Assembly (NCBI GenBank): GCA_006218065.1
Contig: VBWE01000011.1
Coordinates: 193,281 to 257,280, forward strand
Direction of reading: 5' to 3'
Source: Bacteroidota bacterium
Lineage (GTDB): Bacteria > Bacteroidota > Bacteroidia > Palsa-965
DNA length: 64,000 nt
The notes under the pieces are model-generated. The model was not told where the DNA came from, did no database searches, and saw nothing but the letters and a program-made list of their open reading frames with translations. The position numbers and the translations under genes were made by a program. Shown piece after piece: positions 1-64,000 of the stretch; position 1 is the stretch's first letter, and every line of letters begins with the position of its first letter.

Positions 1-5
1 TCTCT

Positions 6-62
6 CGCAAAGACGCAAGGGCGCAAAGACGATTCCATAGCGGAGACGCAAAGACGCAATGA
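6..62 (+). repeat. degenerate octamer tandem array
   Basis: Copies of the octamer CGCAAAGA and close variants (CGCAAGGG, CGCAATGA) run in register at 6-29 and again at 39-62. The array touches the left edge, so any partner arm lies outside the window. The reading frame of the next gene stays open through the array to position 1, so whether the array is intergenic or lies in the N-terminal coding part of that gene cannot be decided here. Confidence 0.7.
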
Positions 63-69
63 GGGGGAT

Positions 70-1086
70 TTGGACACTCTCGCAAATGCAAAAAATCAAA
101 GCGAAAAAGAAGAAGTCAAACCGGAAACATCGGCGCACCAGAATCTCAAGGATAAGTTAAAGGATGATTCAGACGAGTGGGATGAGAGCGTGATCCGGCA
201 GCTCCAGCTTTTACGTCACTGGCAGCATGATCCGCAGTCCGGAGCGCCTTTTATCCAGTATAAAAAAGAAGAAAAGAAAACGGAGCAGGAACCTGTAATT
301 CCTGAAAACAAATCCGAAGAAATGCCCGTTCCGCCGGTTACGGCAGCCGAAGAGATGCAGGATATCCTGACGGTGCTCATTGAACCGGGCGAAGAAGATG
401 TTGTGATCAGTATTGAAGAAAGCATCGAGGATACTGTTTCTGAAGAAGAAGCGGGGAACGAGGAGCTGGATTACGAAATCACGACGCTGGTTTCAGAAGA
501 AATCGTTGAGCAGGAGAAGCATATTGTAAAGCCCGAAGATCCGGTTACGCAGGAGATTTTTTCCAAAGCGATCGGTTCGAGTATCGAGCTGGAAGTGAGT
601 GATATATTGCCCACGCCGGAAGAGCTTCAGCCGAAGGCGAAACGGGAAGCCTGGACGAGCGGCGAATCGGAAGAAACCGTTACGGATACTACCGAAGAGC
701 CGTTATCCGACAGTCCGCTGAGTTTTGCGCAATGGCTGAAAGAAGTGAACCGCCGGGCCTTGTACCAGGGCATGTCGGGCGCTGAAAAACGGGAAGATGA
801 GCATGAGGAACAGGACGAACTGATCGATAAGTTCATCCAGGAAGCTCCGCGGATCAAGCCCCAGCGTTCGGAATTTTACAACCCGGTGAACATGGCTAAG
901 AAAAGCGTTACCGAGGATTCGGAACTGATTACGGAGACTTTGGCCCGGATTTACGAAAAGCAGGGGAATATCCCGAAAGCCATCCGGGCGTACCAGAAAC
1001 TAAGTTTGAAATTTCCCGAAAAAAGCCTTTACTTTGCGTCCCTTATTGAAAATCTGAAGAAAACACCTAATAAAAATTCCAAGTAA
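70..1086 (+). CDS. acidic protein with C-terminal TPR motif
   Basis: 338 aa from a TTG at 70. Residues 1 to about 280 are Glu-rich and low in complexity, so probably disordered. The last 50 residues form a helical pair of tetratricopeptide type (LARIYEKQGNIPKAIRAYQK). In Bacteroidota a TPR gene of this kind commonly stands just before secG, often after lptE. The stop codon overlaps the secG start by one base, so the two are probably translationally coupled. The start is uncertain: no in-frame ATG lies nearby, and the frame is open to the left edge through an octamer repeat, so the gene may begin outside the window. The function is unknown; a scaffolding role for the C-terminal TPR is a guess. 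Confidence 0.75.
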   Translation: MDTLANAKNQSEKEEVKPETSAHQNLKDKLKDDSDEWDESVIRQLQLLRHWQHDPQSGAPFIQYKKEEKKTEQEPVIPENKSEEMPVPPVTAAEEMQDILTVLIEPGEEDVVISIEESIEDTVSEEEAGNEELDYEITTLVSEEIVEQEKHIVKPEDPVTQEIFSKAIGSSIELEVSDILPTPEELQPKAKREAWTSGESEETVTDTTEEPLSDSPLSFAQWLKEVNRRALYQGMSGAEKREDEHEEQDELIDKFIQEAPRIKPQRSEFYNPVNMAKKSVTEDSELITETLARIYEKQGNIPKAIRAYQKLSLKFPEKSLYFASLIENLKKTPNKNSK

Positions 1087-1508
1087 TGATTGCTTCGATT
1101 ATTTCCGTTCTCATTTTCATCGTGTGTATCCTGCTTATGCTGGTTGTTTTGGTGCAGAATCCCAAAGGCGGTGGACTTGCTACAGGATTCGGGGGCGCTG
1201 CAAACCAGATGATGGGCGCACGCCGCAGCACAGATGTGATGGAGAAAGCCACCTGGATTATGGCGGCGGCACTGCTTGTTCTTAGTGTAGCTTCGAGTTC
1301 CGGGCTGGGCAAAGGCGGCGAGCAGCCTACCGGACCGGCATCTACTTCAACAACACAGGGTAAAGTGAATAATTTCCAGCCCAAAGGGCTTCCTGCCAAT
1401 GCTTTGTCGCCCGTTGCCCCTACCGGCAACCCGGGCCAGGCTCCCCCGGCAGCAACACAGCCTGCGGTAAACACTCAGCCTGCTCCTGCCGGGAAAGGTC
1501 CTCAGTAA
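1086..1508 (+). CDS. secG: preprotein translocase subunit SecG
   Basis: 140 aa. Two membrane segments (about residues 3-22 and 56-73) flank the conserved loop VQNPKGGGLATGFGG, the hallmark of SecG, an accessory subunit of the SecYEG channel in the inner membrane. From residue 75 a Pro/Ala/Gln-rich tail continues to the end; such low-complexity tails are usual in Bacteroidota SecG and account for the extra length over the roughly 75 aa core. It overlaps the upstream TPR gene by one base and is followed by a hairpin terminator, so it probably ends that operon and groES has its own promoter. Confidence 0.93.
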   Translation: MIASIISVLIFIVCILLMLVVLVQNPKGGGLATGFGGAANQMMGARRSTDVMEKATWIMAAALLVLSVASSSGLGKGGEQPTGPASTSTTQGKVNNFQPKGLPANALSPVAPTGNPGQAPPAATQPAVNTQPAPAGKGPQ

Positions 1509-1519
1509 TCTGAAAGAAA

Positions 1520-1564
1520 AAATAGCAAAATGTCAGGAAGTAATATCTCCTGGCATTTCTATTT
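1520..1564 (+). terminator. hairpin terminator after secG
   Basis: TGTCAGGA (1531-1538) pairs with TCCTGGCA (1548-1555) across a 9-nt loop. The flanking A-rich and T-rich stretches (AAATAG, CTATTT) extend the pairing, and a pyrimidine-rich tail follows. It separates secG from groES. Confidence 0.65.
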
Positions 1565-1680
1565 CGGGACATCTGCAAAAATGTCGCAAAATAGCTGCCA
1601 GTAAGGCTTTGGCATAATATCTGACAAACGCTGGTACAAGATTAATAACACAGTCTAACCAAATAAAAATACCAAACACA

Positions 1681-1959
1681 ATGGCTAACGTTAAGATTAA
1701 GCCCCTGGCAGACAGGGTAGTTGTTGAAGCCGCTCCTGCCGAAGAAAAGACCGCAGGCGGCATTATCATTCCCGATACCGCAAAAGAAAAACCGCAGCGC
1801 GGTAAAGTGGTTGCCGTAGGAACAGGCAAAAAAGACGAGCCTATAACCGTTAAAGTCGGTGATTCGGTTCTTTACGGAAAATATGCAGGCACCGAGATCA
1901 CCATCGAAGGCAAGGAATACCTGATTATGAAAGAGTCGGATATTTTCGCCATCGTTTAA
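1681..1959 (+). CDS. groS: co-chaperonin GroES
   Basis: 92 aa, the normal length for Cpn10. It starts [16 protein letters not shown] and carries the mobile-loop region ([11 protein letters not shown]) that contacts GroEL, with the roof-loop region in the middle. It forms the heptameric lid of the GroEL folding chamber in the cytosol. It lies 52 bp before groL on the same strand, the standard bicistronic arrangement. The 120 bp ahead of the gene hold no CIRCE inverted repeat that I can see, so control by HrcA is not supported by the sequence. Confidence 0.97.
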
Positions 1960-1992
1960 ATCCATAGTTGATTTTTGATTTCATCTTTTTAA

Positions 1993-3642
<1,650 letters not shown>

Positions 3643-3670
3643 TCATCCATCCTGTTCGAATTCAAAAAAA

Positions 3671-3699
3671 GAGCGTTTCGGATGAAACGCTCTTTTTTA
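3671..3699 (+). terminator. intrinsic terminator of groES-groEL
   Basis: Perfect 9-bp stem GAGCGTTTC (3671-3679) and GAAACGCTC (3684-3692) with a GGAT loop and a run of seven Ts, preceded by a run of As, so it could act in both directions. Confidence 0.92.
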
Positions 3700-3742
3700 T
3701 TGGGGAGGCGCGAAATCCTGGTGCATAAGTCACAGGTACTAT

Positions 3743-3873
3743 GGGGCGATTCGATGAATCGCCCGTACTTTTGGTTCATTGGGCGATTCGGGATTGCGGT
3801 TCAGGATTTTGGTTCATCGGGCGATTCGGTGAACAGCTTAACGGTACCATGGGGCGATTCGGTGAATCGCCCC
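3743..3873. repeat. cluster of GGGCGATTC palindromes
   Basis: Two complete palindromes built on GGGGCGATTC, with 3-nt loops, lie at 3743-3764 and 3851-3873. Two half-copies of GGGCGATTCGG lie between them (about 3781 and 3819). TACTTT or TTGGTTCAT tails follow several copies. The cluster sits between groL and a small membrane gene and ends just before a TATATTTG promoter element. Confidence 0.8.
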
Positions 3874-3880
3874 TACTTTG

Positions 3881-3888
3881 TATATTTG
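3881..3888 (+). promoter_or_regulatory. -7 promoter element TATATTTG
   Basis: Exact match to the Bacteroidota -7 consensus TAnnTTTG. It ends four bases before the ATG at 3893, so the transcript would be leaderless or nearly so. No convincing -33 TTG was found. Confidence 0.6.
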
Positions 3889-3892
3889 TGTT

Positions 3893-4081
3893 ATGACACG
3901 CCTGCGTAAAATTGCTTTGATCGGTATTGCTTCAGCGGCTGTGCTGACTGTTATCGCGGTGCTTGCCGGTTTTCCGCCGGCTGTTGCCGGTGTGCATGCG
4001 CTTCCGTTCTGCATGATGCTTATCGTAGATATTTCGCGCAAGAAGAAAGAACACGGGGCCGAAGAAAAAGAACGCTTATGA
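3893..4081 (+). CDS. small two-helix membrane protein
   Basis: 62 aa from ATG 3893; the longer frame opening upstream at a TTG would run through the promoter element. Hydrophobic segments at about residues 5-25 and 30-46 suggest two membrane helices joined by a short turn, followed by a charged tail (RKKKEHGAEEKERL) that is probably cytoplasmic. The stop overlaps the start of the next gene by four bases (ATGA), so the two are translationally coupled. The family is not recognised. Confidence 0.65.
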   Translation: MTRLRKIALIGIASAAVLTVIAVLAGFPPAVAGVHALPFCMMLIVDISRKKKEHGAEEKERL

Positions 4082-4944
4082 TATTTTTTGGCTGCCGGTT
4101 ATCTCTTTTCGTTTTCATCATTTTTTATTCTTTTTCGCTTTCTGCACAGCAGGATACGCTGATAGATCGCGGGAAATTTTCCTGCGGCACGCGTTCTGCA
4201 AAAAGCAATGCCGACAAAGGACTGTTCTATATCGCCTGGGGATATAATGCAAACCGGTACAGCAAAAGCACGTTGCACTTTTTTGACGAGTCGGGCGATT
4301 ACGATTTCACTTTGCATAAAATGACCGCGCGGGATCGTCCGCAGCTCCGCGATATATTCCGGGTTCAGCCCAGTATTCCGCAATACGGTTACCGGATGGG
4401 GTATTATTTTCCGCAGTCGGACTGGGGCGTTGAAATGAATTTCGATCACGCGAAATATATCGTTAACGATTACCAGACCGTTCGCCTGACCGGCCGGATC
4501 GGCGACCTGACTTTTGATAAAGACACGCTGGTTGATCCCGGGAATTTTATGCACCTGGAGCATACCGACGGAGCGAATTTCCTGCTGGCCAATATCATGA
4601 GGCGCTGGCAACTGGCGGCTTCGCCGGGACAAAAACTGCGGCTTTCCGGTATTCTGAAAGCAGGCGCTGGTATTGTCATTCCCCGAAGCAACGTGATCCT
4701 CTGGGGCGTAAACAGCAACCGCTGTTTTCACATCGCCGGACAAATCGCAGGAGTTGAAACGGGAGCCCGGCTGGACTATTACGGCCGGTACTTCGTACTG
4801 TTCCTGGAAGCCACGGCCAAAGGTTCTTTAGCCAATTTCAACAAAGTGCTGGGCGTGGGCGACGGGCTGGTGAGTCACCGTTTCGCGACTGCTTCCCTCC
4901 TGCTCCATGGCGGGCTGGCTTTTCCCCTGGGAAGGAAAAATTAA
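4078..4944 (+). CDS. conserved outer-membrane or secreted protein
   Basis: 288 aa. An N-terminal signal peptide of about 22 residues ends near SLSAQQ. The sequence pattern (WGYNANRYSKSTLHFF, FTLHKMTARDRP, IPQYGYRMGYYFP, FDHAKYIV) is one I know from a conserved Bacteroidota family of predicted beta-rich outer-membrane proteins without an assigned function. Alternating hydrophobic residues through the C-terminal half fit a small beta-barrel. It overlaps the small membrane gene before it by four bases, so the pair is probably an operon. Confidence is high that the gene is real and low for its function. Confidence 0.8.
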   Translation: MIFFGCRLSLFVFIIFYSFSLSAQQDTLIDRGKFSCGTRSAKSNADKGLFYIAWGYNANRYSKSTLHFFDESGDYDFTLHKMTARDRPQLRDIFRVQPSIPQYGYRMGYYFPQSDWGVEMNFDHAKYIVNDYQTVRLTGRIGDLTFDKDTLVDPGNFMHLEHTDGANFLLANIMRRWQLAASPGQKLRLSGILKAGAGIVIPRSNVILWGVNSNRCFHIAGQIAGVETGARLDYYGRYFVLFLEATAKGSLANFNKVLGVGDGLVSHRFATASLLLHGGLAFPLGRKN

Positions 4945-5009
4945 CATTTCGCATCCGAACCGGGAAGGCATGATATTCGTTTATTTACAAAACAATAATA
5001 TCTTGCCCC

Positions 5010-5306
5010 ATGCAAAAATTCATGCTCGAAGTCCGTATTCCGGATGAGATCGGTCCTGATTTTTACGCGCTCATTCCCTCGCACCGGGAGTACATCGATA
5101 CGTTGCTGACAGACGGCAAAATCAGTCTTTACGCCATCAATATGGATCGCACAAAAGGCTGGGTGATCGTCAGCGCCGAAGATCCCGACTCCGCTCGCGA
5201 AATATTGGCAAGATCGCCGCTGGCCGGTTATCTCCGCATCCGCGCAGAAGAACTTTTCATCTACGATGCCGAAAACCTGCGCCTCCCGAAAGTCAGCCTG
5301 AACTGA
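5010..5306 (+). CDS. small dimeric alpha/beta-barrel-like protein
   Basis: 98 aa, no signal peptide. Size and secondary-structure pattern (strand MLEVRIP, helix, GKISLYAINMD, GWVIVSAED, helix SAREILARSPL, then ELFIYD) resemble the YciI / muconolactone-isomerase-like ferredoxin fold. No catalytic residues can be assigned. A protein of similar layout follows 90 bp downstream on the same strand, so the two may work as a pair. Confidence 0.7.
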   Translation: MQKFMLEVRIPDEIGPDFYALIPSHREYIDTLLTDGKISLYAINMDRTKGWVIVSAEDPDSAREILARSPLAGYLRIRAEELFIYDAENLRLPKVSLN

Positions 5307-5396
5307 ACAGGCCGCACGATTCCGCCGTCATGCAACAAAGCCGCTGAATTTCCGTTTTTCAAAAAAGCTTACCTTAGATATTCTAACTCGCTTGAA

Positions 5397-5708
5397 ATGA
5401 AAATCATTGCTATTGACCGCATCATGCCCTCGGCTTCCGACGAAAGAATCCGTGAAGTTGTTATCCAGGAAGCCATTCATACCTGGGTACTGTACAGCAA
5501 TGACGTTATCCGCGAATTATATTTCCGCAAAGACCGTCCCGGTGTTGTGCTCGTGCTGGAATGTCCTTCGGTGGGCGATGCGCGCATGCTGCTTTCCAGT
5601 TTTCCGCTGGTAAAAGCGGGCGTAATCGAATTCGACATTATACCGGTCGGGTATTTTGTGCCTTTTGGTACTTTGTTTTCCCAGGACCTGATGGAGCGAC
5701 TTCACTAA
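5397..5708 (+). CDS. small dimeric alpha/beta-barrel-like protein
   Basis: 103 aa. It has the same layout as the gene before it: an N-terminal strand MKIIAIDRIMP, a helix, a strand at VIRELYFRKD, VVLVLECPS, a helix SVGDARMLLSSFPLVKAG and a final strand VIEFDIIPV. This suits the muconolactone-isomerase-like ferredoxin fold. The two are clearly diverged, so an old duplication or a shared fold are both possible. The substrate is unknown. Confidence 0.7.
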   Translation: MKIIAIDRIMPSASDERIREVVIQEAIHTWVLYSNDVIRELYFRKDRPGVVLVLECPSVGDARMLLSSFPLVKAGVIEFDIIPVGYFVPFGTLFSQDLMERLH

Positions 5709-6181
5709 GTCGGTTTAAAATTCCTCCGCGTACCTTTTATATCATAGTTTTTTTACATCGGAATAGATTCTGCTTCAGTGGCAGTCGGCAGCGGCAGTCA
5801 GCATAGTGCGCTTCGCCTGTTGCCCGGTTTTCCCAGGAACATTGCTGTAATTCAGAGACTGCTGACTGCCGCTGCCGACTACCACTGAATCCATTCCGAC
5901 TTCAATCGCTCTACATTTTGTAACAGGTACGCAGAGGAATTTTAAACAAACCCAGCCCGCGTAATTTTCCGGCATTTTCCGGAAAAGAGGACCCAACCTT
6001 TTTGATGTGCTTCTTTCCCCGTGCTGTCGAGGCTTTTGCTTTGCCGAAGGGCGGATTCCTATTTACAATTCATTTTTTTCGATGTTTTTTTCAGACCCGG
6101 GCGGGTAAGATTTAAGCACAGTCACTTTGCCGGGGGAATCGGCGCTGCGCTTCTTTGCAGAAACAAAACAAAAAAACATCT
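5709..6181. other. intergenic region of 473 bp
   Basis: It holds the inverted repeat described at 5757-5899. The remaining DNA, about 5900-6181, shows nothing I can name except CTTTG-containing stretches near 6125 and 6153 that may belong to the promoter of the next gene. Confidence 0.6.
5757..5899. repeat. long imperfect inverted repeat, GGCAGTC words
   Basis: The arms 5774-5803 and 5860-5889 pair with one mismatch over 30 bp. Pairing continues outward through CGGAAT / ATTCCG with a 6-nt indel, and a 56-nt spacer separates the arms. Each arm is a short tandem array of GGCAGTC-like words with spacings of 7, 6 and 7. Confidence 0.85.
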
Positions 6182-6775
6182 ATGAAAAAAATCTACTCTT
6201 TTATGGTGATGGCAGTGATATGCTGCTGCATCGCCGGCACGGGCAAAACTCAATGTAACGCATCATTTACTTTTACAACGAACGGGCTGACGATCAATCC
6301 TGCAAACACGTCAACCGGGGGAAATTTTCCTTCCTTTTACTGGTCGTGGGGCGACAGCAGTTCACCTTCGTACGGAACAAATCCTCCGCACACGTATGCC
6401 AACGCGGGCATGTACGTGGTATGCCTCACGATGTTCGATTCCGTGGGATGCCAGGACACATATTGTGATACCGTAGTCGTTACAACAACGACCGGGGTTG
6501 CGGAAAACGGGCTCGCCGTTTCGGGTTTGAGCATATATCCGAACCCGGCCAGTGATCATGCCGGGCTCGTTTTTACCCTGGCCAGGCCGGTTGAAGTCTC
6601 CATTTTGATGTATGATATGACCGGCAAGCTGGTAAAATCGGGCAAACCGGAAGCATTCGGTACCGGGAAACACCAGGTGAACCAGGATCTTACCGGCATC
6701 GGTTCGGGCATTTATTTTGCCGAAATCAGAGCCGGTGAAACGGTGATCCGTACCCGGTTTATCAAGCTGAACTAA
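6182..6775 (+). CDS. short secreted PKD protein with type IX sorting tail
   Basis: 197 aa from ATG 6182, chosen because the signal peptide (MKKIYSFMVMAVICCCIAG) begins there; the upstream TTG adds only a polar leader. After cleavage comes one PKD-like beta-sandwich (FYWSWGDSSS, HTYANAGMYVVCLTM), then a C-terminal domain of about 80 aa (LSIYPNPASDHAGLVF, GIYFAEIRAG) matching the type A sorting signal of the type IX secretion system. It should cross the outer membrane by that route. There is no catalytic domain. A second gene of the same design follows. Confidence 0.85.
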   Translation: MKKIYSFMVMAVICCCIAGTGKTQCNASFTFTTNGLTINPANTSTGGNFPSFYWSWGDSSSPSYGTNPPHTYANAGMYVVCLTMFDSVGCQDTYCDTVVVTTTTGVAENGLAVSGLSIYPNPASDHAGLVFTLARPVEVSILMYDMTGKLVKSGKPEAFGTGKHQVNQDLTGIGSGIYFAEIRAGETVIRTRFIKLN

Positions 6776-6792
6776 GCCCGCCTGATGTTCCG

Positions 6793-6834
6793 AACAGGAG
6801 GAGTACCAATTATTTAAAGGTGCTCCTCTTGTTT
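6793..6834 (+). terminator. terminator between the two PKD genes
   Basis: Stem AACAGGAGGAGTACC (6793-6807) with GGTGCTCCTCTTGTTT (6819-6834), 11-nt loop, two mismatches, T-rich right side. The AGGAGG here belongs to the stem and is not a ribosome binding site, as no start codon follows at the right distance. Confidence 0.75.
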
Positions 6835-6859
6835 CTTTGTGGGTGTTTATCTAACTTTA
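6829..6859 (+). promoter_or_regulatory. promoter of second PKD gene
   Basis: TAACTTTA (6852-6859) matches the -7 element TAnnTTTG except for the last base. A TTG at 6829-6831 lies 20 bp upstream, a suitable -33 distance. The ATG at 6886 follows after a 26-nt leader. Confidence 0.5.
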
Positions 6860-6885
6860 GCCTAAACAATTTAAACCATAAACGA

Positions 6886-7482
6886 ATGAAAAAACTCTAC
6901 ACTATTCTTTCTATTGCTTTTAGCCTCGGCACAATTGCAGCAAATGCACAGTGTACGGTGGCGATCACCGGCCTTACGCCCACCGGTCTCACAGTCAATG
7001 CCACTTCAAGCGGCAGCGGCGCACAGCAGTTTCCTGCCTACGGCTGGGACTGGGGTGATACACAGGTAACGCTGAATCAGCAGAACGCAAGTCACACATA
7101 TGCTTCACCCGGAACATACACGGTATGCGTAACGTATATCGATGTGCTTGACACGGCAAACTGCAACGCCACAGATTGCCAGACAGTGACTGTAACTACT
7201 ACGAACATCGTGGAAGCACAGCAGTTCAAACTGGATGCCGGTGCGTACCCGAATCCTTTCGGCGACAAAACATCCGTCATCTACACTGTATCGCATCCTT
7301 CGGAGGTTACCATCGAAGTATATGACATGCTCGGCAAAAAAGTAGCTTCGCTGCTGAACGACAAAGTGAGCGCAGGTCAGCATACTGTTGACTGGAACTC
7401 TCCTGCCGTTCCTTCGGGACTTTATTTCCTGCAGGTGAAAGCCGGTGATTTCGTGATCAACAAAAAGATCCTGAAAAACTAA
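6886..7482 (+). CDS. short secreted PKD protein with type IX sorting tail
   Basis: 198 aa from ATG 6886, where the signal peptide (MKKLYTILSIAFSLGTIAANAQC) starts. It has one PKD-like domain (GWDWGDTQVTLNQ, HTYASPGTYTVCVTY) and a C-terminal sorting domain (AYPNPFGDKTSVIYTV, YDMLGKKVASLL, GLYFLQVKAGDFVINKKI). It is a paralogue of the gene at 6182-6775 in tandem, with its own promoter and terminator. The role is unknown; the PKD fold suggests binding to surface partners or glycans. Confidence 0.87.
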   Translation: MKKLYTILSIAFSLGTIAANAQCTVAITGLTPTGLTVNATSSGSGAQQFPAYGWDWGDTQVTLNQQNASHTYASPGTYTVCVTYIDVLDTANCNATDCQTVTVTTTNIVEAQQFKLDAGAYPNPFGDKTSVIYTVSHPSEVTIEVYDMLGKKVASLLNDKVSAGQHTVDWNSPAVPSGLYFLQVKAGDFVINKKILKN

Positions 7483-7507
7483 ACAGGTAAAATCAATTGA
7501 TAAAAAA

Positions 7508-7538
7508 ATCCCGGCTTGCATAGCCGGGATTTTTTTTG
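7508..7538 (+). terminator. intrinsic terminator
   Basis: AATCCCGGCT (7508-7517) and AGCCGGGATT (7522-7531) with a 4-nt loop and a run of Ts. It ends the second PKD gene. Confidence 0.92.
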
Positions 7539-7710
7539 CGCGCATTTTATCCGAACAATAAAAATGTTCAATGCCTGGGCCCTCCCGGGAACTATCGGGA
7601 TACCAGGTATCGTCGGACAGATTCTTTGTTCATTGAACCTTGTGCGTTTGACATGGAGCGTTCCATATTCGGAAAGGACAAGCCTCTTTTTGTCCTGCAC
7701 GTTATAAGCA

Positions 7711-7740
7711 AACAACCCGGTCGCGAAGGACCGGGTTGTT
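7711..7740 (-). terminator. hairpin at the end of the dcw operon
   Basis: A perfect 12-bp stem AACAACCCGGTC (7711-7722) / GACCGGGTTGTT (7729-7740) with a 6-nt loop lies 29 bp after the yqeY stop on the minus strand. Only the stem itself supplies Ts (GTTGTTT), so termination is likely but weaker than a classic U-tract. Confidence 0.65.
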
Positions 7741-7768
7741 CACACACAAACACAATTTAACAACACAC

Positions 7769-8215
7769 TTAACCCTTGCTTAGCAAGTCTTTCACTATCG
7801 TGGATATCATTTTTCCGTCGGCTTTTCCTGCAAACTGTTTGCTGGCTACACCCATCACTTTACCCATATCGGCAGGCGATGAAGCACCAACGGAAGCAAT
7901 TATTTTCTGCAATTCGGCACGCAATTCTTCTTCGCTCATCATTTTCGGCAGGTAGCTTTCGATCACGCCTGCCTGGAAAATTTCCACGTCGGCCAGGTCT
8001 TTGCGGTTCTGCTGGTTGAAAATATCAGCGGATTCGCGGCGCTTCTTGGCCTCCTTCATTATCGCTTTCAGGGCCGATTCTTCAGTGAATCCTTCGGGCG
8101 ACGTTCTGAGCAGGAGGAACACCGACTTTATCGCGCGCAGCGCCTCGAGACGAGGCTGGTCTTTGGCCAGCATAGCTGCTTTGATATCGTTCTGTATGGT
8201 ATTCTCCAGTTCCAT
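7769..8215 (-). CDS. GatB/YqeY domain protein
   Basis: 148 aa, the full usual length of the YqeY family. The family shares the tail domain of the GatB subunit of Glu-tRNA(Gln) amidotransferase and consists of two helical bundles; the motif DMGKVMGVASKQFAGKADG near the C-terminus is characteristic. A tRNA-related role is assumed for the family but is unproven. It lies 14 bp after ftsZ on the same strand and is the last gene of the dcw operon, a linkage common in Bacteroidota. Confidence 0.9.
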   Translation of the reverse strand: MELENTIQNDIKAAMLAKDQPRLEALRAIKSVFLLLRTSPEGFTEESALKAIMKEAKKRRESADIFNQQNRKDLADVEIFQAGVIESYLPKMMSEEELRAELQKIIASVGASSPADMGKVMGVASKQFAGKADGKMISTIVKDLLSKG

Positions 8216-8229
8216 GCTATGCGTAATCC

Positions 8230-10347
8230 TCAGTCTACGTTATCGTGCAGGAAAGAATTGTTCGGACGGATCTCCGCTTTTTTCTCGTCATTCTCGCTGA
8301 GCGTGAAACGCGAAACCTGTGATTCCGATGAATGCGGATCCTGGTCGAGCTGGATGTTGCGGCGCTTGTAGGCGGGTTCGTTTTCCAGTTCGGTAAGACC
8401 ATTCGGCGATTTGAGTTTCAGGCTCAGCTCTTTCAGCTTCATGATGCGCTCCTGTGCTTTGCGCATCTGTTCTTCCTGCTGCAGTTTTTTGATCCGCTCT
8501 TCTTCCTGCTGCTGATCGGTATTTTCAGCGACAGCCGTGGACTGCTCTTCCGTTTTGGCTACCGGCTGCTCGATCTGCTGCGCAACCGTTTCTTCTTTTG
8601 TTTCCGAAACGATCTCCGATACTTCTTCCACCTGCGAAACCGTGCTGATGGTTTCCGTTGTTTCGCTTACGATGGAATCGCTGCTTTCGCTGATAACGGT
8701 TTCTTCTGTTTTCAGTTCGGAAGTCACTTCACTGTTCCATTCGGTATCGGCAACAATTTCTTCCTGCTGCTCCGAAACAATTTCCGAAACTTCTTCCGGT
8801 GAGCTGCTGAGGTTGGTGATCTCGAACTCGATCTCCTCTTTCTGCTCGAATTTTTCTTCTTCCGAAACAATCTCGCTGATCGTTTCCGTTTCGCTCACCT
8901 GTTCGAGTTCGGTTACCGGTTCAACAACTTCGATCTCCGGCCAGGTTTCGGCAACAGGTTCCGATTCTATTTCTGCAGTGATTCCAGGTTCTGTAACGGC
9001 AACGACTTCTTCCTGTTTTGTTTCTGCTGTCTGAACAAGCAGGAACGGTTCGAGCTCGTTGCGGGGCTCTTCGTTTTCCGTCTGCGTAAGCTGGCTGACG
9101 GGAAGCACGGGAGTTACTTCCGCCTTGGATTCATCCGTGCGCGAAATCAGGAAAGGCTCCAGTTCGTTGCGGGGCTCTTCGTTTACAATTTCGGGCGTTG
9201 TTTCAATTTTCGGCTCGTCCAGTTTCAGTACCACTTTTTCGGGCTGCGACTTTTTCGAGTATTCGTAAGCAACAGGCGAGGTGCTGTTGAATCCTGTTGC
9301 GATGATCGTAACGTTGACCGCTTCGCCGAGACTTTCATCCACACCGTATCCTTTGATGATTTCCGCAGTCTGGCCGGCAGCTTCCTGGATATAGTCGGTG
9401 ATCTCACCGAGTTCGTCCATCGTGATTTCGTGCGAACCGGAAATGATATTGAGCAGCACATAACGTGCGCCGGTAATGTTATTGTCGTTGAGCAGCGGCG
9501 AATTGAGCGCCATTTCGGTTGCGCGGACGGCGCGGTTTTCGCCCGAAGCCTGTGCAGAACCCATGATGGCCACACCGCTGTTGCGCATAACCGTGCACAC
9601 GTCGGCGAAATCCACGTTGATCTGCTGGGTAAGGCTGATGATTTCCGCGATACTGCGCGCAGCCGTATTCAGTACGTTATCCGCGTGACCGAATGCTTCG
9701 CTCAGTTTCAGGTTTCCGTGCATTTCGCGCAGCTTATCGTTTGAAACGACCAATAGCGTATCGACACACTGCTTCAGTTGTTCGATACCTTCTTCGGCCT
9801 GTGCGCGGCGTTTTTTTCCTTCGAAAGAAAAAGGAACGGTAACGATGGCTACGGTAAGGATACCCAGTTCACGTGCAATGCCGGCGATAACCGGTGCAGC
9901 GCCCGTACCTGTTCCGCCTCCCATGCCTGCGGTGATGAACAGCATTTTCGTATTGCTGATCAGCAGGCGGCGAAGTTCTTCGATGGTTTCGATAGCGGCA
10001 TTCCGCCCGACTTCCGGGAGCGAACCTGCACCGCGGCCTTCGGTAAGTGTTGCACCGAGTACAAGTTTCAGGGGAACAGGGCTGATATCGAGCGCCTGCT
10101 TATCGGTATTGCAAACAATAAAGTCAACGCCATTGATGCCCTGGCGATACATGTGGTTTACGGCATTGCTTCCGCCGCCGCCCACGCCGATCACTTTGAT
10201 GATCGAAGACTGTTCGGGTAAATCGAATTTCATGCTGCCCAGGTTTTTGTTTTGATTTGTGTTGTTGTGTGCCGGCATGTTTTTGCCATCCGGAGAATTT
10301 GCATTTTCCTGTTCATCCGATGCGCTAAACATGTTGTAAATATCCAT
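8230..10347 (-). CDS. ftsZ: cell division GTPase FtsZ, long acidic linker
   Basis: 705 aa against about 380 in E. coli. Residues 39-355 are the tubulin-like GTPase: GGGGSNA at 56-62, the tubulin signature GGGTGTG at 143-149 and the T7 loop NVDFADV at 244-250. Residues 360-670 are an acidic linker with internal copies of EEPRNELEPFL (twice) and VSEIVSE (three times). The end NNSFLHDNVD is the Bacteroidota version of the C-terminal peptide that binds FtsA. The first 38 residues precede the usual MKFDLP start, so translation could begin at 10233 instead. It polymerises into the Z-ring at the inner membrane. It follows ftsA in the dcw operon. Confidence 0.97.
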   Translation of the reverse strand: MDIYNMFSASDEQENANSPDGKNMPAHNNTNQNKNLGSMKFDLPEQSSIIKVIGVGGGGSNAVNHMYRQGINGVDFIVCNTDKQALDISPVPLKLVLGATLTEGRGAGSLPEVGRNAAIETIEELRRLLISNTKMLFITAGMGGGTGTGAAPVIAGIARELGILTVAIVTVPFSFEGKKRRAQAEEGIEQLKQCVDTLLVVSNDKLREMHGNLKLSEAFGHADNVLNTAARSIAEIISLTQQINVDFADVCTVMRNSGVAIMGSAQASGENRAVRATEMALNSPLLNDNNITGARYVLLNIISGSHEITMDELGEITDYIQEAAGQTAEIIKGYGVDESLGEAVNVTIIATGFNSTSPVAYEYSKKSQPEKVVLKLDEPKIETTPEIVNEEPRNELEPFLISRTDESKAEVTPVLPVSQLTQTENEEPRNELEPFLLVQTAETKQEEVVAVTEPGITAEIESEPVAETWPEIEVVEPVTELEQVSETETISEIVSEEEKFEQKEEIEFEITNLSSSPEEVSEIVSEQQEEIVADTEWNSEVTSELKTEETVISESSDSIVSETTETISTVSQVEEVSEIVSETKEETVAQQIEQPVAKTEEQSTAVAENTDQQQEEERIKKLQQEEQMRKAQERIMKLKELSLKLKSPNGLTELENEPAYKRRNIQLDQDPHSSESQVSRFTLSENDEKKAEIRPNNSFLHDNVD

Positions 10348-10493
10348 TACGGGTATTTTTAAAAATTGTTGAAAATTACTGCGGTCTCCATTGCGGCGAA
10401 CGAATGTTCACTACAACTTACTAACGGCGGATTGTTGATTACGCAGACATCAGCGGCAGGTTAAATGAGCGTAAAAGTCCCTTCACACGCCGT

Positions 10494-11759
10494 TCAGGCA
10501 TTTTCATCCTCCTCGAACCACTGTTTGCCCTTACTGAAAATCTGGTCGAACCAGCCGCCTTTTGTTTTTTTGGAATGCTGCGTAACCGTATTTTCCACCG
10601 CTTTTTTCTTGTGCGCCGTTTTCAGTCCGCGCATCACCAGGCCCACGCCGGTTGCATACGAAGGATTGGCGACATCTTCGGAACTGCCGGCAAGATGTTC
10701 GTTCGGGTAGCCGATGCGCGTGTCCATACCGGTTACATACTCGATCAGCTGCGTGATATGCTTGAGCTGTCCGCCGCCGCCGGTAACCACAATGCCCGCG
10801 ATCAGTTTCTTTTCGTAGCCGGAATTTTTGATTTCATAGTACACGTGTTCCATGATCTCTTCCATGCGCGCCTGGATGATGTGCGCGAGGTTCCGGACGG
10901 AAATTTCTTTATGCGGACGTCCGCGCAAACCGGGAATGGAAACGATTTCGTTTTCCTGGTTCTCGCCGGCAAGCGCCGATCCGAATTTGATTTTCAGCAA
11001 TTCGGCCTGCGCTTTGATAATGCTGCAGCCTTCCTTGATGTCTTCGGTGATGATGTTGCCGCCGAAAGGAATTACCGCCGTGTGACGGATGATATTGTCG
11101 TGGAAGATGGCGACATCCGTAGTACCGCCGCCGATATCGACAAGTACCACGCCCGCTTCTTTTTCTTCTTCGCTGAGCACGGCTTCCGAAGATGCGAGCG
11201 GCTCCAGCGTAAGTTCGGCAACTTCAAGCCCGGCTTTGTTCACGCACTTGTAAATATTTTTCGCGGCAGCCACCTGGCCCGTGATGATGTGGAAATTCGC
11301 TTCGAGGCGCGTGCCGGCCATGCCGATCGGGTTCTTGATTCCGACTTCGCTGTCGATAATATATTCCTGCGGAATGACGTGGATGATTTCTTCACCGGGC
11401 GACATGGCCAGCCGGTACATATCGTCGATCAGCTCGTCGATATCGGCCTGGCTGATTTCATCGTCGAGGCTGCGGCGCGTGCGCATACCGCGGTGCTGCA
11501 GGCTTTTGATATGCTGCCCGGCAATACCCACACTCACCACTTTGATATCAACGCCCGATTTGTTGCTCGCTTCGTTCACGGCTTCCTTAATGGCGCGAAC
11601 GGTTTCGTCGATATTGAGGACGACGCCGCGAGCCACGCCCAGCGATTCCGCTTTGCCGATACCGAGAATTTCGATCTTCCCGTGTTCCGTGCGGCGGCCG
11701 ACAAGTACTGCAATTTTGGTGGTGCCGATGTCGAGCCCGACTACGATTTCCGATTCCAT
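10494..11759 (-). CDS. ftsA: cell division protein FtsA
   Basis: 421 aa, an actin-fold ATPase. The phosphate-1 loop DIGTTKIAVLVG is at residues 10-21, the phosphate-2 loop VLVDIGGGTTDVAIF near residue 205 and the adenosine motif GIVVTGGGGQLKH near residue 325. The C-terminal segment GWFDQIFSKGKQWFEED is amphipathic and fits the membrane-targeting helix that anchors FtsZ filaments to the inner membrane. It stands between ftsQ and ftsZ, its standard place; the gap to ftsZ is about 146 bp and may hold a separate ftsZ promoter. Confidence 0.97.
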   Translation of the reverse strand: MESEIVVGLDIGTTKIAVLVGRRTEHGKIEILGIGKAESLGVARGVVLNIDETVRAIKEAVNEASNKSGVDIKVVSVGIAGQHIKSLQHRGMRTRRSLDDEISQADIDELIDDMYRLAMSPGEEIIHVIPQEYIIDSEVGIKNPIGMAGTRLEANFHIITGQVAAAKNIYKCVNKAGLEVAELTLEPLASSEAVLSEEEKEAGVVLVDIGGGTTDVAIFHDNIIRHTAVIPFGGNIITEDIKEGCSIIKAQAELLKIKFGSALAGENQENEIVSIPGLRGRPHKEISVRNLAHIIQARMEEIMEHVYYEIKNSGYEKKLIAGIVVTGGGGQLKHITQLIEYVTGMDTRIGYPNEHLAGSSEDVANPSYATGVGLVMRGLKTAHKKKAVENTVTQHSKKTKGGWFDQIFSKGKQWFEEDENA

Positions 11760-11763
11760 GTGG

Positions 11764-12585
11764 TTACTGTATTAGCGGGCGTTTTGTACAAACGACCTGG
11801 TTTTTATATTCAAGATTGATTACGGAGTAAACGTTCCAGTTGCCGGTCGTATTCAAACCTTCCTTGTAGAACAGCTTGAGTTTGCCCAGCTTTTCGGCCA
11901 TACCGACCGGCTTGCCTAAAATAATTTTATGACTTCCCACCCGCGGTGTGAGTTCAAATCCTTTGCCGGTGACGTAATATGCCTGCACCACCTGCGCACG
12001 GAGAAAAGTATCCGCATCGATGATCGAAGCCAGCCGGAAAACATCATCGATCAGCGAGTGCATTTCGAGCATCGTATCTTTTTCAATCTGCGCCACGCTG
12101 TACTTGTACATGCTTCCGTAACCGTCGTTGATATCGCCGTTGACCAGCAGCACGGGTGCGGTATAATTTTCGGCCCAGGGCATGATCTTTCCTTTATCGT
12201 CGATGTAAAACGATTCTTCCCTCGAATTGATGATCCGCACAAGCGGACGACGCTGCACGATTTTCATTTTCACCACACCGCCTACTCCCGCAAAAACATC
12301 CACCGTTTCAACCGCCGGGTGCGCCGAAATCAGTTTCTCGAGATAATTAATGTCAATACCCGCCATCGGTTGTCCTTCTACCGGCCGGCCGCGCTCTTTG
12401 AGCAGTTCACGAATATCATCCTCCGCGATAAAGAAATGATCCGCCTTGCGTTCGATCGAAATATCGAGACGCGTGCACAGGTGTTTTTCGTGCCTGTGCT
12501 GCGCAAAACTCATCAGCACAAAAAGCCCGACTGTAAATAAAGTCCAGACGCTGATCGCCAATATTTTTTTCACGCCTGCTTTCAT
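11764..12585 (-). CDS. ftsQ: cell division protein FtsQ/DivIB
   Basis: 273 aa: a short cytoplasmic N-terminus, one membrane helix at about residues 8-26 and a periplasmic part starting with a POTRA-like segment (around residues 45-120, ending VKMKIVQRRPLVRI), then the FtsQ beta domain. Bacteroidota FtsQ is poorly conserved, so the call rests on topology plus position between murC and ftsA. It overlaps murC by four bases. It links the late divisome proteins FtsL, FtsW and FtsI to the Z-ring. Confidence 0.88.
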   Translation of the reverse strand: MKAGVKKILAISVWTLFTVGLFVLMSFAQHRHEKHLCTRLDISIERKADHFFIAEDDIRELLKERGRPVEGQPMAGIDINYLEKLISAHPAVETVDVFAGVGGVVKMKIVQRRPLVRIINSREESFYIDDKGKIMPWAENYTAPVLLVNGDINDGYGSMYKYSVAQIEKDTMLEMHSLIDDVFRLASIIDADTFLRAQVVQAYYVTGKGFELTPRVGSHKIILGKPVGMAEKLGKLKLFYKEGLNTTGNWNVYSVINLEYKNQVVCTKRPLIQ

Positions 12586-14015
12586 GTGTGAACAGGTTCC
12601 AGGTTATACTTTTTGCACAAAGCATCTTCGATCGGCTTCACGAAAACGTCGATATCGCCGGCGCCCAGGGTAAGCAGCACTTCGATATCACGCGACAAAA
12701 CGCTTTCTACCAATTCCTCTTTCCGGATCAGCGCTTTTTCGTTTTTGGTGATTTTTTTCAGCAGCTCCGCAGAACTTACCCCGGCAATGGGCTGTTCGCG
12801 CGCGGGATAAATTTCCATGAGCAGGATTTCATCCAGCAGTTCCAGGCTGCGGGCGAACTCATCGTAAAAATCACGCGTGCGCGAATACAGGTGCGGCTGA
12901 AAAATACCGGTGATCTTTTTCCCGGGAAATAATTCCCGCGCCGCGCTGATACTCGCTTTAAGTTCTTCCGGGTGATGCCCGTAATCGTCTATATAAACGA
13001 GTTTCGGAGAACGCAGCCGGTATTCGAAACGGCGTTTCACCCCGCGGAAATTTTCCAACCCCTTCCTGATCGACGCGGAATTTACGTGCATCTGTTTCAC
13101 AGCGGCTACGGCTGCAACGGAATTTTCCACGTTGTGGCGACCGGGAAGACCGAGCTTCACATTTTCGATGACTTCGCCGGGACAAACGATGTCATATACA
13201 AAAACACCTTCTTCCACGCGCACATTCCGTGCGTGGTACATGGCCGACGTGTCGCTCAGCGAATAGGTGATCGTGTAATCGTTTTTAATTTTTAATGTTT
13301 CGAGCACCAGCGGCTTGGTTACCAGGCTTCCGCCCTTGCGCACCTGGCCGGTAAACCTGCGGTAGGTTTCGTACATCTGCTCTTTGTCGCCGTAAATATC
13401 AAGGTGGTCGGCATCCACGGAAGTAATCACTTCCACCGTCGGGTGCAGCCATAAAAAAGAACGATCGTATTCGTCCGCTTCGGCCACGACAATTTCTTCT
13501 TCCGTTCCTGCTTTTTTGCCGAGGGTTTCGCTCAGCAGCAGGTTCGTGGCGTAATTGAGGCTGATCCCGCCGAGGAAAGCCGAGCAATCCACTCCCGCGG
13601 TGCGCAGCAGGTGCGTGGTGAGCGTGGTGGTCGTGGTTTTTCCGTGCGTACCGGCAATGGCGATTGTGCGCGTATGCTGCGTGATCATACCGAGCACTTC
13701 GGCGCGCTTTTTAATTATAAAACCGTGCTCGCGGAAAAAGACAAGTTCTTTATGCTCAGCAGGCACAGCCGGAGTCCATACGATAAGTACATTGTTTTTA
13801 TCCGCCGCATCTTTAACCGGGGCAGGAATACCTGCCGTGTCTTCCTGGAAATGAACCGCGATTCCTTCCTGCACGAGTTCGTCCGTCAGCGTCGTTTTTG
13901 TTTTATCGTAGCCGCTCACCTGCTTGCCCATCGCTTTAAAATAGCGTGCAAGCGCGCTCATCCCGATACCGCCGATACCGAGAAAATAAACGCTATGTAC
14001 TTGCTGCAGGTTCAC
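12582..14015 (-). CDS. murC: UDP-N-acetylmuramate--L-alanine ligase MurC
   Basis: 477 aa with the three Mur-ligase domains: a Rossmann-type UDP-binding domain starting FLGIGGIGMSALAR, the ATP site GTHGKTT at residues 122-128, and the C-terminal ligase domain with YIDDYGHHPEE, the MurC-specific motif. It adds the first amino acid, L-Ala, to UDP-MurNAc in the cytosol. It lies 6 bp after murG and overlaps ftsQ by four bases, in the conserved order murG-murC-ftsQ. Confidence 0.97.
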   Translation of the reverse strand: MNLQQVHSVYFLGIGGIGMSALARYFKAMGKQVSGYDKTKTTLTDELVQEGIAVHFQEDTAGIPAPVKDAADKNNVLIVWTPAVPAEHKELVFFREHGFIIKKRAEVLGMITQHTRTIAIAGTHGKTTTTTLTTHLLRTAGVDCSAFLGGISLNYATNLLLSETLGKKAGTEEEIVVAEADEYDRSFLWLHPTVEVITSVDADHLDIYGDKEQMYETYRRFTGQVRKGGSLVTKPLVLETLKIKNDYTITYSLSDTSAMYHARNVRVEEGVFVYDIVCPGEVIENVKLGLPGRHNVENSVAAVAAVKQMHVNSASIRKGLENFRGVKRRFEYRLRSPKLVYIDDYGHHPEELKASISAARELFPGKKITGIFQPHLYSRTRDFYDEFARSLELLDEILLMEIYPAREQPIAGVSSAELLKKITKNEKALIRKEELVESVLSRDIEVLLTLGAGDIDVFVKPIEDALCKKYNLEPVHT

Positions 14016-14021
14016 TTTATC

Positions 14022-15143
14022 TTATTTTTTCTTTTCACGTTTTTTGTTCACCATCGACAGCACTTCGCCGGCGATGATCTCCGCTGAATTCGGCACCGCA
14101 AGCCCGGCCATGCCCAGTTCCATTTTATGACGCAGGTCCGCATCGCCCGCAAGAACCAGGACTTCGCTGAGCAGTTTTTCTTTCGCTTCACTGTCTTTCA
14201 CCAGCACGGCGGCTTTGTGCGTAACGAGCGCCATCGCGTTCTTCGTCTGGTGATCTTCGGCCACGTTGGGAGAAGGAACGAAAATGGACGGCTTGTGCAC
14301 GATGCAGAGTTCGGAAATGGAACTTGCACCGGCGCGTGAAACCACGAAATCGGCCACGGCATAAGCAAGGTCCATGCGCTGGATGAAATCAAACGCTTTC
14401 ATGCTTTCGTACTTTTTTACCGCTTCCTGCGCCTGCGGAAAAAAACTTTTGCCGGTTTGCCAGACCAGTTGAATACCGGTTTTGCTCAACTGCTCCAGTC
14501 CTGCCGCGATACTTTCGTTTATCGTTCTTGCCCCGAGACTTCCGCCGATCACGAGCAGCACAGGCTTATCCGCAGCGATCCCGAAATGTTCCAGCCCGCG
14601 CGGTTTTTTACCTTCCATATTCTGGATATCCTGCCGAACCGGGTTGCCGGTGAAAATGATTTTTTCTTTCGGGAAGAAACGATCCATGTTATTATAAGCC
14701 ACGCAAATCCGGTCGACACGTTTCGCGAGGATTTTATTGGTAATGCCGGGATACGAATTCTGTTCCTGGATCAGCGTAACCACACCCGCTTTCGAAGCCA
14801 CGCGCAGCATCGGCCCGCTGGCATATCCGCCGGTGCCGATAACCGCATCGGGTTTGAACTGTTTCAAAATCCGTTTTGCTTTCAGCAAACTGCCGATCAG
14901 TTTGAAAGGAACGGCAAAGTTGGAAAACGTCAGTTTGCGCTGGATGCCGCTGATGTTCAGTCCTTCGATTTTATAACCGGCCGCGGGAACTTTTTCCATT
15001 TCCATGCGGCCTTCCGCACCGACGAATAAAAATTCAGCGTCCGGCGCTTTGGTTTTGAGTGCATTTGCAATAGCGATTGCCGGGAAGATATGTCCCCCGG
15101 TTCCGCCTCCGCTCACGATGAATTTAAGCGGTTGCAAATTCAC
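14022..15143 (-). CDS. murG: lipid II synthase MurG
   Basis: 373 aa, a GT-B glycosyltransferase that moves GlcNAc from UDP-GlcNAc to lipid I on the inner face of the membrane. The first G-loop GGGTGGHIFPAIAIA is at about residues 12-26. The second domain carries VIGGSLGARTINE and the nucleotide-binding stretch SRAGASSISELC. It overlaps ftsW by 20 bp, and murC follows after 6 bp. Confidence 0.97.
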   Translation of the reverse strand: MNLQPLKFIVSGGGTGGHIFPAIAIANALKTKAPDAEFLFVGAEGRMEMEKVPAAGYKIEGLNISGIQRKLTFSNFAVPFKLIGSLLKAKRILKQFKPDAVIGTGGYASGPMLRVASKAGVVTLIQEQNSYPGITNKILAKRVDRICVAYNNMDRFFPKEKIIFTGNPVRQDIQNMEGKKPRGLEHFGIAADKPVLLVIGGSLGARTINESIAAGLEQLSKTGIQLVWQTGKSFFPQAQEAVKKYESMKAFDFIQRMDLAYAVADFVVSRAGASSISELCIVHKPSIFVPSPNVAEDHQTKNAMALVTHKAAVLVKDSEAKEKLLSEVLVLAGDADLRHKMELGMAGLAVPNSAEIIAGEVLSMVNKKREKKK

Positions 15144-16320
15144 CTCCTTTCACTTCATCCGTTTCTTTTTCCGCTGCTTCCTCTTCTTTCTCCGTGGCGC
15201 GGCTTACACTGAGCACAATGCCCACGGCGATGCTCGAGAACAGTATGGACGTACCGCCCATACTCAGGAATGGCAGCGGCTGCCCGGTTACCGGGAAAAG
15301 ATTTACAGCAACAGCCATGTTGATCATGGCCTGGAAAACAAGGCTGAACGACAAACCGAATGCGAGCAATGTTCCGAATGTTTTACCGCTTTTGGATGCT
15401 ACGCGTATGCCGCGGAAAAGCAGGATCAGGTAGAGCAGTAAAATTCCTCCTCCCCCGATCACCGACCCGTATTCCTCGATGATGATCGCGAAAATAAAAT
15501 CGGAATAAGGATGCGGCAGGAAATTGCGCTGCGTGCTGTGCCCGATTCCTTTACCGACCACGCCGCCGGTGGCAATGGCTATTTTCGACTGGTTGGCCTG
15601 GAAACTTTTATTCGGATCTTTCTTTTCTTCTCCTTTGAAAAATTCCACGATCCGCGCCTTCCAGGTATCCACGCGCGGAAGCAGTCCCGGCGAAGCTGCG
15701 CTGAGCGCAATCAGCAGGGAAAAACCACTGATCGCCATGCCGATCGTTTTCAGGATATGCATGATGGGCACACGGCCGATGAACAGGATGATCATGCAGG
15801 TTGTGAACAAAAGCGCAGCAGTAGAAAAGTTGGCGGGAAGAATCAAACCGCAAACGGCGAAAATCGGGAGCATCACGTGAATGAGCACTTTTTTGTACTC
15901 TTTCATTTCCATCTGCTTCACCGTCAGGATGCGCGCGACGTACATGATAAGCGCGATTTTTGCAAAGTCGGAGGTCTGGAAAGTCAGACCTGTTCCCGGT
16001 ATCGCAATCCAACGGTCGGCATTGTTCAGGTTAGCTCCTTTCACCAGCGTGTACAACAGCAGCGGGATGGAAATCAAAAGCGCAATCTGCGAGATACGTG
16101 AAAAATACGTGAACTTGATGCGGTGCGTAAGCCACATGAGCAGGAACCCGAGCACGATAATTTTACCGTGCTTGAATAAATAATACTCCGTGTCGCCCGA
16201 ATGATGTTTATACGCCAGCGTTACCACCGAACTGTACACCGCGAGCAGCGAAAGCAGTGAAAGCAGCAGTACGATCATCCAGATGACCCTGTCTCCCTTG
16301 AAATAGCTGAAGATGTTCAT
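15124..16320 (-). CDS. ftsW: SEDS glycosyltransferase FtsW
   Basis: 398 aa with about ten membrane helices. The SEDS signature around PHPYSDFIFAIIIEEYG is present, as is the C-terminal run GQPLPFLSMGGTSILFSS. With FtsI it forms the septal peptidoglycan polymerase. The assignment as FtsW rather than RodA rests on its place in the dcw cluster next to murD and murG. The charged tail after the last helix (ATEKEEEAAEKETDE) overlaps the murG start. Confidence 0.95.
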   Translation of the reverse strand: MNIFSYFKGDRVIWMIVLLLSLLSLLAVYSSVVTLAYKHHSGDTEYYLFKHGKIIVLGFLLMWLTHRIKFTYFSRISQIALLISIPLLLYTLVKGANLNNADRWIAIPGTGLTFQTSDFAKIALIMYVARILTVKQMEMKEYKKVLIHVMLPIFAVCGLILPANFSTAALLFTTCMIILFIGRVPIMHILKTIGMAISGFSLLIALSAASPGLLPRVDTWKARIVEFFKGEEKKDPNKSFQANQSKIAIATGGVVGKGIGHSTQRNFLPHPYSDFIFAIIIEEYGSVIGGGGILLLYLILLFRGIRVASKSGKTFGTLLAFGLSFSLVFQAMINMAVAVNLFPVTGQPLPFLSMGGTSILFSSIAVGIVLSVSRATEKEEEAAEKETDEVKGGEFATA

Positions 16321-16384
16321 GATCGTTGTTTTCTCTTTATAACGCTGTTGACACTTGAATTATGATGTATGCGGAGAGTCCTCG

Positions 16385-16894
16385 CTATTTCACCAACTCC
16401 TTCACCAGCTTCTTAAACTCATTTCCCCTGTTCTTGTAATTATCAAATGCATGATAGCTCGGGCAGCAGGGTGAGAATAAAACCGTATCGCCTTCCCGGG
16501 TGTATGCGCTTGCAATCTGTACGGCTTCCCGCAGGTCAACGGCGTGACAAATCAGCCCGTTGGTGCAGGGCTGAAATGCCTCGAAATATTTTTTCACCTG
16601 TGAGCCGAGAAAAACCACGCATTTCACTTTATCACGAACCAGGTCCTGCAGCAATTTGTAATCGTTTTGCCGGTCGATACCGCCGAGAATCAGCAACACC
16701 GGCCCGTTCACGTCGCGGAGCGCTTCCCAGGTCAACTGCACTGTCGTTGCCATCGAATTGTTGATCCAGGTTGCGCCACTGGCTTCGAGCACGAATTCCA
16801 TGCTGTGTTCCGGTTTCTGCTGCACGTTTTTGCGCGCGGCTTCCAGGCTGCTCTCGGTTATTTTTTTCTGCTTTGCTGATTTATCCTGATTCAT
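16385..16894 (-). CDS. orphan MurD C-terminal-domain paralogue
   Basis: 169 aa, collinear with the last 140 residues of the adjacent MurD: GGIDRQNDY for GGVDKGNDY, and FSPCCPSYHAFDNYKNRG for LSPACASFDLFENYEDRG. The UDP-binding and ATP-binding domains are absent. MurD's catalytic motif NDSKATN reads NNSMATT here, so the Asp and Lys are lost. The frame is intact, with its own ATG 15 bp after the murD stop and 64 bp before ftsW, so it looks like a maintained gene rather than recent debris. It probably arose by partial duplication of murD. A role as regulator or binding partner of MurD is inference; slow decay is the alternative. Confidence 0.8.
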   Translation of the reverse strand: MNQDKSAKQKKITESSLEAARKNVQQKPEHSMEFVLEASGATWINNSMATTVQLTWEALRDVNGPVLLILGGIDRQNDYKLLQDLVRDKVKCVVFLGSQVKKYFEAFQPCTNGLICHAVDLREAVQIASAYTREGDTVLFSPCCPSYHAFDNYKNRGNEFKKLVKELVK

Positions 16895-16909
16895 AGTAAA
16901 ACGTTTTTA

Positions 16910-18247
16910 TCAAAGTCCGCGAACGGCCGCTTTGAACTGCTGGCCGCGATCCTCGTAGTTTTCAAAAAGGTCAAAACTGGCGCATGCCGGCGAAAGCAAT
17001 ACGGTGTCGCCTTTTTTGGCCAAACGGTAGGCTGCGTTTACCGCTTCTTTTGCCGAAGACGTTTCCACGATGGTTTCTACTTTGTCACCAAAAGCCTTGA
17101 TGATCTTTTTGTTCTCCGTTCCGAGACAAACGATGGCGCGCACTTTTTGCTTCACCATTTCGAACAGGGAACTGTAGTCGTTGCCTTTGTCGACTCCGCC
17201 CATCACCCATACCACGGGCGTGTCCATGCTCTCGAGCGCATACCAGGCCGCGTTCACGTTGGTCGCCTTCGAATCGTTGATGAAGTTGATGTTGTTGATG
17301 CGGGCGACATGTTCGAGCCGGTGTTCCAGGTTCTCAAAGTCGGACAGGCTTTCGCGGACAACATCTTTACGTACATCGGCAAGACGTCCTGCAACAGCTG
17401 CAGCCATGCTGTTGTAAATGTTGTGTCTTCCTTGCAGTGCTAATTCTTCGATGGTCATAGACAGTTGGTTGTTATTATGTGTGTTAATTATGATTTCATT
17501 GTTTATTAAGCAGGCCCCTTCTTCCACCTGTTGTTTGATGGAAAAGGGATATTGTTTTGCATTGATCTTCCAGCGTTTGATCGTTTCCATCGTCACTTCA
17601 TCGTCGATGCAGTAGATGAAAGCGTCTTCCGGGCGCTGGTTGTTGGTGATCCGGAATTTCGAGTCGGCATAATTTTCAAGCTTGTCGTCATACCGGTCGA
17701 GATGATCCGGCGTGATGTTGAGCAGGATGGCGATGTCTGCACGGAAAGCATACATATCATCCAGTTGAAAACTGCTGATCTCGAGCACGTAGTAATCATG
17801 ATCTTCTTCGGCCACTTGGAGCGCGAAACTCTTCCCGATGTTTCCGGCGAGACCGACTTTGTACCCTGCTTTCTGCAGGATATGATGCGTGAGCAGTGTC
17901 GTCGTCGTCTTTCCGTTGCTCCCTGTGATGCAGATCATTTTCGCATGCGTATAACGTGATGCAAACTCGATCTCCGAAATCACCGGCGTGCCCTGTGCGC
18001 GAAGCTTTTTTACCAGCGGCGTTTTTTCGGGTATGCCGGGACTTTTGATCACTTCGTGCGCATTCAGAATTTTTTCTTCCGAATGCTGCTCCTCTTCCCA
18101 GTCAATTCCATGTTGTGAAAGAACGTTCCTGTATTTCTCTTTGATCTTCGACTTGTCGGAGACGAAGACCTCAAATCCTTTTTTTTTCGCCAGCACCGCC
18201 GCACCTGCACCGCTTTCTCCCGCGCCCAATATCACGATGCGTTTCAT
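16910..18247 (-). CDS. murD: UDP-N-acetylmuramoylalanine--D-glutamate ligase MurD
   Basis: 445 aa, complete. Domain 1 begins VILGAGESGAGAAVLA, the ATP site GSNGKTT is at residues 109-115, and the C-terminal domain has INDSKATN, GGVDKGNDY and LSPACASFDLFENYEDRG, all catalytic or substrate motifs of MurD. It adds D-Glu to UDP-MurNAc-L-Ala in the cytosol. It lies 9 bp after mraY. A diverged copy of its C-terminal domain follows directly downstream, which is not usual for the dcw cluster. Confidence 0.97.
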   Translation of the reverse strand: MKRIVILGAGESGAGAAVLAKKKGFEVFVSDKSKIKEKYRNVLSQHGIDWEEEQHSEEKILNAHEVIKSPGIPEKTPLVKKLRAQGTPVISEIEFASRYTHAKMICITGSNGKTTTTLLTHHILQKAGYKVGLAGNIGKSFALQVAEEDHDYYVLEISSFQLDDMYAFRADIAILLNITPDHLDRYDDKLENYADSKFRITNNQRPEDAFIYCIDDEVTMETIKRWKINAKQYPFSIKQQVEEGACLINNEIIINTHNNNQLSMTIEELALQGRHNIYNSMAAAVAGRLADVRKDVVRESLSDFENLEHRLEHVARINNINFINDSKATNVNAAWYALESMDTPVVWVMGGVDKGNDYSSLFEMVKQKVRAIVCLGTENKKIIKAFGDKVETIVETSSAKEAVNAAYRLAKKGDTVLLSPACASFDLFENYEDRGQQFKAAVRGL

Positions 18248-18256
18248 CCCGCTGTT

Positions 18257-19519
18257 TTACCTCAGTTTCAATGTTGCGATCGCCAGCACGCCGAGCATGA
18301 TGCCGATGATCCAGAAGCGCGAAACGATTTTCGATTCGTGCATTCCTTTTTTCTGGTAATGGTGGTGCAGCGGCGACATCAGGAAAAGCCTGTTGGCGCG
18401 TGCGAACTCGACACCGTATTTTTTCTTGCGGTATTTGAACACGCTGACCTGCAATACCACCGAAAGATTTTCCACGAGGAAAATGCCGCAGAAAATCGGG
18501 ATCAGCAGTTCCTTGCGTATCGCAATCGCAAACACCGCGATAATGCCGCCGAGCGCGAGGCTTCCCGTATCGCCCATGAATACCTGCGCGGGAAACGAAT
18601 TGTACCAGAGAAAACCGATGCAGGCGCCGACGAAAGCGGCCATGAAAATCACCAGCTCGCCGGAGTCCGGGATGTACATGATGTTCAGGTAATCGGCGAA
18701 AATCGTATTACCCGAAACGTAGGCCAGGATGCCAAGCACCGTTCCGATGATGGCCGACGTTCCCGAAGCGAGCCCGTCGATTCCGTCCGTTACATTCGCG
18801 CCGTTCGATACCGCCGTTACAATGAAAATGACGATCGGTATAAAAACCAGCCAGGCCCAGTCCTTCGCCTTGTCGCCCATAAACCCGAGCAGGCTGGCGT
18901 AATCGAACTCGTTGTTTTTCACGAAAGGAATAGTCGTCTTCATCGACTTGGTCACTTCTTTCGCGTACACCGGGAGATGAGCGGTTGAATCCGTTCCTTT
19001 CGTTATTCCCATCAGCTCCGTGCTGCCGGAAATTTTTTCTTTCACCACCACGTTGCTGTTCCAGAAAAGCGTAATGCCTACAATTAAGCCTACACCGACC
19101 TGCCCGACTACTTTGTAGCGGCCGTGCAGACCTTCCTTGTTTTTCTTGAACACCTTTATATAATCATCCAGGAAACCGATCAGGCCGAGCCAGATGGTCG
19201 TGATGAGCATTAGGATGATATATACGTTCAGCAGTTTTGCAAAAAGCAAGGTGGGAATAATGATGGCCGCGAGAATGATCAGCCCGCCCATGGTCGGCGT
19301 ACCTTCTTTTTGTTTCTGTCCTTCGAGGCCGAGATCGCGCACGGTTTCACCTACCTGTTTGCGGTGCAGCAAACGGATGAGCCGTTTGCCGAGCAGCATG
19401 GTGATGATGAGCGAAACGATCAGCGCAAGCGCCGCACGGAACGAGATATACTCGAATGCGCCTGCACCCGGAAAATTAATGTCCGGCCTGTTGAGATATG
19501 AAAAGAGATAATAGAACAT
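18257..19519 (-). CDS. mraY: phospho-MurNAc-pentapeptide transferase MraY
   Basis: 420 aa, slightly longer than the usual 360 because of a periplasmic insertion (about residues 150-215) typical of Bacteroidota. It has about ten membrane helices. Active-site motifs are [34 protein letters not shown] and the histidine loop [11 protein letters not shown]. It makes lipid I from UDP-MurNAc-pentapeptide and undecaprenyl phosphate in the inner membrane. It starts one base after the murE stop. Confidence 0.97.
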
Positions 19520-19520
19520 C

Positions 19521-20984
19521 TTATTCGCTGATCTGTTTCAGGTTTTCTTTCAGTATGGCCAGGTCGTCAAAAGGATGTTTCACACCTTTCACTTCCTGAT
19601 ATTTTTCGTGCCCTTTTCCTGCAAGCAGGATAATGTCGCCGGGCTGGGCGAGTGCGCAGGCGGTGCGGATAGCTTCGCGCCGGTCGGTGATGCTCAGCAC
19701 TTTTTTGAAATACAATCCTTCCACGCCCTGCTGCATCTGTTTAATGATCGCGTCCGGTTCTTCGCTGCGCGGGTTGTCGGACGTGAGTATCACTTTGTTG
19801 CTTAACTCGCAGGCGATCTTCGCCATGATCGGGCGTTTCGCCGCATCCCGGTCGCCGCCGCATCCCACCAGCGTAATTACTTTTTCGTTCCCGGTGCGGA
19901 TGTCTTTGATCGTTTTCAGCACGTTCAGCAAAGCATCGGGCGTATGCGCGTAATCCACGATACCCGTTATCCCGCTCGGCGTGCGCACATACTGGAAGCG
20001 GCCTTCTACCGAACCGAGTGTGCTTATCGTAGTCAGCGCCGTTATTTTTTCAATGCCGAGCAGCGTGGCGGTGGCATACACGGCAAGCGCATTATAAGCG
20101 TTGAAGCTGCCGATCAGTTTCGACCACATTTCCGTTCCGTCGATATTCAGCAGCAAACCGGTGAACTGGTTTTCCACGATGCGGCATTTGAAATCGGCAG
20201 CGGCGCGCAGCGACATGGTCTTCTTTGTCGCTTTCGTATTCTGCAGCATCACCGATCCGTTTACATCGTCGCGGTTGATGAGCGCAAAAGCTTCTGCGGG
20301 CAACTGGTCGAAGAATCCTTTTTTCGCCTTGATGTACTCGTCGAATGTTTTGTGATAATCGAGATGGTCGTGCGTGATGTTGGTGAATACGCCGCCGGCA
20401 AAATACAGACCGGTGATTCGGTGCTGCACCACGCTGTGCGAACTCACTTCCATGAAACAATATTTGCAGCCGTTTTCCACCATCTGGCGCAGCAGGCGAT
20501 TCAGTTCCACGGCGTCGGGCGTGGTATGCGTGGCGGGAATTTCTTCCGCGTTGATCATGTTGCGCACCGTGGTGAGCATGCCCGCTTTGTAACCGAGTTC
20601 ACGGAAAAGATGGAACAACAGCGTAACCGTTGTCGTCTTTCCGTTCGTTCCCGTTACACCGATCAGTTTCAGCTGCGCCGACGGGTTATCGAAAAAATTG
20701 GACGCGATGATACCGAGTGCGGCTGCGCTGCTGCTTACTTTGATGTACCCGATCTTTTCGTTCAGTTGTTCCGGGAACTCTTCGCAGACGATGGCCGCGG
20801 CGCCCATTTCAATCGCCTTCGCGATGAACTGGTGCCCGTCGGACTGCGTTCCGCGAACGGCGACGAACAGGCAGTCCTTCTCCACTTTGCGCGAATCGAA
20901 GCACAACGAGGTAATGGCCACGTTGGTCGATCCTGCAACTTCGAGCAGGCCTGCTTTGTACAATATGTCGCGCAACAATTTCAC
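19521..20984 (-). CDS. murE: meso-DAP-adding ligase MurE
   Basis: 487 aa. The ATP site GTNGKTT is at residues 112-118. The motif DNPRSEEP near residue 405 is the DNPR signature for meso-diaminopimelate, so the peptidoglycan is predicted to be of DAP type. It adds the third residue of the stem peptide in the cytosol. It overlaps the end of ftsI by four bases and adjoins mraY. murF, which usually follows murE in proteobacteria, is not in this cluster. Confidence 0.97.
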
Positions 20985-23122
20985 GAAGCGAGTTCTATGA
21001 TGATTTCTGTTCCTTTATTGAATTTTGTTCCTGCAGGCAGCGACTGGCGGAATACCGATCCGCTTCCGCGAACACGTACGCGCAGTCCTTTATTTTCGAG
21101 CAGGAACAATACTTCCGAAGCTGTCAAACCGGTGAGGTCGGGCATTTGATTATTATTCAAAGCCTGCTCGATGCCGATCGGGTTTGCCGAAATTTTCGTT
21201 GTGCCTGATTGTGCGCTGATCCATCCCGACGACATCGCATTGTTTTCGACAGGCAGGTTCAGCGATTTCAGCACGTCGAGCGTGGGCGCAATCGCACCTT
21301 TTTTCACTTCCGGCAATACCGAGCCGATGAGCGGCTGCGCGTTTACGTTCACCGGTTTGTGGATATCGAGGTTGGTGGAGTAAACGCGATCGGCGATCTG
21401 TTTGAAAATCGGGCCGGCCACTGCTCCGCCGTAGTACGCGTCGTTCGAAGGTGCATTGACAATGACGATGCAGGTGTACTTCGGATTATCCGCGGGGAAA
21501 TAACCCACGAAAGAAGCCTGGTACGTGATTTTTTCTTTGCCTTTGTAACCTGCGCCGTTGTTGGCCACCTGCGCTGTCCCGGTTTTGCCGGCGATTTTGA
21601 AAACCGATGCTTTCAGGAATGCGCCGGTGCCGTGCTGCACCACACCTTCGAGAAGTGATTTCGCTTTTTCAATCGTTTCGGGTTTCGCGATCTGCTGCTC
21701 GATAATTTCCGGCTGGTATGTTTTGATCGTCTGCCCTTTCAGTTTTACTTCCTTCACAAACATGGGCTTCACCATCGTGCCGTTATTCGCCACGGCATTG
21801 TAAAGCGTAAGCGTATGCAGCGGCGTAACAAGCGATTCGTAGCCGATGGAAATCCAGGGAAGCGAAGTGCCGTTCCAGTTCTTTTTATCCGACGGATCTT
21901 TGATATACGGTGTGCCGGCGCCGGGAATAGCCAGGCCGAGCGGTTCATGCAGGTGCAGTTTGCGCAAACCATCGGTGAATTTTCCAGGATCTTTGGAGAA
22001 GGAGCGGTAAACTACTTTGGATATACCGACGTTCGACGATTCCCAGAAAGCTTCTTCTACCGTTACGTCGTTCTTCTTCGGCGTATGCGAATCTTTCATC
22101 GGCAGGTTGTAGAACATGTGCAGCCCGCCTTCGAGATTGACTTTGTCTTTCGGATTCACAAAACCCTGGTCCATGCCCACGATCATCGACGCCAGTTTGA
22201 AAGTCGAGCCGGGTTCGCGCGCATCGCCGATAGCGTAATTGTAATCTTCATCGTAATGCGCAGAATCTTTTTCCGAGCGCGTGAGGTTGGCGATCGCGCG
22301 GATCTCACCGGTCTTCACTTCCATCAGCACCACGCAGCCGTATTTGGCGTTGTGCCTGATGAGCGAATGCAGCAGCGCGTTCTCGGCCACATCCTGGATA
22401 TTGATATCGATCGTGGTCACCACGTCCTTGCCGTTCTGCGGTTCCACTTCGTTGTCGTTATTCACGGGCATCCATACGCCGCCGGCGATTTTCTGCATGA
22501 GCCGTTTTCCGCTCACGCCCGTAAGCACGCTGTCGAACGCGCCTTCCAGCCCGATCGGTTTTGCAGAGTCGCGCACGTAGCCGATGGTACGCGCAGCCAG
22601 CATGCGGAACGGGCGTTCGCGCTTGTTGGTCTGCGGCCAGATCAACCCGCCTTTGTAACGACCGAGGCGGAAAAGCGGCAGTTTTTTTATTTCCTGGAGA
22701 TCGTTGTGCGAAACATTTTTAGCGAGTTGCACAAAACGATCATCCCCCGCACGGCCGGACATGATCATGCGGTAATAATCCCGGCCTGATTTTCCTTTGA
22801 GCAAAGCGGCAAGTCCGTTGGCCAGGGCCAGCGCGCTGTCGTCGAACATGTCGTTGTCGAAATGTTCGTTGGCCAGCGGATCGATGCCCACTTCGTAGTA
22901 CGGAACCGAAGTAGCGAGCAGGCTGCCGTCGGTCGCGAAAATATTTCCGCGCACGGCTTCCACGTCCACCACCTTGCGCGTGAGGTTTTCAGCTTCCGCT
23001 TTCCACCTTTCACCCTGCACGGCCTGGATGTAGATTACGCGCGACACCACGCCCGCTGCAAGCAGGATGATGACCGCGTACACCACGTAAACCCGTTTCA
23101 ATATGTCTTTATTCTCTTCCAA
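20981..23122 (-). CDS. ftsI: septal transpeptidase FtsI with PASTA domain
   Basis: 713 aa, a class B penicillin-binding protein. A membrane anchor lies at residues 11-31, the dimerisation domain at about 50-220, and the transpeptidase has SxxK at 306-309 (STFK), SSN at 362-364 and KTG at 513-515. Residues 653-713 form one PASTA domain (MPDLTGLTASEVLFLLENKG). It crosslinks septal peptidoglycan in the periplasm with FtsW. The single PASTA domain and longer C-terminus set it apart from E. coli FtsI but are common in Bacteroidota. Confidence 0.96.
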   Translation of the reverse strand: MEENKDILKRVYVVYAVIILLAAGVVSRVIYIQAVQGERWKAEAENLTRKVVDVEAVRGNIFATDGSLLATSVPYYEVGIDPLANEHFDNDMFDDSALALANGLAALLKGKSGRDYYRMIMSGRAGDDRFVQLAKNVSHNDLQEIKKLPLFRLGRYKGGLIWPQTNKRERPFRMLAARTIGYVRDSAKPIGLEGAFDSVLTGVSGKRLMQKIAGGVWMPVNNDNEVEPQNGKDVVTTIDINIQDVAENALLHSLIRHNAKYGCVVLMEVKTGEIRAIANLTRSEKDSAHYDEDYNYAIGDAREPGSTFKLASMIVGMDQGFVNPKDKVNLEGGLHMFYNLPMKDSHTPKKNDVTVEEAFWESSNVGISKVVYRSFSKDPGKFTDGLRKLHLHEPLGLAIPGAGTPYIKDPSDKKNWNGTSLPWISIGYESLVTPLHTLTLYNAVANNGTMVKPMFVKEVKLKGQTIKTYQPEIIEQQIAKPETIEKAKSLLEGVVQHGTGAFLKASVFKIAGKTGTAQVANNGAGYKGKEKITYQASFVGYFPADNPKYTCIVIVNAPSNDAYYGGAVAGPIFKQIADRVYSTNLDIHKPVNVNAQPLIGSVLPEVKKGAIAPTLDVLKSLNLPVENNAMSSGWISAQSGTTKISANPIGIEQALNNNQMPDLTGLTASEVLFLLENKGLRVRVRGSGSVFRQSLPAGTKFNKGTEIIIELAS

Positions 23123-23125
23123 GAA

Positions 23126-23551
23126 TCAGTCGTTGTTTTTTTGTTCCTGTTTTGCTTCGGCCGGCGATTTTTTCACCAGGATTTCTTTCGGCGGTTCAAG
23201 CGATTCTTTAATACCGAGCGGGGCGGCGCGTTTGGCCACTTCCGATTGTTTGCTTACGAACATCAGGTCGGATTTCGAAACGATGTATTCCGAACGAAGC
23301 TCCTTGAGCTTGTTCTGCATCGTATTCAGGCTGCGTATCTGCTCTTCGGCGTAATAACCGTTGGCGATGTAGCAGAGTGCGATAAACGTGAGGAAAAAAA
23401 TGAAAGGAAGATTGCGGAGAACGCCTTCACGGGAGAGGAAGCTGCCGCTCATGACCGAGCCAACTGTGCGGGTGATGATGTTTCCGCCTTTCGGACTCTT
23501 CACGTTTTTCTTTTCCTGTTTCGGCTCTTCCTTAATCGTGTTTTTTGTCAT
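23126..23551 (-). CDS. ftsL: FtsL-like cell division protein
   Basis: 141 aa, bitopic: a basic cytoplasmic N-terminus of about 45 residues, one membrane helix (about 47-66, LPFIFFLTFIALCYIANGYY) and a periplasmic coiled-coil segment (EEQIRSLNTMQNKLKELRSEY). Sequence conservation is low, as for all FtsL, so the call rests on topology and on its place between rsmH and ftsI. It overlaps rsmH by 20 bp and lies 3 bp before ftsI. Confidence 0.85.
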   Translation of the reverse strand: MTKNTIKEEPKQEKKNVKSPKGGNIITRTVGSVMSGSFLSREGVLRNLPFIFFLTFIALCYIANGYYAEEQIRSLNTMQNKLKELRSEYIVSKSDLMFVSKQSEVAKRAAPLGIKESLEPPKEILVKKSPAEAKQEQKNND

Positions 23552-24461
23552 AACCTCCTTCGGACTTTTGCGCTATCCGCAGTTTTGCGCTTCGTGCCCT
23601 GTTGTTCTCCTGTATTTCTTCCTCCTGCGGGAGGATCGGTTTTCTTGTGAGCGGTTCGAGCGGGCGGATCATGTTGCCGTAAAAATCTTTTTCCACTTCG
23701 CCTTCGAACTTTCCTTTTTGCATGAAGTGCTTGACCAGCCTGTCTTCGAGTGAGTGGTAGGAAATCACCACCAATCGTCCCCCGGGCTTCAGCACTTCGA
23801 CCGCCTGCATCAGCATTTCCTTCAGCGCATCCAGTTCACCGTTCACTTCGATCCGCAGCGCCTGGAAAACCTGTGCGTAGTACTGGTTTTCTTTTCCTTT
23901 CCGCACGCAGGGTTCGATGGCCTGCTTGAGTTCAGCGATGGTCTGCAGCGGTTTTTCAGCTCTTGCCTGCACAATCGTTCTCGCCAGCCGTCCTGCATTT
24001 TCCACTTCGCCGAATTCCCCGAACATGCGTTTCAGCTTTCCTTCTTCGTAGCTGTTCAGCACATCGGCAGCCGTTGCGCCCGACCGGCTGTTCATCCGCA
24101 TATCGAGCGGACCTTCGAAGCGCGTGGAGAATCCGCGGCCGGCGGTATCGAACTGGTGCGATGAAACACCGAGATCGGCGAGTATGCCGTCGACGGGAAC
24201 AGCGTTGTAGAGTTTCAGGAAATTTTTCAGGTACCTGAAATTCTGTTTGACAAGCGTGAACCGGGAATCCGCTATCGCGTTCGCCACGGCCGCTTCATCC
24301 TGGTCGAAACCGAAGAGCTTCCCGTTTTCACCGAGCCGCTCCAGTATCGCCCTGCTGTGTCCGCCGCCCCCGAACGTTACATCCACGTAGATGCCGTCGT
24401 GGCGGATACTCAGACCTTCCATGCAATTATTTAAAAGAACGGGCTTATGGTAACTCGACAT
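23532..24461 (-). CDS. rsmH: 16S rRNA C1402 N4-methyltransferase RsmH
   Basis: 309 aa. The SAM site FGGGGHSRAILERLG lies at about residues 30-44, followed by GILADLGVSSHQFD and the late motif VISYHSLEDRLVKHFM, all diagnostic of RsmH (MraW). It methylates N4 of C1402 in the ribosomal P site. It overlaps mraZ by 17 bp and ftsL by 20 bp, so the operon head is tightly coupled. Confidence 0.97.
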   Translation of the reverse strand: MSSYHKPVLLNNCMEGLSIRHDGIYVDVTFGGGGHSRAILERLGENGKLFGFDQDEAAVANAIADSRFTLVKQNFRYLKNFLKLYNAVPVDGILADLGVSSHQFDTAGRGFSTRFEGPLDMRMNSRSGATAADVLNSYEEGKLKRMFGEFGEVENAGRLARTIVQARAEKPLQTIAELKQAIEPCVRKGKENQYYAQVFQALRIEVNGELDALKEMLMQAVEVLKPGGRLVVISYHSLEDRLVKHFMQKGKFEGEVEKDFYGNMIRPLEPLTRKPILPQEEEIQENNRARSAKLRIAQKSEGGYDKKHD

Positions 24462-24924
24462 CGTCGCCTTTGTTACCCATGCTTCCCATCACCTCTTCCG
24501 CCAGCGCACCGAAGTCGATGTTCGGATCATTGATGGTCTGCTCGTATTTATCCTTATCCCAGATCTCGATCATGTTCACTGCGGCCGACATCACAATGTT
24601 TTTCGAAATACCCGCAAACGTCATCAGGTCTTTCGGCAAAAGCAGGCGGCCGGTATTATCCAGTTCCATCGGCTTTACACCGGCATTGAACATGCGGATG
24701 AAATCCACATTCTTCTTTTTGAAGCGATTCAGCTTGTTCACATCCTTCACCAGGTTGTTCCACTCGTCCATCGTGTAGAGTTCGAGACATTTCTGGAACA
24801 CGCTGCGCTTCACGACAAATCCTTTGTCCAAAACCGGCTGCACCTGTTTTTTGAACGCAGCCGGAAGCAGAAGGCGACCCTTCGCATCCACGTTGCATTC
24901 ATAAACACCGATCAGGCTTTGCAT
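24445..24924 (-). CDS. mraZ: transcriptional regulator MraZ
   Basis: 159 aa from ATG 24924. The longer frame from 24981 would translate part of the operator, and MraZ proteins begin at MQSLIGVYECNVDAKGR. There are two SpoVT-AbrB-type halves, each with a DxKGR-like turn (DAKGRLLLPAAFKKQ, then DNTGRLLLPKDL). MraZ binds TGGGA repeats ahead of its own operon and controls dcw transcription. It is the first gene of the cluster, and three matching 10-bp repeats lie 37-67 bp upstream. Confidence 0.95.
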   Translation of the reverse strand: MQSLIGVYECNVDAKGRLLLPAAFKKQVQPVLDKGFVVKRSVFQKCLELYTMDEWNNLVKDVNKLNRFKKKNVDFIRMFNAGVKPMELDNTGRLLLPKDLMTFAGISKNIVMSAAVNMIEIWDKDKYEQTINDPNIDFGALAEEVMGSMGNKGDDVELP

Positions 24925-24961
24925 GTAAAAATTCCTCGCTTTGGTGGGTAAAAGTAGACAA

Positions 24962-24991
24962 GAATTCCCACAATTTACCACATTTTCCCAC
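24962..24991 (-). promoter_or_regulatory. MraZ operator, three 10-bp boxes
   Basis: On the minus strand three adjacent decamers read GTGGGAAAAT, GTGGTAAATT and GTGGGAATTC, i.e. TGG(G/T)A at exact 10-bp spacing. This is the known architecture of MraZ binding sites (TGGGA with N5 spacers). A TACTTTTA element at 24947-24954, between the boxes and mraZ, may be the -7 element. Confidence 0.82.
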
Positions 24992-25448
24992 TTTTGTTGA
25001 AAACTTTTGTCTTTTGACTCCTTACGGTTCGATTTTTTTTCTTATCAGGTTAAGCTGAAACATTTATGAATAAAGGGATTCGGCGAATTCCGCAGGCAAA
25101 TCCGCCGAAGGCAAAACACGGTGGGAGAAGAAAGAGCTGAAAGCGTAATAGAATCGAAAACGGGTTTGGCAGGGGAAAATGATCTTTTGCCCGGGGAACA
25201 GCTATAAGTCAGTAAATACGGGAAAATACCGGGATTTAACGAAAACTGCCTTTCCCGGGGAAAAAGAAAAGACCAGGCAGGGTGGTAAAAAGTGGGAAGA
25301 TCCGGATTCGACTAAAAACGGGTACTGGATACGTAAGAACCAGGCAGGGAAAAACGAAGCTATAGAATACGCCCTGCGAAGACCACGGAATCGCCGGTGA
25401 AAAAATCCGTAGCGACGGACAGTTTTCCCGGCAATTTTTCCGAATGAT
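24992..25448. other. divergent intergenic region, second possible MraZ site
   Basis: A-rich and G-rich DNA between mraZ and the acyltransferase operon. Two decamers of the MraZ type (GTGGTAAAAA and GTGGGAAGAT, 25282-25301) lie in direct repeat on the plus strand, and a single GTGGGAGAAG lies at 25121. No gene is convincing here: a 73-codon frame at 25179-25400 has a composition unlike its neighbours. Confidence 0.5.
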
Positions 25449-25456
25449 TATCTTTA
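25449..25456 (+). promoter_or_regulatory. -7 element TATCTTTA
   Basis: It fits TAnnTTTG except for the final base and ends 6 nt before the ATG at 25463, predicting an almost leaderless mRNA. Confidence 0.5.
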
Positions 25457-25462
25457 ACGCCG

Positions 25463-26329
25463 ATGCCGGAAGAAAAATTCATCGATGTCGAAAAAATAAT
25501 CGGCAGTAAAAATCCGAAACTGCTGAAATGGCTGCCGGGCTTCGTTTTGCGCTGGATCAAACGCGTGCTGCATGAAAAGGAAGTGAACGCGTTCATGAAC
25601 CTGCACGGCCACCTGCGCGACTACGATTTCATCCACAAAGTGATCGGCGAATTCCGGGTTACCGTCAATATCAGGGGACTTGAAAATATTCCGCGCGAGG
25701 GCGGATTTATTCTCGCCTCGAACCATCCGCTGGGCGGATTCGACGGGCTTGCGCTGATGCAGGCCGTGGAGCCTGCACGGAAAGACATCCGTTTCCTGGT
25801 GAACGATATTCTTTTGTCGTTCAAAACGATGGACAATCTTTTTGTACCCATCAACAAGCATGGTTCACAGGGCGGCACGGACGTGATCGAAGAGGCTTAC
25901 GCTTCCGAAAAAGCGGTGCTCGTTTTTCCCGCCGGGCTGGTTTCGCGCAAACAGCAGGGCGTGATCCGTGATCTCGAATGGAAAAAAAGTTTTATCGCAA
26001 AAGCCGTTCAGCACAAGAAGAACATTATCCCGACATACATCCAGGGAAGCAATTCGAAATTTTTCTACAACCTCGCGCTCTGGCGCAAACGGCTGGGCAT
26101 CAAAGCGAATATCGAAATGTTCTGGCTGATGGACGAGATGTACAAACAGCGCGGTAAAACAATAACCATTATCTTTGGTCAACCCATTTCTTATACCGTT
26201 TTTGATAAACGTCATAGTCCGAAAGGATGGGCCCAACAGGTAAAAAAATTCGTGTACGCCATGGGATCGGGAAAAGCAACCGTGTTTATTCCCGATTACG
26301 AAAAACATCCGGCTGAATCCGCTTCATGA
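25463..26329 (+). CDS. PlsC-family acyltransferase, GlsA-like
   Basis: 288 aa, soluble or membrane-associated. The acyltransferase motif here reads SNHPLGGFDGLALM (a variant of HxxxxD with the Asp retained) at about residues 93-106. The VFPAGLVSRKQQG motif corresponds to the FPEGxR block. The next gene is an OlsB/GlsB-type N-acyltransferase overlapping by four bases. In Bacteroides the pair GlsB-GlsA makes glycine lipids, where GlsA adds the second acyl chain to the 3-hydroxyl. I infer that function here; ornithine- or serine-glycine lipids are alternatives. Confidence 0.85.
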   Translation: MPEEKFIDVEKIIGSKNPKLLKWLPGFVLRWIKRVLHEKEVNAFMNLHGHLRDYDFIHKVIGEFRVTVNIRGLENIPREGGFILASNHPLGGFDGLALMQAVEPARKDIRFLVNDILLSFKTMDNLFVPINKHGSQGGTDVIEEAYASEKAVLVFPAGLVSRKQQGVIRDLEWKKSFIAKAVQHKKNIIPTYIQGSNSKFFYNLALWRKRLGIKANIEMFWLMDEMYKQRGKTITIIFGQPISYTVFDKRHSPKGWAQQVKKFVYAMGSGKATVFIPDYEKHPAESAS

Positions 26330-27267
26330 ATACGCATCAACCCATCATACCACCCGTCGACCGCTCACTGCTTGCAGCGGAACTGAACGAAAAAACGTTC
26401 CTGCGTCATGCGAACAACGGCACCAACGAAATTTATGTTGTCAATGCGCATAATTCACCGCATACGCTGCGCGAGATCGGGCGTGTGCGTGAGTTGACTT
26501 TCCGCGCTTCCGGCGGCGGAACGGGCCTGGACTGCGATCTCGACGATTACGATACGAAGGAACGCTGCTACGAACAGCTCATCGTGTGGAACCCGGAAGA
26601 CAAGGAGATCGTCGGCGGGTATCGTTTCATCCGCTGCGAAAAAGGGCGGCTTGCCGGCGGCGAATACGACCTGGTAACGACCGAACTTTTCGAATTCAGC
26701 GACCGTTTTAAAAACGAATTTCTTCCGGCGACGATTGAACTGGGACGTTCGTTCGTACAGCCGATGTACCAGCCTTCGGCGAGTAACCGCAAAGGACTTT
26801 TTTCGCTCGACAACCTCTGGGATGGTTTGGGTGCATTGGTTATAGATAATGATGACATCCGGTACTTCTACGGGAAAGTGACTATTTACGGTCATTACAA
26901 CATGCTTGCGCGCGACCTGATTTACCGGTTCATGGAACATTATTTCCCTGATCCCGACAAATTAGTCAAACCGATTTACCCCGTAACTGCACAGCACAAT
27001 ACGGATGCGTTTGCAAAATCGCTGCAGGGTCTGGCGTACAAAGACGGACACCGTTTACTCAATCAATTAGTGCGCGAGCAGGATGAATTTATTCCGCCGC
27101 TGGTCAACTCGTACATGAACCTTTCCGCTACCATGCGCAGTTTCGGCACGTCGGAGAATAAACATTTCGGCGATGTATTTGAAACGGGTATCCTGGTTAC
27201 GATCGCGGATATTTACCCGACCAAAAAAGAGCGGCATGTAAATTCGTACACGCCGAAGAAAAAATAA
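26326..27267 (+). CDS. N-acyltransferase of OlsB/GlsB type
   Basis: 313 aa, a GNAT-like fold. Motifs known from this family are visible: REIGRVRELTFRASGGGTG, DLDDYD, VGGYRFI, IELGRSFVQPMYQ and the late KVTIYGHYN. It would transfer a 3-hydroxyacyl chain from acyl-ACP to the amino group of glycine (or ornithine), the first step of aminolipid synthesis at the inner membrane. It overlaps the PlsC-type gene by four bases, and engB follows after 15 bp, so all three may share a transcript. The amino acid used cannot be read from sequence. Confidence 0.87.
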   Translation: MNTHQPIIPPVDRSLLAAELNEKTFLRHANNGTNEIYVVNAHNSPHTLREIGRVRELTFRASGGGTGLDCDLDDYDTKERCYEQLIVWNPEDKEIVGGYRFIRCEKGRLAGGEYDLVTTELFEFSDRFKNEFLPATIELGRSFVQPMYQPSASNRKGLFSLDNLWDGLGALVIDNDDIRYFYGKVTIYGHYNMLARDLIYRFMEHYFPDPDKLVKPIYPVTAQHNTDAFAKSLQGLAYKDGHRLLNQLVREQDEFIPPLVNSYMNLSATMRSFGTSENKHFGDVFETGILVTIADIYPTKKERHVNSYTPKKK

Positions 27268-27282
27268 GCAGGAGCATTTACT

Positions 27283-27891
27283 ATGATTATCCGGTCAGCC
27301 GATTTCATCAGCAGTAACGTACTGGCCGAAAAGTGCCCGGCCCCGGACAAGCCTGAGTATGCGTTCATCGGCCGTTCGAACGTGGGCAAATCGTCGCTGA
27401 TCAACATGCTTTGCGGGAAAACGAAACTCGCGCACGTTTCCGGGCGGCCCGGGAAAACGCAGGTGATCAATCATTTCCTGATCAACGGGCAATGGTATCT
27501 CGTGGATCTTCCCGGCTACGGTTTCGCCAAAGTTTCGAAAGAGATGCGCGAAAAATTCGACAAGATGATCCGCGGGTATCTCGTCCGCAGGTCCAACTTA
27601 GTCTGTGTTTTCCTGCTCGTCGATTCGCGGCTCGAACCGCAGATGAACGATATCGCATTCATGGAATGGCTGGCTGAATCGCAGATCCCGTTCGCGATCC
27701 TGTTCACCAAATGCGACAAATCATCCTCCAACGTGCTCAACAAATCCATCGCCGCCTACAAAAAAACCATGCAGGAAAGCTGGGATGAATTCCCGATGTA
27801 TTTCCTGACTTCCGCCGAAACGAAAAAAGGGCGCGACGAGGTTTTGCAACTGGTTGATGAAACGAATAAACTCTGGAAAACGGAGATGTAA
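27283..27891 (+). CDS. engB: ribosome biogenesis GTPase EngB (YihA/YsxC)
   Basis: 202 aa, normal length. The G1 loop GRSNVGKSS is at about residues 30-38, G3 is DLPGYGFAKV, G4 is TKCDK and G5 is TSAETKKGRDE. It acts in late assembly of the 50S subunit. An AGGAG lies 7 nt before the ATG, which is unusual here because most starts in this window lack a Shine-Dalgarno sequence. Confidence 0.95.
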   Translation: MIIRSADFISSNVLAEKCPAPDKPEYAFIGRSNVGKSSLINMLCGKTKLAHVSGRPGKTQVINHFLINGQWYLVDLPGYGFAKVSKEMREKFDKMIRGYLVRRSNLVCVFLLVDSRLEPQMNDIAFMEWLAESQIPFAILFTKCDKSSSNVLNKSIAAYKKTMQESWDEFPMYFLTSAETKKGRDEVLQLVDETNKLWKTEM

Positions 27892-27895
27892 TGCC

Positions 27896-28067
27896 TATTT
27901 CCGATTGACGATTTTGGATTGGCGATTTCCGATGTAAGTCCCAGAGGCTTTTAGCATTTTTGTGCCTTAGCCGTGAAGTTTGTAACCCGGTTTTTACCGC
28001 TAAGACGCGAAGGCGCTAACGTTTCCGTTGAGGCAAACCGCAAATCCAAAATCGGCAATCGCAAATC
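27896..28067. repeat. nested inverted repeat: heptamer outer arms, octamer inner arms
   Basis: The outer arms, 27896-27937 and 28039-28067, are arrays of the heptamer GATTTGC and variants in opposite orientation. The inner arms, about 27948-27978 and 27998-28021, are arrays of the octamer CGCTAAGA and variants. Both pair imperfectly. The outer family is the same as at 33730-33816. Confidence 0.85.
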
Positions 28068-28075
28068 ATAAACAG

Positions 28076-28083
28076 TATCTTTG
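28076..28083 (+). promoter_or_regulatory. -7 element TATCTTTG before hemH
   Basis: Exact TAnnTTTG, ending 6 nt before the ATG at 28090. It lies at the edge of the inverted repeat. Confidence 0.65.
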
Positions 28084-28089
28084 CAGCCG

Positions 28090-29106
28090 ATGAAAACCGG
28101 CATCCTGCTTATCAATCTCGGCACACCCGACAGTCCTTCCACGGGCGACGTGCGCAAATACCTCCGCCAGTTCCTGAACGATCCGCGCGTGATCGATATT
28201 TCCCCGCTCGGGCGGCTGTTGCTGGTCAACCTGGTCATCGTTCCTTTCCGCGCACCGAAATCGGCGAAGCTGTACAAAAGCATCTGGACGGAAAAAGGTT
28301 CTCCCCTGCTCATTCACGGGATTGCGCTGAAAGAGAAACTGCAGGAAACGCTCGGCGGAAATTACGTGGTTGTTTTCGGCATGCGCTATCAAAATCCTTC
28401 GCTCGGATCCGCGCTCGAAGAATTACGTAAAGCGGGCGTATCGAAAATAAAAATCGTGCCGCTGTACCCGCAGTACGCTTCTTCGTCAACCGGTTCAACG
28501 CTCGAAGAACTGATGCGCCTGGTACGGAAATGGGAAGTGATTCCTTCACTGGAAAGCATCAGCCATTTTTACGATCATCCCGCTTTTATCCGCGCACTCA
28601 CCGCTGCCGGAAAAGAATTCGATCACCGGCAATACGATCATGTCGTTTTCAGCTACCACGGTTTACCCGAACGGCAGATCAAAAAAGCAGCGGTGCATTA
28701 CGGAAATGATTCCTGCTCCTTCGGAACCTGCTGCGATAAAATCACGGAGAATAACCGGTACTGCTACCGTGCCAATTGTTTTCAGACATCACGCCTGCTT
28801 TCCGAAGCGCTGGGCATCCCGAAAGAAAAATACACGATCAGCTTCCAGTCGCGGCTTGGAAAAACGCCCTGGATAAAACCGTATTCCGATCACGTGATTG
28901 AAGAGCGAGCGAAAAAAGGCGACAAGAAACTGCTCGTGTTTTCCCCGGCATTTGTAGCCGACTGCCTGGAAACTGTTCATGAAATCGGCGTGGAGTACAA
29001 CGAACTTTTCCGCAAGCACGGCGGAGAAAAAGTGCAGCTTGTTCCTTCGCTCAACAGCCGGCAGGAATGGGTGCAGGCTTTGCAGGAAATCCTGGAAGTA
29101 AAATAA
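28090..29106 (+). CDS. hemH: ferrochelatase HemH
   Basis: 338 aa from ATG 28090; the TTG three codons earlier belongs to the promoter element. The family opening GILLINLGTPDSPSTGDV is present. The signature around FSYHGLPERQIK carries the metal-binding His, and the late motif FSPAFVADCLETVHEIGVEY supplies the Glu. It inserts Fe(II) into protoporphyrin IX as the last step of haem synthesis. Single gene with its own promoter and terminator. Confidence 0.96.
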   Translation: MKTGILLINLGTPDSPSTGDVRKYLRQFLNDPRVIDISPLGRLLLVNLVIVPFRAPKSAKLYKSIWTEKGSPLLIHGIALKEKLQETLGGNYVVVFGMRYQNPSLGSALEELRKAGVSKIKIVPLYPQYASSSTGSTLEELMRLVRKWEVIPSLESISHFYDHPAFIRALTAAGKEFDHRQYDHVVFSYHGLPERQIKKAAVHYGNDSCSFGTCCDKITENNRYCYRANCFQTSRLLSEALGIPKEKYTISFQSRLGKTPWIKPYSDHVIEERAKKGDKKLLVFSPAFVADCLETVHEIGVEYNELFRKHGGEKVQLVPSLNSRQEWVQALQEILEVK

Positions 29107-29109
29107 AAA

Positions 29110-29141
29110 CGCACGACCGGAAGATCGTGCGCAGGGTTTTT
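29110..29141 (+). terminator. terminator of hemH
   Basis: CGCACGA (29110-29116) pairs with TCGTGCG (29125-29131) across an 8-nt loop, with a T run about four bases later. It also lies at the 3' end of the convergent surface-protein gene. Confidence 0.7.
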
Positions 29142-29156
29142 TCCGGAAAAAATTTC

Positions 29157-30755
29157 TCAATCAAACTTACTCACGTAAACCCGTTTCGCAGTGAATTCGC
29201 CGGCTGCGCTGAATACGCGGACCATGTACATGGCCGATTCGGGATAATTGAGATTGAGGCGCGTGCGGTTGATTCCTTCGGCAGCATTCACCGTACGTTC
29301 AGAAATAATTCTCCCGCGCATATCGTAAACAGCTACGTTGTAATCGCCGGCAAAAACGGCGTTGATCATTACTTCGATATCGCTTCCCGTTCCGAAAACA
29401 TCGACGGTACTGCCTGCTCCTGAACAAGGTTCTACAGGTACCAGCCCGCTGTGCCCGTCATCGCCGTTAAAATCGACCTGGCGGATGCGGTAGTAAGCTG
29501 TAGTGTTGAGCGGAGCGGCATCAGTAAACGTATAGCTGAGTGTGCCCGTACTGTTTCCGCCGGGCGCCTGGCTGTCTGTATTCCCGATAGCGGAGAAATG
29601 CGCACCGTCGCTGCTGCGTTCAACCACGAAGTAATCGTTATTGGTTTCCGAAGCGGTTTTCCAGTTTACAAGCACTTCGTTGCCGCTGCATGCTGCCGAA
29701 AAATCGAGGAATGTAACCGGGAGCGGGGCGGCAAGCGAAGAAAGCACCCAGGGAGTGTACGTAGCCGCAGCAAACGAAAGTCCCGCCGCAGTTACCGAAC
29801 CCACTCCTACGCCAACCGCTGCTGCGCTGCCGATATTCGAGTTATTGGGAAGCCATGCGGATGACCAGTATTGCGCACCGATATTGCCGGTGTTATATGG
29901 CGCAGTCATGGTGTTTTCAGAACCGCGGTAGCTGAACGTAACTGTTGCCGTCGCCGCCTGGTTAAAAGTATATTCCCACCAACGATCGATCACCGCTTCA
30001 TCGGAACCGTCCTGCGCAAGATTCGGATCGTACATGTGCGTTACACCCGAAGCCCAGGGTGTATTGGCCGAGGTAGAAGTAGCGCGCGTGGAAACGGCGA
30101 AGTAATCGAAAGCGGTCGACATGCCGGCGGTGATATTGGTCGTGAGCGGAATCTGTGTCGCGGCGACGCCGAAGGGAATTACATAGCTGCCGGTATTCGC
30201 CCCGACAAACCAGCGGACGGTACTCGGATTGAGCGCCACGTTCGTCTCGCTCTGGATATAGCCCGTAGTATACGTGATCGCAGTATTCAGCGGGTTGAAA
30301 TGCCAGAGATCATAGCCGTTCATATTGAGTATGCGGGAACCGACAGAAAGCACGCCGCTGGGAACGCCGCCAAAACCTCCGACCCGCGTTTGTATGTTCA
30401 TTGTTTTGGTTCCGCTTCCGGCCAAGGTCACATCATAGAAATGCGTAAACTGGCTTCCGCCGATGGATTGATTGGCGCCTGCAAAAACGACCTCGCTCCC
30501 GTCGAAACCGAAACCGATGTTATTGGAATTGTTGACCCAGTTTCCTTCGAGTGTGATCGTGGGACCGACGGACAGCGCATCGATACGCGCGCTTCCCTGG
30601 GCGGTATAATGCCCGGTTGCTCCGTCGATATAAATATTGGATGCCGCGCCGTTCATCACGATAAACGCACCATTGTTCAGCAGGCCCTGTGCAAAGGATG
30701 AACCTGCTGTGAAAACAGCGAACAAAACCGGGATTATATTGCGCATGCGTATCAT
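29157..30755 (-). CDS. large secreted protein with type IX sorting tail
   Basis: 532 aa. A signal peptide of about 22 residues ends at FAQG. The body is Gly/Ala/Thr/Asn-rich with many beta strands, a composition usual for secreted surface proteins of this phylum. The stretch SLAAPLPVTFLDFSA, VNWKTASETNNDYFVVERS and the fibronectin-like region after it commonly precede a sorting tail in Bacteroidota. The last 80 residues (VAVYDMRGRIISERTV, MYMVRVFSAAGEFTAKRVYVSKF) match the type A sorting domain. Start at 30755 or three codons later. The ligand is unknown. Confidence 0.85.
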   Translation of the reverse strand: MIRMRNIIPVLFAVFTAGSSFAQGLLNNGAFIVMNGAASNIYIDGATGHYTAQGSARIDALSVGPTITLEGNWVNNSNNIGFGFDGSEVVFAGANQSIGGSQFTHFYDVTLAGSGTKTMNIQTRVGGFGGVPSGVLSVGSRILNMNGYDLWHFNPLNTAITYTTGYIQSETNVALNPSTVRWFVGANTGSYVIPFGVAATQIPLTTNITAGMSTAFDYFAVSTRATSTSANTPWASGVTHMYDPNLAQDGSDEAVIDRWWEYTFNQAATATVTFSYRGSENTMTAPYNTGNIGAQYWSSAWLPNNSNIGSAAAVGVGVGSVTAAGLSFAAATYTPWVLSSLAAPLPVTFLDFSAACSGNEVLVNWKTASETNNDYFVVERSSDGAHFSAIGNTDSQAPGGNSTGTLSYTFTDAAPLNTTAYYRIRQVDFNGDDGHSGLVPVEPCSGAGSTVDVFGTGSDIEVMINAVFAGDYNVAVYDMRGRIISERTVNAAEGINRTRLNLNYPESAMYMVRVFSAAGEFTAKRVYVSKFD

Positions 30756-30798
30756 TTCGTTTTTTGATATTACAGGAACATCCGATCGGATTTATGCT

Positions 30799-32313
30799 TT
30801 ACTGGTTCGGACGTTTTTCCGCCGGAAGCGTTTGTGCTTCTTTTACGCCGGGCTGTATGGCCGTTCCTTCCTGCATATCGGCAGGGGCGAGTTCAAACCG
30901 GGCGTCGGAAAATTTAGCTTGCCTGCCGTTGGGTAATGTCGCATCGGCTACGTTGCATACGATCTGCCACTGGAAGGTCGCGTTGGAATTTCCGCCCTGC
31001 ATTTCAACCACGTCAAAACCGCCGGTTGTTTTATTTTTCACAACAACACCTTTGCAGTTTTCATCATCTTCGATCTGGATGTACACCCGAAGCGGATGTT
31101 TTTCATTGATGGCCACATTTTTCGCGAGAATCGGATCGAGGTCGATATGCGCTTTGCCGTTCACCAGTTTTCCCTGGCCGTAGTCCATGAAATAGTACTC
31201 CGGTGTTTCCGGGCAATGCAGTACGCGGTACTGCCCGTTGTCATCCGGTACGGAACAGGAAACCGACATGGCGCCGGTGCTGAGCGCTTTGTATTGCAGG
31301 GCGCCGCTCCAGTAATTGTAACGGCAAATCGCACCGAACTGGTTCGAGTAAACAGCTTCCCCTAATCCGGCGGTTGAAGACCGGGCGAAAATTCCCGTAG
31401 CAATACCGTTGATGGCTGCGCCGCTTCCGGCTACCAGGTATTGCGCACCCAAATTATTCCCGCTCGCGATAATTCCTGTTCCGCTGGCGTTGGCATTGTA
31501 TGCACTCATCCCGAAACCGGTAGCGCCGCTGTTATAACCATAAACACCAAGCCCGGAAGCGCCTGTGGACTGCCCCTGTACGCCTACGCCCGTTGCATTA
31601 TCGCAACCGGCGAGTACTCCGCGTCCGCCGGCAAGCGTATTGATTGTATAAGCCGAAACTCCTGCACCGGCATAATATGAATTTGCCCCGAGACCGGCAG
31701 CCAAACCATCACCCCCGGTCTGCGTGCTGGAACAAAATGCGCCGAAACCTATGGCTGTTCCAGCTACCGCATTGTTCTGTGAAAAAAGACCCATGCCTGT
31801 CGTAACGGCTGTATATGCGCGCATCGCATCAGGAAAAGCAGCCGTTCCCTGCGATTCGAAAGCCGGGTTGGCCGAAACAGCCGCAGTATGATTTACTAGG
31901 ACCTGTCCGCCGGAAAGAATCCGCATGCGTTCGGTATTATTCGAACGGAACATAACGGGTTGCGCATTGGTTGATCCTAAAAATTCAGTTCCTGCAAGTG
32001 CGTTGCCGGCCAGCAGCCAGCCGGTATTTCCACCGACGATCATGCGCCAGGCTGTTCCGTCGTACCAGTAAAACGCACCGACAGTTGTATCATAAACCAG
32101 CAGGCCTGTTGCGGGAGTGCCGATAGCTGTGCGCTGCGCCGATGTCATCCGCGGAGCCAGGAATCCCATCGTGGTCGATGTAACGTCGAGCATTGCCGAT
32201 GCTGCGGGCGCCGCTCCTGTTGCGTTGATCGCAACATTCTGTGCATATACGTGCAGGTCGCCCAGGAGAAAAAAAGTGATCAGCGAAGCGGAGAGGGTCT
32301 TAAACTTTTTCAT
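30799..32313 (-). CDS. Gly/Ala-rich surface protein
   Basis: 504 aa with a signal peptide (cleavage near VYAQN). Residues 40-90 contain the pattern SAMLDVTSTTMGFLAPRMT ... LLVYDTTVGAFYWYDGTAWR, typical of many Bacteroidota surface proteins with tail-fibre-like repeats. The centre is a long Gly/Ala/Asn-rich stretch with repeated short motifs that fits a beta-helix. The C-terminal 150 residues look globular. There is no type IX sorting tail, so it may be periplasmic or attached in another way. The function is unknown. Confidence 0.75.
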   Translation of the reverse strand: MKKFKTLSASLITFFLLGDLHVYAQNVAINATGAAPAASAMLDVTSTTMGFLAPRMTSAQRTAIGTPATGLLVYDTTVGAFYWYDGTAWRMIVGGNTGWLLAGNALAGTEFLGSTNAQPVMFRSNNTERMRILSGGQVLVNHTAAVSANPAFESQGTAAFPDAMRAYTAVTTGMGLFSQNNAVAGTAIGFGAFCSSTQTGGDGLAAGLGANSYYAGAGVSAYTINTLAGGRGVLAGCDNATGVGVQGQSTGASGLGVYGYNSGATGFGMSAYNANASGTGIIASGNNLGAQYLVAGSGAAINGIATGIFARSSTAGLGEAVYSNQFGAICRYNYWSGALQYKALSTGAMSVSCSVPDDNGQYRVLHCPETPEYYFMDYGQGKLVNGKAHIDLDPILAKNVAINEKHPLRVYIQIEDDENCKGVVVKNKTTGGFDVVEMQGGNSNATFQWQIVCNVADATLPNGRQAKFSDARFELAPADMQEGTAIQPGVKEAQTLPAEKRPNQ

Positions 32314-32441
32314 TTCGTGCAGGTTGTGTGTCTGTAAAATAAAAGTTTCCGCCTGTTGCTATGCAGGCAGGAATGCATTCAAAATTAAGTCATTTTTCCC
32401 TAGTCCTGCAAGGTTTTTCGGGGTTTTGCGGCGATTGGCAG

Positions 32442-32449
32442 TATCTTTA
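32442..32449 (+). promoter_or_regulatory. -7 element TATCTTTA before pabB
   Basis: It ends 4 nt before the GTG at 32454 and so supports that start and a leaderless transcript. Confidence 0.5.
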
Positions 32450-32453
32450 CCGC

Positions 32454-33731
32454 GTGAGGAAATTTATATCCCGGTCTTTATCGGATTCTAAACCGGTTAA
32501 GTATCTGCCGAAACAGGCATTGGTCAGGTTTTCAACATTTTGTCAACTTGTTTCGAACGGTCATGCTGGGAATGGGTACGAACTTATGGCCGGCATCGGT
32601 TCTGTTGAAGATTTTCTTCCCGAAGGCGGCGATTCGTTCAACAAACTGAAAAACTTTGCGGATGCGCGAAAGGACTGGCTTTTCGGGCATTTCAGCTATG
32701 ACCTGAAAAATGAAACCGAGGATCTTGTTTCTGCGCATCCTGACGGAATCGGATTTCCGCTGCTGTATTTTTTTCGCCCGCGTTTTGTCCTGCTGCTTCG
32801 CGATGCCGAACTGCAGATCGGTTTTCTTCCGGGTGATGAACAGGAAGCGGAAAAACTCGCCGGTCAGATCACCGCAGCAGATGAAATTTCCGAAACCGGT
32901 AACAGTTGCACGCCTCTTGCACGCGTCAGCCGCGAAGCATATCTCCGGCGGGCGGAACTGATCCGGGAACATATCGGGCGCGGTGATATTTACGAACTGA
33001 ATTACTGCATCGAGTTTTTTGCAGAGCAGGCGCTGATCGATCCGTTCCGCGTTTTTGCGCGGCTGAACGGTTTGTCGGAAGCCCCGTTTTCCGCGCTCTA
33101 CCGGCACCGGGACAGTTGGCTGATGAGCGCAAGCCCGGAGCGGTTTATCCGGAAGGAAGGAAGAAAAATAATATCACAACCCATCAAAGGCACGGCACGC
33201 CGCGGATCGGATCCTGCGGAAGATGAAAAAAACAAAGAACGGCTGCGGCATGATCCGAAGGAACGAAGTGAAAACATCATGATCGCCGACCTGGTGCGCA
33301 ACGATCTTTCGCAGGTGGCCAAACGCGGAACGGTGAACGTGGAAGAACTGTGCGGAATTTATTCCTTCCGGCAGGTGCACCAGATGATCACGACCGTGAG
33401 CGCGGAACTGGACGACGGCATACACGGCATAGATGCGATACGCCACGCTTTCCCGATGGGATCGATGACCGGCGCGCCGAAAGTCCGGGCCATGCAGCTG
33501 ATTGAAGCATACGAACAAACGAAACGCGGATTGTATTCCGGCGCAGTCGGTTATTTTACTCCCGGTGGCGATTTCGATTTCAACGTGGTCATCCGCAGCA
33601 TTCAATATCATGCGCAGCAAAAATTTCTTTCATTCATGGCCGGTAGCGCCATCACGCATCAATCCGATACGGAAAAAGAATACGCCGAATGCCTGCTGAA
33701 AGCGAAAGCTATGTTTGAAGCGCTGAAATGA
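32454..33731 (+). CDS. pabB: aminodeoxychorismate synthase component I PabB
   Basis: 425 aa from GTG 32454, chosen because a -7 element lies directly before it; the longer frame would include that promoter. It is a chorismate-binding enzyme: SASPERF then SQPIKGTARRG, where PIKGT (not PIAGT) is the PabB signature whose Lys forms the covalent intermediate; then ENIMIADLVRNDL, MTGAPKVRAM and GLYSGAVGYF. It makes 4-amino-4-deoxychorismate for folate, needing a PabA glutaminase that is not nearby. The stop codon overlaps the start of a perfect palindrome. Confidence 0.92.
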   Translation: MRKFISRSLSDSKPVKYLPKQALVRFSTFCQLVSNGHAGNGYELMAGIGSVEDFLPEGGDSFNKLKNFADARKDWLFGHFSYDLKNETEDLVSAHPDGIGFPLLYFFRPRFVLLLRDAELQIGFLPGDEQEAEKLAGQITAADEISETGNSCTPLARVSREAYLRRAELIREHIGRGDIYELNYCIEFFAEQALIDPFRVFARLNGLSEAPFSALYRHRDSWLMSASPERFIRKEGRKIISQPIKGTARRGSDPAEDEKNKERLRHDPKERSENIMIADLVRNDLSQVAKRGTVNVEELCGIYSFRQVHQMITTVSAELDDGIHGIDAIRHAFPMGSMTGAPKVRAMQLIEAYEQTKRGLYSGAVGYFTPGGDFDFNVVIRSIQYHAQQKFLSFMAGSAITHQSDTEKEYAECLLKAKAMFEALK

Positions 33732-33816
33732 TTTGCGATTGTCGATTTTGGATTTGCGATTAACACACGAGCAGCCCACGTTTAAAATCGCAAATCCAAA
33801 ATCGACAATCGCAAAT
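33730..33816. repeat. perfect 31-bp inverted repeat of heptamers
   Basis: 33731-33761 is exactly the reverse complement of 33786-33816, with a 24-nt loop. Each arm is four to five copies of a heptamer GATTNNN (GATTTGC, GATTGTC, GATTTTG) in strict period seven. The left arm begins inside the pabB stop codon. There is no T run, so it is not a classic terminator. Confidence 0.95.
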
Positions 33817-33843
33817 TCCTTCCGTGTGCTTTGTTTTGTACCG

Positions 33844-33851
33844 TATTTTTG
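33844..33851 (+). promoter_or_regulatory. -7 element TATTTTTG before tilS
   Basis: TAnnTTTG match ending 4 nt before the GTG start of tilS. Confidence 0.55.
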
Positions 33852-33855
33852 ACCT

Positions 33856-35199
33856 GTGCTGACGCGATTTCTCCAAAGTATCGAAAAAGAAAAACTGCTG
33901 CTGCCCGGCGACCGGGTGCTGCTGGCGGTGAGCGGCGGGGTGGATTCCGTCGTGCTGCTTCACCTTTTCATGGAAAGCGGTTTTGATTTCGGCGTGGCGC
34001 ATATCAACCACAAACTGCGCGGAGCAGAATCGGACGAAGATGCGCGGTTCGTTGCGGAACTTGCAGCGGCATCCGGCAAAAAATTTTTCGGGCATACGAT
34101 TGATGACCTTGATTCGCAGATCGCGAAAGGCGAGTCGCTGCAATCGGCCGCGCGCAGGATCCGTTACGCGTTCCTCGAAAAAACAGTTTCGGAAAACAAT
34201 TTCGACTGCATCGCCACCGCGCATCATCTCGACGACAATCTCGAAACGGTGCTGATCAATCTTTTGCGCGGTTCGGGCGTGAGCGGGCTTCGCGGGATGC
34301 TGCCGAAACAGCACGGGATTATCCGTCCGCTGCTTTTTGCGAACCGGAAAGAGATTGAAGCGTACGCGGGAAAAGAAAAACTGCACTGGCGTCACGACAG
34401 CAGCAACGACAGCGATGATTATACGCGGAACAGGCTCAGGCACCAGGTTATTCCTTCGCTGAAGGAAATGCAGCCGGGCCTGGAAAAAGTGCTGGGACAA
34501 ATGACGGATCGCTTGCGGCAAACCGAATTGCTGCTGCAGGCCGCGGCAGACGAATACCGGAAAACGTGTACGGAAGAAACGGCAACCGGAACAGTGATCG
34601 ATGCGCAGAAACTCGCTGCACTGCCGGCGCCCGAAACCCTGCTGCACCTCTGGCTGCGCGATAAAAATTTCCATGCCGTACAGTTGGCCGACGCCCTGCA
34701 AACTGCACTGGCCGGGGAAAGCGGCGCGTCCTTTTTTTCTTCCACGCACCGGCTGCTCTGCGACCGCGGAAAAATTCACGTGCTTGAAATCAGCGAACCG
34801 TTTGCCGCCGAACTGCTTATTGAAAAGCACGGCAATCTGCCCGGAATTCATATCGATGATTTTACCGGCGACGGCGAAACGAAAAAATCCGCATCCCCGT
34901 TTTCCGAATTTTTCGACAGCGGCGCATTGTCGTTCCCGCTGCTGCTTCGTCCCTGGCGGCCCGGCGACCGGTTTATTCCCCTGGGCATGAAACAGCACAA
35001 AAAAATCAGCGATTTCCTGGTCGATCAGAAAGTGCCGCTGCATGAAAAAGAAAAAACGCTTGTCCTCGAAAGCGGCGGCGAAATTGCCTGGGTCGTCGGT
35101 CACCGGATCAGCGAATCGTTTAAAATAAAACCGGGCTCCCGGTCCGTAACACGCATCAGTATGAATACCGCCGAAATTTTTCCCGGCACAAAAAGCTGA
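33856..35199 (+). CDS. tilS: tRNA(Ile)-lysidine synthase TilS
   Basis: 447 aa from GTG 33856. The PP-loop SGGVDS is at residues 26-31; AHINHKLRG and TAHHLDDNLET follow, as expected for the N-type ATP pyrophosphatase domain. The C-terminal part (RPWRPGDRFIPLGMKQHKKISDFL) is the TilS tRNA-binding domain. It attaches lysine to C34 of tRNA(Ile)-CAU so that AUA is read. The minus strand of this gene carries an open frame of 677 codons, which is a composition shadow. Confidence 0.95.
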   Translation: MLTRFLQSIEKEKLLLPGDRVLLAVSGGVDSVVLLHLFMESGFDFGVAHINHKLRGAESDEDARFVAELAAASGKKFFGHTIDDLDSQIAKGESLQSAARRIRYAFLEKTVSENNFDCIATAHHLDDNLETVLINLLRGSGVSGLRGMLPKQHGIIRPLLFANRKEIEAYAGKEKLHWRHDSSNDSDDYTRNRLRHQVIPSLKEMQPGLEKVLGQMTDRLRQTELLLQAAADEYRKTCTEETATGTVIDAQKLAALPAPETLLHLWLRDKNFHAVQLADALQTALAGESGASFFSSTHRLLCDRGKIHVLEISEPFAAELLIEKHGNLPGIHIDDFTGDGETKKSASPFSEFFDSGALSFPLLLRPWRPGDRFIPLGMKQHKKISDFLVDQKVPLHEKEKTLVLESGGEIAWVVGHRISESFKIKPGSRSVTRISMNTAEIFPGTKS

Positions 35200-35211
35200 A
35201 CTTTGCCGGAT

Positions 35212-35745
35212 ATGCCTGACGAAAAAATCGTTTTTGAAGAGAAGCAGTTCCTTGGTCTGAACCGGCATTCCATTATGCGGCGACTGATCCTGGCGGTGTT
35301 CTGCTTTATAGCGTATTACTGGTCCGAAAACCCGAAGCCGGTGGATACGGCGCTTTTCAAGATCGGCGAATATCCCGGCGATACACATTACGGGCAATTG
35401 TTTTTCCTGATGGGCATCGTGATCCTGCTTTTTTCCGCGCTGCTTCTTTTTGTGCTGCACATGCGTACGCTTGTTGTTTCCGGTGTGATACTCATCGACG
35501 GGCTTTGGTCGGCGCGCCGCGTCCGGATTGAAATCGGGAGTATCGTTTCGGCCCGGAAAGCCAGGCTTAAACCTTCCTTTTTCAACCGCCCGGTTTATAA
35601 CCTGCATACGAAAGGCCGGATCCGTTTTTATACCTACGGGAACGAGGTAATCGAACTGACGATGAATGACGGGATCATTTACCGGATCGGGACACAGAAA
35701 GCGGACCTGCTGCTCGGGCTTATACAGGATTTCAACAGGCAATGA
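35212..35745 (+). CDS. membrane protein with two helices and PH-like tail
   Basis: 177 aa from ATG 35212, 12 bp after tilS. Hydrophobic segments at about residues 24-41 and 60-83 bracket a short periplasmic loop. The C-terminal half (VSGVILIDGLWSARRVRIEIGSI to the end) has the strand pattern of a bacterial PH-like domain. No specific family is recognised. It is probably co-transcribed with tilS, although a GAACTTTG close to the -7 consensus lies just before the start. Confidence 0.7.
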   Translation: MPDEKIVFEEKQFLGLNRHSIMRRLILAVFCFIAYYWSENPKPVDTALFKIGEYPGDTHYGQLFFLMGIVILLFSALLLFVLHMRTLVVSGVILIDGLWSARRVRIEIGSIVSARKARLKPSFFNRPVYNLHTKGRIRFYTYGNEVIELTMNDGIIYRIGTQKADLLLGLIQDFNRQ

Positions 35746-35964
35746 ACCGGTTATCAACCTGTTACAAACCGGCCATAAACCGGTTTTAAACATTTGCTGA
35801 TTCCCCTTAAAAAATTACTTTACTGTATTTCAACGATTTACGATATAAATGCCGTGAGTCTTTGGTAAATCGCAACTTCTCCCTGCCCTATTTCGTAGAA
35901 TAATATCAGTGTTTCGTCGATTTCCGCATACCAGCAATCCAGCACACTTAAAAACGCGTCTCCC

Positions 35965-36258
35965 ATGCCAGCCACATCACCATCTCCAGTCGTCATTGCC
36001 AAGGAGCAAGTGGCGAATCTGAGGTTCCCTTCCGGGGAAGTGCTTCAAAAGGCGGAAGAAAGAGTCCGCCGCCGCGCCGAATTGGACCGGGCATTAGTGC
36101 TCGGTAATGTCGATCACAACAAAGTGAGGATCATTTTCAGGGATTCGGAGGGATTGAAACAGGTAGAGACCACTATCTGGGCTGTTACCGAAGAGCGTGT
36201 GATCCTGAAAAGCGGTATGGTTATTCCTATCCGCTGTATTATGGAAATTGCAACCTGA
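35965..36258 (+). CDS. small conserved cytosolic protein
   Basis: 97 aa, no signal or membrane segment. An N-terminal helix rich in Arg and Glu (EVLQKAEERVRRRAELDRAL) is followed by a compact beta region LGNVDHNKVRIIFRDSEGLKQVETTIW AVTEERVILKSG MVIPIRCIMEI. I have seen this layout in small uncharacterised Bacteroidota proteins, but no function is established. It stands alone with a terminator downstream. Confidence 0.7.
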   Translation: MPATSPSPVVIAKEQVANLRFPSGEVLQKAEERVRRRAELDRALVLGNVDHNKVRIIFRDSEGLKQVETTIWAVTEERVILKSGMVIPIRCIMEIAT

Positions 36259-36336
36259 CCTGTATTTCTGAAAACCGCGAATTTCATCGCCGGGTTTTCA
36301 AAAATGCATGGCCCTACACACGGTTGCGCATCTTGT

Positions 36337-36375
36337 AAAAAGGGTGATTTACTGCAAAGTAGTCGCCCTTTTTCA
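36337..36375 (+). terminator. intrinsic terminator
   Basis: AAAAAGGGTGATTTACT pairs with AGTAGTCGCCCTTTTT across a short GCAA-containing loop and ends in a T run (one bulge, one G-T pair). Confidence 0.8.
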
Positions 36376-36496
36376 TTTGTTCGACGAAAAAATGGAGGTA
36401 ATCAGCTAATGCCCTTGTTTATCTGCTCTTTTATTCGCTAATTTCGTATTACACAGTGGGTAACACCCATACGCACAAACACTAAAGCAACGTACT

Positions 36497-36997
36497 ATGT
36501 TCTCCCTAACCAAAGTGGCCAAATCGATGGCTTGTATTGCTGTCCTCTCCCTGGCCGTCAGCACACAGGCATCTGCACAGCAACCTGTTACGCCCGCTCC
36601 GAGTGAGCCGCAGCCTACCTGGAGCACGAAAGTGATTAAACTGGCCGACGGCGAAGCCGAAGTTCAGTTTATCGCCGACATCCCGGCCGGATGGCACATT
36701 TATTCGGTGAGCATGCCGGGAACAAACGGGCCGCTTCCGACCAATATTACGATCACTCCCGGCAGCACAGCGCAGCCGGTAGGCAACGTAAGCGAAAGCA
36801 AACCGAAAACCGTGTACGAAAACACATTCAAAACAACCGTTTCGTATTTCGAGAACCAGGCTATTTTCAAGCAAAAGATCAAATACACCGAAGGTCAACC
36901 GCAAAAAGTGAACGCCACTGTGGAGTTCATGATGATGGGCAACGCCGGCCAGTGCCAGGCTCCCAGCGAGCTGGACATTATTGTGCCGATCCAGTAA
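36497..36997 (+). CDS. secreted single-domain DsbD-N-like protein
   Basis: 166 aa with a signal peptide of about 28 residues (cut near SAQQ). The rest matches the N-terminal periplasmic domain of DsbD: WSTKVIKLADGEAEVQFIADIPAGWHIYS, GPLPTNITI and PKTVYENTFKTTVSYFENQAIFKQKI align with the first domain of the next gene. It has one Cys (GQCQAP) instead of the redox pair, so direct thiol transfer is unlikely. It may bind a client or partner of DsbD. It is separated from dsbD by a terminator. Confidence 0.8.
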   Translation: MFSLTKVAKSMACIAVLSLAVSTQASAQQPVTPAPSEPQPTWSTKVIKLADGEAEVQFIADIPAGWHIYSVSMPGTNGPLPTNITITPGSTAQPVGNVSESKPKTVYENTFKTTVSYFENQAIFKQKIKYTEGQPQKVNATVEFMMMGNAGQCQAPSELDIIVPIQ

Positions 36998-37025
36998 GCC
37001 TGAACTTTAACAAGACATTAACAGC

Positions 37026-37065
37026 AAAGCCTGTCCTGAAAGCATTCGGGGCAGGCTTTTTTTTC
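37026..37065 (+). terminator. intrinsic terminator
   Basis: AAAGCCTG (37026-37033) with CAGGCTTT, further C-G pairs inside the arm, and a run of eight Ts. Confidence 0.88.
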
Positions 37066-37225
37066 GTTCATTTGAATACCGTCAAAAGTTACTTTTCCGT
37101 TTGCCGGACCCCGGTCTGAGTCCCGATATAAATCGGCAAAGGGCTTGTCCTTCGTAAGTGGCTTTGTACTTTTGTTCCTCGAAGCCTGTCAGAAAAAGAA
37201 GCTGAACTCAATTGTCACCGAATTT

Positions 37226-39319
37226 ATGATGAAGCATACAACAAGTACCCTCCGGAAGAACCTCTTTTCCTGTTTCCTCCTTTTTGTTTTTCTCCTGGCT
37301 GCAGGAACCGGCCGAAGCCAAAGCTATACCGACCTTGTAAAATGGTCGTTCGAGGCAAAAAAGATATCCGACTGTGAATATGAGCTGGTGCTTACAGCAA
37401 AGATGGCGGACAACTGGCATATTTATTCCCAAAAGGTTTTTTCGAACGGTCCCCTGCCTACCGTGATTACATTCAACAAAAACAAAAACTTCCAACTGGT
37501 CGGAAAAACGAGCGAACCGAAAGGAGAAATCGACAAGGACTGGAAAGACCTGGAGAATATTGAGGTTCCTTTCTTCCATCACCATGCCGAGTTCAAACAG
37601 AAAATAAAGGTCCTCGCCGGTTCGGCATTTACAATCACCGGAACCATCGACGGACAAACCTGCACCATCGGCGGCAAATGCATCCAGTCGATACCGCCTG
37701 TTCAATTCGAGTTCGCCATCCCTGCAAACGCAACTTGCGGAGCAGCAGCCGTAGCGGTTGATACACCCAAGATCGTCAAACCCGATACGGCCGGAAAAGA
37801 CACCGGCGCGTCAGTTAAATCCGCCGGAAACGACACCGCCGCGCTTGCTCCTTTCGTTTTCCCGGACAAACCGATGGATGTGAAACTGGAAACCACCTGC
37901 AGCGGCGACAGCGAAGTGGTTGAATCCGAGTCGAGCTACTGGGGCGTGCTCATCGGTGGTTTTCTCGGGGGCCTGCTAGCGCTGCTCACGCCCTGTGTAT
38001 TTCCCATGATTCCGCTCACGGTCAGTTTCTTCACCAAACGCAGCAAGGACCGTAAAACAGGCATCCGCAACGCCACGATCTACGCAGTATCCATCATCGC
38101 GATTTACGTGCTGCTCGGCATGCTGATCACCGTTACGCTCGGCGCGCAGGCGTTGAACGATATGGCCAGCAACGTGTATTTCAACCTCATATTCTTTGTC
38201 GTTTTCGTCGTTTTTGCGATCTCGTTTTTCGGCGCTTTCGAAATCACGCTGCCCAGCAGTTTTGTGAGCAAAGTGGACAGCGCTTCCGATCGCGGCGGGC
38301 TGATCGGCATTTTCTTCATGGCTTTTACGCTCTCGCTGGTTTCCTTTTCCTGCACGGGACCGATCATCGGAACACTGCTGGTAGAAGCTGCGAGCGGAAA
38401 AGGTTATATGGGACCTGCCATCGGCATGTTCGGATTTGCCCTGGCCCTGGCGCTGCCGTTTGCACTTTTCGCCATGTTCCCGGGCTGGCTGAACTCACTT
38501 CCCAAATCAGGCGGATGGCTTAATTCCGTAAAAGTGGTGCTCGGTTTTGTCGAACTCGCCCTCGCGCTGAAATTTCTTTCCAACGTCGATCTTGCTTATC
38601 ACTGGGGATTTCTCAAACGCGAGATTTTCATCGCCATCTGGGTCGTGATCGGTTTCCTTACCGGCTTTTACCTGCTGGGCAAACTGAAATTGTCGCACGA
38701 CAGTGATGTGACGCATATCTCCACGCCGCGACTGCTTTTCGCTTTCGTGTTTTTCTCTTTTTCGCTTTACCTCGTACCGGGGATTTTCGGAGCGCCGACC
38801 AATTTTGTAAGCGGGTATCTTCCGCCTTCGTATTACCGGGAATGGAAAACGACAAAAACGGATTGCCCGCACGACCTCTCCTGCTTTCATGATTTCGACG
38901 AGGCCATGACTTACGCGAGAAAAAACAAGAAACCGCTGTTCGTGGATTTCACCGGATACTCCTGCGTGAATTGCCGTAAAATGGAAGACTACGTGTGGCC
39001 GCAGCCTAAAATATTCAAACACCTCAGCGAAGATTACGTAATCGTTTCACTTTACGTGGACGACAAAGAAGCGCTCCCGGCAGCAGAACATTTTACGGAC
39101 GAATTCGGTTCGCCTGTAAAAACGTACGGAAAAAAATGGGCGTACATCCAGCGTAAATATTTCAACCAGAGCGCGCAGCCCTGGTACGTGCTGCTGGATA
39201 ACGGCGGAAAAGTACTCGCCCGCCCGCGCGGCTACACACCCGAAGCCGATGAGTACAACAGCTTCCTCGAAGCCGGGCTCTGCCGGTATAAATTGCGTAT
39301 GGAAGCTAAAGAGGAATAG
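37226..39319 (+). CDS. dsbD: thiol:disulfide interchange protein DsbD
   Basis: 697 aa from ATG 37226, where the signal peptide starts; the frame upstream at a TTG is only leader. Domains in order: signal (to about 33), periplasmic alpha domain (35-190, with a Cys pair QTCTIGGKCIQ), a linker, eight membrane helices (about 265-560) with the redox Cys in CVFPMIPLTV and SCTGPIIGTL, and a C-terminal thioredoxin-like domain with CVNC in GYSCVNCRKM. It passes electrons from cytoplasmic thioredoxin to periplasmic thiol proteins and cytochrome c maturation. The sequence is complete. Confidence 0.92.
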   Translation: MMKHTTSTLRKNLFSCFLLFVFLLAAGTGRSQSYTDLVKWSFEAKKISDCEYELVLTAKMADNWHIYSQKVFSNGPLPTVITFNKNKNFQLVGKTSEPKGEIDKDWKDLENIEVPFFHHHAEFKQKIKVLAGSAFTITGTIDGQTCTIGGKCIQSIPPVQFEFAIPANATCGAAAVAVDTPKIVKPDTAGKDTGASVKSAGNDTAALAPFVFPDKPMDVKLETTCSGDSEVVESESSYWGVLIGGFLGGLLALLTPCVFPMIPLTVSFFTKRSKDRKTGIRNATIYAVSIIAIYVLLGMLITVTLGAQALNDMASNVYFNLIFFVVFVVFAISFFGAFEITLPSSFVSKVDSASDRGGLIGIFFMAFTLSLVSFSCTGPIIGTLLVEAASGKGYMGPAIGMFGFALALALPFALFAMFPGWLNSLPKSGGWLNSVKVVLGFVELALALKFLSNVDLAYHWGFLKREIFIAIWVVIGFLTGFYLLGKLKLSHDSDVTHISTPRLLFAFVFFSFSLYLVPGIFGAPTNFVSGYLPPSYYREWKTTKTDCPHDLSCFHDFDEAMTYARKNKKPLFVDFTGYSCVNCRKMEDYVWPQPKIFKHLSEDYVIVSLYVDDKEALPAAEHFTDEFGSPVKTYGKKWAYIQRKYFNQSAQPWYVLLDNGGKVLARPRGYTPEADEYNSFLEAGLCRYKLRMEAKEE

Positions 39320-39342
39320 TCGTTAATCCTGCTTGCAGCGAA

Positions 39343-40155
39343 TTACCCGCCCAAAATTCCGCCGACAATATTCCCGATCAGGCCGAGACCTGAATTCAGA
39401 TCGTCGTCGTTCTTATTATCGGAATCCGTATTTCTCCTGAGTTCGAAATTTTTACCGAGATACACGCGGCGCACCTGTTCGTCGGCCGCCAGTTCTTCGG
39501 CGGTTCCGGCTTTCAGGATCTTGCCTTCGAAAAGCAGGTACGCGCGATCGACGATGGAAAGCGTTTCGTGCACGTTGTGGTCGGTGATGAGAATACCGAT
39601 ATTCTTTTTACGCAGGCTGACGACCACGCTCTGGATATCTTCCACGGCAATAGGATCAACGCCGGCGAAAGGTTCGTCCAGCAAAATGAAATGCGGATCA
39701 ACCGCCAGGCAGCGGGCGATCTCGGTTCTGCGACGCTCGCCCCCGGATAAACGGTCGCCGAGATTTTTACGAATATGCTGCAGCCCGAATTCCTCGAGCA
39801 GTTCTTCTGTTTTTTCCTGCTGGCGCGCTTTGGAAAGTTTCGTCATTTCCAGCACGGACTTGATATTTTCTTCTACGGTGAGTTTCCTGAAAACGGAAGG
39901 TTCCTGCGCGAGGTAACCGATACCCAGTTGCGAGCGGCGGTACATCGGCTCGTTGGTGATATCCTTATCGTCAAGGTAAATGCGGCCTTCGTTCGGTTTG
40001 ATCATGCCGACGATCATGTAAAAGGAGGTGGTTTTACCCGCGCCGTTCGGACCGAGCAGCCCAACGATCTCGCCTTCTTTCACCTGCACGGACACACCGT
40101 TGACTACAGTCCGCTTACCGTAACGCTTGATGATATTTTCTGCCCCGAGGATCAT
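39343..40155 (-). CDS. lptB: LPS export ABC transporter ATPase LptB
   Basis: 270 aa. Walker [10 protein letters not shown], signature [15 protein letters not shown], Walker [13 protein letters not shown] and the switch His in [10 protein letters not shown] are all present. The motif [15 protein letters not shown] is typical of LptB. It powers LptFG in moving lipopolysaccharide from the inner membrane. The last 35 residues (after GKNFELRR) are an Asp/Asn- and Gly-rich extension not found in E. coli LptB. No lptF, lptG or lptC lies in the window. Confidence 0.9.
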
Positions 40156-40278
40156 CTGTATAAATCGCCTGTCTTCGACTCCGCTCAGACTGACGGCGAA
40201 TGATCGAGTTGGTTAGTGTAATTGATGCTGGTATTTACAAAGTCGATGCCAAAGGTCGGTGAAAAAAGTCAATTAATG

Positions 40279-42741
40279 TTAGAAGATCACCTGCATGGCG
40301 GCACGGAAACCGAACTTCGAGATATTCGGGTTGAGCGTTTCGTCGAGATAGGAAAGCCGCCAGAACGCATCGACGCGGAAAAATTTGAAAATATTTTCCA
40401 GCCCGCAGCCGGCTTCGTAGTACGGGCCGCGGTTCAGGCTGTGCAGCGTGGGCGGGAAAGCGAGCACGTTCATATTTGCGGCAGAGACCGTCCCGGTAAG
40501 CGCTTTGGCCGTGACCGTTTCACGCCATTTGAGGCGGCGCATGAGCGGAATTTTGTTCAGGAAAAATCCGTCGAAGTGATGGAATATCTGCACGGTGGCG
40601 TACTGATCGCTGGCGAATTCGAAATAGTTCATCATGTTGTAGGCATACGAATCGTATACATACGTTTCGTTTCCGCCGTGCAGTTCCATGAGCGGGTACG
40701 GCACTTCTCCGAAAATTTTTCCGCATTCAATTACGTAATCTGTGTACCCGATCGGGTTGATGCGGAAACGGTCGCCGATGTTCAGCGTGAGCTTGTGGTA
40801 ACTGTAATCGCTGCCGAATACGCCTTTCAGGCCGGCGATGTACTGCAACTGCACGATCGGCGATTTGGTGCCCACGCTGGTGCGCGAGAACACGTTGCCC
40901 ACGAATTTTTCACCGTAAGCAAAACGGAAGCGGGTGCGGATTTCTGCCGTGGCGATGCCGGGCTGGTACACGGGAATTCCGTCGGGCTGCGCAAGCTGGA
41001 AACCGGCTCCGTTGAGCGGGTGCATGTCGCGCTTGACCAGGTGCATTTTCAGGTTCAGCCCGGGAAACAGGTCGCGGTCGTACCACCAGGTGTACTGCTC
41101 CACGCGCGTCATGCTCGTGAGCGGGTTGCGGCGGAAGATGGACGAAAGGATGTTATCGCTGGTGAACGCGTTGGTGCTCTGCCCGAGTATCTCGTAATCG
41201 TTTTTGTAGTTGAAGCCGGTGATCTGCCAGGGCTTGGTTGAAATTTTCGCCTTGAAATGTCCGCCGAATTTGAATTCATCGTCCTGGAAACCGTACGCGG
41301 AATACCCGCCCAGTTCGATCTTGCGGCTGAAACTGTTGCTCGTCCTTCCACCCACGCGCAAACGCAAACCCTCGATACTGTTAAAGCTCACGGTATTGTA
41401 ATACGGACCGTATTCCCACGGACCGATGACCTTGTAACCGGAATAAAGCATGATAGCGATGTTCTCCCAGCTTTTGTAAAATTTAAGGCTCATCACCGTA
41501 TCCACCATCTGGTAGATATGCTGCTCTTTTTTGGAAAGCGTATCGTGCCTTGCCCCGGCCCAGAATGCGCTGTCGCGTTTTTCAGCACCCTGCTCCACGA
41601 TCAGGTCGTCGGTTTTGGAATAAAAATCGTCCGGCATCGGTTTGTTGATGACGATATCCTTGTACGAAGTCGTTTTGCGCCCGTAAATGCCCATCGTTTT
41701 TTTCTGCATGACGAATTCGGCAACGACTTTTTCTTTCGAGAGCATCCAGGCGCCGTAAATATTGTCGAAGTTCTGGACGACGTAGAAATTTTTAACGTAG
41801 TTGATGTTGGCATCTTTCGCCATCGTCATCTCGATCCGCTTCACGGCAAAACTCGTATCGGCGATCCAGACGTTTCCGTCGAAGGTAAGCTCCTGTTTGC
41901 GTTTGGGAATGAACTGGATCTGGTAACAGCGGTGATTGTCGATCATCATGCTGTCGATGAGATAATACCGGTAAAAGAGCAGGCCGCTTTCGGAAACGGG
42001 GCTGATGAAAAATTTACCGAAAACGAGCAGGTTGTTGTCATAAATATCCACGTGCTGGTACATGTCGCCGGTAAACTGCGAAATGCTGGCATCTTCGGTA
42101 CCACTGACTTTGGAACCTTTGATGACTTCTTTTTTGAACTTCGGATTTTTCTTGTAATAGAAATCCGAAACCGTCTCGGAAAAAAACAGCGGCAGGTGCG
42201 GCTTTTCATGCGTATTCGAACTGTCCATATAATCGAATACGAATTTGACCGGTCCGAGCAGTTTCCGGTCGCGGAGTTTTTCGGGAATATTGGTTACGTC
42301 GAATTCGAGTTTGTTGTAGGCTTCGTACTGGTACGCGTCGAGTTTTTCCTTGTCGTTTTCCTTTTTGTGTTTCCATACTTCGCGGAGAATCCGGTGGGCC
42401 GGGTTTTCGCCGGGGCGGATTTCCACCAGGCCGATTTCGAAGACCTGTTTTTCCATGGACAGGTCGATCGTTTGCGTGATCCCGTTTTTAAAGGGAACTG
42501 CTTTGCGTTTATAACCGACGTAGCTGAAAACGATGGAATCGGATTTGACGGAAAAATTAAGCTTGTAATTTCCTTCCACGTCCGTAGTGGTTCCCGTGGT
42601 GGTGCCTTTTACAACCACGGTGGCAAAAGGCACGCCTTCGCGTGTTTCCGCATCGTACACCTTCCCGGAAATGCGTGTCTGGGCATGCAGTCCGCAGGAA
42701 AGCAGCAAAAGCAAAAAGACTGAAATACGGACGTAGTTCAT
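40279..42741 (-). CDS. outer-membrane protein, DUF5686 type with CarboxypepD-like plug
   Basis: 820 aa with a signal peptide (cut near LHAQT). Residues 20-105 are a carboxypeptidase-D regulatory-like beta domain (ISGKVYDAETREGVPFATVVVKGTTTG), as found before SusC-like barrels. The remainder matches my recollection of the DUF5686 family: a middle region with FDYMDSSNTHEKPHLPLFFSET and a long C-terminal part of alternating strands ending in aromatic Phe (MQVIF), as expected of a beta-barrel inserted by BamA. Found across Bacteroidota; the substrate is unknown. It shares a strand with lptB. Confidence 0.87.
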   Translation of the reverse strand: MNYVRISVFLLLLLSCGLHAQTRISGKVYDAETREGVPFATVVVKGTTTGTTTDVEGNYKLNFSVKSDSIVFSYVGYKRKAVPFKNGITQTIDLSMEKQVFEIGLVEIRPGENPAHRILREVWKHKKENDKEKLDAYQYEAYNKLEFDVTNIPEKLRDRKLLGPVKFVFDYMDSSNTHEKPHLPLFFSETVSDFYYKKNPKFKKEVIKGSKVSGTEDASISQFTGDMYQHVDIYDNNLLVFGKFFISPVSESGLLFYRYYLIDSMMIDNHRCYQIQFIPKRKQELTFDGNVWIADTSFAVKRIEMTMAKDANINYVKNFYVVQNFDNIYGAWMLSKEKVVAEFVMQKKTMGIYGRKTTSYKDIVINKPMPDDFYSKTDDLIVEQGAEKRDSAFWAGARHDTLSKKEQHIYQMVDTVMSLKFYKSWENIAIMLYSGYKVIGPWEYGPYYNTVSFNSIEGLRLRVGGRTSNSFSRKIELGGYSAYGFQDDEFKFGGHFKAKISTKPWQITGFNYKNDYEILGQSTNAFTSDNILSSIFRRNPLTSMTRVEQYTWWYDRDLFPGLNLKMHLVKRDMHPLNGAGFQLAQPDGIPVYQPGIATAEIRTRFRFAYGEKFVGNVFSRTSVGTKSPIVQLQYIAGLKGVFGSDYSYHKLTLNIGDRFRINPIGYTDYVIECGKIFGEVPYPLMELHGGNETYVYDSYAYNMMNYFEFASDQYATVQIFHHFDGFFLNKIPLMRRLKWRETVTAKALTGTVSAANMNVLAFPPTLHSLNRGPYYEAGCGLENIFKFFRVDAFWRLSYLDETLNPNISKFGFRAAMQVIF

Positions 42742-42814
42742 TTTCAGGCTCGGAGGGGCTGCACCAAAATACAGTTTAAGAATTTCTTAAAGGTAAAACT
42801 GTCGGTTCAATTTA

Positions 42815-43168
42815 TCAACCGGGTTGCTGATATTTTTCCAGTTCATCCCAATATTCCACGGCCCTGCGGGTGTGGGGAATGACGATGGTTCCGCCCACGA
42901 TATTGGCTACGGCGAAGACTTCGAATAATTCGTCGCGTGTAACACCCTGTTCGTAGCACTTGCCGAGATGGTAGCGGATACAATCGTCGCAGCGCAGCAC
43001 CATGGAAGCGACCAGCCCGAGCAGTTCTTTGGTTTTGACCGGGAGCGCGCCTTCCTGGTAGGTATTGGTATCGAGATTGAAAAGCCGTTTGAGTACGAGG
43101 TTATCCTGGCCCAGGATACGTTCGTTCATTTTGGCGCGGTATGCGTTGAATTCGTCGACTGTGTTCAT
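42815..43168 (-). CDS. carboxymuconolactone decarboxylase / AhpD-like protein
   Basis: 117 aa from ATG 43168; the longer frame from 43288 only translates the heptamer repeat. The motif RCDDCIRYHL contains the C-x-x-C and His of the AhpD active site, so a thiol peroxidase or disulfide reductase role is possible. Members of this size form helical trimers or hexamers. No partner peroxidase is adjacent. Confidence 0.88.
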   Translation of the reverse strand: MNTVDEFNAYRAKMNERILGQDNLVLKRLFNLDTNTYQEGALPVKTKELLGLVASMVLRCDDCIRYHLGKCYEQGVTRDELFEVFAVANIVGGTIVIPHTRRAVEYWDELEKYQQPG

Positions 43169-43201
43169 CAGCGGATTTTTGGAAACGCTAAAGTACAAAT
43201 T

Positions 43202-43325
43202 CCGAACTCCGAATGGCGAATGCCGATTTGCGAATGCCGAATGCCGAAGTGTTAATCCATTCATCATTCGGAGTTCGGCATTCGACATTCGGCATTAAAT
43301 TTCAGTTACTATCCCGCAGGGAGTA
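43202..43325. repeat. heptamer inverted repeat, CCGAATG family, copy A
   Basis: Fourteen consecutive heptamers from 43202 to 43299 stay in register through the loop: words such as CCGAATG, GCGAATG on the left and their complements CATTCGG, CATTCGA on the right. It is followed by AATTTCAGTTACTATCC and a TCCCGCAGGGA mini-palindrome up to 43325. Copy B lies at 43921-44025. Confidence 0.95.
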
Positions 43326-43333
43326 AATAATAT

Positions 43334-43885
43334 TCAACATTTCCCTCCGCCAACATAAATAGCGTGGCATGCTGCTTTGCGGGGCGCGTATTGAAGCGAA
43401 ACAGTAATCTTCCCGGTTCTGCGATCGATCATGGTCAAGATCCGGTAGGTAGATTCGAGTTCGCGTTTTTGGGTTTCTTTATAATTATGCTTCGCCCGGC
43501 ACTTGCGTGTATGTTCCGACAGTTCCCATTTTTGGTAATTCAGTTTCTGCACAGGTTTCGATTTCCTGGCTTCTTTGAACAGGTATTGAAACTCCGGATC
43601 GGTTCCCGTTTTTCCTGCGCTGTTCTTATGGATTTCTGTCGTAAAACGATTCGTGCTGTAGCAATACATTTCCTCTATTATAAGATAATCCGATAACGAT
43701 GAATTGATGCTGTCCGTCAAATTCATTTTGACGCGGTTTTTAAGCAGCGTATCAAATTTACCGAGATGTTTTGCGGGCAAGTTTGCGATGTGTTCCAGCA
43801 AAAGCGAATCGACTTTGTATGACAGGGACTGCGCACTGCCGGCAACAGAAAAAACAAGCAGGATGAATGGCAAAAAACAGCGCAT
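43334..43885 (-). CDS. secreted protein of unknown function
   Basis: 183 aa from ATG 43885, where a signal peptide (MRCFLPFILLVFSVAGSAQS) begins. The mature part is basic with helix-rich stretches (LLEHIANLPAKHLGKFDTLLKNRV) and many Lys/Arg, plus two Cys near the C-terminus (HTRKCRAKHNYK, AACHAIYV, and a final KC). No family is recognised. The gene is bracketed by two direct copies of a heptamer repeat, about 700 bp apart, which could allow its loss or movement by recombination. Confidence 0.72.
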   Translation of the reverse strand: MRCFLPFILLVFSVAGSAQSLSYKVDSLLLEHIANLPAKHLGKFDTLLKNRVKMNLTDSINSSLSDYLIIEEMYCYSTNRFTTEIHKNSAGKTGTDPEFQYLFKEARKSKPVQKLNYQKWELSEHTRKCRAKHNYKETQKRELESTYRILTMIDRRTGKITVSLQYAPRKAACHAIYVGGGKC

Positions 43886-43910
43886 GGAAAAACCGGGGTT
43901 GACGTTATCC

Positions 43911-43918
43911 CAAATATA
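43911..43918 (-). promoter_or_regulatory. -7 element TATATTTG
   Basis: Exact TAnnTTTG on the minus strand, 25 nt before the ATG at 43885. It lies 2 bp from the edge of heptamer repeat copy B, so the repeat occupies the -33 region. Confidence 0.6.
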
Positions 43919-43920
43919 GT

Positions 43921-44025
43921 TCAAATGCCGAACTCCGAATGCCGAAGTGTTAATCCCTTCGTCATTCGAAATTCGGCATTCGGAGTTCGAAATTAATTTC
44001 AGTTACTATCCCGCAGGGATAATCC
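43921..44025. repeat. heptamer inverted repeat, CCGAATG family, copy B
   Basis: Eleven in-register heptamers from 43921 to 43997, including CCGAACT, CCGAATG, CCGAAGT and the complementary CATTCGA, CATTCGG. It is followed by the same AATTTCAGTTACTATCC plus TCCCGCAGGGA end as copy A. The shared part is roughly 85 bp. Confidence 0.95.
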
Positions 44026-44030
44026 CGGGA

Positions 44031-45551
44031 TTACCTGAGATACGTATATACCGGCCGGAAACTGATATACGGCGAGGCTTCCGTTATATTTTCATATTCA
44101 AACTTTTTATCCGCATGTATCTTCACTTCATCTTCATGATTGCGCCAGCTTCCGCCTTTGGCTTTAGCCGTTCTGTCTTTGACGTCTTTTTTAAAGCTCC
44201 AGGTCCAAACCATTTCGGCTGCGTTTCCTATGGAACAATAAATACCCCAGTCGTTCGGGTTGAAGGAATAAACATCAAAAATTGTTTCCTCCCTGTTCAA
44301 AGCCATCGCCGCAACCGTCTTTGGTGAATCGAGCCGTCCTGTTTTTCCGCATTTGCCGCCGAAAGTATAGTCCCCCGGGCGCAGCATGATATTACACATA
44401 TAGCAGCCATGCTGATTTTTTGCCCGGTTGAAATGCCAGGGAAAAATGGCCGTATCACGATTGGATTTTGCAGCATATTCCCATTCGGGTTCCGTGGGGA
44501 TACGAAGGTCGTTTATCATCGGATCGCCGTTTTTCGCACGCACTTTATTCACCTCCTGCGTCAGCCATTTGCAGTACATCTCGGCACCTTCACGCGTTAC
44601 ATTGACGGCCGGGAAACGATCATACGCCCCATTGATGCAGTAATCTTTTTCGTATCCCGTCTTTTTCTGAACAGCCGTATTCCAGTTCTCGTTGCGCACA
44701 CGCGCTTTCAGGTAATCTTCCGCTCTTCCCTGCATCACGAGATCATACAGAAAAGTGCGGTACTGCAAATTCGTAACTTCTGTTTGCTGCATATAAAAAG
44801 CCTGTACCGAAACGATCGTATCGCCGAAATGGAACGAGCCCATCGGAACGTAAACGTAGGATTCATTTTTTGCGCGACGGTTTTGTGCGGACGAACCGTT
44901 GATCACCTGGTCGATCATAATTTTTTTCTGCCGGGCGTATTTCTTTTTGTCGGATTCCGTCAGCACCGGGATCGTATCGTAAGGGCCGCTATACTCTTCC
45001 GGCAGGAGCCGCGGGGGCTGGTAACCGGTGCGCGAAGAATAATTACTGACGGGAGAAATTTTGCGCTCTTTCAGCGAATCTTCCGTCAACGAGTCGATGA
45101 GCGCGGCGGTGGTTCCCCCGTCCGGGGCACCGGCTGTAATCAGTCCGCCCGAACCGTCCGTGTACACTTCTTCTTTCGCGGGAACTCCGTTTTCCGCAGC
45201 CGGTACGTTTTGCTGTTCTGTACTTTGCCCGGCAACGGCTGCGCCGGATGTATGTTCATTTGTTCCCGTTTGATTCAGCCACCAGGCCAGAAAAATTCCT
45301 GCGGCGAGCACCGGGATCAGCCACAGGCCGTTCAGCCAGCGGCCCGAACCGGCAGCGCCGATACGTTTCAGAAATGCTTTTTCTTTTGCGGGTGTAAATA
45401 GTGCTGCCGGTTCGCCGGCGAATACGATGGATGCGTGCATGTCGTGCAGGTTTTGAGTTTGTTCCGGCGAACCGTTTCCAAAGAGGAAAGCTTCCCGGAG
45501 TAATCCATCGAGCTGCTGCCCGTCGATTATGTCGTTAAACTGCTTTTCCAT
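44031..45551 (-). CDS. membrane-anchored FGE/SUMF1-domain protein
   Basis: 506 aa. Residues 1-90 are cytoplasmic; one membrane helix lies at about 92-112 (WLNGLWLIPVLAAGIFLAWWL), then a Gly/Thr/Ser-rich linker, then an FGE-type domain from about residue 210 (YVPMGSFHFGD, QQTEVTNLQYRTFL, RIPTEPEWEYAAKS, GGSWRNH, ISFRPVY). The catalytic Cys pair of true formylglycine-generating enzymes is missing from the GGSW block, so it resembles the gliding proteins GldJ/GldK in being non-catalytic. Its start overlaps an ECF sigma factor by 17 bp. I infer an anti-sigma or sensor role for the cytoplasmic part. Confidence 0.8.
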   Translation of the reverse strand: MEKQFNDIIDGQQLDGLLREAFLFGNGSPEQTQNLHDMHASIVFAGEPAALFTPAKEKAFLKRIGAAGSGRWLNGLWLIPVLAAGIFLAWWLNQTGTNEHTSGAAVAGQSTEQQNVPAAENGVPAKEEVYTDGSGGLITAGAPDGGTTAALIDSLTEDSLKERKISPVSNYSSRTGYQPPRLLPEEYSGPYDTIPVLTESDKKKYARQKKIMIDQVINGSSAQNRRAKNESYVYVPMGSFHFGDTIVSVQAFYMQQTEVTNLQYRTFLYDLVMQGRAEDYLKARVRNENWNTAVQKKTGYEKDYCINGAYDRFPAVNVTREGAEMYCKWLTQEVNKVRAKNGDPMINDLRIPTEPEWEYAAKSNRDTAIFPWHFNRAKNQHGCYMCNIMLRPGDYTFGGKCGKTGRLDSPKTVAAMALNREETIFDVYSFNPNDWGIYCSIGNAAEMVWTWSFKKDVKDRTAKAKGGSWRNHEDEVKIHADKKFEYENITEASPYISFRPVYTYLR

Positions 45552-46119
45552 GATTTTCCGCTTTGATTTGATTCAACCTTGAATTGATCCGTTCGAGCAG
45601 TTGTTTTTTCAGGCGCTGGTAATACACCTTCAACTGTTCTTCCGGTCTTCCGGCAAATGGTACGATGCGCGCGTAAGGCAGGTCCTGGCTCCGGAGGAGT
45701 AACAAAATCCGCTGCCAGTCTTCCAGCTTGTCCAGTTCCTCCTGCAGCAGCCGCGCGGGCAGCGATTGGGGAACCGGTTCGTTTTCGTCGCTGCCCAACC
45801 GGTAGGCGTGATCTTCCAGCGGTTCGTACTGCAATTCCCTGTTCCGGCGATTGTCGCGCCAGTAATTGCGCAGGTAATTCACGTACGTGGTAAAAACGAA
45901 CGAAGCGAATTTTTCTTCCGAAGCGAAACGGTAATCCTGGTGTACCTCGAGCAACCTGTACAGGGTTTTGTAAACCAGTTCCCAGCTTTCGTCTTCGTCC
46001 AGCTTCCAGGAATGCATACCGTAACCGAGCAACTTGCGCCCGTAACGCACATAGAGTATCTCCATGCCGCCCTGGCCTTTCTGCTGAAGCAAACGATATG
46101 TTTCCTGCCCTTCTTTCAT
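45535..46119 (-). CDS. ECF-type RNA polymerase sigma factor
   Basis: 194 aa, sigma-70 family with regions 2 and 4 only. Region 2 covers about residues 25-95 (ESWELVYKTLYRLLEVHQDY, FASFVFTTYVNYLRNYWRDN). Region 4 covers about 130-190 (LDKLEDWQRILLLLRSQDLPYARIV then the recognition helix PEEQLKVYYQRLKKQLLERI). Its stop lies inside the next gene, which encodes a single-pass membrane protein, the usual arrangement for a sigma factor and its membrane regulator. The target promoters are unknown. Confidence 0.85.
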   Translation of the reverse strand: MKEGQETYRLLQQKGQGGMEILYVRYGRKLLGYGMHSWKLDEDESWELVYKTLYRLLEVHQDYRFASEEKFASFVFTTYVNYLRNYWRDNRRNRELQYEPLEDHAYRLGSDENEPVPQSLPARLLQEELDKLEDWQRILLLLRSQDLPYARIVPFAGRPEEQLKVYYQRLKKQLLERINSRLNQIKAENHGKAV

Positions 46120-46194
46120 CGGTCGGATGACCTTGTTACTTAGTAGAACACGATCCGGTAACAGCTATTGTACCTGTTACAAAAAAAGTCAGTA

Positions 46195-46277
46195 CTGAAT
46201 GGCGAATGCCGAATTGCGAATGAACCCGTGCGGCTGCTTGTGTGCATTCGGCATTCGCAAATCGGCATTCGCAAATT
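46195..46277. repeat. heptamer inverted repeat, CCGAATG family, copy C
   Basis: Left arm 46195-46222, four heptamers (GCGAATG, CCGAATT and variants); right arm 46245-46277 with the complements (CATTCGG, CATTCGC). A 22-nt loop is GC-richer. The right arm runs into the dtd stop codon. A separate small hairpin GTAACAG / CTGTTAC lies at 46158-46180. Confidence 0.92.
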
Positions 46278-46728
46278 ATTCCCTGTTTTTCGTATCGATG
46301 ACTATGGTAACAGGTCCGTCGTTGAGCAGTTCGATTTTCATATCCGCACCGAATTCACCGGTACCGACGGGTTTGCCGAGATCGGCTTCCACCTGTCTGA
46401 CGAACGCTTCATATAAAGGAATGGCCACCGGCGGTTTGGCGGCGCGCAGGTAGGAAGGACGGTTTCCTTTTTTCGTGGACGCGTGGAGGGTGAATTGTGA
46501 AACGACGAGTATGTCGCCGTTCACTTCTTTCACCGAAAGATTCATCACACCGTCCGCATCCGGGAAAATACGCAGGTTCACTAATTTCTGCGAAAGCCAT
46601 TGCAGGTCTTCGGCCGTATCGGGATCTTCGAAGCCGGCAAGCACGAGCAGACCATTCCCGATGGCGCTTTTGATTTGGCCGCCGATGGTAACGGAAGCGC
46701 GACTGACGCGTTGAATGACTGCCCGCAT
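46276..46728 (-). CDS. dtd: D-aminoacyl-tRNA deacylase Dtd
   Basis: 150 aa, exact family length. It starts MRAVIQRVSRASVTIGG. The active-site motif SQFTLHASTKKGNRP and the cross-subunit motif NDGPVTIVID (GP motif) are present. It removes D-amino acids from mischarged tRNA as a homodimer. The stop codon directly touches a heptamer repeat. The gene lies 12 bp downstream of the lipoprotein gene that follows in the list, on the same strand, so the two may be co-transcribed. Confidence 0.96.
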   Translation of the reverse strand: MRAVIQRVSRASVTIGGQIKSAIGNGLLVLAGFEDPDTAEDLQWLSQKLVNLRIFPDADGVMNLSVKEVNGDILVVSQFTLHASTKKGNRPSYLRAAKPPVAIPLYEAFVRQVEADLGKPVGTGEFGADMKIELLNDGPVTIVIDTKNRE

Positions 46729-46740
46729 ATACTTGTAGTA

Positions 46741-47991
46741 TCAATCGAATAAATCGGAAGAACCGGAATCCATATCGTCGGAAGCATCCGGGATTTTACC
46801 CACGAAACCGGAAATCTCGTCCACAATTTTCAGCAGGCGTTTGCTCCAGTCCATTTCTTCCAGCTTAGCCAGGCCGCCCAGCTGGTTTGCCCTGCCGGAA
46901 ATATAATGCCCGCTGATTTTCGCGATGGCCATTTTATCGCTGATCATATTCAGCGCTTTGCCGGGTTCGCGGTTATTCATATACCCTTTGATTTCGGAAG
47001 CTGTTTTCCGTTCGTTTTCCGAAAGCACGCTGCTCTTCTCCAGTTTGCCGAGATAAAGTGCGGCTTTCTCTTTGTCTTCTTTTTTCACTGCGAGATACGC
47101 GCCGACTGTCCAGGTGAGTTCGTTATCAAAACCTCCGGCGGTGGCTTCCTGCAGGAACATTTGCAGATCAGCGTCCGCTTCTTTGTCCTTGTCTTCCATT
47201 TTCATCCGGGCTGTGGCGCGAAGCAGGTAACCGATTCCGCGCCACTGGTGCCAGGCTGCTTCGGGCGAAGGATTTGCAGCTGTATCCAGGGAAGGCCAGG
47301 GATGCTGCATGATGTAGTCCTTTTCTTTTTCGGAAATCGCGAGGTATTCGTCCGCTGCTTTTTCGGACATGTACGGCCAGTCTTCGCGCAGGTAAATCAC
47401 CGAACGCGACATTTTAGCGAGCAGTTTCAGATCGGTATTCCCCAATTGGTCGTCGTTCGTCCGGCTGAGTTCGTACAGCGCGAAACTTTTAGGCGCTTTC
47501 GCAGAAGCATACCAGAGCGCGGCCAGCATAAGGTGTTCGCTGTTCTCATTCAGCCAGGGCAAACCCGACTGGCTGAGATCGGATGATTTTCCGGCCGATA
47601 TTACATAGAGTATGTTTTCCGCGACGGTGGGTAAAGTGTCCTCATCGGTTTCCAGCAGAATTTTCTTCGCGTCCTTCAGTCCGACCGCCACTGTAAAAAG
47701 TTTACTCACCACCGCGGTCAGCGAAGAATCCTTTTTTACCTCTCCCATTTCCATCGCCGTGCTTCCGGCCAGCGCGAGCAGGGCTGTACGTGCATCATGA
47801 AACGATTCGCTTTGCCCGGTTGCGGCCGTTCCGCGAAGGGCCACTTTAAATGCCTTGTAGAAATCGGTCGTTGTTCCTTCCATGCGTTTCTGCATTTCCG
47901 CCTGTTCGCGCTTGATGGGATCTTCCGATTCGCAGGAGAGTGCGGAGAGTAAGAGGGAAAACGTAAGTATCCGGAAGGCGCTGCGCTTCAT
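46741..47991 (-). CDS. lipoprotein with helical repeats
   Basis: 416 aa. The signal peptide ends in a lipobox LSALSC (Cys about residue 20). The mature protein is mostly helical with no membrane segment. Alternating helices of about 15 residues (residues 150-370) look like TPR or HEAT-type repeats without a clear consensus. The end carries an acidic run DASDDMDSGSSDLFD. The function is unknown; it precedes dtd by 12 bp on the same strand. Confidence 0.75.
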   Translation of the reverse strand: MKRSAFRILTFSLLLSALSCESEDPIKREQAEMQKRMEGTTTDFYKAFKVALRGTAATGQSESFHDARTALLALAGSTAMEMGEVKKDSSLTAVVSKLFTVAVGLKDAKKILLETDEDTLPTVAENILYVISAGKSSDLSQSGLPWLNENSEHLMLAALWYASAKAPKSFALYELSRTNDDQLGNTDLKLLAKMSRSVIYLREDWPYMSEKAADEYLAISEKEKDYIMQHPWPSLDTAANPSPEAAWHQWRGIGYLLRATARMKMEDKDKEADADLQMFLQEATAGGFDNELTWTVGAYLAVKKEDKEKAALYLGKLEKSSVLSENERKTASEIKGYMNNREPGKALNMISDKMAIAKISGHYISGRANQLGGLAKLEEMDWSKRLLKIVDEISGFVGKIPDASDDMDSGSSDLFD

Positions 47992-48075
47992 GTTTTGTTT
48001 TTTACGTGTCTATATTCCAAATCTATTAAAAGCTCGCTGATAAGTGAGTATCTATATTGCAGGAAGTCCAAAAAT

Positions 48076-48178
48076 TCACCGCAGAGACGCGGAGACGCAG
48101 AGCCTCCCCACAAGCCATGGCCGCTGAGTTTGGAATTGCTCTGCGGTTACTCTGCGCCCCTGCGTCTCTGCGGTGAAG
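48076..48178. repeat. octamer inverted repeat, CGCAGAGA family
   Basis: The arms 48076-48103 and 48151-48178 pair at 25 of 28 positions. Each arm is three octamers, CGCAGAGA or a variant (CGCGGAGA, CGCAGGGG on the other strand), in strict period eight. An extra half-copy CTCTGCGGT lies at 48139. Confidence 0.92.
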
Positions 48179-48212
48179 AGCGAATATCTTCAACCCGGGA
48201 TACTATCATTAT

Positions 48213-49163
48213 TTAATCCTCATACTCCTTTTTCAGTTCTTCTCCCGTGAGAATTCCCAGGTAACAATCGTATCTCGTCAGGGCGATATGTCCTTCATCC
48301 ACGGCTTTTCGCACCGCACAACCCGGTTCGTGGTGATGCAGGCAATCATCGAATTTGCATTGATTAAAGCGTGCGCGCATCTCCGGGAAAAAATGCGACA
48401 GTTCCTCTTTCTCCACGTCGATAATTCCAAACTCCTTGATACCGGGCGTGTCGATTATAAAACCGGGATTGCCGCTGCCGCCGCTCATTTCAAACATCTC
48501 GGCAAAAGTGGTGGTATGCTTTCCTTTGTTATGCGCTTCCGATATTTCTCCCGTACGAAGATCCAGCGCAGGTTCGATGGCATTGATCAGCGTACTTTTC
48601 CCGACGCCGGAATGACCGGAAATAAGATTGACCTTTCCCTGCATCACGGCGCGCAATTGCTCCACGCCGTCCTTATCAAATGAAGAAAGGAAGTGGCAGG
48701 CATACCCGAGGCTTTCGTAAAGCTGAACCAGTTGATTCACATAATCGATCAGTTCCTCGTCGAGCAAATCGCGTTTATTGAAAATCACGCCTGCCGGGAT
48801 CGAGTATGCTTCGGCGGTAACCAGGAAACGGTCGATAAAGCCGGTGGATGTGCGCGGTTCGATGAGCGTGGCCATAACATACGCGCAATCGATATTCGCC
48901 GCAATGATATGCGTTTGCTTCGAGAGGTTGGTCGAGCGGCGGATGATGTAATTTTTCCGGTCATACAGTTTCACGATGGTTCCCGTGCCGTCCCGTTCAT
49001 CCGTTTCCACCTCCACGTGGTCGCCGACAGCAATCGGGTTCGTGTTTTTCACGTTCAGGCCTTTGATCCGGAACTGGCCTTTGATCCGGCATTCCAGGCG
49101 CTGCCGGTTTTCGAGCAATACGGTGTACCAACTTCCTGTGGAGCGAAGCACTGTGCCGTTCAT
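48213..49163 (-). CDS. rsgA: ribosome small-subunit GTPase RsgA
   Basis: 316 aa from ATG 49163; the longer frame to 49343 only translates the heptamer repeat region. An N-terminal OB fold is followed by a circularly permuted GTPase (NKRDLL before GHSGVGKSTLINAIEP, then DTPGIKEFG) and a zinc-binding tail CKFDDCLHHHEPGC. It helps mature the 30S subunit. A TACCTTTA promoter element (49169-49176, minus strand) ends 5 nt before the start. Confidence 0.95.
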   Translation of the reverse strand: MNGTVLRSTGSWYTVLLENRQRLECRIKGQFRIKGLNVKNTNPIAVGDHVEVETDERDGTGTIVKLYDRKNYIIRRSTNLSKQTHIIAANIDCAYVMATLIEPRTSTGFIDRFLVTAEAYSIPAGVIFNKRDLLDEELIDYVNQLVQLYESLGYACHFLSSFDKDGVEQLRAVMQGKVNLISGHSGVGKSTLINAIEPALDLRTGEISEAHNKGKHTTTFAEMFEMSGGSGNPGFIIDTPGIKEFGIIDVEKEELSHFFPEMRARFNQCKFDDCLHHHEPGCAVRKAVDEGHIALTRYDCYLGILTGEELKKEYED

Positions 49164-49168
49164 GATGG

Positions 49169-49176
49169 TAAAGGTA
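49169..49176 (-). promoter_or_regulatory. -7 element TACCTTTA before rsgA
   Basis: TAnnTTTG with the last base changed, 5 nt before ATG 49163; it supports the short start. Confidence 0.5.
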
Positions 49177-49204
49177 TGGTGTAAAACTATTCGTTGCTCC
49201 CGGG

Positions 49205-49372
49205 GTACAGATTTGAGATGGGAGATTTGAGATATGAGATTTGAGACGGGAGATTTGAGACACGGGTTGTTCGCCAGGTCTCTCCCGATGGCTATCGGGA
49301 CGCTCGACCTGACGAGTATATAGTCCAGTGCCTCCTTTCTCATATCTCAAGTCTCCCGTCTCAAATCTGTAC
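49205..49372. repeat. heptamer inverted repeat, GAGATNN family
   Basis: Left arm: eight exact-period heptamers from 49208 to 49263 of the form GAGAYNN (the first is CAGATTT). Right arm: five heptamers on the opposite strand, 49336-49371. About 34 of 36 bases pair. The loop holds a second nested palindrome, CAGGTC ... GACCTG (49275-49311), around TCCCGATGGCTATCGGGA (49283-49300). The element sits between divergent rsgA and ppk2. Confidence 0.95.
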
Positions 49373-49431
49373 ATCACATCCGTACCTCAAAAAATCTTTA
49401 CTTACCTTTCCTATCTACAAGCAAACGATCT

Positions 49432-50178
49432 ATGCCGCTCAATAAAATATCCACCAGGGCCCCGAAAAATTTCAATAAAGCGAAAACCAAAACACGTACG
49501 GCACAACTGGTCGGTGAAATCGGCGAGTTGCAGAAAATACTCTATGCCCAGTCAAAACACAGCCTGCTCGTTGTGCTGCAGGGGCTCGACGCTTCGGGCA
49601 AGGACGGGCTCGTGGCCAGTGTTTTTAAAGGCGTCAACCCGCTGGGCTGTTCGGTGAAAGCATTCAAAGTGCCTTCCACGGAAGAGCGGGCGCATGATTT
49701 CCTGTGGCGTATTCACCGCGAAGCGCCCGAACGCGGGATGATCAGAATTTTCAACCGGTCGCATTACGAAGACGTACTGGTTCCCTGGGTGGAAGGACAG
49801 ATCGATGAAAAGACGCTGAAAAAACGGTACGGGCACATCAACGATTTCGAATACCTGCTGGCGGAAAACAATACGACCATCCTGAAATTCTATCTTCATA
49901 TATCGCCCGGGGAACAGCACGATCGCCTGGTGGAACGAAAAACGAACAAGCTGAAATTCTGGAAGCACAATGACGGCGACTGGGAAACGGCCAAAAAATT
50001 CGATCGTTACATCAACGCATACGAAAACATTTTCAGGAACTGCAACCGGCCGGAATGGATCGTCGTTCCTTCCGACCAGAACTGGTACAAAGAATATCTC
50101 GTGGCTGAAAAAATCGTGGAAGCGCTGCGCGGCATGAAACTCGCGTACCCGTCAAAGATCAATTCGGGTAAGGGTTGA
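49432..50178 (+). CDS. polyphosphate kinase 2 family protein
   Basis: 248 aa. Walker A LQGLDASGKDGLVASV lies at about residues 42-57. The lid and Walker B regions are KVPSTEERAHDFLWRIH and IRIFNRSHYEDVLVPWVEG. It transfers phosphate between polyphosphate and nucleoside di- or monophosphates in the cytosol. Length and single-domain form suit class I or III PPK2; the nucleotide preference cannot be decided. No PPK1 or exopolyphosphatase gene is nearby. Confidence 0.92.
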   Translation: MPLNKISTRAPKNFNKAKTKTRTAQLVGEIGELQKILYAQSKHSLLVVLQGLDASGKDGLVASVFKGVNPLGCSVKAFKVPSTEERAHDFLWRIHREAPERGMIRIFNRSHYEDVLVPWVEGQIDEKTLKKRYGHINDFEYLLAENNTTILKFYLHISPGEQHDRLVERKTNKLKFWKHNDGDWETAKKFDRYINAYENIFRNCNRPEWIVVPSDQNWYKEYLVAEKIVEALRGMKLAYPSKINSGKG

Positions 50179-50232
50179 ACGTATCCCGGGACTTTCGTAA
50201 TTGCACAACTTGCTTACATTTGAATACCCGGC

Positions 50233-50433
50233 ATGAAACATTTCCACAACTGGTTCATTGGCGACTGCCTCGCGAAAACCAACAACTTTTATGAACGCGT
50301 GAAGGAACTGCTGCAAAATACTTCGGGTGAAAATACGTTGTCACAGAAGAACAACATACTCTCCACGTTTTACGACTGGAAGGGAAAGCAGGAACAGATC
50401 GGCGATGTCTGTATCTTTGGGGTGAAGATTTGA
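50233..50433 (+). CDS. small hypothetical protein
   Basis: 66 aa, no signal or membrane segment; it begins MKHFHNWFIGDC and has mixed charges. A TACATTTG promoter-like element at 50215-50222 ends 10 nt before the ATG, which supports expression. The family is not recognised. The end of the frame contains the promoter element of gldA, so part of it may be non-coding. Confidence 0.45.
   Translation: MKHFHNWFIGDCLAKTNNFYERVKELLQNTSGENTLSQKNNILSTFYDWKGKQEQIGDVCIFGVKI
50412..50419 (+). promoter_or_regulatory. -7 element TATCTTTG before gldA
   Basis: Exact TAnnTTTG, 30 nt before the gldA ATG. Confidence 0.55.
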
Positions 50434-50449
50434 AACGAATCCGGAAAAC

Positions 50450-51358
50450 ATGTCCATCAAAGTCGAATACATCACGAAAATGTACGGCGAGCAATACGCG
50501 CTCGACAACATATCGTTTGAAGTGAATACCGGGGAGATCGTCGGTTTTCTCGGCCCGAACGGCGCAGGGAAAAGCACGATGATGAAAATCCTCACCTGCT
50601 ACCTTCCGCCTTCCGCCGGCACGGCCACGGTGAACGGGTACAACGTAATGGAAAACCCGATCGAGGTAAAGAAAAGCGTGGGCTACCTGCCCGAACACAA
50701 CCCGCTTTACTTAGACATGTACGTGAAGGAATACCTCGAATTCATTGCACGCATCCACAAAGTAAACAGCGTTAAAAAACGGGTGGCCGAAATGGTGGAA
50801 ACCACCGGCCTGCAGGTGGAACAGCACAAGAAGATCGGGGCGCTTTCGAAAGGATACCGACAGCGCGTGGGCCTGGCGCAGGCGCTGATACACGACCCGG
50901 AAGTGCTGATCCTCGACGAACCGACGACCGGCCTCGACCCGAACCAGCTGGAAGAAATACGCCGGCTGATCAAAAACATCGGGCGGCAGAAAACGGTTAT
51001 GCTTTCCACGCACATCATGCAGGAAGTGGAACTGCTCTGCAGCCGGGTCATCATCATCGACAAGGGAAAAATTGTTACCGACAAAGAAACCGGCGCATTG
51101 CAGCAGGCCGACGAAAACCGCATCATCATCGTCGTTGAATTCGATAAAACGACTTCAATCGATGCGCTTAAACAGATCGGCGGCGTGCTCGAAGCGGTGG
51201 AAACCAAAACCAATACGTACCAGATCGTTTCAGAAACCAGCCCGGATATCCGCCCGGCCCTTTTCCGGTTCGCGGTTGACAACAAACTCTCTATCCTCGA
51301 GATGCAGCGCGAAGAATTGAAACTGGAAGATGTGTTCAAGAAGCTGACGAAAAAATAG
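50450..51358 (+). CDS. gldA: gliding-motility ABC transporter ATPase GldA
   Basis: 302 aa. Walker A GPNGAGKST is at about residues 36-44, the signature reads LSKGYRQRVGLAQAL (LSKGY is usual for GldA) and Walker B is LILDEPTTGLDP. The C-terminal 80 residues form the extra domain of the DrrA/GldA branch. It is expected to energise the GldF-GldG permease; gldFG are not in the window, and in Flavobacterium gldA is also separate. Because related ATPases exist for other exporters, the Gld assignment is likely but not certain. Confidence 0.85.
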   Translation: MSIKVEYITKMYGEQYALDNISFEVNTGEIVGFLGPNGAGKSTMMKILTCYLPPSAGTATVNGYNVMENPIEVKKSVGYLPEHNPLYLDMYVKEYLEFIARIHKVNSVKKRVAEMVETTGLQVEQHKKIGALSKGYRQRVGLAQALIHDPEVLILDEPTTGLDPNQLEEIRRLIKNIGRQKTVMLSTHIMQEVELLCSRVIIIDKGKIVTDKETGALQQADENRIIIVVEFDKTTSIDALKQIGGVLEAVETKTNTYQIVSETSPDIRPALFRFAVDNKLSILEMQREELKLEDVFKKLTKK

Positions 51359-51424
51359 TAGCGGGTATTTCCTCCGAAGTAGTTTCTGCAAAGCAAAACA
51401 ATCGTTTCCGCCGGATCAGTATCC

Positions 51425-51536
51425 GTCAAGCGGCAGTCCAGCGGCAGGCTTTTGTGGCGTATTGGTTCAACAGCAAAACTGTTGAACCAATACTTATACG
51501 ATAATAACCGATAATGCAAGCCTGCCACTTGACGAA
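51425..51536. repeat. nested palindromes upstream of metK
   Basis: Inner hairpin: a perfect 15-bp stem, GTATTGGTTCAACAG (51459-51473) with CTGTTGAACCAATAC (51479-51493) and a 5-nt loop. Outer arms: GTCAAG-CGGCAG ... GGCAGGCTT on the left pair with AAGCCTGCCACTTGAC on the right (to 51536). CGATAAT occurs twice between the inner hairpin and the right outer arm. No T run. Confidence 0.88.
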
Positions 51537-51644
51537 ATGCCGGCTTCCCCGAGAAAAGAATCGCGGAAGAATTTTAAACAGTCTGAAGAAGTACGAAAAG
51601 CGAAAAACAGTACCTTAGCGCCTCTAAAATCAAACAACAGCAAG

Positions 51645-52886
51645 ATGTCATACCTCTTTACTTCCGAATCGGTTTCGGAAGGTCACCCGGATAAAGTGGC
51701 CGACCAGATTTCCGATGCCGTTATCGACGCATTCCTGACCTATGATCCGAATGCCAAAGTGGCCTGCGAAACTTTCGTAACCACCGGGCTCGTGGTAATC
51801 GGCGGAGAAATCAAATGCAATGCCGAGGCCAAATCCAAAGTGGACGTGCAGGAAATCGCGCGCGAAGTGATCCGTAAAATCGGGTACACCAAATCGGAAT
51901 ACCAGTTCGATTCCATTTCCTGCGGCATACTCAACGCGCTGCACGAACAGTCGAGCGATATCCGCCAGGGCGTGGAGCGCAAGAAAGAAGCGGAACAGGG
52001 CGCCGGCGACCAGGGCATGATGTTCGGCTTCGCCTGCCGCGAAACGGATAATTATATGCCGCTTCCGCTCGAGCTTTCACACATGCTCCTGCGCGAACTG
52101 GCCGCCATCCGCCGCGAAGGCAAACAAATGAAGTACCTGCGTCCCGATGCGAAATCACAGGTAACCATCGAATACAACGACAACGGTTCACCCAGCCGCA
52201 TCGATACGATCGTAGTCAGCACGCAGCACGACGATTTCGCTGCCGACAAAAAAATGCTCGACCAGATCCGCAAAGATGTGATCAATATTCTCGTTCCGCG
52301 CGTAAAGAAAAAATTGCCCGCACGCATCCAGAAACTGTTCGGAACAGACATCAAATACCATATCAATCCCACAGGCAAATTTGTGATCGGCGGTCCGCAC
52401 GGCGATACCGGCCTGACCGGGCGTAAAATCATCGTGGACACCTACGGCGGACGCGGTGCGCACGGCGGCGGCGCTTTCTCGGGCAAAGACAGCTCGAAAG
52501 TGGATCGCTCGGCGGCTTACGCAACCCGTCATATCGCCAAAAACCTGGTTGCCGCCGGCATCGCCGACGAGTGCCTGGTACAGGTAGCTTACGCGATCGG
52601 CGTAGCGCAGCCCGTCGGACTTTACATCAACACGTACGGCAGCTCGAAAATCAAAATGAGCGACGGTGAAATCGCAGCCAAAGTGGCCAAACTGGTGGAT
52701 ATGCGTCCCGCAGCCATCGTAAGCCGCTTCGGGCTGAAACACCCGATCTATGCGGAAACTGCGGCATACGGACACATGGGCCGCACACCCGGCGTAAAAA
52801 CCGTGAACGGTAAAAAGTACGATACCTTCGGATGGGAAAAACTCGATCTCGTCGATACGTTCAAAAAAGCCTTCAAGGCGAACTGA
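51645..52886 (+). CDS. metK: S-adenosylmethionine synthetase MetK
   Basis: 413 aa from ATG 51645; the frame opening at 51537 adds a basic stretch that is not part of the family. It starts [21 protein letters not shown]. The signatures [10 protein letters not shown] (ATP) and [16 protein letters not shown] (P-loop-like) are present. It makes AdoMet from Met and ATP. No known SAM riboswitch fold could be matched in the leader, but a nested palindrome lies there. Confidence 0.97.
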
Positions 52887-52910
52887 ATATCCGAGCAATT
52901 ATAAAAAAAG

Positions 52911-52940
52911 AAAAATCCCGGTCGATCGACCGGGATTTTT
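52911..52940 (+). terminator. intrinsic terminator of metK
   Basis: AAAAATCCCGGTC (52911-52923) and GACCGGGATTTTT (52928-52940), perfect 13-bp stem with a GATC loop and T run. Confidence 0.95.
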
Positions 52941-53159
52941 TATGAAACAGATTTGGCGAATCCGGAGGGGATCTGCTGTTTCACGGGGAGCTTTACGGCC
53001 GGTTTAAGCCGGTTTTCAGGCCACGTGTAAATTTACTGCAAGTATCCCGGAAGCCCCGGCAGATTTTATTTAACGGCAGCTTTATTTAACGAAACGGTCT
53101 TCCTGGTTTACGGATGGTGCTTTTAAAATCTGCCGAAGGGTCTTTTCATCTGCGTTATG

Positions 53160-53167
53160 TACTTTTA
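53160..53167 (+). promoter_or_regulatory. -7 element TACTTTTA
   Basis: It ends 4 nt before ATG 53172. It decides for that start over the ATG at 53157, which lies upstream of and runs into the element. Confidence 0.5.
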
Positions 53168-53171
53168 CTTT

Positions 53172-53507
53172 ATGAATACCATCACCTGGCCCGATTTTGA
53201 AAAAATCGATATCCGCGCAGGAACGATCATCGACGTGCAGGAATTCCCCGAAGCCCGCAAACCCGCCTGGAAGCTTACCATCGATTTCGGCGAACTGGGC
53301 ATCAAAAAATCATCGGCGCAGATTACCGATCTGTACACCAAAGAAACTTTGCTGAACAGGCAGGTGGTGGCCGTGGTGAATTTTCCGCCGAAACAGATCG
53401 GGCCGTTCATTTCCGAATGCCTCGTACTGGGCGTTTACGGCGACAACAAAGAAGTTACGCTGCTCCGGCCCGAACGCGCTGTGAAAAACGGGGCGAAAAT
53501 CGGGTAA
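53172..53507 (+). CDS. CsaA-like tRNA-binding protein
   Basis: 111 aa, one EMAP/OB-type tRNA-binding domain: DFEKIDIRAGTIIDVQEFPEARKPAWKL is the family opening, with KKSSAQITDLYT and VNFPPKQIGPFISECLVLG following. CsaA binds tRNA or acts as a secretion-related chaperone in Bacillus; the role in Bacteroidota is untested. Single gene. Confidence 0.92.
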   Translation: MNTITWPDFEKIDIRAGTIIDVQEFPEARKPAWKLTIDFGELGIKKSSAQITDLYTKETLLNRQVVAVVNFPPKQIGPFISECLVLGVYGDNKEVTLLRPERAVKNGAKIG

Positions 53508-53537
53508 CTGCGCCCATATTCGTAACTTCACTTTATT

Positions 53538-54167
53538 ATGCTGCGCTTTACCCCTGTTTTACTCCTTATGCTTTTCCTGCTTTCCGCCTGCGGCATGCAA
53601 CGCGATTTTCACCAGCGACGCTACCTGTCCGGACACTATGCCGATAAAAGCGACCGCCAGCAGCATGCGGGAATAACGCGCGACCGGAAAACCAATCCGG
53701 AACCAACTGCTGTATGCAGCAAACAGGACGAAACACCCGCCCGCGAGCAAACGGATTTTACGCCGGCAGAAAACAATGAAGTCCGTTTTTCCCCGGTGCA
53801 GGCCCTGAAAGAAAAAGACAAAGACAAAATCCGCACGGAAAGCTTATTCCCGGAAAAGTCACCTGGAATCAAAACAAATCCGCCTGCACGGAATACGGCC
53901 GGCGACCAACCGGGAAACGAGCCGATGAGCGGCGATTTTTACGGTACCTTTTTCACCATACTGGTAATCGGGATGATCGCAGGCGGAATCTACCTGATCG
54001 TTGCCGGGAGCGTGGCGCTCGGGATCATCCTGATCTGCCTGCCGGTAATAACCATCGTGATCCTGGCCATCATCATCGGCAGGGCGATGGACAAAGCGCA
54101 CCGGCAAATAGGACAATCCATACGCCGGTCATGCGATGGTTGCGGCAGGAGCTGTCACGGTTTCTGA
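53538..54167 (+). CDS. lipoprotein with RRYLxGxYADK motif
   Basis: 209 aa. Lipobox LLSAC at about residue 18 follows a short hydrophobic leader. Directly after it comes RDFHQRRYLSGHYADKSD, then a polar, low-complexity region, then one or two membrane helices near the C-terminus (about 134-180), and a Cys-rich end (RRSCDGCGRSC). It forms a tandem pair with the next gene. A related N-terminal motif (KKRRYLKGYYV) is found in the lipoprotein at 62450. The function is unknown. Confidence 0.72.
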   Translation: MLRFTPVLLLMLFLLSACGMQRDFHQRRYLSGHYADKSDRQQHAGITRDRKTNPEPTAVCSKQDETPAREQTDFTPAENNEVRFSPVQALKEKDKDKIRTESLFPEKSPGIKTNPPARNTAGDQPGNEPMSGDFYGTFFTILVIGMIAGGIYLIVAGSVALGIILICLPVITIVILAIIIGRAMDKAHRQIGQSIRRSCDGCGRSCHGF

Positions 54168-54208
54168 AATTTCGGAAAGCAGGCGGCGATTCTCTAACTT
54201 TACACAAC

Positions 54209-54808
54209 ATGGTCCGGATCACTATCCTGCTGCTGATCATTTCCGCTGCGCTCGCTTCCTGCGGCACGCCACGCGATTTTCACCAGCGCCGCTACCTGCC
54301 CGGGCGATATGCCGATAAAAAAGACGACCGTACGAACACGACGGAAGCATCGCGGAAAACGGAAATGCAAAACACGGCGACAGCAAATAATACACAAAAA
54401 CAAAGTCCCGCAGTAACCGCTGCACCCGCAGAAGAAAACAAAACTGCATCCGCGAATACCGGCACGCATTGCGCCCCGGGGAAAAAGCATGCTGTTCGTC
54501 ATACGCTCCCCGACCGGTACAATATCCGGAAAGCGGAAAAAAAATTCCTTTCCCCGGTGAACCGGAAATTCAGCAGGCAGCATACTCCCGGCGCGGCTCC
54601 TTTTTTCGGAGGATCGCTTTTGTCTCTTATTCTCGTGCTGCTGTTTATCGGCAGTGTTTACCTGATCACGCAGGGATATGTCACGGCAGGCGTCGCACTG
54701 GCGGCGGTTCTCACTTTACTGATCATCCTGCTTGCGCTGATCGTCGTGATGGTCATCAGCCGGATCATCAACGACAGTTTTGAGGTCTGTAACCAGGGAT
54801 GCCGTTAA
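54209..54808 (+). CDS. lipoprotein with RRYLxGxYADK motif, paralogue
   Basis: 199 aa from ATG 54209; the signal begins there (MVRITILLLIISAALASC) and TAACTTTA (54195-54202) precedes it by 6 nt. After the lipobox comes RDFHQRRYLPGRYADKKD, then a low-complexity polar region, one or two membrane helices (about 145-190) and a C-terminal Cys. It is about as long as its neighbour and has the same architecture, so the pair arose by duplication. The C-terminal membrane segments are unusual for a lipoprotein and may span the same membrane. Confidence 0.72.
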   Translation: MVRITILLLIISAALASCGTPRDFHQRRYLPGRYADKKDDRTNTTEASRKTEMQNTATANNTQKQSPAVTAAPAEENKTASANTGTHCAPGKKHAVRHTLPDRYNIRKAEKKFLSPVNRKFSRQHTPGAAPFFGGSLLSLILVLLFIGSVYLITQGYVTAGVALAAVLTLLIILLALIVVMVISRIINDSFEVCNQGCR

Positions 54809-54812
54809 AAAA

Positions 54813-55249
54813 CTACACTTTCAGCAGCAGGACAAGTTCTTCCCACTCCGCAGGCGTTCCCGCGTAAACGCCCGCATCCCAGGTAAAAACAGCCGGCGGT
54901 TTGATCTGCTCATCGTAAACGGGTAACACGTTTACATGCAGGTGCGGACAGGTTTGCAGCAGCGGCTGTGTGCTGCCGAGCGCCGAGACATATACTGCAG
55001 CGACAAACGGGAAATTTCCTGCCATTCGCTTTCCGTGATTTCCGAATAACGTTCCGCGTGACGGTTCAGGCAGATCATCACCTGTCCCCAGAAACGCGGG
55101 TACCCGGAAAGTATCACGGAGACTTCCGCAGACTGGCAGAGCAATCGTACCTGTTCGTTTTTCACCAGGCCGCAGACCAGGCAGGTTCCTGCCCCGGCCT
55201 GTTTGCTGATTTCGTCAAGCGCCTGTTTACGGCTGATCAGTTGCGGCAT
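54813..55249 (-). pseudogene. HIT-family protein, reading frame broken
   Basis: The first 86 codons (from 55249) give the N-terminal half of a HIT hydrolase: CLVCGLVKNEQ, YPRFWGQVMICLNRHAERY, EWQEISRLSLQ. The second half is in another frame (VYVSALGSTQPLL, TCPHLHVNVLPVYD), switching near 54990. The HIT motif reads HLHVN, so the third His is also lost. Compared with typical HIT proteins a dozen residues are missing at the junction, so a small deletion is more likely than a single-base sequencing error. It follows the next gene in the list by 8 bp on the same strand. Confidence 0.72.
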
Positions 55250-55257
55250 CGGTTTCG

Positions 55258-56307
55258 CTATTTATACCTGCGTGAAGGAAAATCCATGACTGCTGTTCCC
55301 TGCTCTTTCCATTTTTCTGCGAGATCTTTTTCTGCGAAATGCGCATGCACATCCGAAAAATAACGGCTCCCGGCAAAAGCAAGTCCGTGCCATAAAACAT
55401 CCGTGAACTTTTTTTCCGCAATCCCGTTTTGCCAGACCGCGATCACATACTGCCCGTTGTACCCGAGCTGAAACGGATCTTTTGAACCCGAAGCTGTATC
55501 GGCCGTTTCACAGTAATATTCCAGCTTGCGGAATTTCAATACGTCCTGTGCGAGTACTTCTTTCAGTACGGGCGTGGCGTATGACCATTGCCGGATCATG
55601 CGTTCGTTGATGATCACGTATTCGCGGAAAGGCGTTACCTGTTTCGAAAAACGTTTCCCGGGCCAGAGTCGCGTACCGTCGTGTTTCGCTTTTCCCCATC
55701 CACGTTTCGGCGTTTCGTTGACATGATATACCGCGGCCCAGCGTTCAGGATGTTTTAATGCTTCGGCCACCGGTACGGGCTTCCCTCCTGCTTCAAAAAC
55801 CCGGAAAGGTTCTTTTTCACCCGGGAAGAATCCGACGACGTATGCGCTGTCTTCCAGGACGATTTCCAGCAGGTGATCGCCGTAATCTTCATTCGAAAAC
55901 GTTTCTACCGTGGCCCAGGGATTGCACCAGGCGTATCTTTTTTTTGCGAACGAGGGACCGCGGAGCAGTTGCGCCACCGGCGATTTATCGAAACGGTGTT
56001 CCAGCAAGGCGGCATCGTACACGGAGATCGCGCCGTCGTCAGCTTTCGATTTCCGGAGCAGCGTGCCGCCGGAACGTAGCTCGTCGACCTGCTCTTTACT
56101 TGTCCAGGAATAAAAAGTTTTGCGTGCGAAATGCCCGTGATCCGTGCCGTCGCCGGAAAACAAAGCGGACAATTCCGCTTCGCTGATCAGCGAGTCGTCT
56201 TTGGCCGGCAGCGTGGAAAAGGAAGCACGGTTTTCTCCCGGTGAAAAAGCCACCGAAAGAAAAATCAATGCAGAAAATCCGAAAACAGCAGGAAGCCGGG
56301 AACGCAT
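55258..56307 (-). CDS. secreted protein of unknown function, possible ART-like fold
   Basis: 349 aa with a signal peptide (MRSRLPAVFGFSALIFLSVAFS). The early region KTFYSWTSKEQVDELRSGGTLLRKS recalls the strand-loop of ADP-ribosyltransferase-like folds, and TPFREYVIINERMIRQWSY lies where a late strand of such folds would be. The likeness is weak and no catalytic triad can be fixed. Other parts (WCNPWATVETF, GYNGQYVIAVWQNG) are not recognised. The HIT relic follows 8 bp downstream on the same strand. Confidence 0.68.
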   Translation of the reverse strand: MRSRLPAVFGFSALIFLSVAFSPGENRASFSTLPAKDDSLISEAELSALFSGDGTDHGHFARKTFYSWTSKEQVDELRSGGTLLRKSKADDGAISVYDAALLEHRFDKSPVAQLLRGPSFAKKRYAWCNPWATVETFSNEDYGDHLLEIVLEDSAYVVGFFPGEKEPFRVFEAGGKPVPVAEALKHPERWAAVYHVNETPKRGWGKAKHDGTRLWPGKRFSKQVTPFREYVIINERMIRQWSYATPVLKEVLAQDVLKFRKLEYYCETADTASGSKDPFQLGYNGQYVIAVWQNGIAEKKFTDVLWHGLAFAGSRYFSDVHAHFAEKDLAEKWKEQGTAVMDFPSRRYK

Positions 56308-56328
56308 CAGGAAAGGTTTCCCGTAAAG

Positions 56329-57633
56329 TTACTTCTTCCGGAAGAGAATCATAAGCGGCACACCGGTAAAATTGAAATTTTCGCGGATCTTGTTTTCGAG
56401 GAAACGCTTGTACGAATCGCTCACATACTGCGGGAGATTGCAGAAAAACGCGAAGGCCGGCGTTTTGGTATGCAGTTGCTGGATGTATTTGATCTTGACG
56501 TATTTTCCTTTGAGCGCGGGAGGCGGGTAGTTTTCGATGATGGGCTGCATCACCTCGTTGAGTTTGGCCGTAGTGATGCGCCTGCGGCGGTTTTCGTACA
56601 CTTCTTTTGCGGCGTCGAGCGCTTTGAGCACGCGCTGCTTGGTATGTGCGGAGATAAAAAGAATGGGTACATCGCGGAACGGTGCAATTTTAGTCCGGAT
56701 CTCTTCTTCCATTTTCTTGATCGTGTTCGTCTCCTTTTCCACGAGATCCCATTTATTCACGAGGATGACAATGCCTTTGCTGTTTTTCTGCGCGAGCGAA
56801 AATATATTCATGTCCTGTGCTTCAAAACCGGACTGCGCATCGATCACGATCATGCAGATATCGCAGTTTTCGATGGCGCGGATGCTGCGCATGACGGAAT
56901 AAAATTCGATGTCTTCGCTGACTTTCGATTTTTTGCGGAGACCGGCCGTATCCACCAGCAGCATATCGTATCCGAAACTCCTGAACCGGGTATGAATGGA
57001 ATCGCGGGTCGTTCCTGCGATATCGGTAACGATGTGACGTTCTTCGCCGAGCAGGGCGTTCATCAGCGAAGATTTACCGACGTTCGGCCGGCCCACGATG
57101 GCCACGCGCGGCACTTCATCTTCCGGTTCGGGTTCTTCATCCGGCACATGCTTCGCCAGTTCGTCGAGCAGTTCGCCCGTGCCGCTTCCGTTGATGGACG
57201 AAACAGAAAACGGTTCGCCGATGCCGAGCGCGTAAAATTCGGCGGACATCAGCGTGCGTTCCGTATTGTCCACTTTATTGGAAACCAGGATCGCCGGTTT
57301 TTTGCTGCGGCGGATCAGGTCGGCAACATCTTCATCGTAAGGCGTGATGCCTTCTATGGAATCGACCACGAAAAGCAAAAGATGGGATTCTTCGATCGCA
57401 ATTTTTACCTGCTTGCGGATCTCATCTTCAAACACATCTTCGCTGCCGAATACGTAACCGCCGGTATCCACGATCGAGAATTTTTTTCCGTTCCATTCGG
57501 CATGACCGTAATGGCGATCGCGCGTTACCCCGGCAACTTCATCGACAATAGCATGCCGGCTGCCTGTAATACGATTGAATAAAGTGGATTTGCCCACATT
57601 CGGGCGGCCAACGATGGCAACTAAAAAAGACAT
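56329..57633 (-). CDS. der: ribosome-associated double GTPase Der (EngA)
   Basis: 434 aa from ATG 57633. The start is fixed by TACCTTTG three bases upstream; the frame two codons longer would overlap it. Two G domains in tandem: GRPNVGKST near residue 8 and GRPNVGKSS near residue 185, each with DT(G/A)G and NKxD motifs, then a KH-like domain ending [13 protein letters not shown]. It is needed for 50S maturation. Confidence 0.97.
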
Positions 57634-57636
57634 GCG

Positions 57637-57644
57637 CAAAGGTA
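57637..57644 (-). promoter_or_regulatory. -7 element TACCTTTG before der
   Basis: Exact TAnnTTTG, 3 nt before the der ATG on the minus strand. Confidence 0.65.
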
Positions 57645-57688
57645 ACTGTTTAAAACAAAGCCCTCGCCGAAAGTTCTACCTTCGTTTT

Positions 57689-58477
57689 ATGTCTCGCTTT
57701 CTGTGGTTCATCCCGTTTTTTCTCTGGTCTGCCTGCAGCAGCGGACCCGCGCCGGCAAGCCCAAGCAGGGATTCTGCAGAAGATGCGGCGGCAGACAACA
57801 TCGGCAAAAGTCAAACGGAAATTCCTGATACACTGCTTTGCAGCGACCTGCACGATCACCGGCTGATGGCTGAACTGGCCACGCGCGAGGGCGCCAGCCT
57901 TTTCCCTTTTTTATTCTTCGAAGGCCTGGATACGGCGAATGTGAACAGTTGGGAAGATCATTTCATGAGCAAAGACCGCAGGCATACCGTCGTTTTCGTT
58001 CCGGGCGAGAACAACTGGGCCAGCGGCCCGGCGCATGTGCTCATGCTTTTCGATTGTTCGGATAACCGGGCGGAACTGCTGCTGATTGAAAGCGTGGGCG
58101 ACCTGGACAGCATCGCCGACCTGGATGGTGACGGGATAATCGACTTCATCCACAGCGACGAATACATGCACATGGGCGAATGGAGTAAATCCGTGGAAAT
58201 AATCAGCTTCGCCGGCGGAAAACCGAAAACGCTGTACACCTGCCGCTCGTATCTTGTAACAGACGGCTGGCTGGATGAGGAACATATCGCCAAACTCAAA
58301 CGCGGCGATACGCTGGGCTGTGAAATCCGTTTGTCTTTTTCGGACCTTGACAGCAACGGCCTGGCGGAAATCACGGAACATCGGAAATATTCCACCTTCA
58401 ACGGCGGGAAAAATTACAATGATTTGCTGAAGAAAACGGTTTACCTGGAAGACAGCATCGTAACTGTGCCGGAGTAG
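57689..58477 (+). CDS. lipoprotein of unknown function
   Basis: 262 aa from ATG 57689, where the lipoprotein signal starts (MSRFLWFIPFFLWSACSSG); the frame opening at 57575 is the antisense of der. The mature part holds Asp-rich stretches (LDSIADLDGDGIIDFIHSDE, LSFSDLDSNGLAEITEH) that look like VCBS/FG-GAP-type or calcium-binding loops. TACCTTCG, one base off the -7 consensus, ends 4 nt before the start. Substrate unknown. Confidence 0.78.
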   Translation: MSRFLWFIPFFLWSACSSGPAPASPSRDSAEDAAADNIGKSQTEIPDTLLCSDLHDHRLMAELATREGASLFPFLFFEGLDTANVNSWEDHFMSKDRRHTVVFVPGENNWASGPAHVLMLFDCSDNRAELLLIESVGDLDSIADLDGDGIIDFIHSDEYMHMGEWSKSVEIISFAGGKPKTLYTCRSYLVTDGWLDEEHIAKLKRGDTLGCEIRLSFSDLDSNGLAEITEHRKYSTFNGGKNYNDLLKKTVYLEDSIVTVPE

Positions 58478-58499
58478 TTCGTTTTACAATCCGAACAGA

Positions 58500-58587
58500 A
58501 ACGCTCAATTTCAAACGCCCAACGCTCAATGATCAATTTTATCTGTCCGATGTGCGTTGTTTATTGGGCGTTTGACATTGATCATTA
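58500..58587. repeat. heptamer inverted repeat, AACGCTC family, copy A
   Basis: Left arm 58500-58541: in-register heptamers AACGCTC, AACGCCC, AATGATC and variants. Right arm 58552-58587 has the complements. A core TCAAACGCCCAA pairs perfectly. It lies between convergent genes (a lipoprotein and era). Same family as 63703-63785. Confidence 0.9.
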
Positions 58588-58611
58588 AAATGTTCCGGGG
58601 ATATAAATACT

Positions 58612-59490
58612 TTATAAATACCCGTACCGTTTCAGTTTCTGTTCGCTGTCTCTCCAGTCTTTATCCACTTTCACGAAAAGTTCGAGGTGTACCTGCTTGC
58701 CAAGAAACTTTTCCATGTCTTTCCGCGCAGCCACGCCTACTTTTTTCAGGGCAAGTCCTTTTTCGCCGATGAGGATGGCTTTCTGCGAATCGCGGGCCAC
58801 GAAAATTTCGGCACGGATGCGGATGATCGTTTCCGCTTCCTTGAATGATTCCACGACCACTTCGACGGAGTAAGGAATTTCTTTTTTATAGAAGAGCAGA
58901 ATTTTTTCCCGGATGATCTCCGACACGAAAAAGCGTTCGTTCCGGTCGGTCAGCGCGTCTTTCGGGTAAAACGGCTCGTGTACCGGCAATGCTTTCAGCG
59001 TACGTTTCAGCACGCGGTCCACATTTTTGTTTTTCAGCGCACTGATCTTGATGATCTCCGCAGCCGGAAGTTCGTTTTTCCAGTACGCTTCCAGCGATGC
59101 GAGCAAGGCATCATCGGCAAGATCAATTTTGTTGAGTATGACGAGGACCTTCGCCGTTGTTTTTTTGATTTTCGCCAGCGTATGCGCTTCGATCGGTTCC
59201 GGCTCGCGCACATCCACCACCAGCAGCAGCACGTCCGCATCGAACAGGGCATCGTTCACCGAGCCCATCATGCCTTCGTGCATTTTGTATTTCGGCGTGA
59301 GCATGCCCGGCGTATCGGAATACACGATCTGGTAATCGTCCGTGTTCACGATACCGAGAATACGGTGCCGGGTGGTTTGCGCTTTGGAAGTGATGATGGA
59401 CAGTCGCTCGCCCACGAGTATGTTCATGAGCGTGCTTTTTCCTGCGTTCGGTTTCCCGACAATGTTGACGAACCCGGCTTTGTGCGGCAT
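58612..59490 (-). CDS. era: ribosome assembly GTPase Era
   Basis: 292 aa from ATG 59490, fixed by TACCTTTG four bases upstream; the longer frame to 59619 would translate an inverted repeat. G1 GKPNAGKST, G3 DTPGMLTPKYKM, G4 NKID and a C-terminal KH domain (VGVAARKDMEKFLGKQVHLELFVKV). It binds the 3' end of 16S rRNA during 30S assembly. It is one of four ribosome-assembly GTPases in the window, with engB, rsgA and der. Confidence 0.97.
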   Translation of the reverse strand: MPHKAGFVNIVGKPNAGKSTLMNILVGERLSIITSKAQTTRHRILGIVNTDDYQIVYSDTPGMLTPKYKMHEGMMGSVNDALFDADVLLLVVDVREPEPIEAHTLAKIKKTTAKVLVILNKIDLADDALLASLEAYWKNELPAAEIIKISALKNKNVDRVLKRTLKALPVHEPFYPKDALTDRNERFFVSEIIREKILLFYKKEIPYSVEVVVESFKEAETIIRIRAEIFVARDSQKAILIGEKGLALKKVGVAARKDMEKFLGKQVHLELFVKVDKDWRDSEQKLKRYGYL

Positions 59491-59494
59491 GGCG

Positions 59495-59502
59495 CAAAGG
59501 TA
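59495..59502 (-). promoter_or_regulatory. -7 element TACCTTTG before era
   Basis: Exact TAnnTTTG, 4 nt before the era ATG; same spacing pattern as der. Confidence 0.65.
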
Positions 59503-59536
59503 AGCACAGGGACAACTGCATACTCCGGGTATTTGA

Positions 59537-59611
59537 AAGATTAGCCGCAGATTTCGCAGATTAGCGCAGATTGGCCTGTATAAATCTGTGCTGATCTGCG
59601 AAATCTGCGGC
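59537..59611. repeat. inverted repeat of CGCAGATT words, period 9-10
   Basis: The arms 59544-59572 and 59583-59611 pair at 27 of 29 positions with a 10-nt loop. Each arm is two to three copies of CGCAGATTN at spacings of 9 and 10. It lies between divergent era and a haem-binding protein gene. Confidence 0.93.
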
Positions 59612-59634
59612 AAAAGCACGCCGGTCGCTTTTGC

Positions 59635-59642
59635 TAACTTTA
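59635..59642 (+). promoter_or_regulatory. -7 element TAACTTTA
   Basis: It ends 7 nt before ATG 59650. Confidence 0.5.
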
Positions 59643-59649
59643 CAGCCGT

Positions 59650-60168
59650 ATGAAAACAATCAAATCGATCCTGAAAAAAACCGGCTGGGTGCTGCTGATC
59701 GCCTTCGTGGTGATCCAGTTCTTCCGCCCGGAGAAAAATATTTCCACCGCAGTACAGCCAAAAAATATTTCAACAGCGGTTTACGTGCCGGCACCGGTAG
59801 ATACTATCCTGCGGACATCCTGTTACGACTGTCACAGCAACAATACGGTTTATCCCTGGTATTCGTATGTCCAGCCTTTTGCCTGGTGGCTGGGCGACCA
59901 TGTAAACGAAGGCAAGGGCGAAATCAATTTCGATGATTTTGCTTCGTACCGTTTGCGCCGCCAGTTTCATAAAATAGAAGAGATCGAAGAAATGGTCGTG
60001 GAAAACGAAATGCCTTTGTCGTCCTACACGCTCATTCACCGCGATGCTGTGCTGAGCGACGACCAGAAAAAACTACTCACCGGCTGGTGCCACGCCGTTA
60101 TGGATACGATGAAGGCGCATTACCCGGAAGACAGCCTGAAGCGCCCGGCTCCCGCCCGGTTACCCTGA
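59650..60168 (+). CDS. haem-binding domain protein
   Basis: 172 aa. One N-terminal membrane anchor (about residues 11-24, WVLLIAFVVIQFF) is followed by a periplasmic domain with TSCYDCHSNNTVYPWYSY, i.e. a single C-x-x-C-H haem site. It matches the Bacteroidota haem-binding domain family, not a full cytochrome c. The role is unknown, probably redox or haem handling. A hairpin GCCGG / CCGGC at about 60182-60197 may end the transcript. Confidence 0.88.
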   Translation: MKTIKSILKKTGWVLLIAFVVIQFFRPEKNISTAVQPKNISTAVYVPAPVDTILRTSCYDCHSNNTVYPWYSYVQPFAWWLGDHVNEGKGEINFDDFASYRLRRQFHKIEEIEEMVVENEMPLSSYTLIHRDAVLSDDQKKLLTGWCHAVMDTMKAHYPEDSLKRPAPARLP

Positions 60169-60255
60169 CCGGATCAGCCGGTTCCTGCCGGCAAAAACCC
60201 GTCATCAGAGAATCGTTTTTCACCTGTTTTACAGCTGAAATTCAGCCTTTTTGCC

Positions 60256-60309
60256 GGATAATATATTAGCTATTATGTGCAAAATATTGTGCATTTGGAT
60301 AATATATTA
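60256..60309 (+). promoter_or_regulatory. likely operator, two GGATAATATATTA repeats
   Basis: An identical 13-mer, GGATAATATATTA, lies at 60256-60268 and 60297-60309, 41 bp apart. Its core TAATATATTA is a perfect palindrome. Between them an interrupted palindrome TGCAAAATATTGTGCA is present. This fits autoregulation by an Xre-type antitoxin of a hipBA locus, of which only a relic remains. Confidence 0.6.
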
Positions 60310-60322
60310 ACCATTAAACACT

Positions 60323-60703
60323 ATGGCCAAATTCGGAATAACCAGGAATCCTTCCGATGTTTTGGAAGAGATCGCACACAGGCACAGGAGCATTCGAAAA
60401 GAAGCGGGATTCTCTCAAAATGAACTGGCCAAACGATCCGGGGATTGGAAATCAGCGCCGGCTTATGATCTGACTTTTTCAAATTCCGCTCATGGCCTGC
60501 ACAGTACGATGATCGCCGGGGAAAGCCGGAATCCCGGCAAACAGCATTTGATGAAATTAGCCGACTACTTTAAAATAAATAAAGCACGTGAAATTATTCA
60601 GCAGGCGGAGGATGCCGTTTCAGGCTGGAAACGGCATGCCCGGAAAGCCGGGGTCGGAAAAGAGTCGGAAAACAGGATAAGTAAACTTTTACTTCACCGC
60701 TGA
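60323..60703 (+). pseudogene. hipB-hipA deletion fusion
   Basis: 126 aa in one frame. Residues 1-40 are the first part of an Xre helix-turn-helix (RSIRKEAGFSQNELAKRSG), broken off after the second helix. From residue 41 the sequence is the C-terminal end of a HipA kinase (SAPAYDLTFSN, IAGESRNPGKQHLMKLADYF, AREIIQQAEDAVSGW). The rest of HipB and the HipA kinase core with its active site are gone. I infer an internal deletion of about 1 kb from a hipBA module; the join lies near 60443. It may still be expressed, but the protein should lack kinase activity. Confidence 0.78.
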
Positions 60704-60860
60704 TTTCTTCTTTCTCCGGACTCCTTATTTCCCGGTATGCGTACGCATATTCCATATCTTTGAATGTATACCGGGTACCTGTTGCATCCCAAAGGCAACT
60801 TATACGTCATTTTTACGTCTTTATGGCATAAATCTTGTGCAAAACATTACAAAAAACGCT

Positions 60861-62129
60861 ATGAGTTTCCGAAAGAATTTTTTCTTTCATCCCCGATACA
60901 TTTTGTTTTTCCTTTTGCTGAACACCTGCTCATGGAGCCAGGCCCAGCCCGTGCGGCGTGAAAATTTTTTCACGGGCGGTGTAAATGCAGGCATGATCGG
61001 CTTTTCGCCCTCGCACCGGCAGCAGATCAGCGGCGGCGATTATTTTGCGCGGACGGGCAACTACGGTTTCGGCAACCTGCAGAACGTGGACGGCGAAAAA
61101 CGGCTGGCCCTGATCGCGAATACCTCGATCGGCGTAAACGGCGGATTTACCTGGAGCAATAAAGAACGGACGAATTACATGACCGTTTTCGGCGAATTCC
61201 AGAACAACAAAGCCTGCTATTCGTTCAACCCGCCTTTCCTGTTTTCGGTTGACGGCGACACCTTCGGCAAATGGGTGATGGCGGATAAGTACCTGAAATA
61301 TTCCGGCGGAATCCAGTTCTCCTGGTACCGCGGCGATTATTCGTGGCTGGGCGGACAGGAGTTTTATTACGTGCGCGCATCCTACGGGCAAACATTCAAT
61401 CACCGCAATTTTGAAGGACCGCTCGAGCAGGGACGTTTCGAGGACTGGAGCGAAGGCGGCACGGGCATGACGGCAACCACGGTGAAAGCAAACCGTTCGG
61501 GACCGATGCTGAGCAGCGAGATCGGCATACGGAGTTTTTCCGACGACCATAAACAAACGCTCGATATCGGGATCGTGTATCATCAGCCGTTCTCAACATC
61601 TTATACCGACAGGTATAAATTTACGCAGGGAGGCATATCCACCGGCGTCAGTCACGTCACCTTCACAGGCGCTACGGTCACGATGAACCTGCGGCTGAAC
61701 TGGAACTGGAAACTTCCGGAACGGCCGATCGACACCACGAAGACGATCAAAGAAAAACCGAAACCGGATATTGTACTCACCGATACCGCCGACAAACGCG
61801 ACATTGATGTACAGAGCCGGATGAGCGCAGGCTCCGACATGATCACAATCTGGGTCTGGGATAAAGACAAAGTGGACGGCGATATCATCACGCTTTTCCT
61901 GAACGACGAACCCATTCTCACCAATCTCGAGCTGACGCGCAACAAAGAAAAAGTCAAGGTGCGTCTCAAACCCGGTTACAATTACCTGGTGATGCGTGCG
62001 GAAAATCTCGGCGAAATTCCCCCGAATACCGCCGCAATGGAAATCAGCGACGGGAAAGGAAAACGAAATTTCACCGTGAACTCCGATACCGGGAAAAGCG
62101 GGGCGATTGAAATCGTTTACGGGAAATAG
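60861..62129 (+). CDS. outer-membrane or surface protein of unknown function
   Basis: 422 aa from ATG 60861. The signal peptide ends near SQAQP. Residues 30-280 alternate hydrophobic and aromatic residues (FSWYRGDYSWLGGQEFYYVRA, NLRLNWNWKL), fitting a beta-barrel. Residues 310-422 form a separate beta domain (ITIWVWDKDKVDGDIITLFL, PGYNYLVMRAENLGEIPPNT, FTVNSDTGKSGAIEIVYG) known as a recurring module in Bacteroidota secreted proteins. The function is unknown. Confidence 0.78.
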   Translation: MSFRKNFFFHPRYILFFLLLNTCSWSQAQPVRRENFFTGGVNAGMIGFSPSHRQQISGGDYFARTGNYGFGNLQNVDGEKRLALIANTSIGVNGGFTWSNKERTNYMTVFGEFQNNKACYSFNPPFLFSVDGDTFGKWVMADKYLKYSGGIQFSWYRGDYSWLGGQEFYYVRASYGQTFNHRNFEGPLEQGRFEDWSEGGTGMTATTVKANRSGPMLSSEIGIRSFSDDHKQTLDIGIVYHQPFSTSYTDRYKFTQGGISTGVSHVTFTGATVTMNLRLNWNWKLPERPIDTTKTIKEKPKPDIVLTDTADKRDIDVQSRMSAGSDMITIWVWDKDKVDGDIITLFLNDEPILTNLELTRNKEKVKVRLKPGYNYLVMRAENLGEIPPNTAAMEISDGKGKRNFTVNSDTGKSGAIEIVYGK

Positions 62130-62449
62130 TTTTTACTTCTTGCCGTTCGGAATTTCAAATGTCAAATGCCAAACGTCAAATTTCAAAGTTCGCTTCTCCT
62201 CCGTTTTACATTTTGCATTTGCCATTTGAAATTTGACATTTTGTGTCGCTAAATGCCCTCCAACTTCCTTTGTTAATTATTCCATCGAACTGAAAACAAG
62301 TTAGTTAGATTTTTTAACGCAACTTATTCCACCAGTCGGCGTTACGCTATCATCCCGGGTGAGTCCGGGAAAACAACACCAACCTTGTACTCATGATTTA
62401 ACGCTACCACACCACCCGGTTCCTCGCGGGACAGGGAAAAACCATACCC
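62130..62449. other. intergenic region of 320 bp
   Basis: It holds the heptamer repeat at 62155-62243. From 62244 to 62449 I see no gene, only a small CCCGGGTGAGTCCGGG hairpin near 62357-62372 and ordinary AT-rich DNA. No convincing -7 element precedes the next gene. Confidence 0.6.
62155..62243. repeat. heptamer inverted repeat, TCAAATG family
   Basis: Left arm: five in-register heptamers from 62155 to 62189 (TCAAATG, CCAAACG, TCAAATT). Right arm 62204-62243 has the complements. Pairing is imperfect but the period of seven is exact in both arms. Confidence 0.92.
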
Positions 62450-63676
62450 ATGCTTCGCTTCTTCCTCTGCTTCATCGTCATGCTGGTCACTACAGGATGT
62501 AACCGGGTCATTGTCAAAAAACGCCGGTACCTGAAAGGCTATTACGTGCACTTTCCTTTGAAGAACACGAGCACGCCGCTGAAAACGCACCGGAATTTTA
62601 TTCCTCCTGCAATTCCTGTAATCCGCCGTTACCCGGATTCCGCGACCACCGCGCGCGACACGACGACACCCGTTTCCGGTTTCCTGCTTTGCAACGATAC
62701 TGTTCGCCAGCCGCAGCCCGGGTATGCCGTAACATCAACGCCCGCGCCCGGACCGGGAACAAACAGTCCGGCAACCGGGTACATCATCGTGCAATCCGGT
62801 ACAACCAGGCAGCAGCCCGACACGATCCGGATTCCTGTTCGCGTGGATACTGTCGTGCGCGTGCAGCCCGGGCAAACCGTCGGCATACCGGTTCGCGTGG
62901 ATACGCTGGCGAGAGCCGTTCACGTGGATACGATTCCAAACGTTTTAACGCATGACAGCATTCCGCAGGATTTGTTCGTTTGCGAAGACGATCCCGTGGA
63001 TACACTGGCTGAAGAACCTGTGATTGATTCTGCGGAGATTGCAACGGAGCGCGGACAAACGAGACGTTTTTCACCCGTGTTCGAAAGCGCAGTCTACGCA
63101 CAGGCCGGCCTCAACGGGTTCCAGGGCAGGTCGGGCTTCCCGGTAAAAGCGAATTCTTTTGCAGCAGGTTTCGGCATGCGTGTAACGACGATGCTCAAAG
63201 GCAGAACTTCGCTGGTCGGCGACGTCGGTTTCCGCACACACGAATTATTCATCAATCAATACAAAACGAAAATTGCGCCGCTCAGCGAAGAAGCGCATGA
63301 CCGCGAACGCATCGTGCTGAATAATTTTTCGGGCGGGCTGGGCCTGCGTTACAATTTCATTCCGCAGGAAAAGAAACCTGCACAATGGATCGATATAACC
63401 GGCTACGGCGACTGGTCATTCCGCACGGCCAATATATACATAGATGAATTCCGCGATGAGTATTCTCCTGCGGGAAGGAAATTCCGTGTGAAAACTAAAA
63501 TCACCGGCTTGCCTTACCTGCACAAACTGAATTACGGCGTAACCGCGCGGTACGGCCGCGGAAACTTCAGCGTATTCGCCATGTGGCGCATCAGTGACCT
63601 GGTGAAAAACCGGACCGCGCAGCACGGCGCCGATCTGCCGCAGTTGCTGGTGGGTGTGGAAATTTTTACGCATTAA
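62450..63676 (+). CDS. lipoprotein with KRRYLxGYY motif and beta-rich C-terminus
   Basis: 408 aa. Lipobox VTTGC near residue 17, then KKRRYLKGYYVHF, related to the motif in the tandem lipoproteins at 53538 and 54209. The middle region (about 90-190) is low in complexity with repeated IPVRVDT and VDT units. The C-terminal 190 residues alternate in the manner of a small outer-membrane barrel (FGMRVTTMLKGRTSLVGDVGF, LGLRYNFIP, GYGDWSFRTA). Probably an outer-membrane structural or transport protein; the function is unknown. Confidence 0.75.
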   Translation: MLRFFLCFIVMLVTTGCNRVIVKKRRYLKGYYVHFPLKNTSTPLKTHRNFIPPAIPVIRRYPDSATTARDTTTPVSGFLLCNDTVRQPQPGYAVTSTPAPGPGTNSPATGYIIVQSGTTRQQPDTIRIPVRVDTVVRVQPGQTVGIPVRVDTLARAVHVDTIPNVLTHDSIPQDLFVCEDDPVDTLAEEPVIDSAEIATERGQTRRFSPVFESAVYAQAGLNGFQGRSGFPVKANSFAAGFGMRVTTMLKGRTSLVGDVGFRTHELFINQYKTKIAPLSEEAHDRERIVLNNFSGGLGLRYNFIPQEKKPAQWIDITGYGDWSFRTANIYIDEFRDEYSPAGRKFRVKTKITGLPYLHKLNYGVTARYGRGNFSVFAMWRISDLVKNRTAQHGADLPQLLVGVEIFTH

Positions 63677-63702
63677 AATCCCGTATTCTTTCAGCGTACT
63701 TA

Positions 63703-63785
63703 AACGCTCAATGCCAAACGCACAACGCACAATGATCAATGAGTCCGATAAACATTGATCATTGTGCGTTTGACATTGAGCGTTT
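63703..63785. repeat. heptamer inverted repeat, AACGCTC family, copy B
   Basis: The arms 63702-63741 and 63753-63785 pair at 32 of 33 bases once a single extra AACGCAC heptamer in the left arm is looped out. All heptamers (AACGCTC, AATGCCA, AACGCAC, AATGATC) are in register. Confidence 0.95.
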
Positions 63786-63892
63786 TCACAGACAAAAACC
63801 GCCAACTCATCGGCAGAATATCTTCCGCAGTATATTCTGTTTCCCGGTGCGACCCGGTTCTGCTATTTTCGTTCTTAATAAAAACCAGCCTA

Positions 63893-64000
63893 TGAAAAAC
63901 AGATTGTTACTCCTCCTTTCTTCCTGCATGTTACTCGCCGGTTTTGCATCCGCACAAACATGGACCTGCGGCGATACGCTGACCGATATCCGCGACAACA
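63893..64000 (+). CDS. secreted protein, N-terminus only (window edge)
   Basis: 36 codons before the edge: a signal peptide (MKNRLLLLLSSCMLLAGFASAQ) and the start of the mature protein, TWTCGDTLTDIRDN. The CGDTLTDIRD opening is the one often seen at the start of FISUMP-type surface domains in Bacteroidota, which I infer but cannot confirm from so short a piece. A TATTTTCG close to the -7 consensus lies 18 nt upstream. Confidence 0.7.

Follow-up and report, generated by a model that had tools for sequence, protein, structure and literature searches.

A stand-alone MurD C-terminal domain encoded between murD and ftsW in Bacteroidia

In about one fifth of the Bacteroidia genomes that we sampled, an extra gene lies in the dcw cluster, the core set of division and cell-wall genes, which is among the best studied of bacterial gene clusters. 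This short gene sits between murD and ftsW and encodes the C-terminal domain of MurD as a protein in its own right. It goes back to one ancient duplication, purifying selection maintains it in many families, and it has lost residues on which the ligase depends. Judged from its sequence, it is probably a MurD-family domain that has become a conserved protein on its own, with a different job, previously undescribed.

The copy analysed here lies in a stretch of 64,000 nucleotides, called the window below. Four of its genes matter for what follows:

16910 to 18247, minus strand: murD, a complete three-domain ligase with all motif residues present; the paralogue source
16385 to 16894, minus strand: the short gene, a stand-alone MurD C-terminal-domain paralogue of 169 amino acids (open reading frame, alignment, AlphaFold, Foldseek)
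15124 to 16320, minus strand: ftsW, the downstream neighbour, and the neighbour retained when murD is separated or replaced
14022 to 15143, minus strand: murG, the gene with branch rates best matching those of the short gene

The short gene is an intact reading frame from ATG to TAG. Its ATG lies 15 nt past the murD stop and its end 64 nt ahead of ftsW; in GC content, GC3 and codon usage it resembles the rest of the cluster. That it is translated by programmed read-through from murD is ruled out, as the distance and frame between the two vary among genomes and the window has tandem stops (TGA TAA). In Escherichia coli K-12 murD and ftsW overlap with no gene in between, so the initial annotation was right in holding that standard clusters lack such a gene. 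Elsewhere in the window (8230 to 10347, minus strand), ftsZ encodes a protein of 705 amino acids with a Glu/Val-rich linker of about 300 residues before the C-terminus.

Homology, fold and active-site residues

The initial annotation had described the product as aligning with the MurD C-terminal domain and lacking the other two domains. Both points hold. Residues 29-167 of the short protein match residues 308-445 of the window MurD with 40% identity (E=1e-33) and no large gap. The NCBIfam murD model (TIGR01087) gives the window MurD 419.8 bits, above the cut-off; it covers the short protein at model positions 302-440 only, and the 116.7 bits obtained there fall short of the cut-off of 211.95. 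Among NCBIfam models, the 29 relatives scanned likewise match murD and no dedicated one, and the four shown singly score 61-146, also below the cut-off. The Pfam profile for the Mur ligase C-terminal domain (Mur_ligase_C, PF02875) scores the window protein at 28.1, marginally below its cut-off of 28.4, and is matched at E<=0.001 by 28 of the 29 relatives. By profile and by fold the family has a Mur ligase C-terminal domain; the UDP-binding and ATP-binding domains, which complete the three domains of a functional MurD ligase, are missing.

An AlphaFold2 model of the short protein, built with 86 aligned sequences, has a pLDDT of 86.9 and a pTM of 0.80. Searched with Foldseek, it retrieves MurD crystal structures at the top, matched over the C-domain alone (E 1e-12, TM 0.7-0.8), and PAP11/MurE-like and MurT are also among the matches. 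The Mur-ligase C-domain fold takes up residues 29-167 or thereabouts. Ahead of it, at about residues 1-28, runs an N-terminal tail that is mostly disordered but has one helix at 14-22; these first 28 residues are the counterpart of the end of the MurD middle domain.

How much of the active site is left? We set residue equivalence by an alignment that includes E. coli MurD, in which mature numbering is gene numbering minus one. The positions in the window are:

16739 to 16759, minus strand: codons for NNSMATT, residues 45-51 (the N46-M48-T50 region), equivalent to NDSKATN of MurD (alignment)
16715 to 16723, minus strand: codons for residues 58-60 or so, the end of the helix after NNSMATT; a landmark, not a functional site (alignment columns)
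16670 to 16672, minus strand: codon for R75, at the place of Lys348, which binds D-Glu in E. coli MurD; the residue here is close to random in the short family
16457 to 16459, minus strand: codon for S146, at the place of Ser415, which binds D-Glu in E. coli MurD; conserved as Ser in 84% of the short family (weighted)

The Asp and Lys of the window MurD motif NDSKATN are gone, as the initial annotation had noted. In the window the losses are wider than that: relative to mature E. coli MurD, R302 is replaced by S31, D317 by N46, K319 by M48, K348 by R75 and F422 by Y153. T321 (T50) and S415 (S146) are retained, and the short protein thus has two of the five C-domain residues D317, K319, T321, K348 and S415. 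As a rule for the family the Asp and Lys loss does not stand, because other members keep DSK.

In MurD the two carboxylates of the D-Glu moiety are bound by different residue pairs, one by K348 and T321 and the other by S415 and F422, as shown for D-Glu-mimicking inhibitors (PMC3527612). We calculated residue frequencies over 19 families, giving each family equal weight. At the K348 position of the short family K accounts for 13% and R for 15%, and the entropy is 3.44 bits; the entropy in MurD is 0. The equivalents of R302 and K319 are relaxed as well, K being kept at the latter in 68%. The positions that make the fold (H309, E312, P420, R434, G435 and F438 of the window MurD) are conserved at >=92%. 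Which half of the active site is lost differs by family: some keep DSK and lose the GGxDK loop, and the whole GGxDKGND loop is absent from the short proteins of f5, f9, f24, f31, f53 and other families. Because the ATP-binding middle domain is missing and the K348 equivalent is randomised with the fold kept, the short protein, on the evidence of these residues, cannot be a ligase. Because families have lost different halves, the same comparison indicates that the function they share can be neither the binding of nucleotide nor that of D-Glu.

Distribution, origin and selection

The gene is not peculiar to the window. Within the window's family the window genome and 10 of the 11 others carry it, which is every genome in which murD was found, and always in the same place; the eleventh is 59% complete and gives no match whatever. 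In an evenly drawn sample of the class, it occurs in 19 of 76 families and in about 79 of 396 genomes; the genome count, taken from tables, is a lower bound, since scores of the most divergent copies come close to the threshold. In essentially all carriers it lies between murD and ftsW. A phylum sample of 392 genomes, mostly of other classes, yielded no short gene outside the class. The few second matches in it came from broken murDs (split or frameshifted) or from unrelated Mur ligases.

In 44 sampled non-carriers with a single match, fetched individually, murD is followed by ftsW with no short gene, and tblastn found no decayed remnant between the two. Hidden diverged or decayed copies were considered for these genomes and rejected, as the tblastn matches fell only on the 3' end of murD included in the searched region. 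Presence varies even inside one genus (f20 g22), where the gene has been lost.

Some loci depart from the common arrangement. One genome (G289, locus L106) has two tandem copies between murD and ftsW, at 2164-2673 and 2711-3238. Three families have an additional stand-alone copy outside the dcw cluster, and in two families the extra copy adjoins the same aldehyde dehydrogenase gene (f44, G054, L113:2478-3077; f4, G092, L114:2500-3036). In another genome (G394, L122) murD is split into two overlapping frames of 268 and 215 amino acids, by a frameshift or an assembly error.

In a quick tree search with 46 short proteins and 51 MurD C-domains, one branch (SH-aLRT 95) parts all short proteins from all MurDs. 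The short gene therefore stems from one ancient duplication. Separate recent duplications in each family are ruled out, since each family's short proteins stand apart from its MurDs in the tree. In this event the 3' part of murD, comprising the end of the middle domain and the C-domain, would have been duplicated in tandem in an ancestor within Bacteroidia. On a tree of the flanking proteins, presence of the short gene needs 13 changes, 7 of them forced by well supported branches. If the origin was single, one gain followed by these changes points to repeated clean loss, from a minimum of 7 to about 13 times.

Where it remains, the gene is under purifying selection. Its dN/dS in close pairs is 0.01-0.25, well below one in each measured pair: 0.011-0.034 in f12, the best-measured family, and up to 0.25 in others. 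In the window's family short-protein identity is 42-57% (57% for the closest relative), and synonymous sites are saturated, so there is no ratio. The initial annotation had suggested that retention implies a role, and had named absence from close relatives together with a dN/dS near one as the mark of a decaying duplicate. Neither sign was found: all close relatives in which murD was found carry the gene, and the measured ratios are far from one. Purifying selection and presence in relatives bear out a role. Nor does the gene look like a pseudogene of murD, since frames are open in all carriers and evolution is not neutral.

The short protein is much less conserved than MurD in most families. 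In f12 the constraint on the short domain is much stronger than that on MurD: between genomes whose MurDs share 74-88% identity, the short proteins share 97-99%. At five f12 loci (L064, L065, L071, L072 and L074) MurD is unusually fast and the short protein almost frozen.

Possible partners and function

The initial annotation proposed a regulatory subunit or decoy for MurD. A genome with a completeness of 100 (G261, f71) bears on this. Its sole MurD above the family cut-off is part of an 878-amino-acid fusion encoded outside the dcw cluster (L109, 2497-5130, minus strand; also L110), in which MurD stands behind a domain resembling MurL, the UDP-MurNAc-L-Ala-L-Glu epimerase of Xanthomonadales. 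The dcw order is murE-mraY-short-ftsW-murG: the native murD is gone and the short gene retained, on a very long branch (2.4, quick tree). This suggests that the dcw murD was replaced via the L-Glu route. In a second genome (G050) the short gene is still paired with ftsW, and mraY-murD lies elsewhere.

We also compared branch rates on a fixed tree of 65 genomes for five neighbouring genes, an exploratory test with a reference common to the branches and with p values left uncorrected for multiple pairs. The short protein covaries with MurG (+0.43, p=2e-5) and FtsW (+0.33) and not with MurD (-0.10). Leaving out one family at a time, the MurG and FtsW values are stable, that for MurG falling to +0.29 without f12. 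The power of the test is modest: the two halves of MurD itself covary at only +0.31, and MurD with MurG at +0.46. When AlphaFold modelled murD translated past its stops into the short gene, the domains came out confident and separate, joined by a disordered linker; the pTM of 0.68 is about that of undocked domains and gives no sign of docking on MurD, in what is a weak test (about 20 paired rows, no PAE). Because of retention in G261, the rate covariation and the lack of a docking sign, MurD is not favoured as the specific partner; it is not clearly a partner of the short protein.

We give an even chance to the following explanation: the short protein is a non-catalytic accessory protein, made of one Mur-ligase C-domain, that serves peptidoglycan-precursor synthesis or division via protein contacts. 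We infer that it acts by binding and that its partner is on the MurG/FtsW side. It would bind proteins of the precursor pathway or the membrane-side machinery (MurG, FtsW, possibly Mur ligases gathered by MurG) and would act as an adaptor, spacer or dosage-type regulator, not as an enzyme. A narrower version, which we put forward tentatively, is that the repurposed domain is an adaptor linking cytoplasmic precursor enzymes to the MurG/FtsW membrane machinery. Whatever the role, it is dispensable, because the gene has been lost many times.

A MurD regulator would dock on MurD or compete with its mobile C-domain, tuning activity. The short protein is a direct paralogue of that domain and is encoded next to murD in nearly all carriers; the domain shifts between open and closed states (PMC3527612), which makes a competing copy mechanically plausible; the long branch in G261 looks as though a partner had changed; and inhibition of MurD by a bound protein elsewhere (PMC12208494) keeps the model alive. 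Yet G261 keeps the gene without its native MurD, the f12 short protein is nearly invariant beside a MurD that is not, covariation with MurD is absent, and the read-through model, weak test as it is, looks undocked. We consider this explanation doubtful, with a real chance of being correct. A different possibility is that the domain retains a site for D-Glu or another acidic ligand and reports substrate level in the glutamate pathway. The window protein does keep the equivalents of T321, S415 and, as Arg, K348, with the ATP side lost, and the S415 equivalent persists in most of the family by weight. Across families, however, the K348 equivalent is randomised and several have lost the GGxDKGND loop, so D-Glu binding is not the common function. 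A sensor is improbable as a general explanation; D-Glu sensing could be limited to the window's family.

Could the gene be a functionless leftover of the duplication, on its way out? Its repeated losses, also within one genus, and its fast evolution in many families would fit. Against this stand one old origin, an open frame in all carriers, conservation in 19 families, the low dN/dS and the lack of half-decayed remnants in the 44 non-carriers. A decaying duplicate is ruled out by presence in relatives, dN/dS and single old origin; the leftover reading is refuted for the families with dN/dS measured, the window's family being saturated at synonymous sites, and overall we give it very little credence. 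We think it just as improbable that the short protein substitutes for MurD's own working C-domain. In f12 it retains every motif residue and scores about 190-198 against canonical MurD C-domains, compared with 158-182 for the f12 MurD. But all neighbouring MurDs, those of f12 included, have intact C-domain motifs, and in most families the short protein lacks motif residues.

Significance and comparison with known systems

Neither NCBIfam nor Pfam has a dedicated family for the short protein, and the gene would be labelled murD or hypothetical. We found no description of such a gene in the literature searched, of which coverage was partial. One published survey of dcw gene order would have hidden the short gene, since tandem copies entered it as a single gene (PMC8871954). 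In the short protein, nature offers a non-ligase form of the MurD C-domain that is under selection, and repeated loss of the gene supplies natural comparison strains. To learn whether the protein has a partner would show if these bacteria organise their soluble wall-precursor enzymes into a complex, a long-standing question. If the accessory protein is indeed an adaptor, ligase-derived domains are structural parts of the wall-synthesis complex.

Mur-ligase folds are found outside the classic ligase step in PAP11/MurE-like, of the plastid RNA polymerase, and in MurT of MurT-GatD. These are multi-domain proteins, neither lone C-domains nor derived from MurD. The closest likeness is to MurD (C-domain PF02875) in identity (40%), fold (TM 0.7-0.8) and genomic place; the short protein differs in having no UDP- or ATP-binding domain and, in the window, in the loss or replacement of D317, K319, R302 and K348. 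MigC of Acinetobacter baumannii, a MurD-inhibiting GTPase that binds MurD (PMC12208494), resembles the proposed MurD subunit in being a separate protein that alters MurD activity; unlike the short protein, it is a COG0523 GTPase of unrelated sequence, encoded outside the dcw cluster. In other bacteria (Thermotoga maritima, Bordetella pertussis) MurG binds MurD, MurE and MurF and has been proposed as a scaffold (PMC6420597). The complexes described differ in having no stand-alone ligase domain, but they gather Mur ligases by protein contacts, which is the kind of action proposed here for the short protein.
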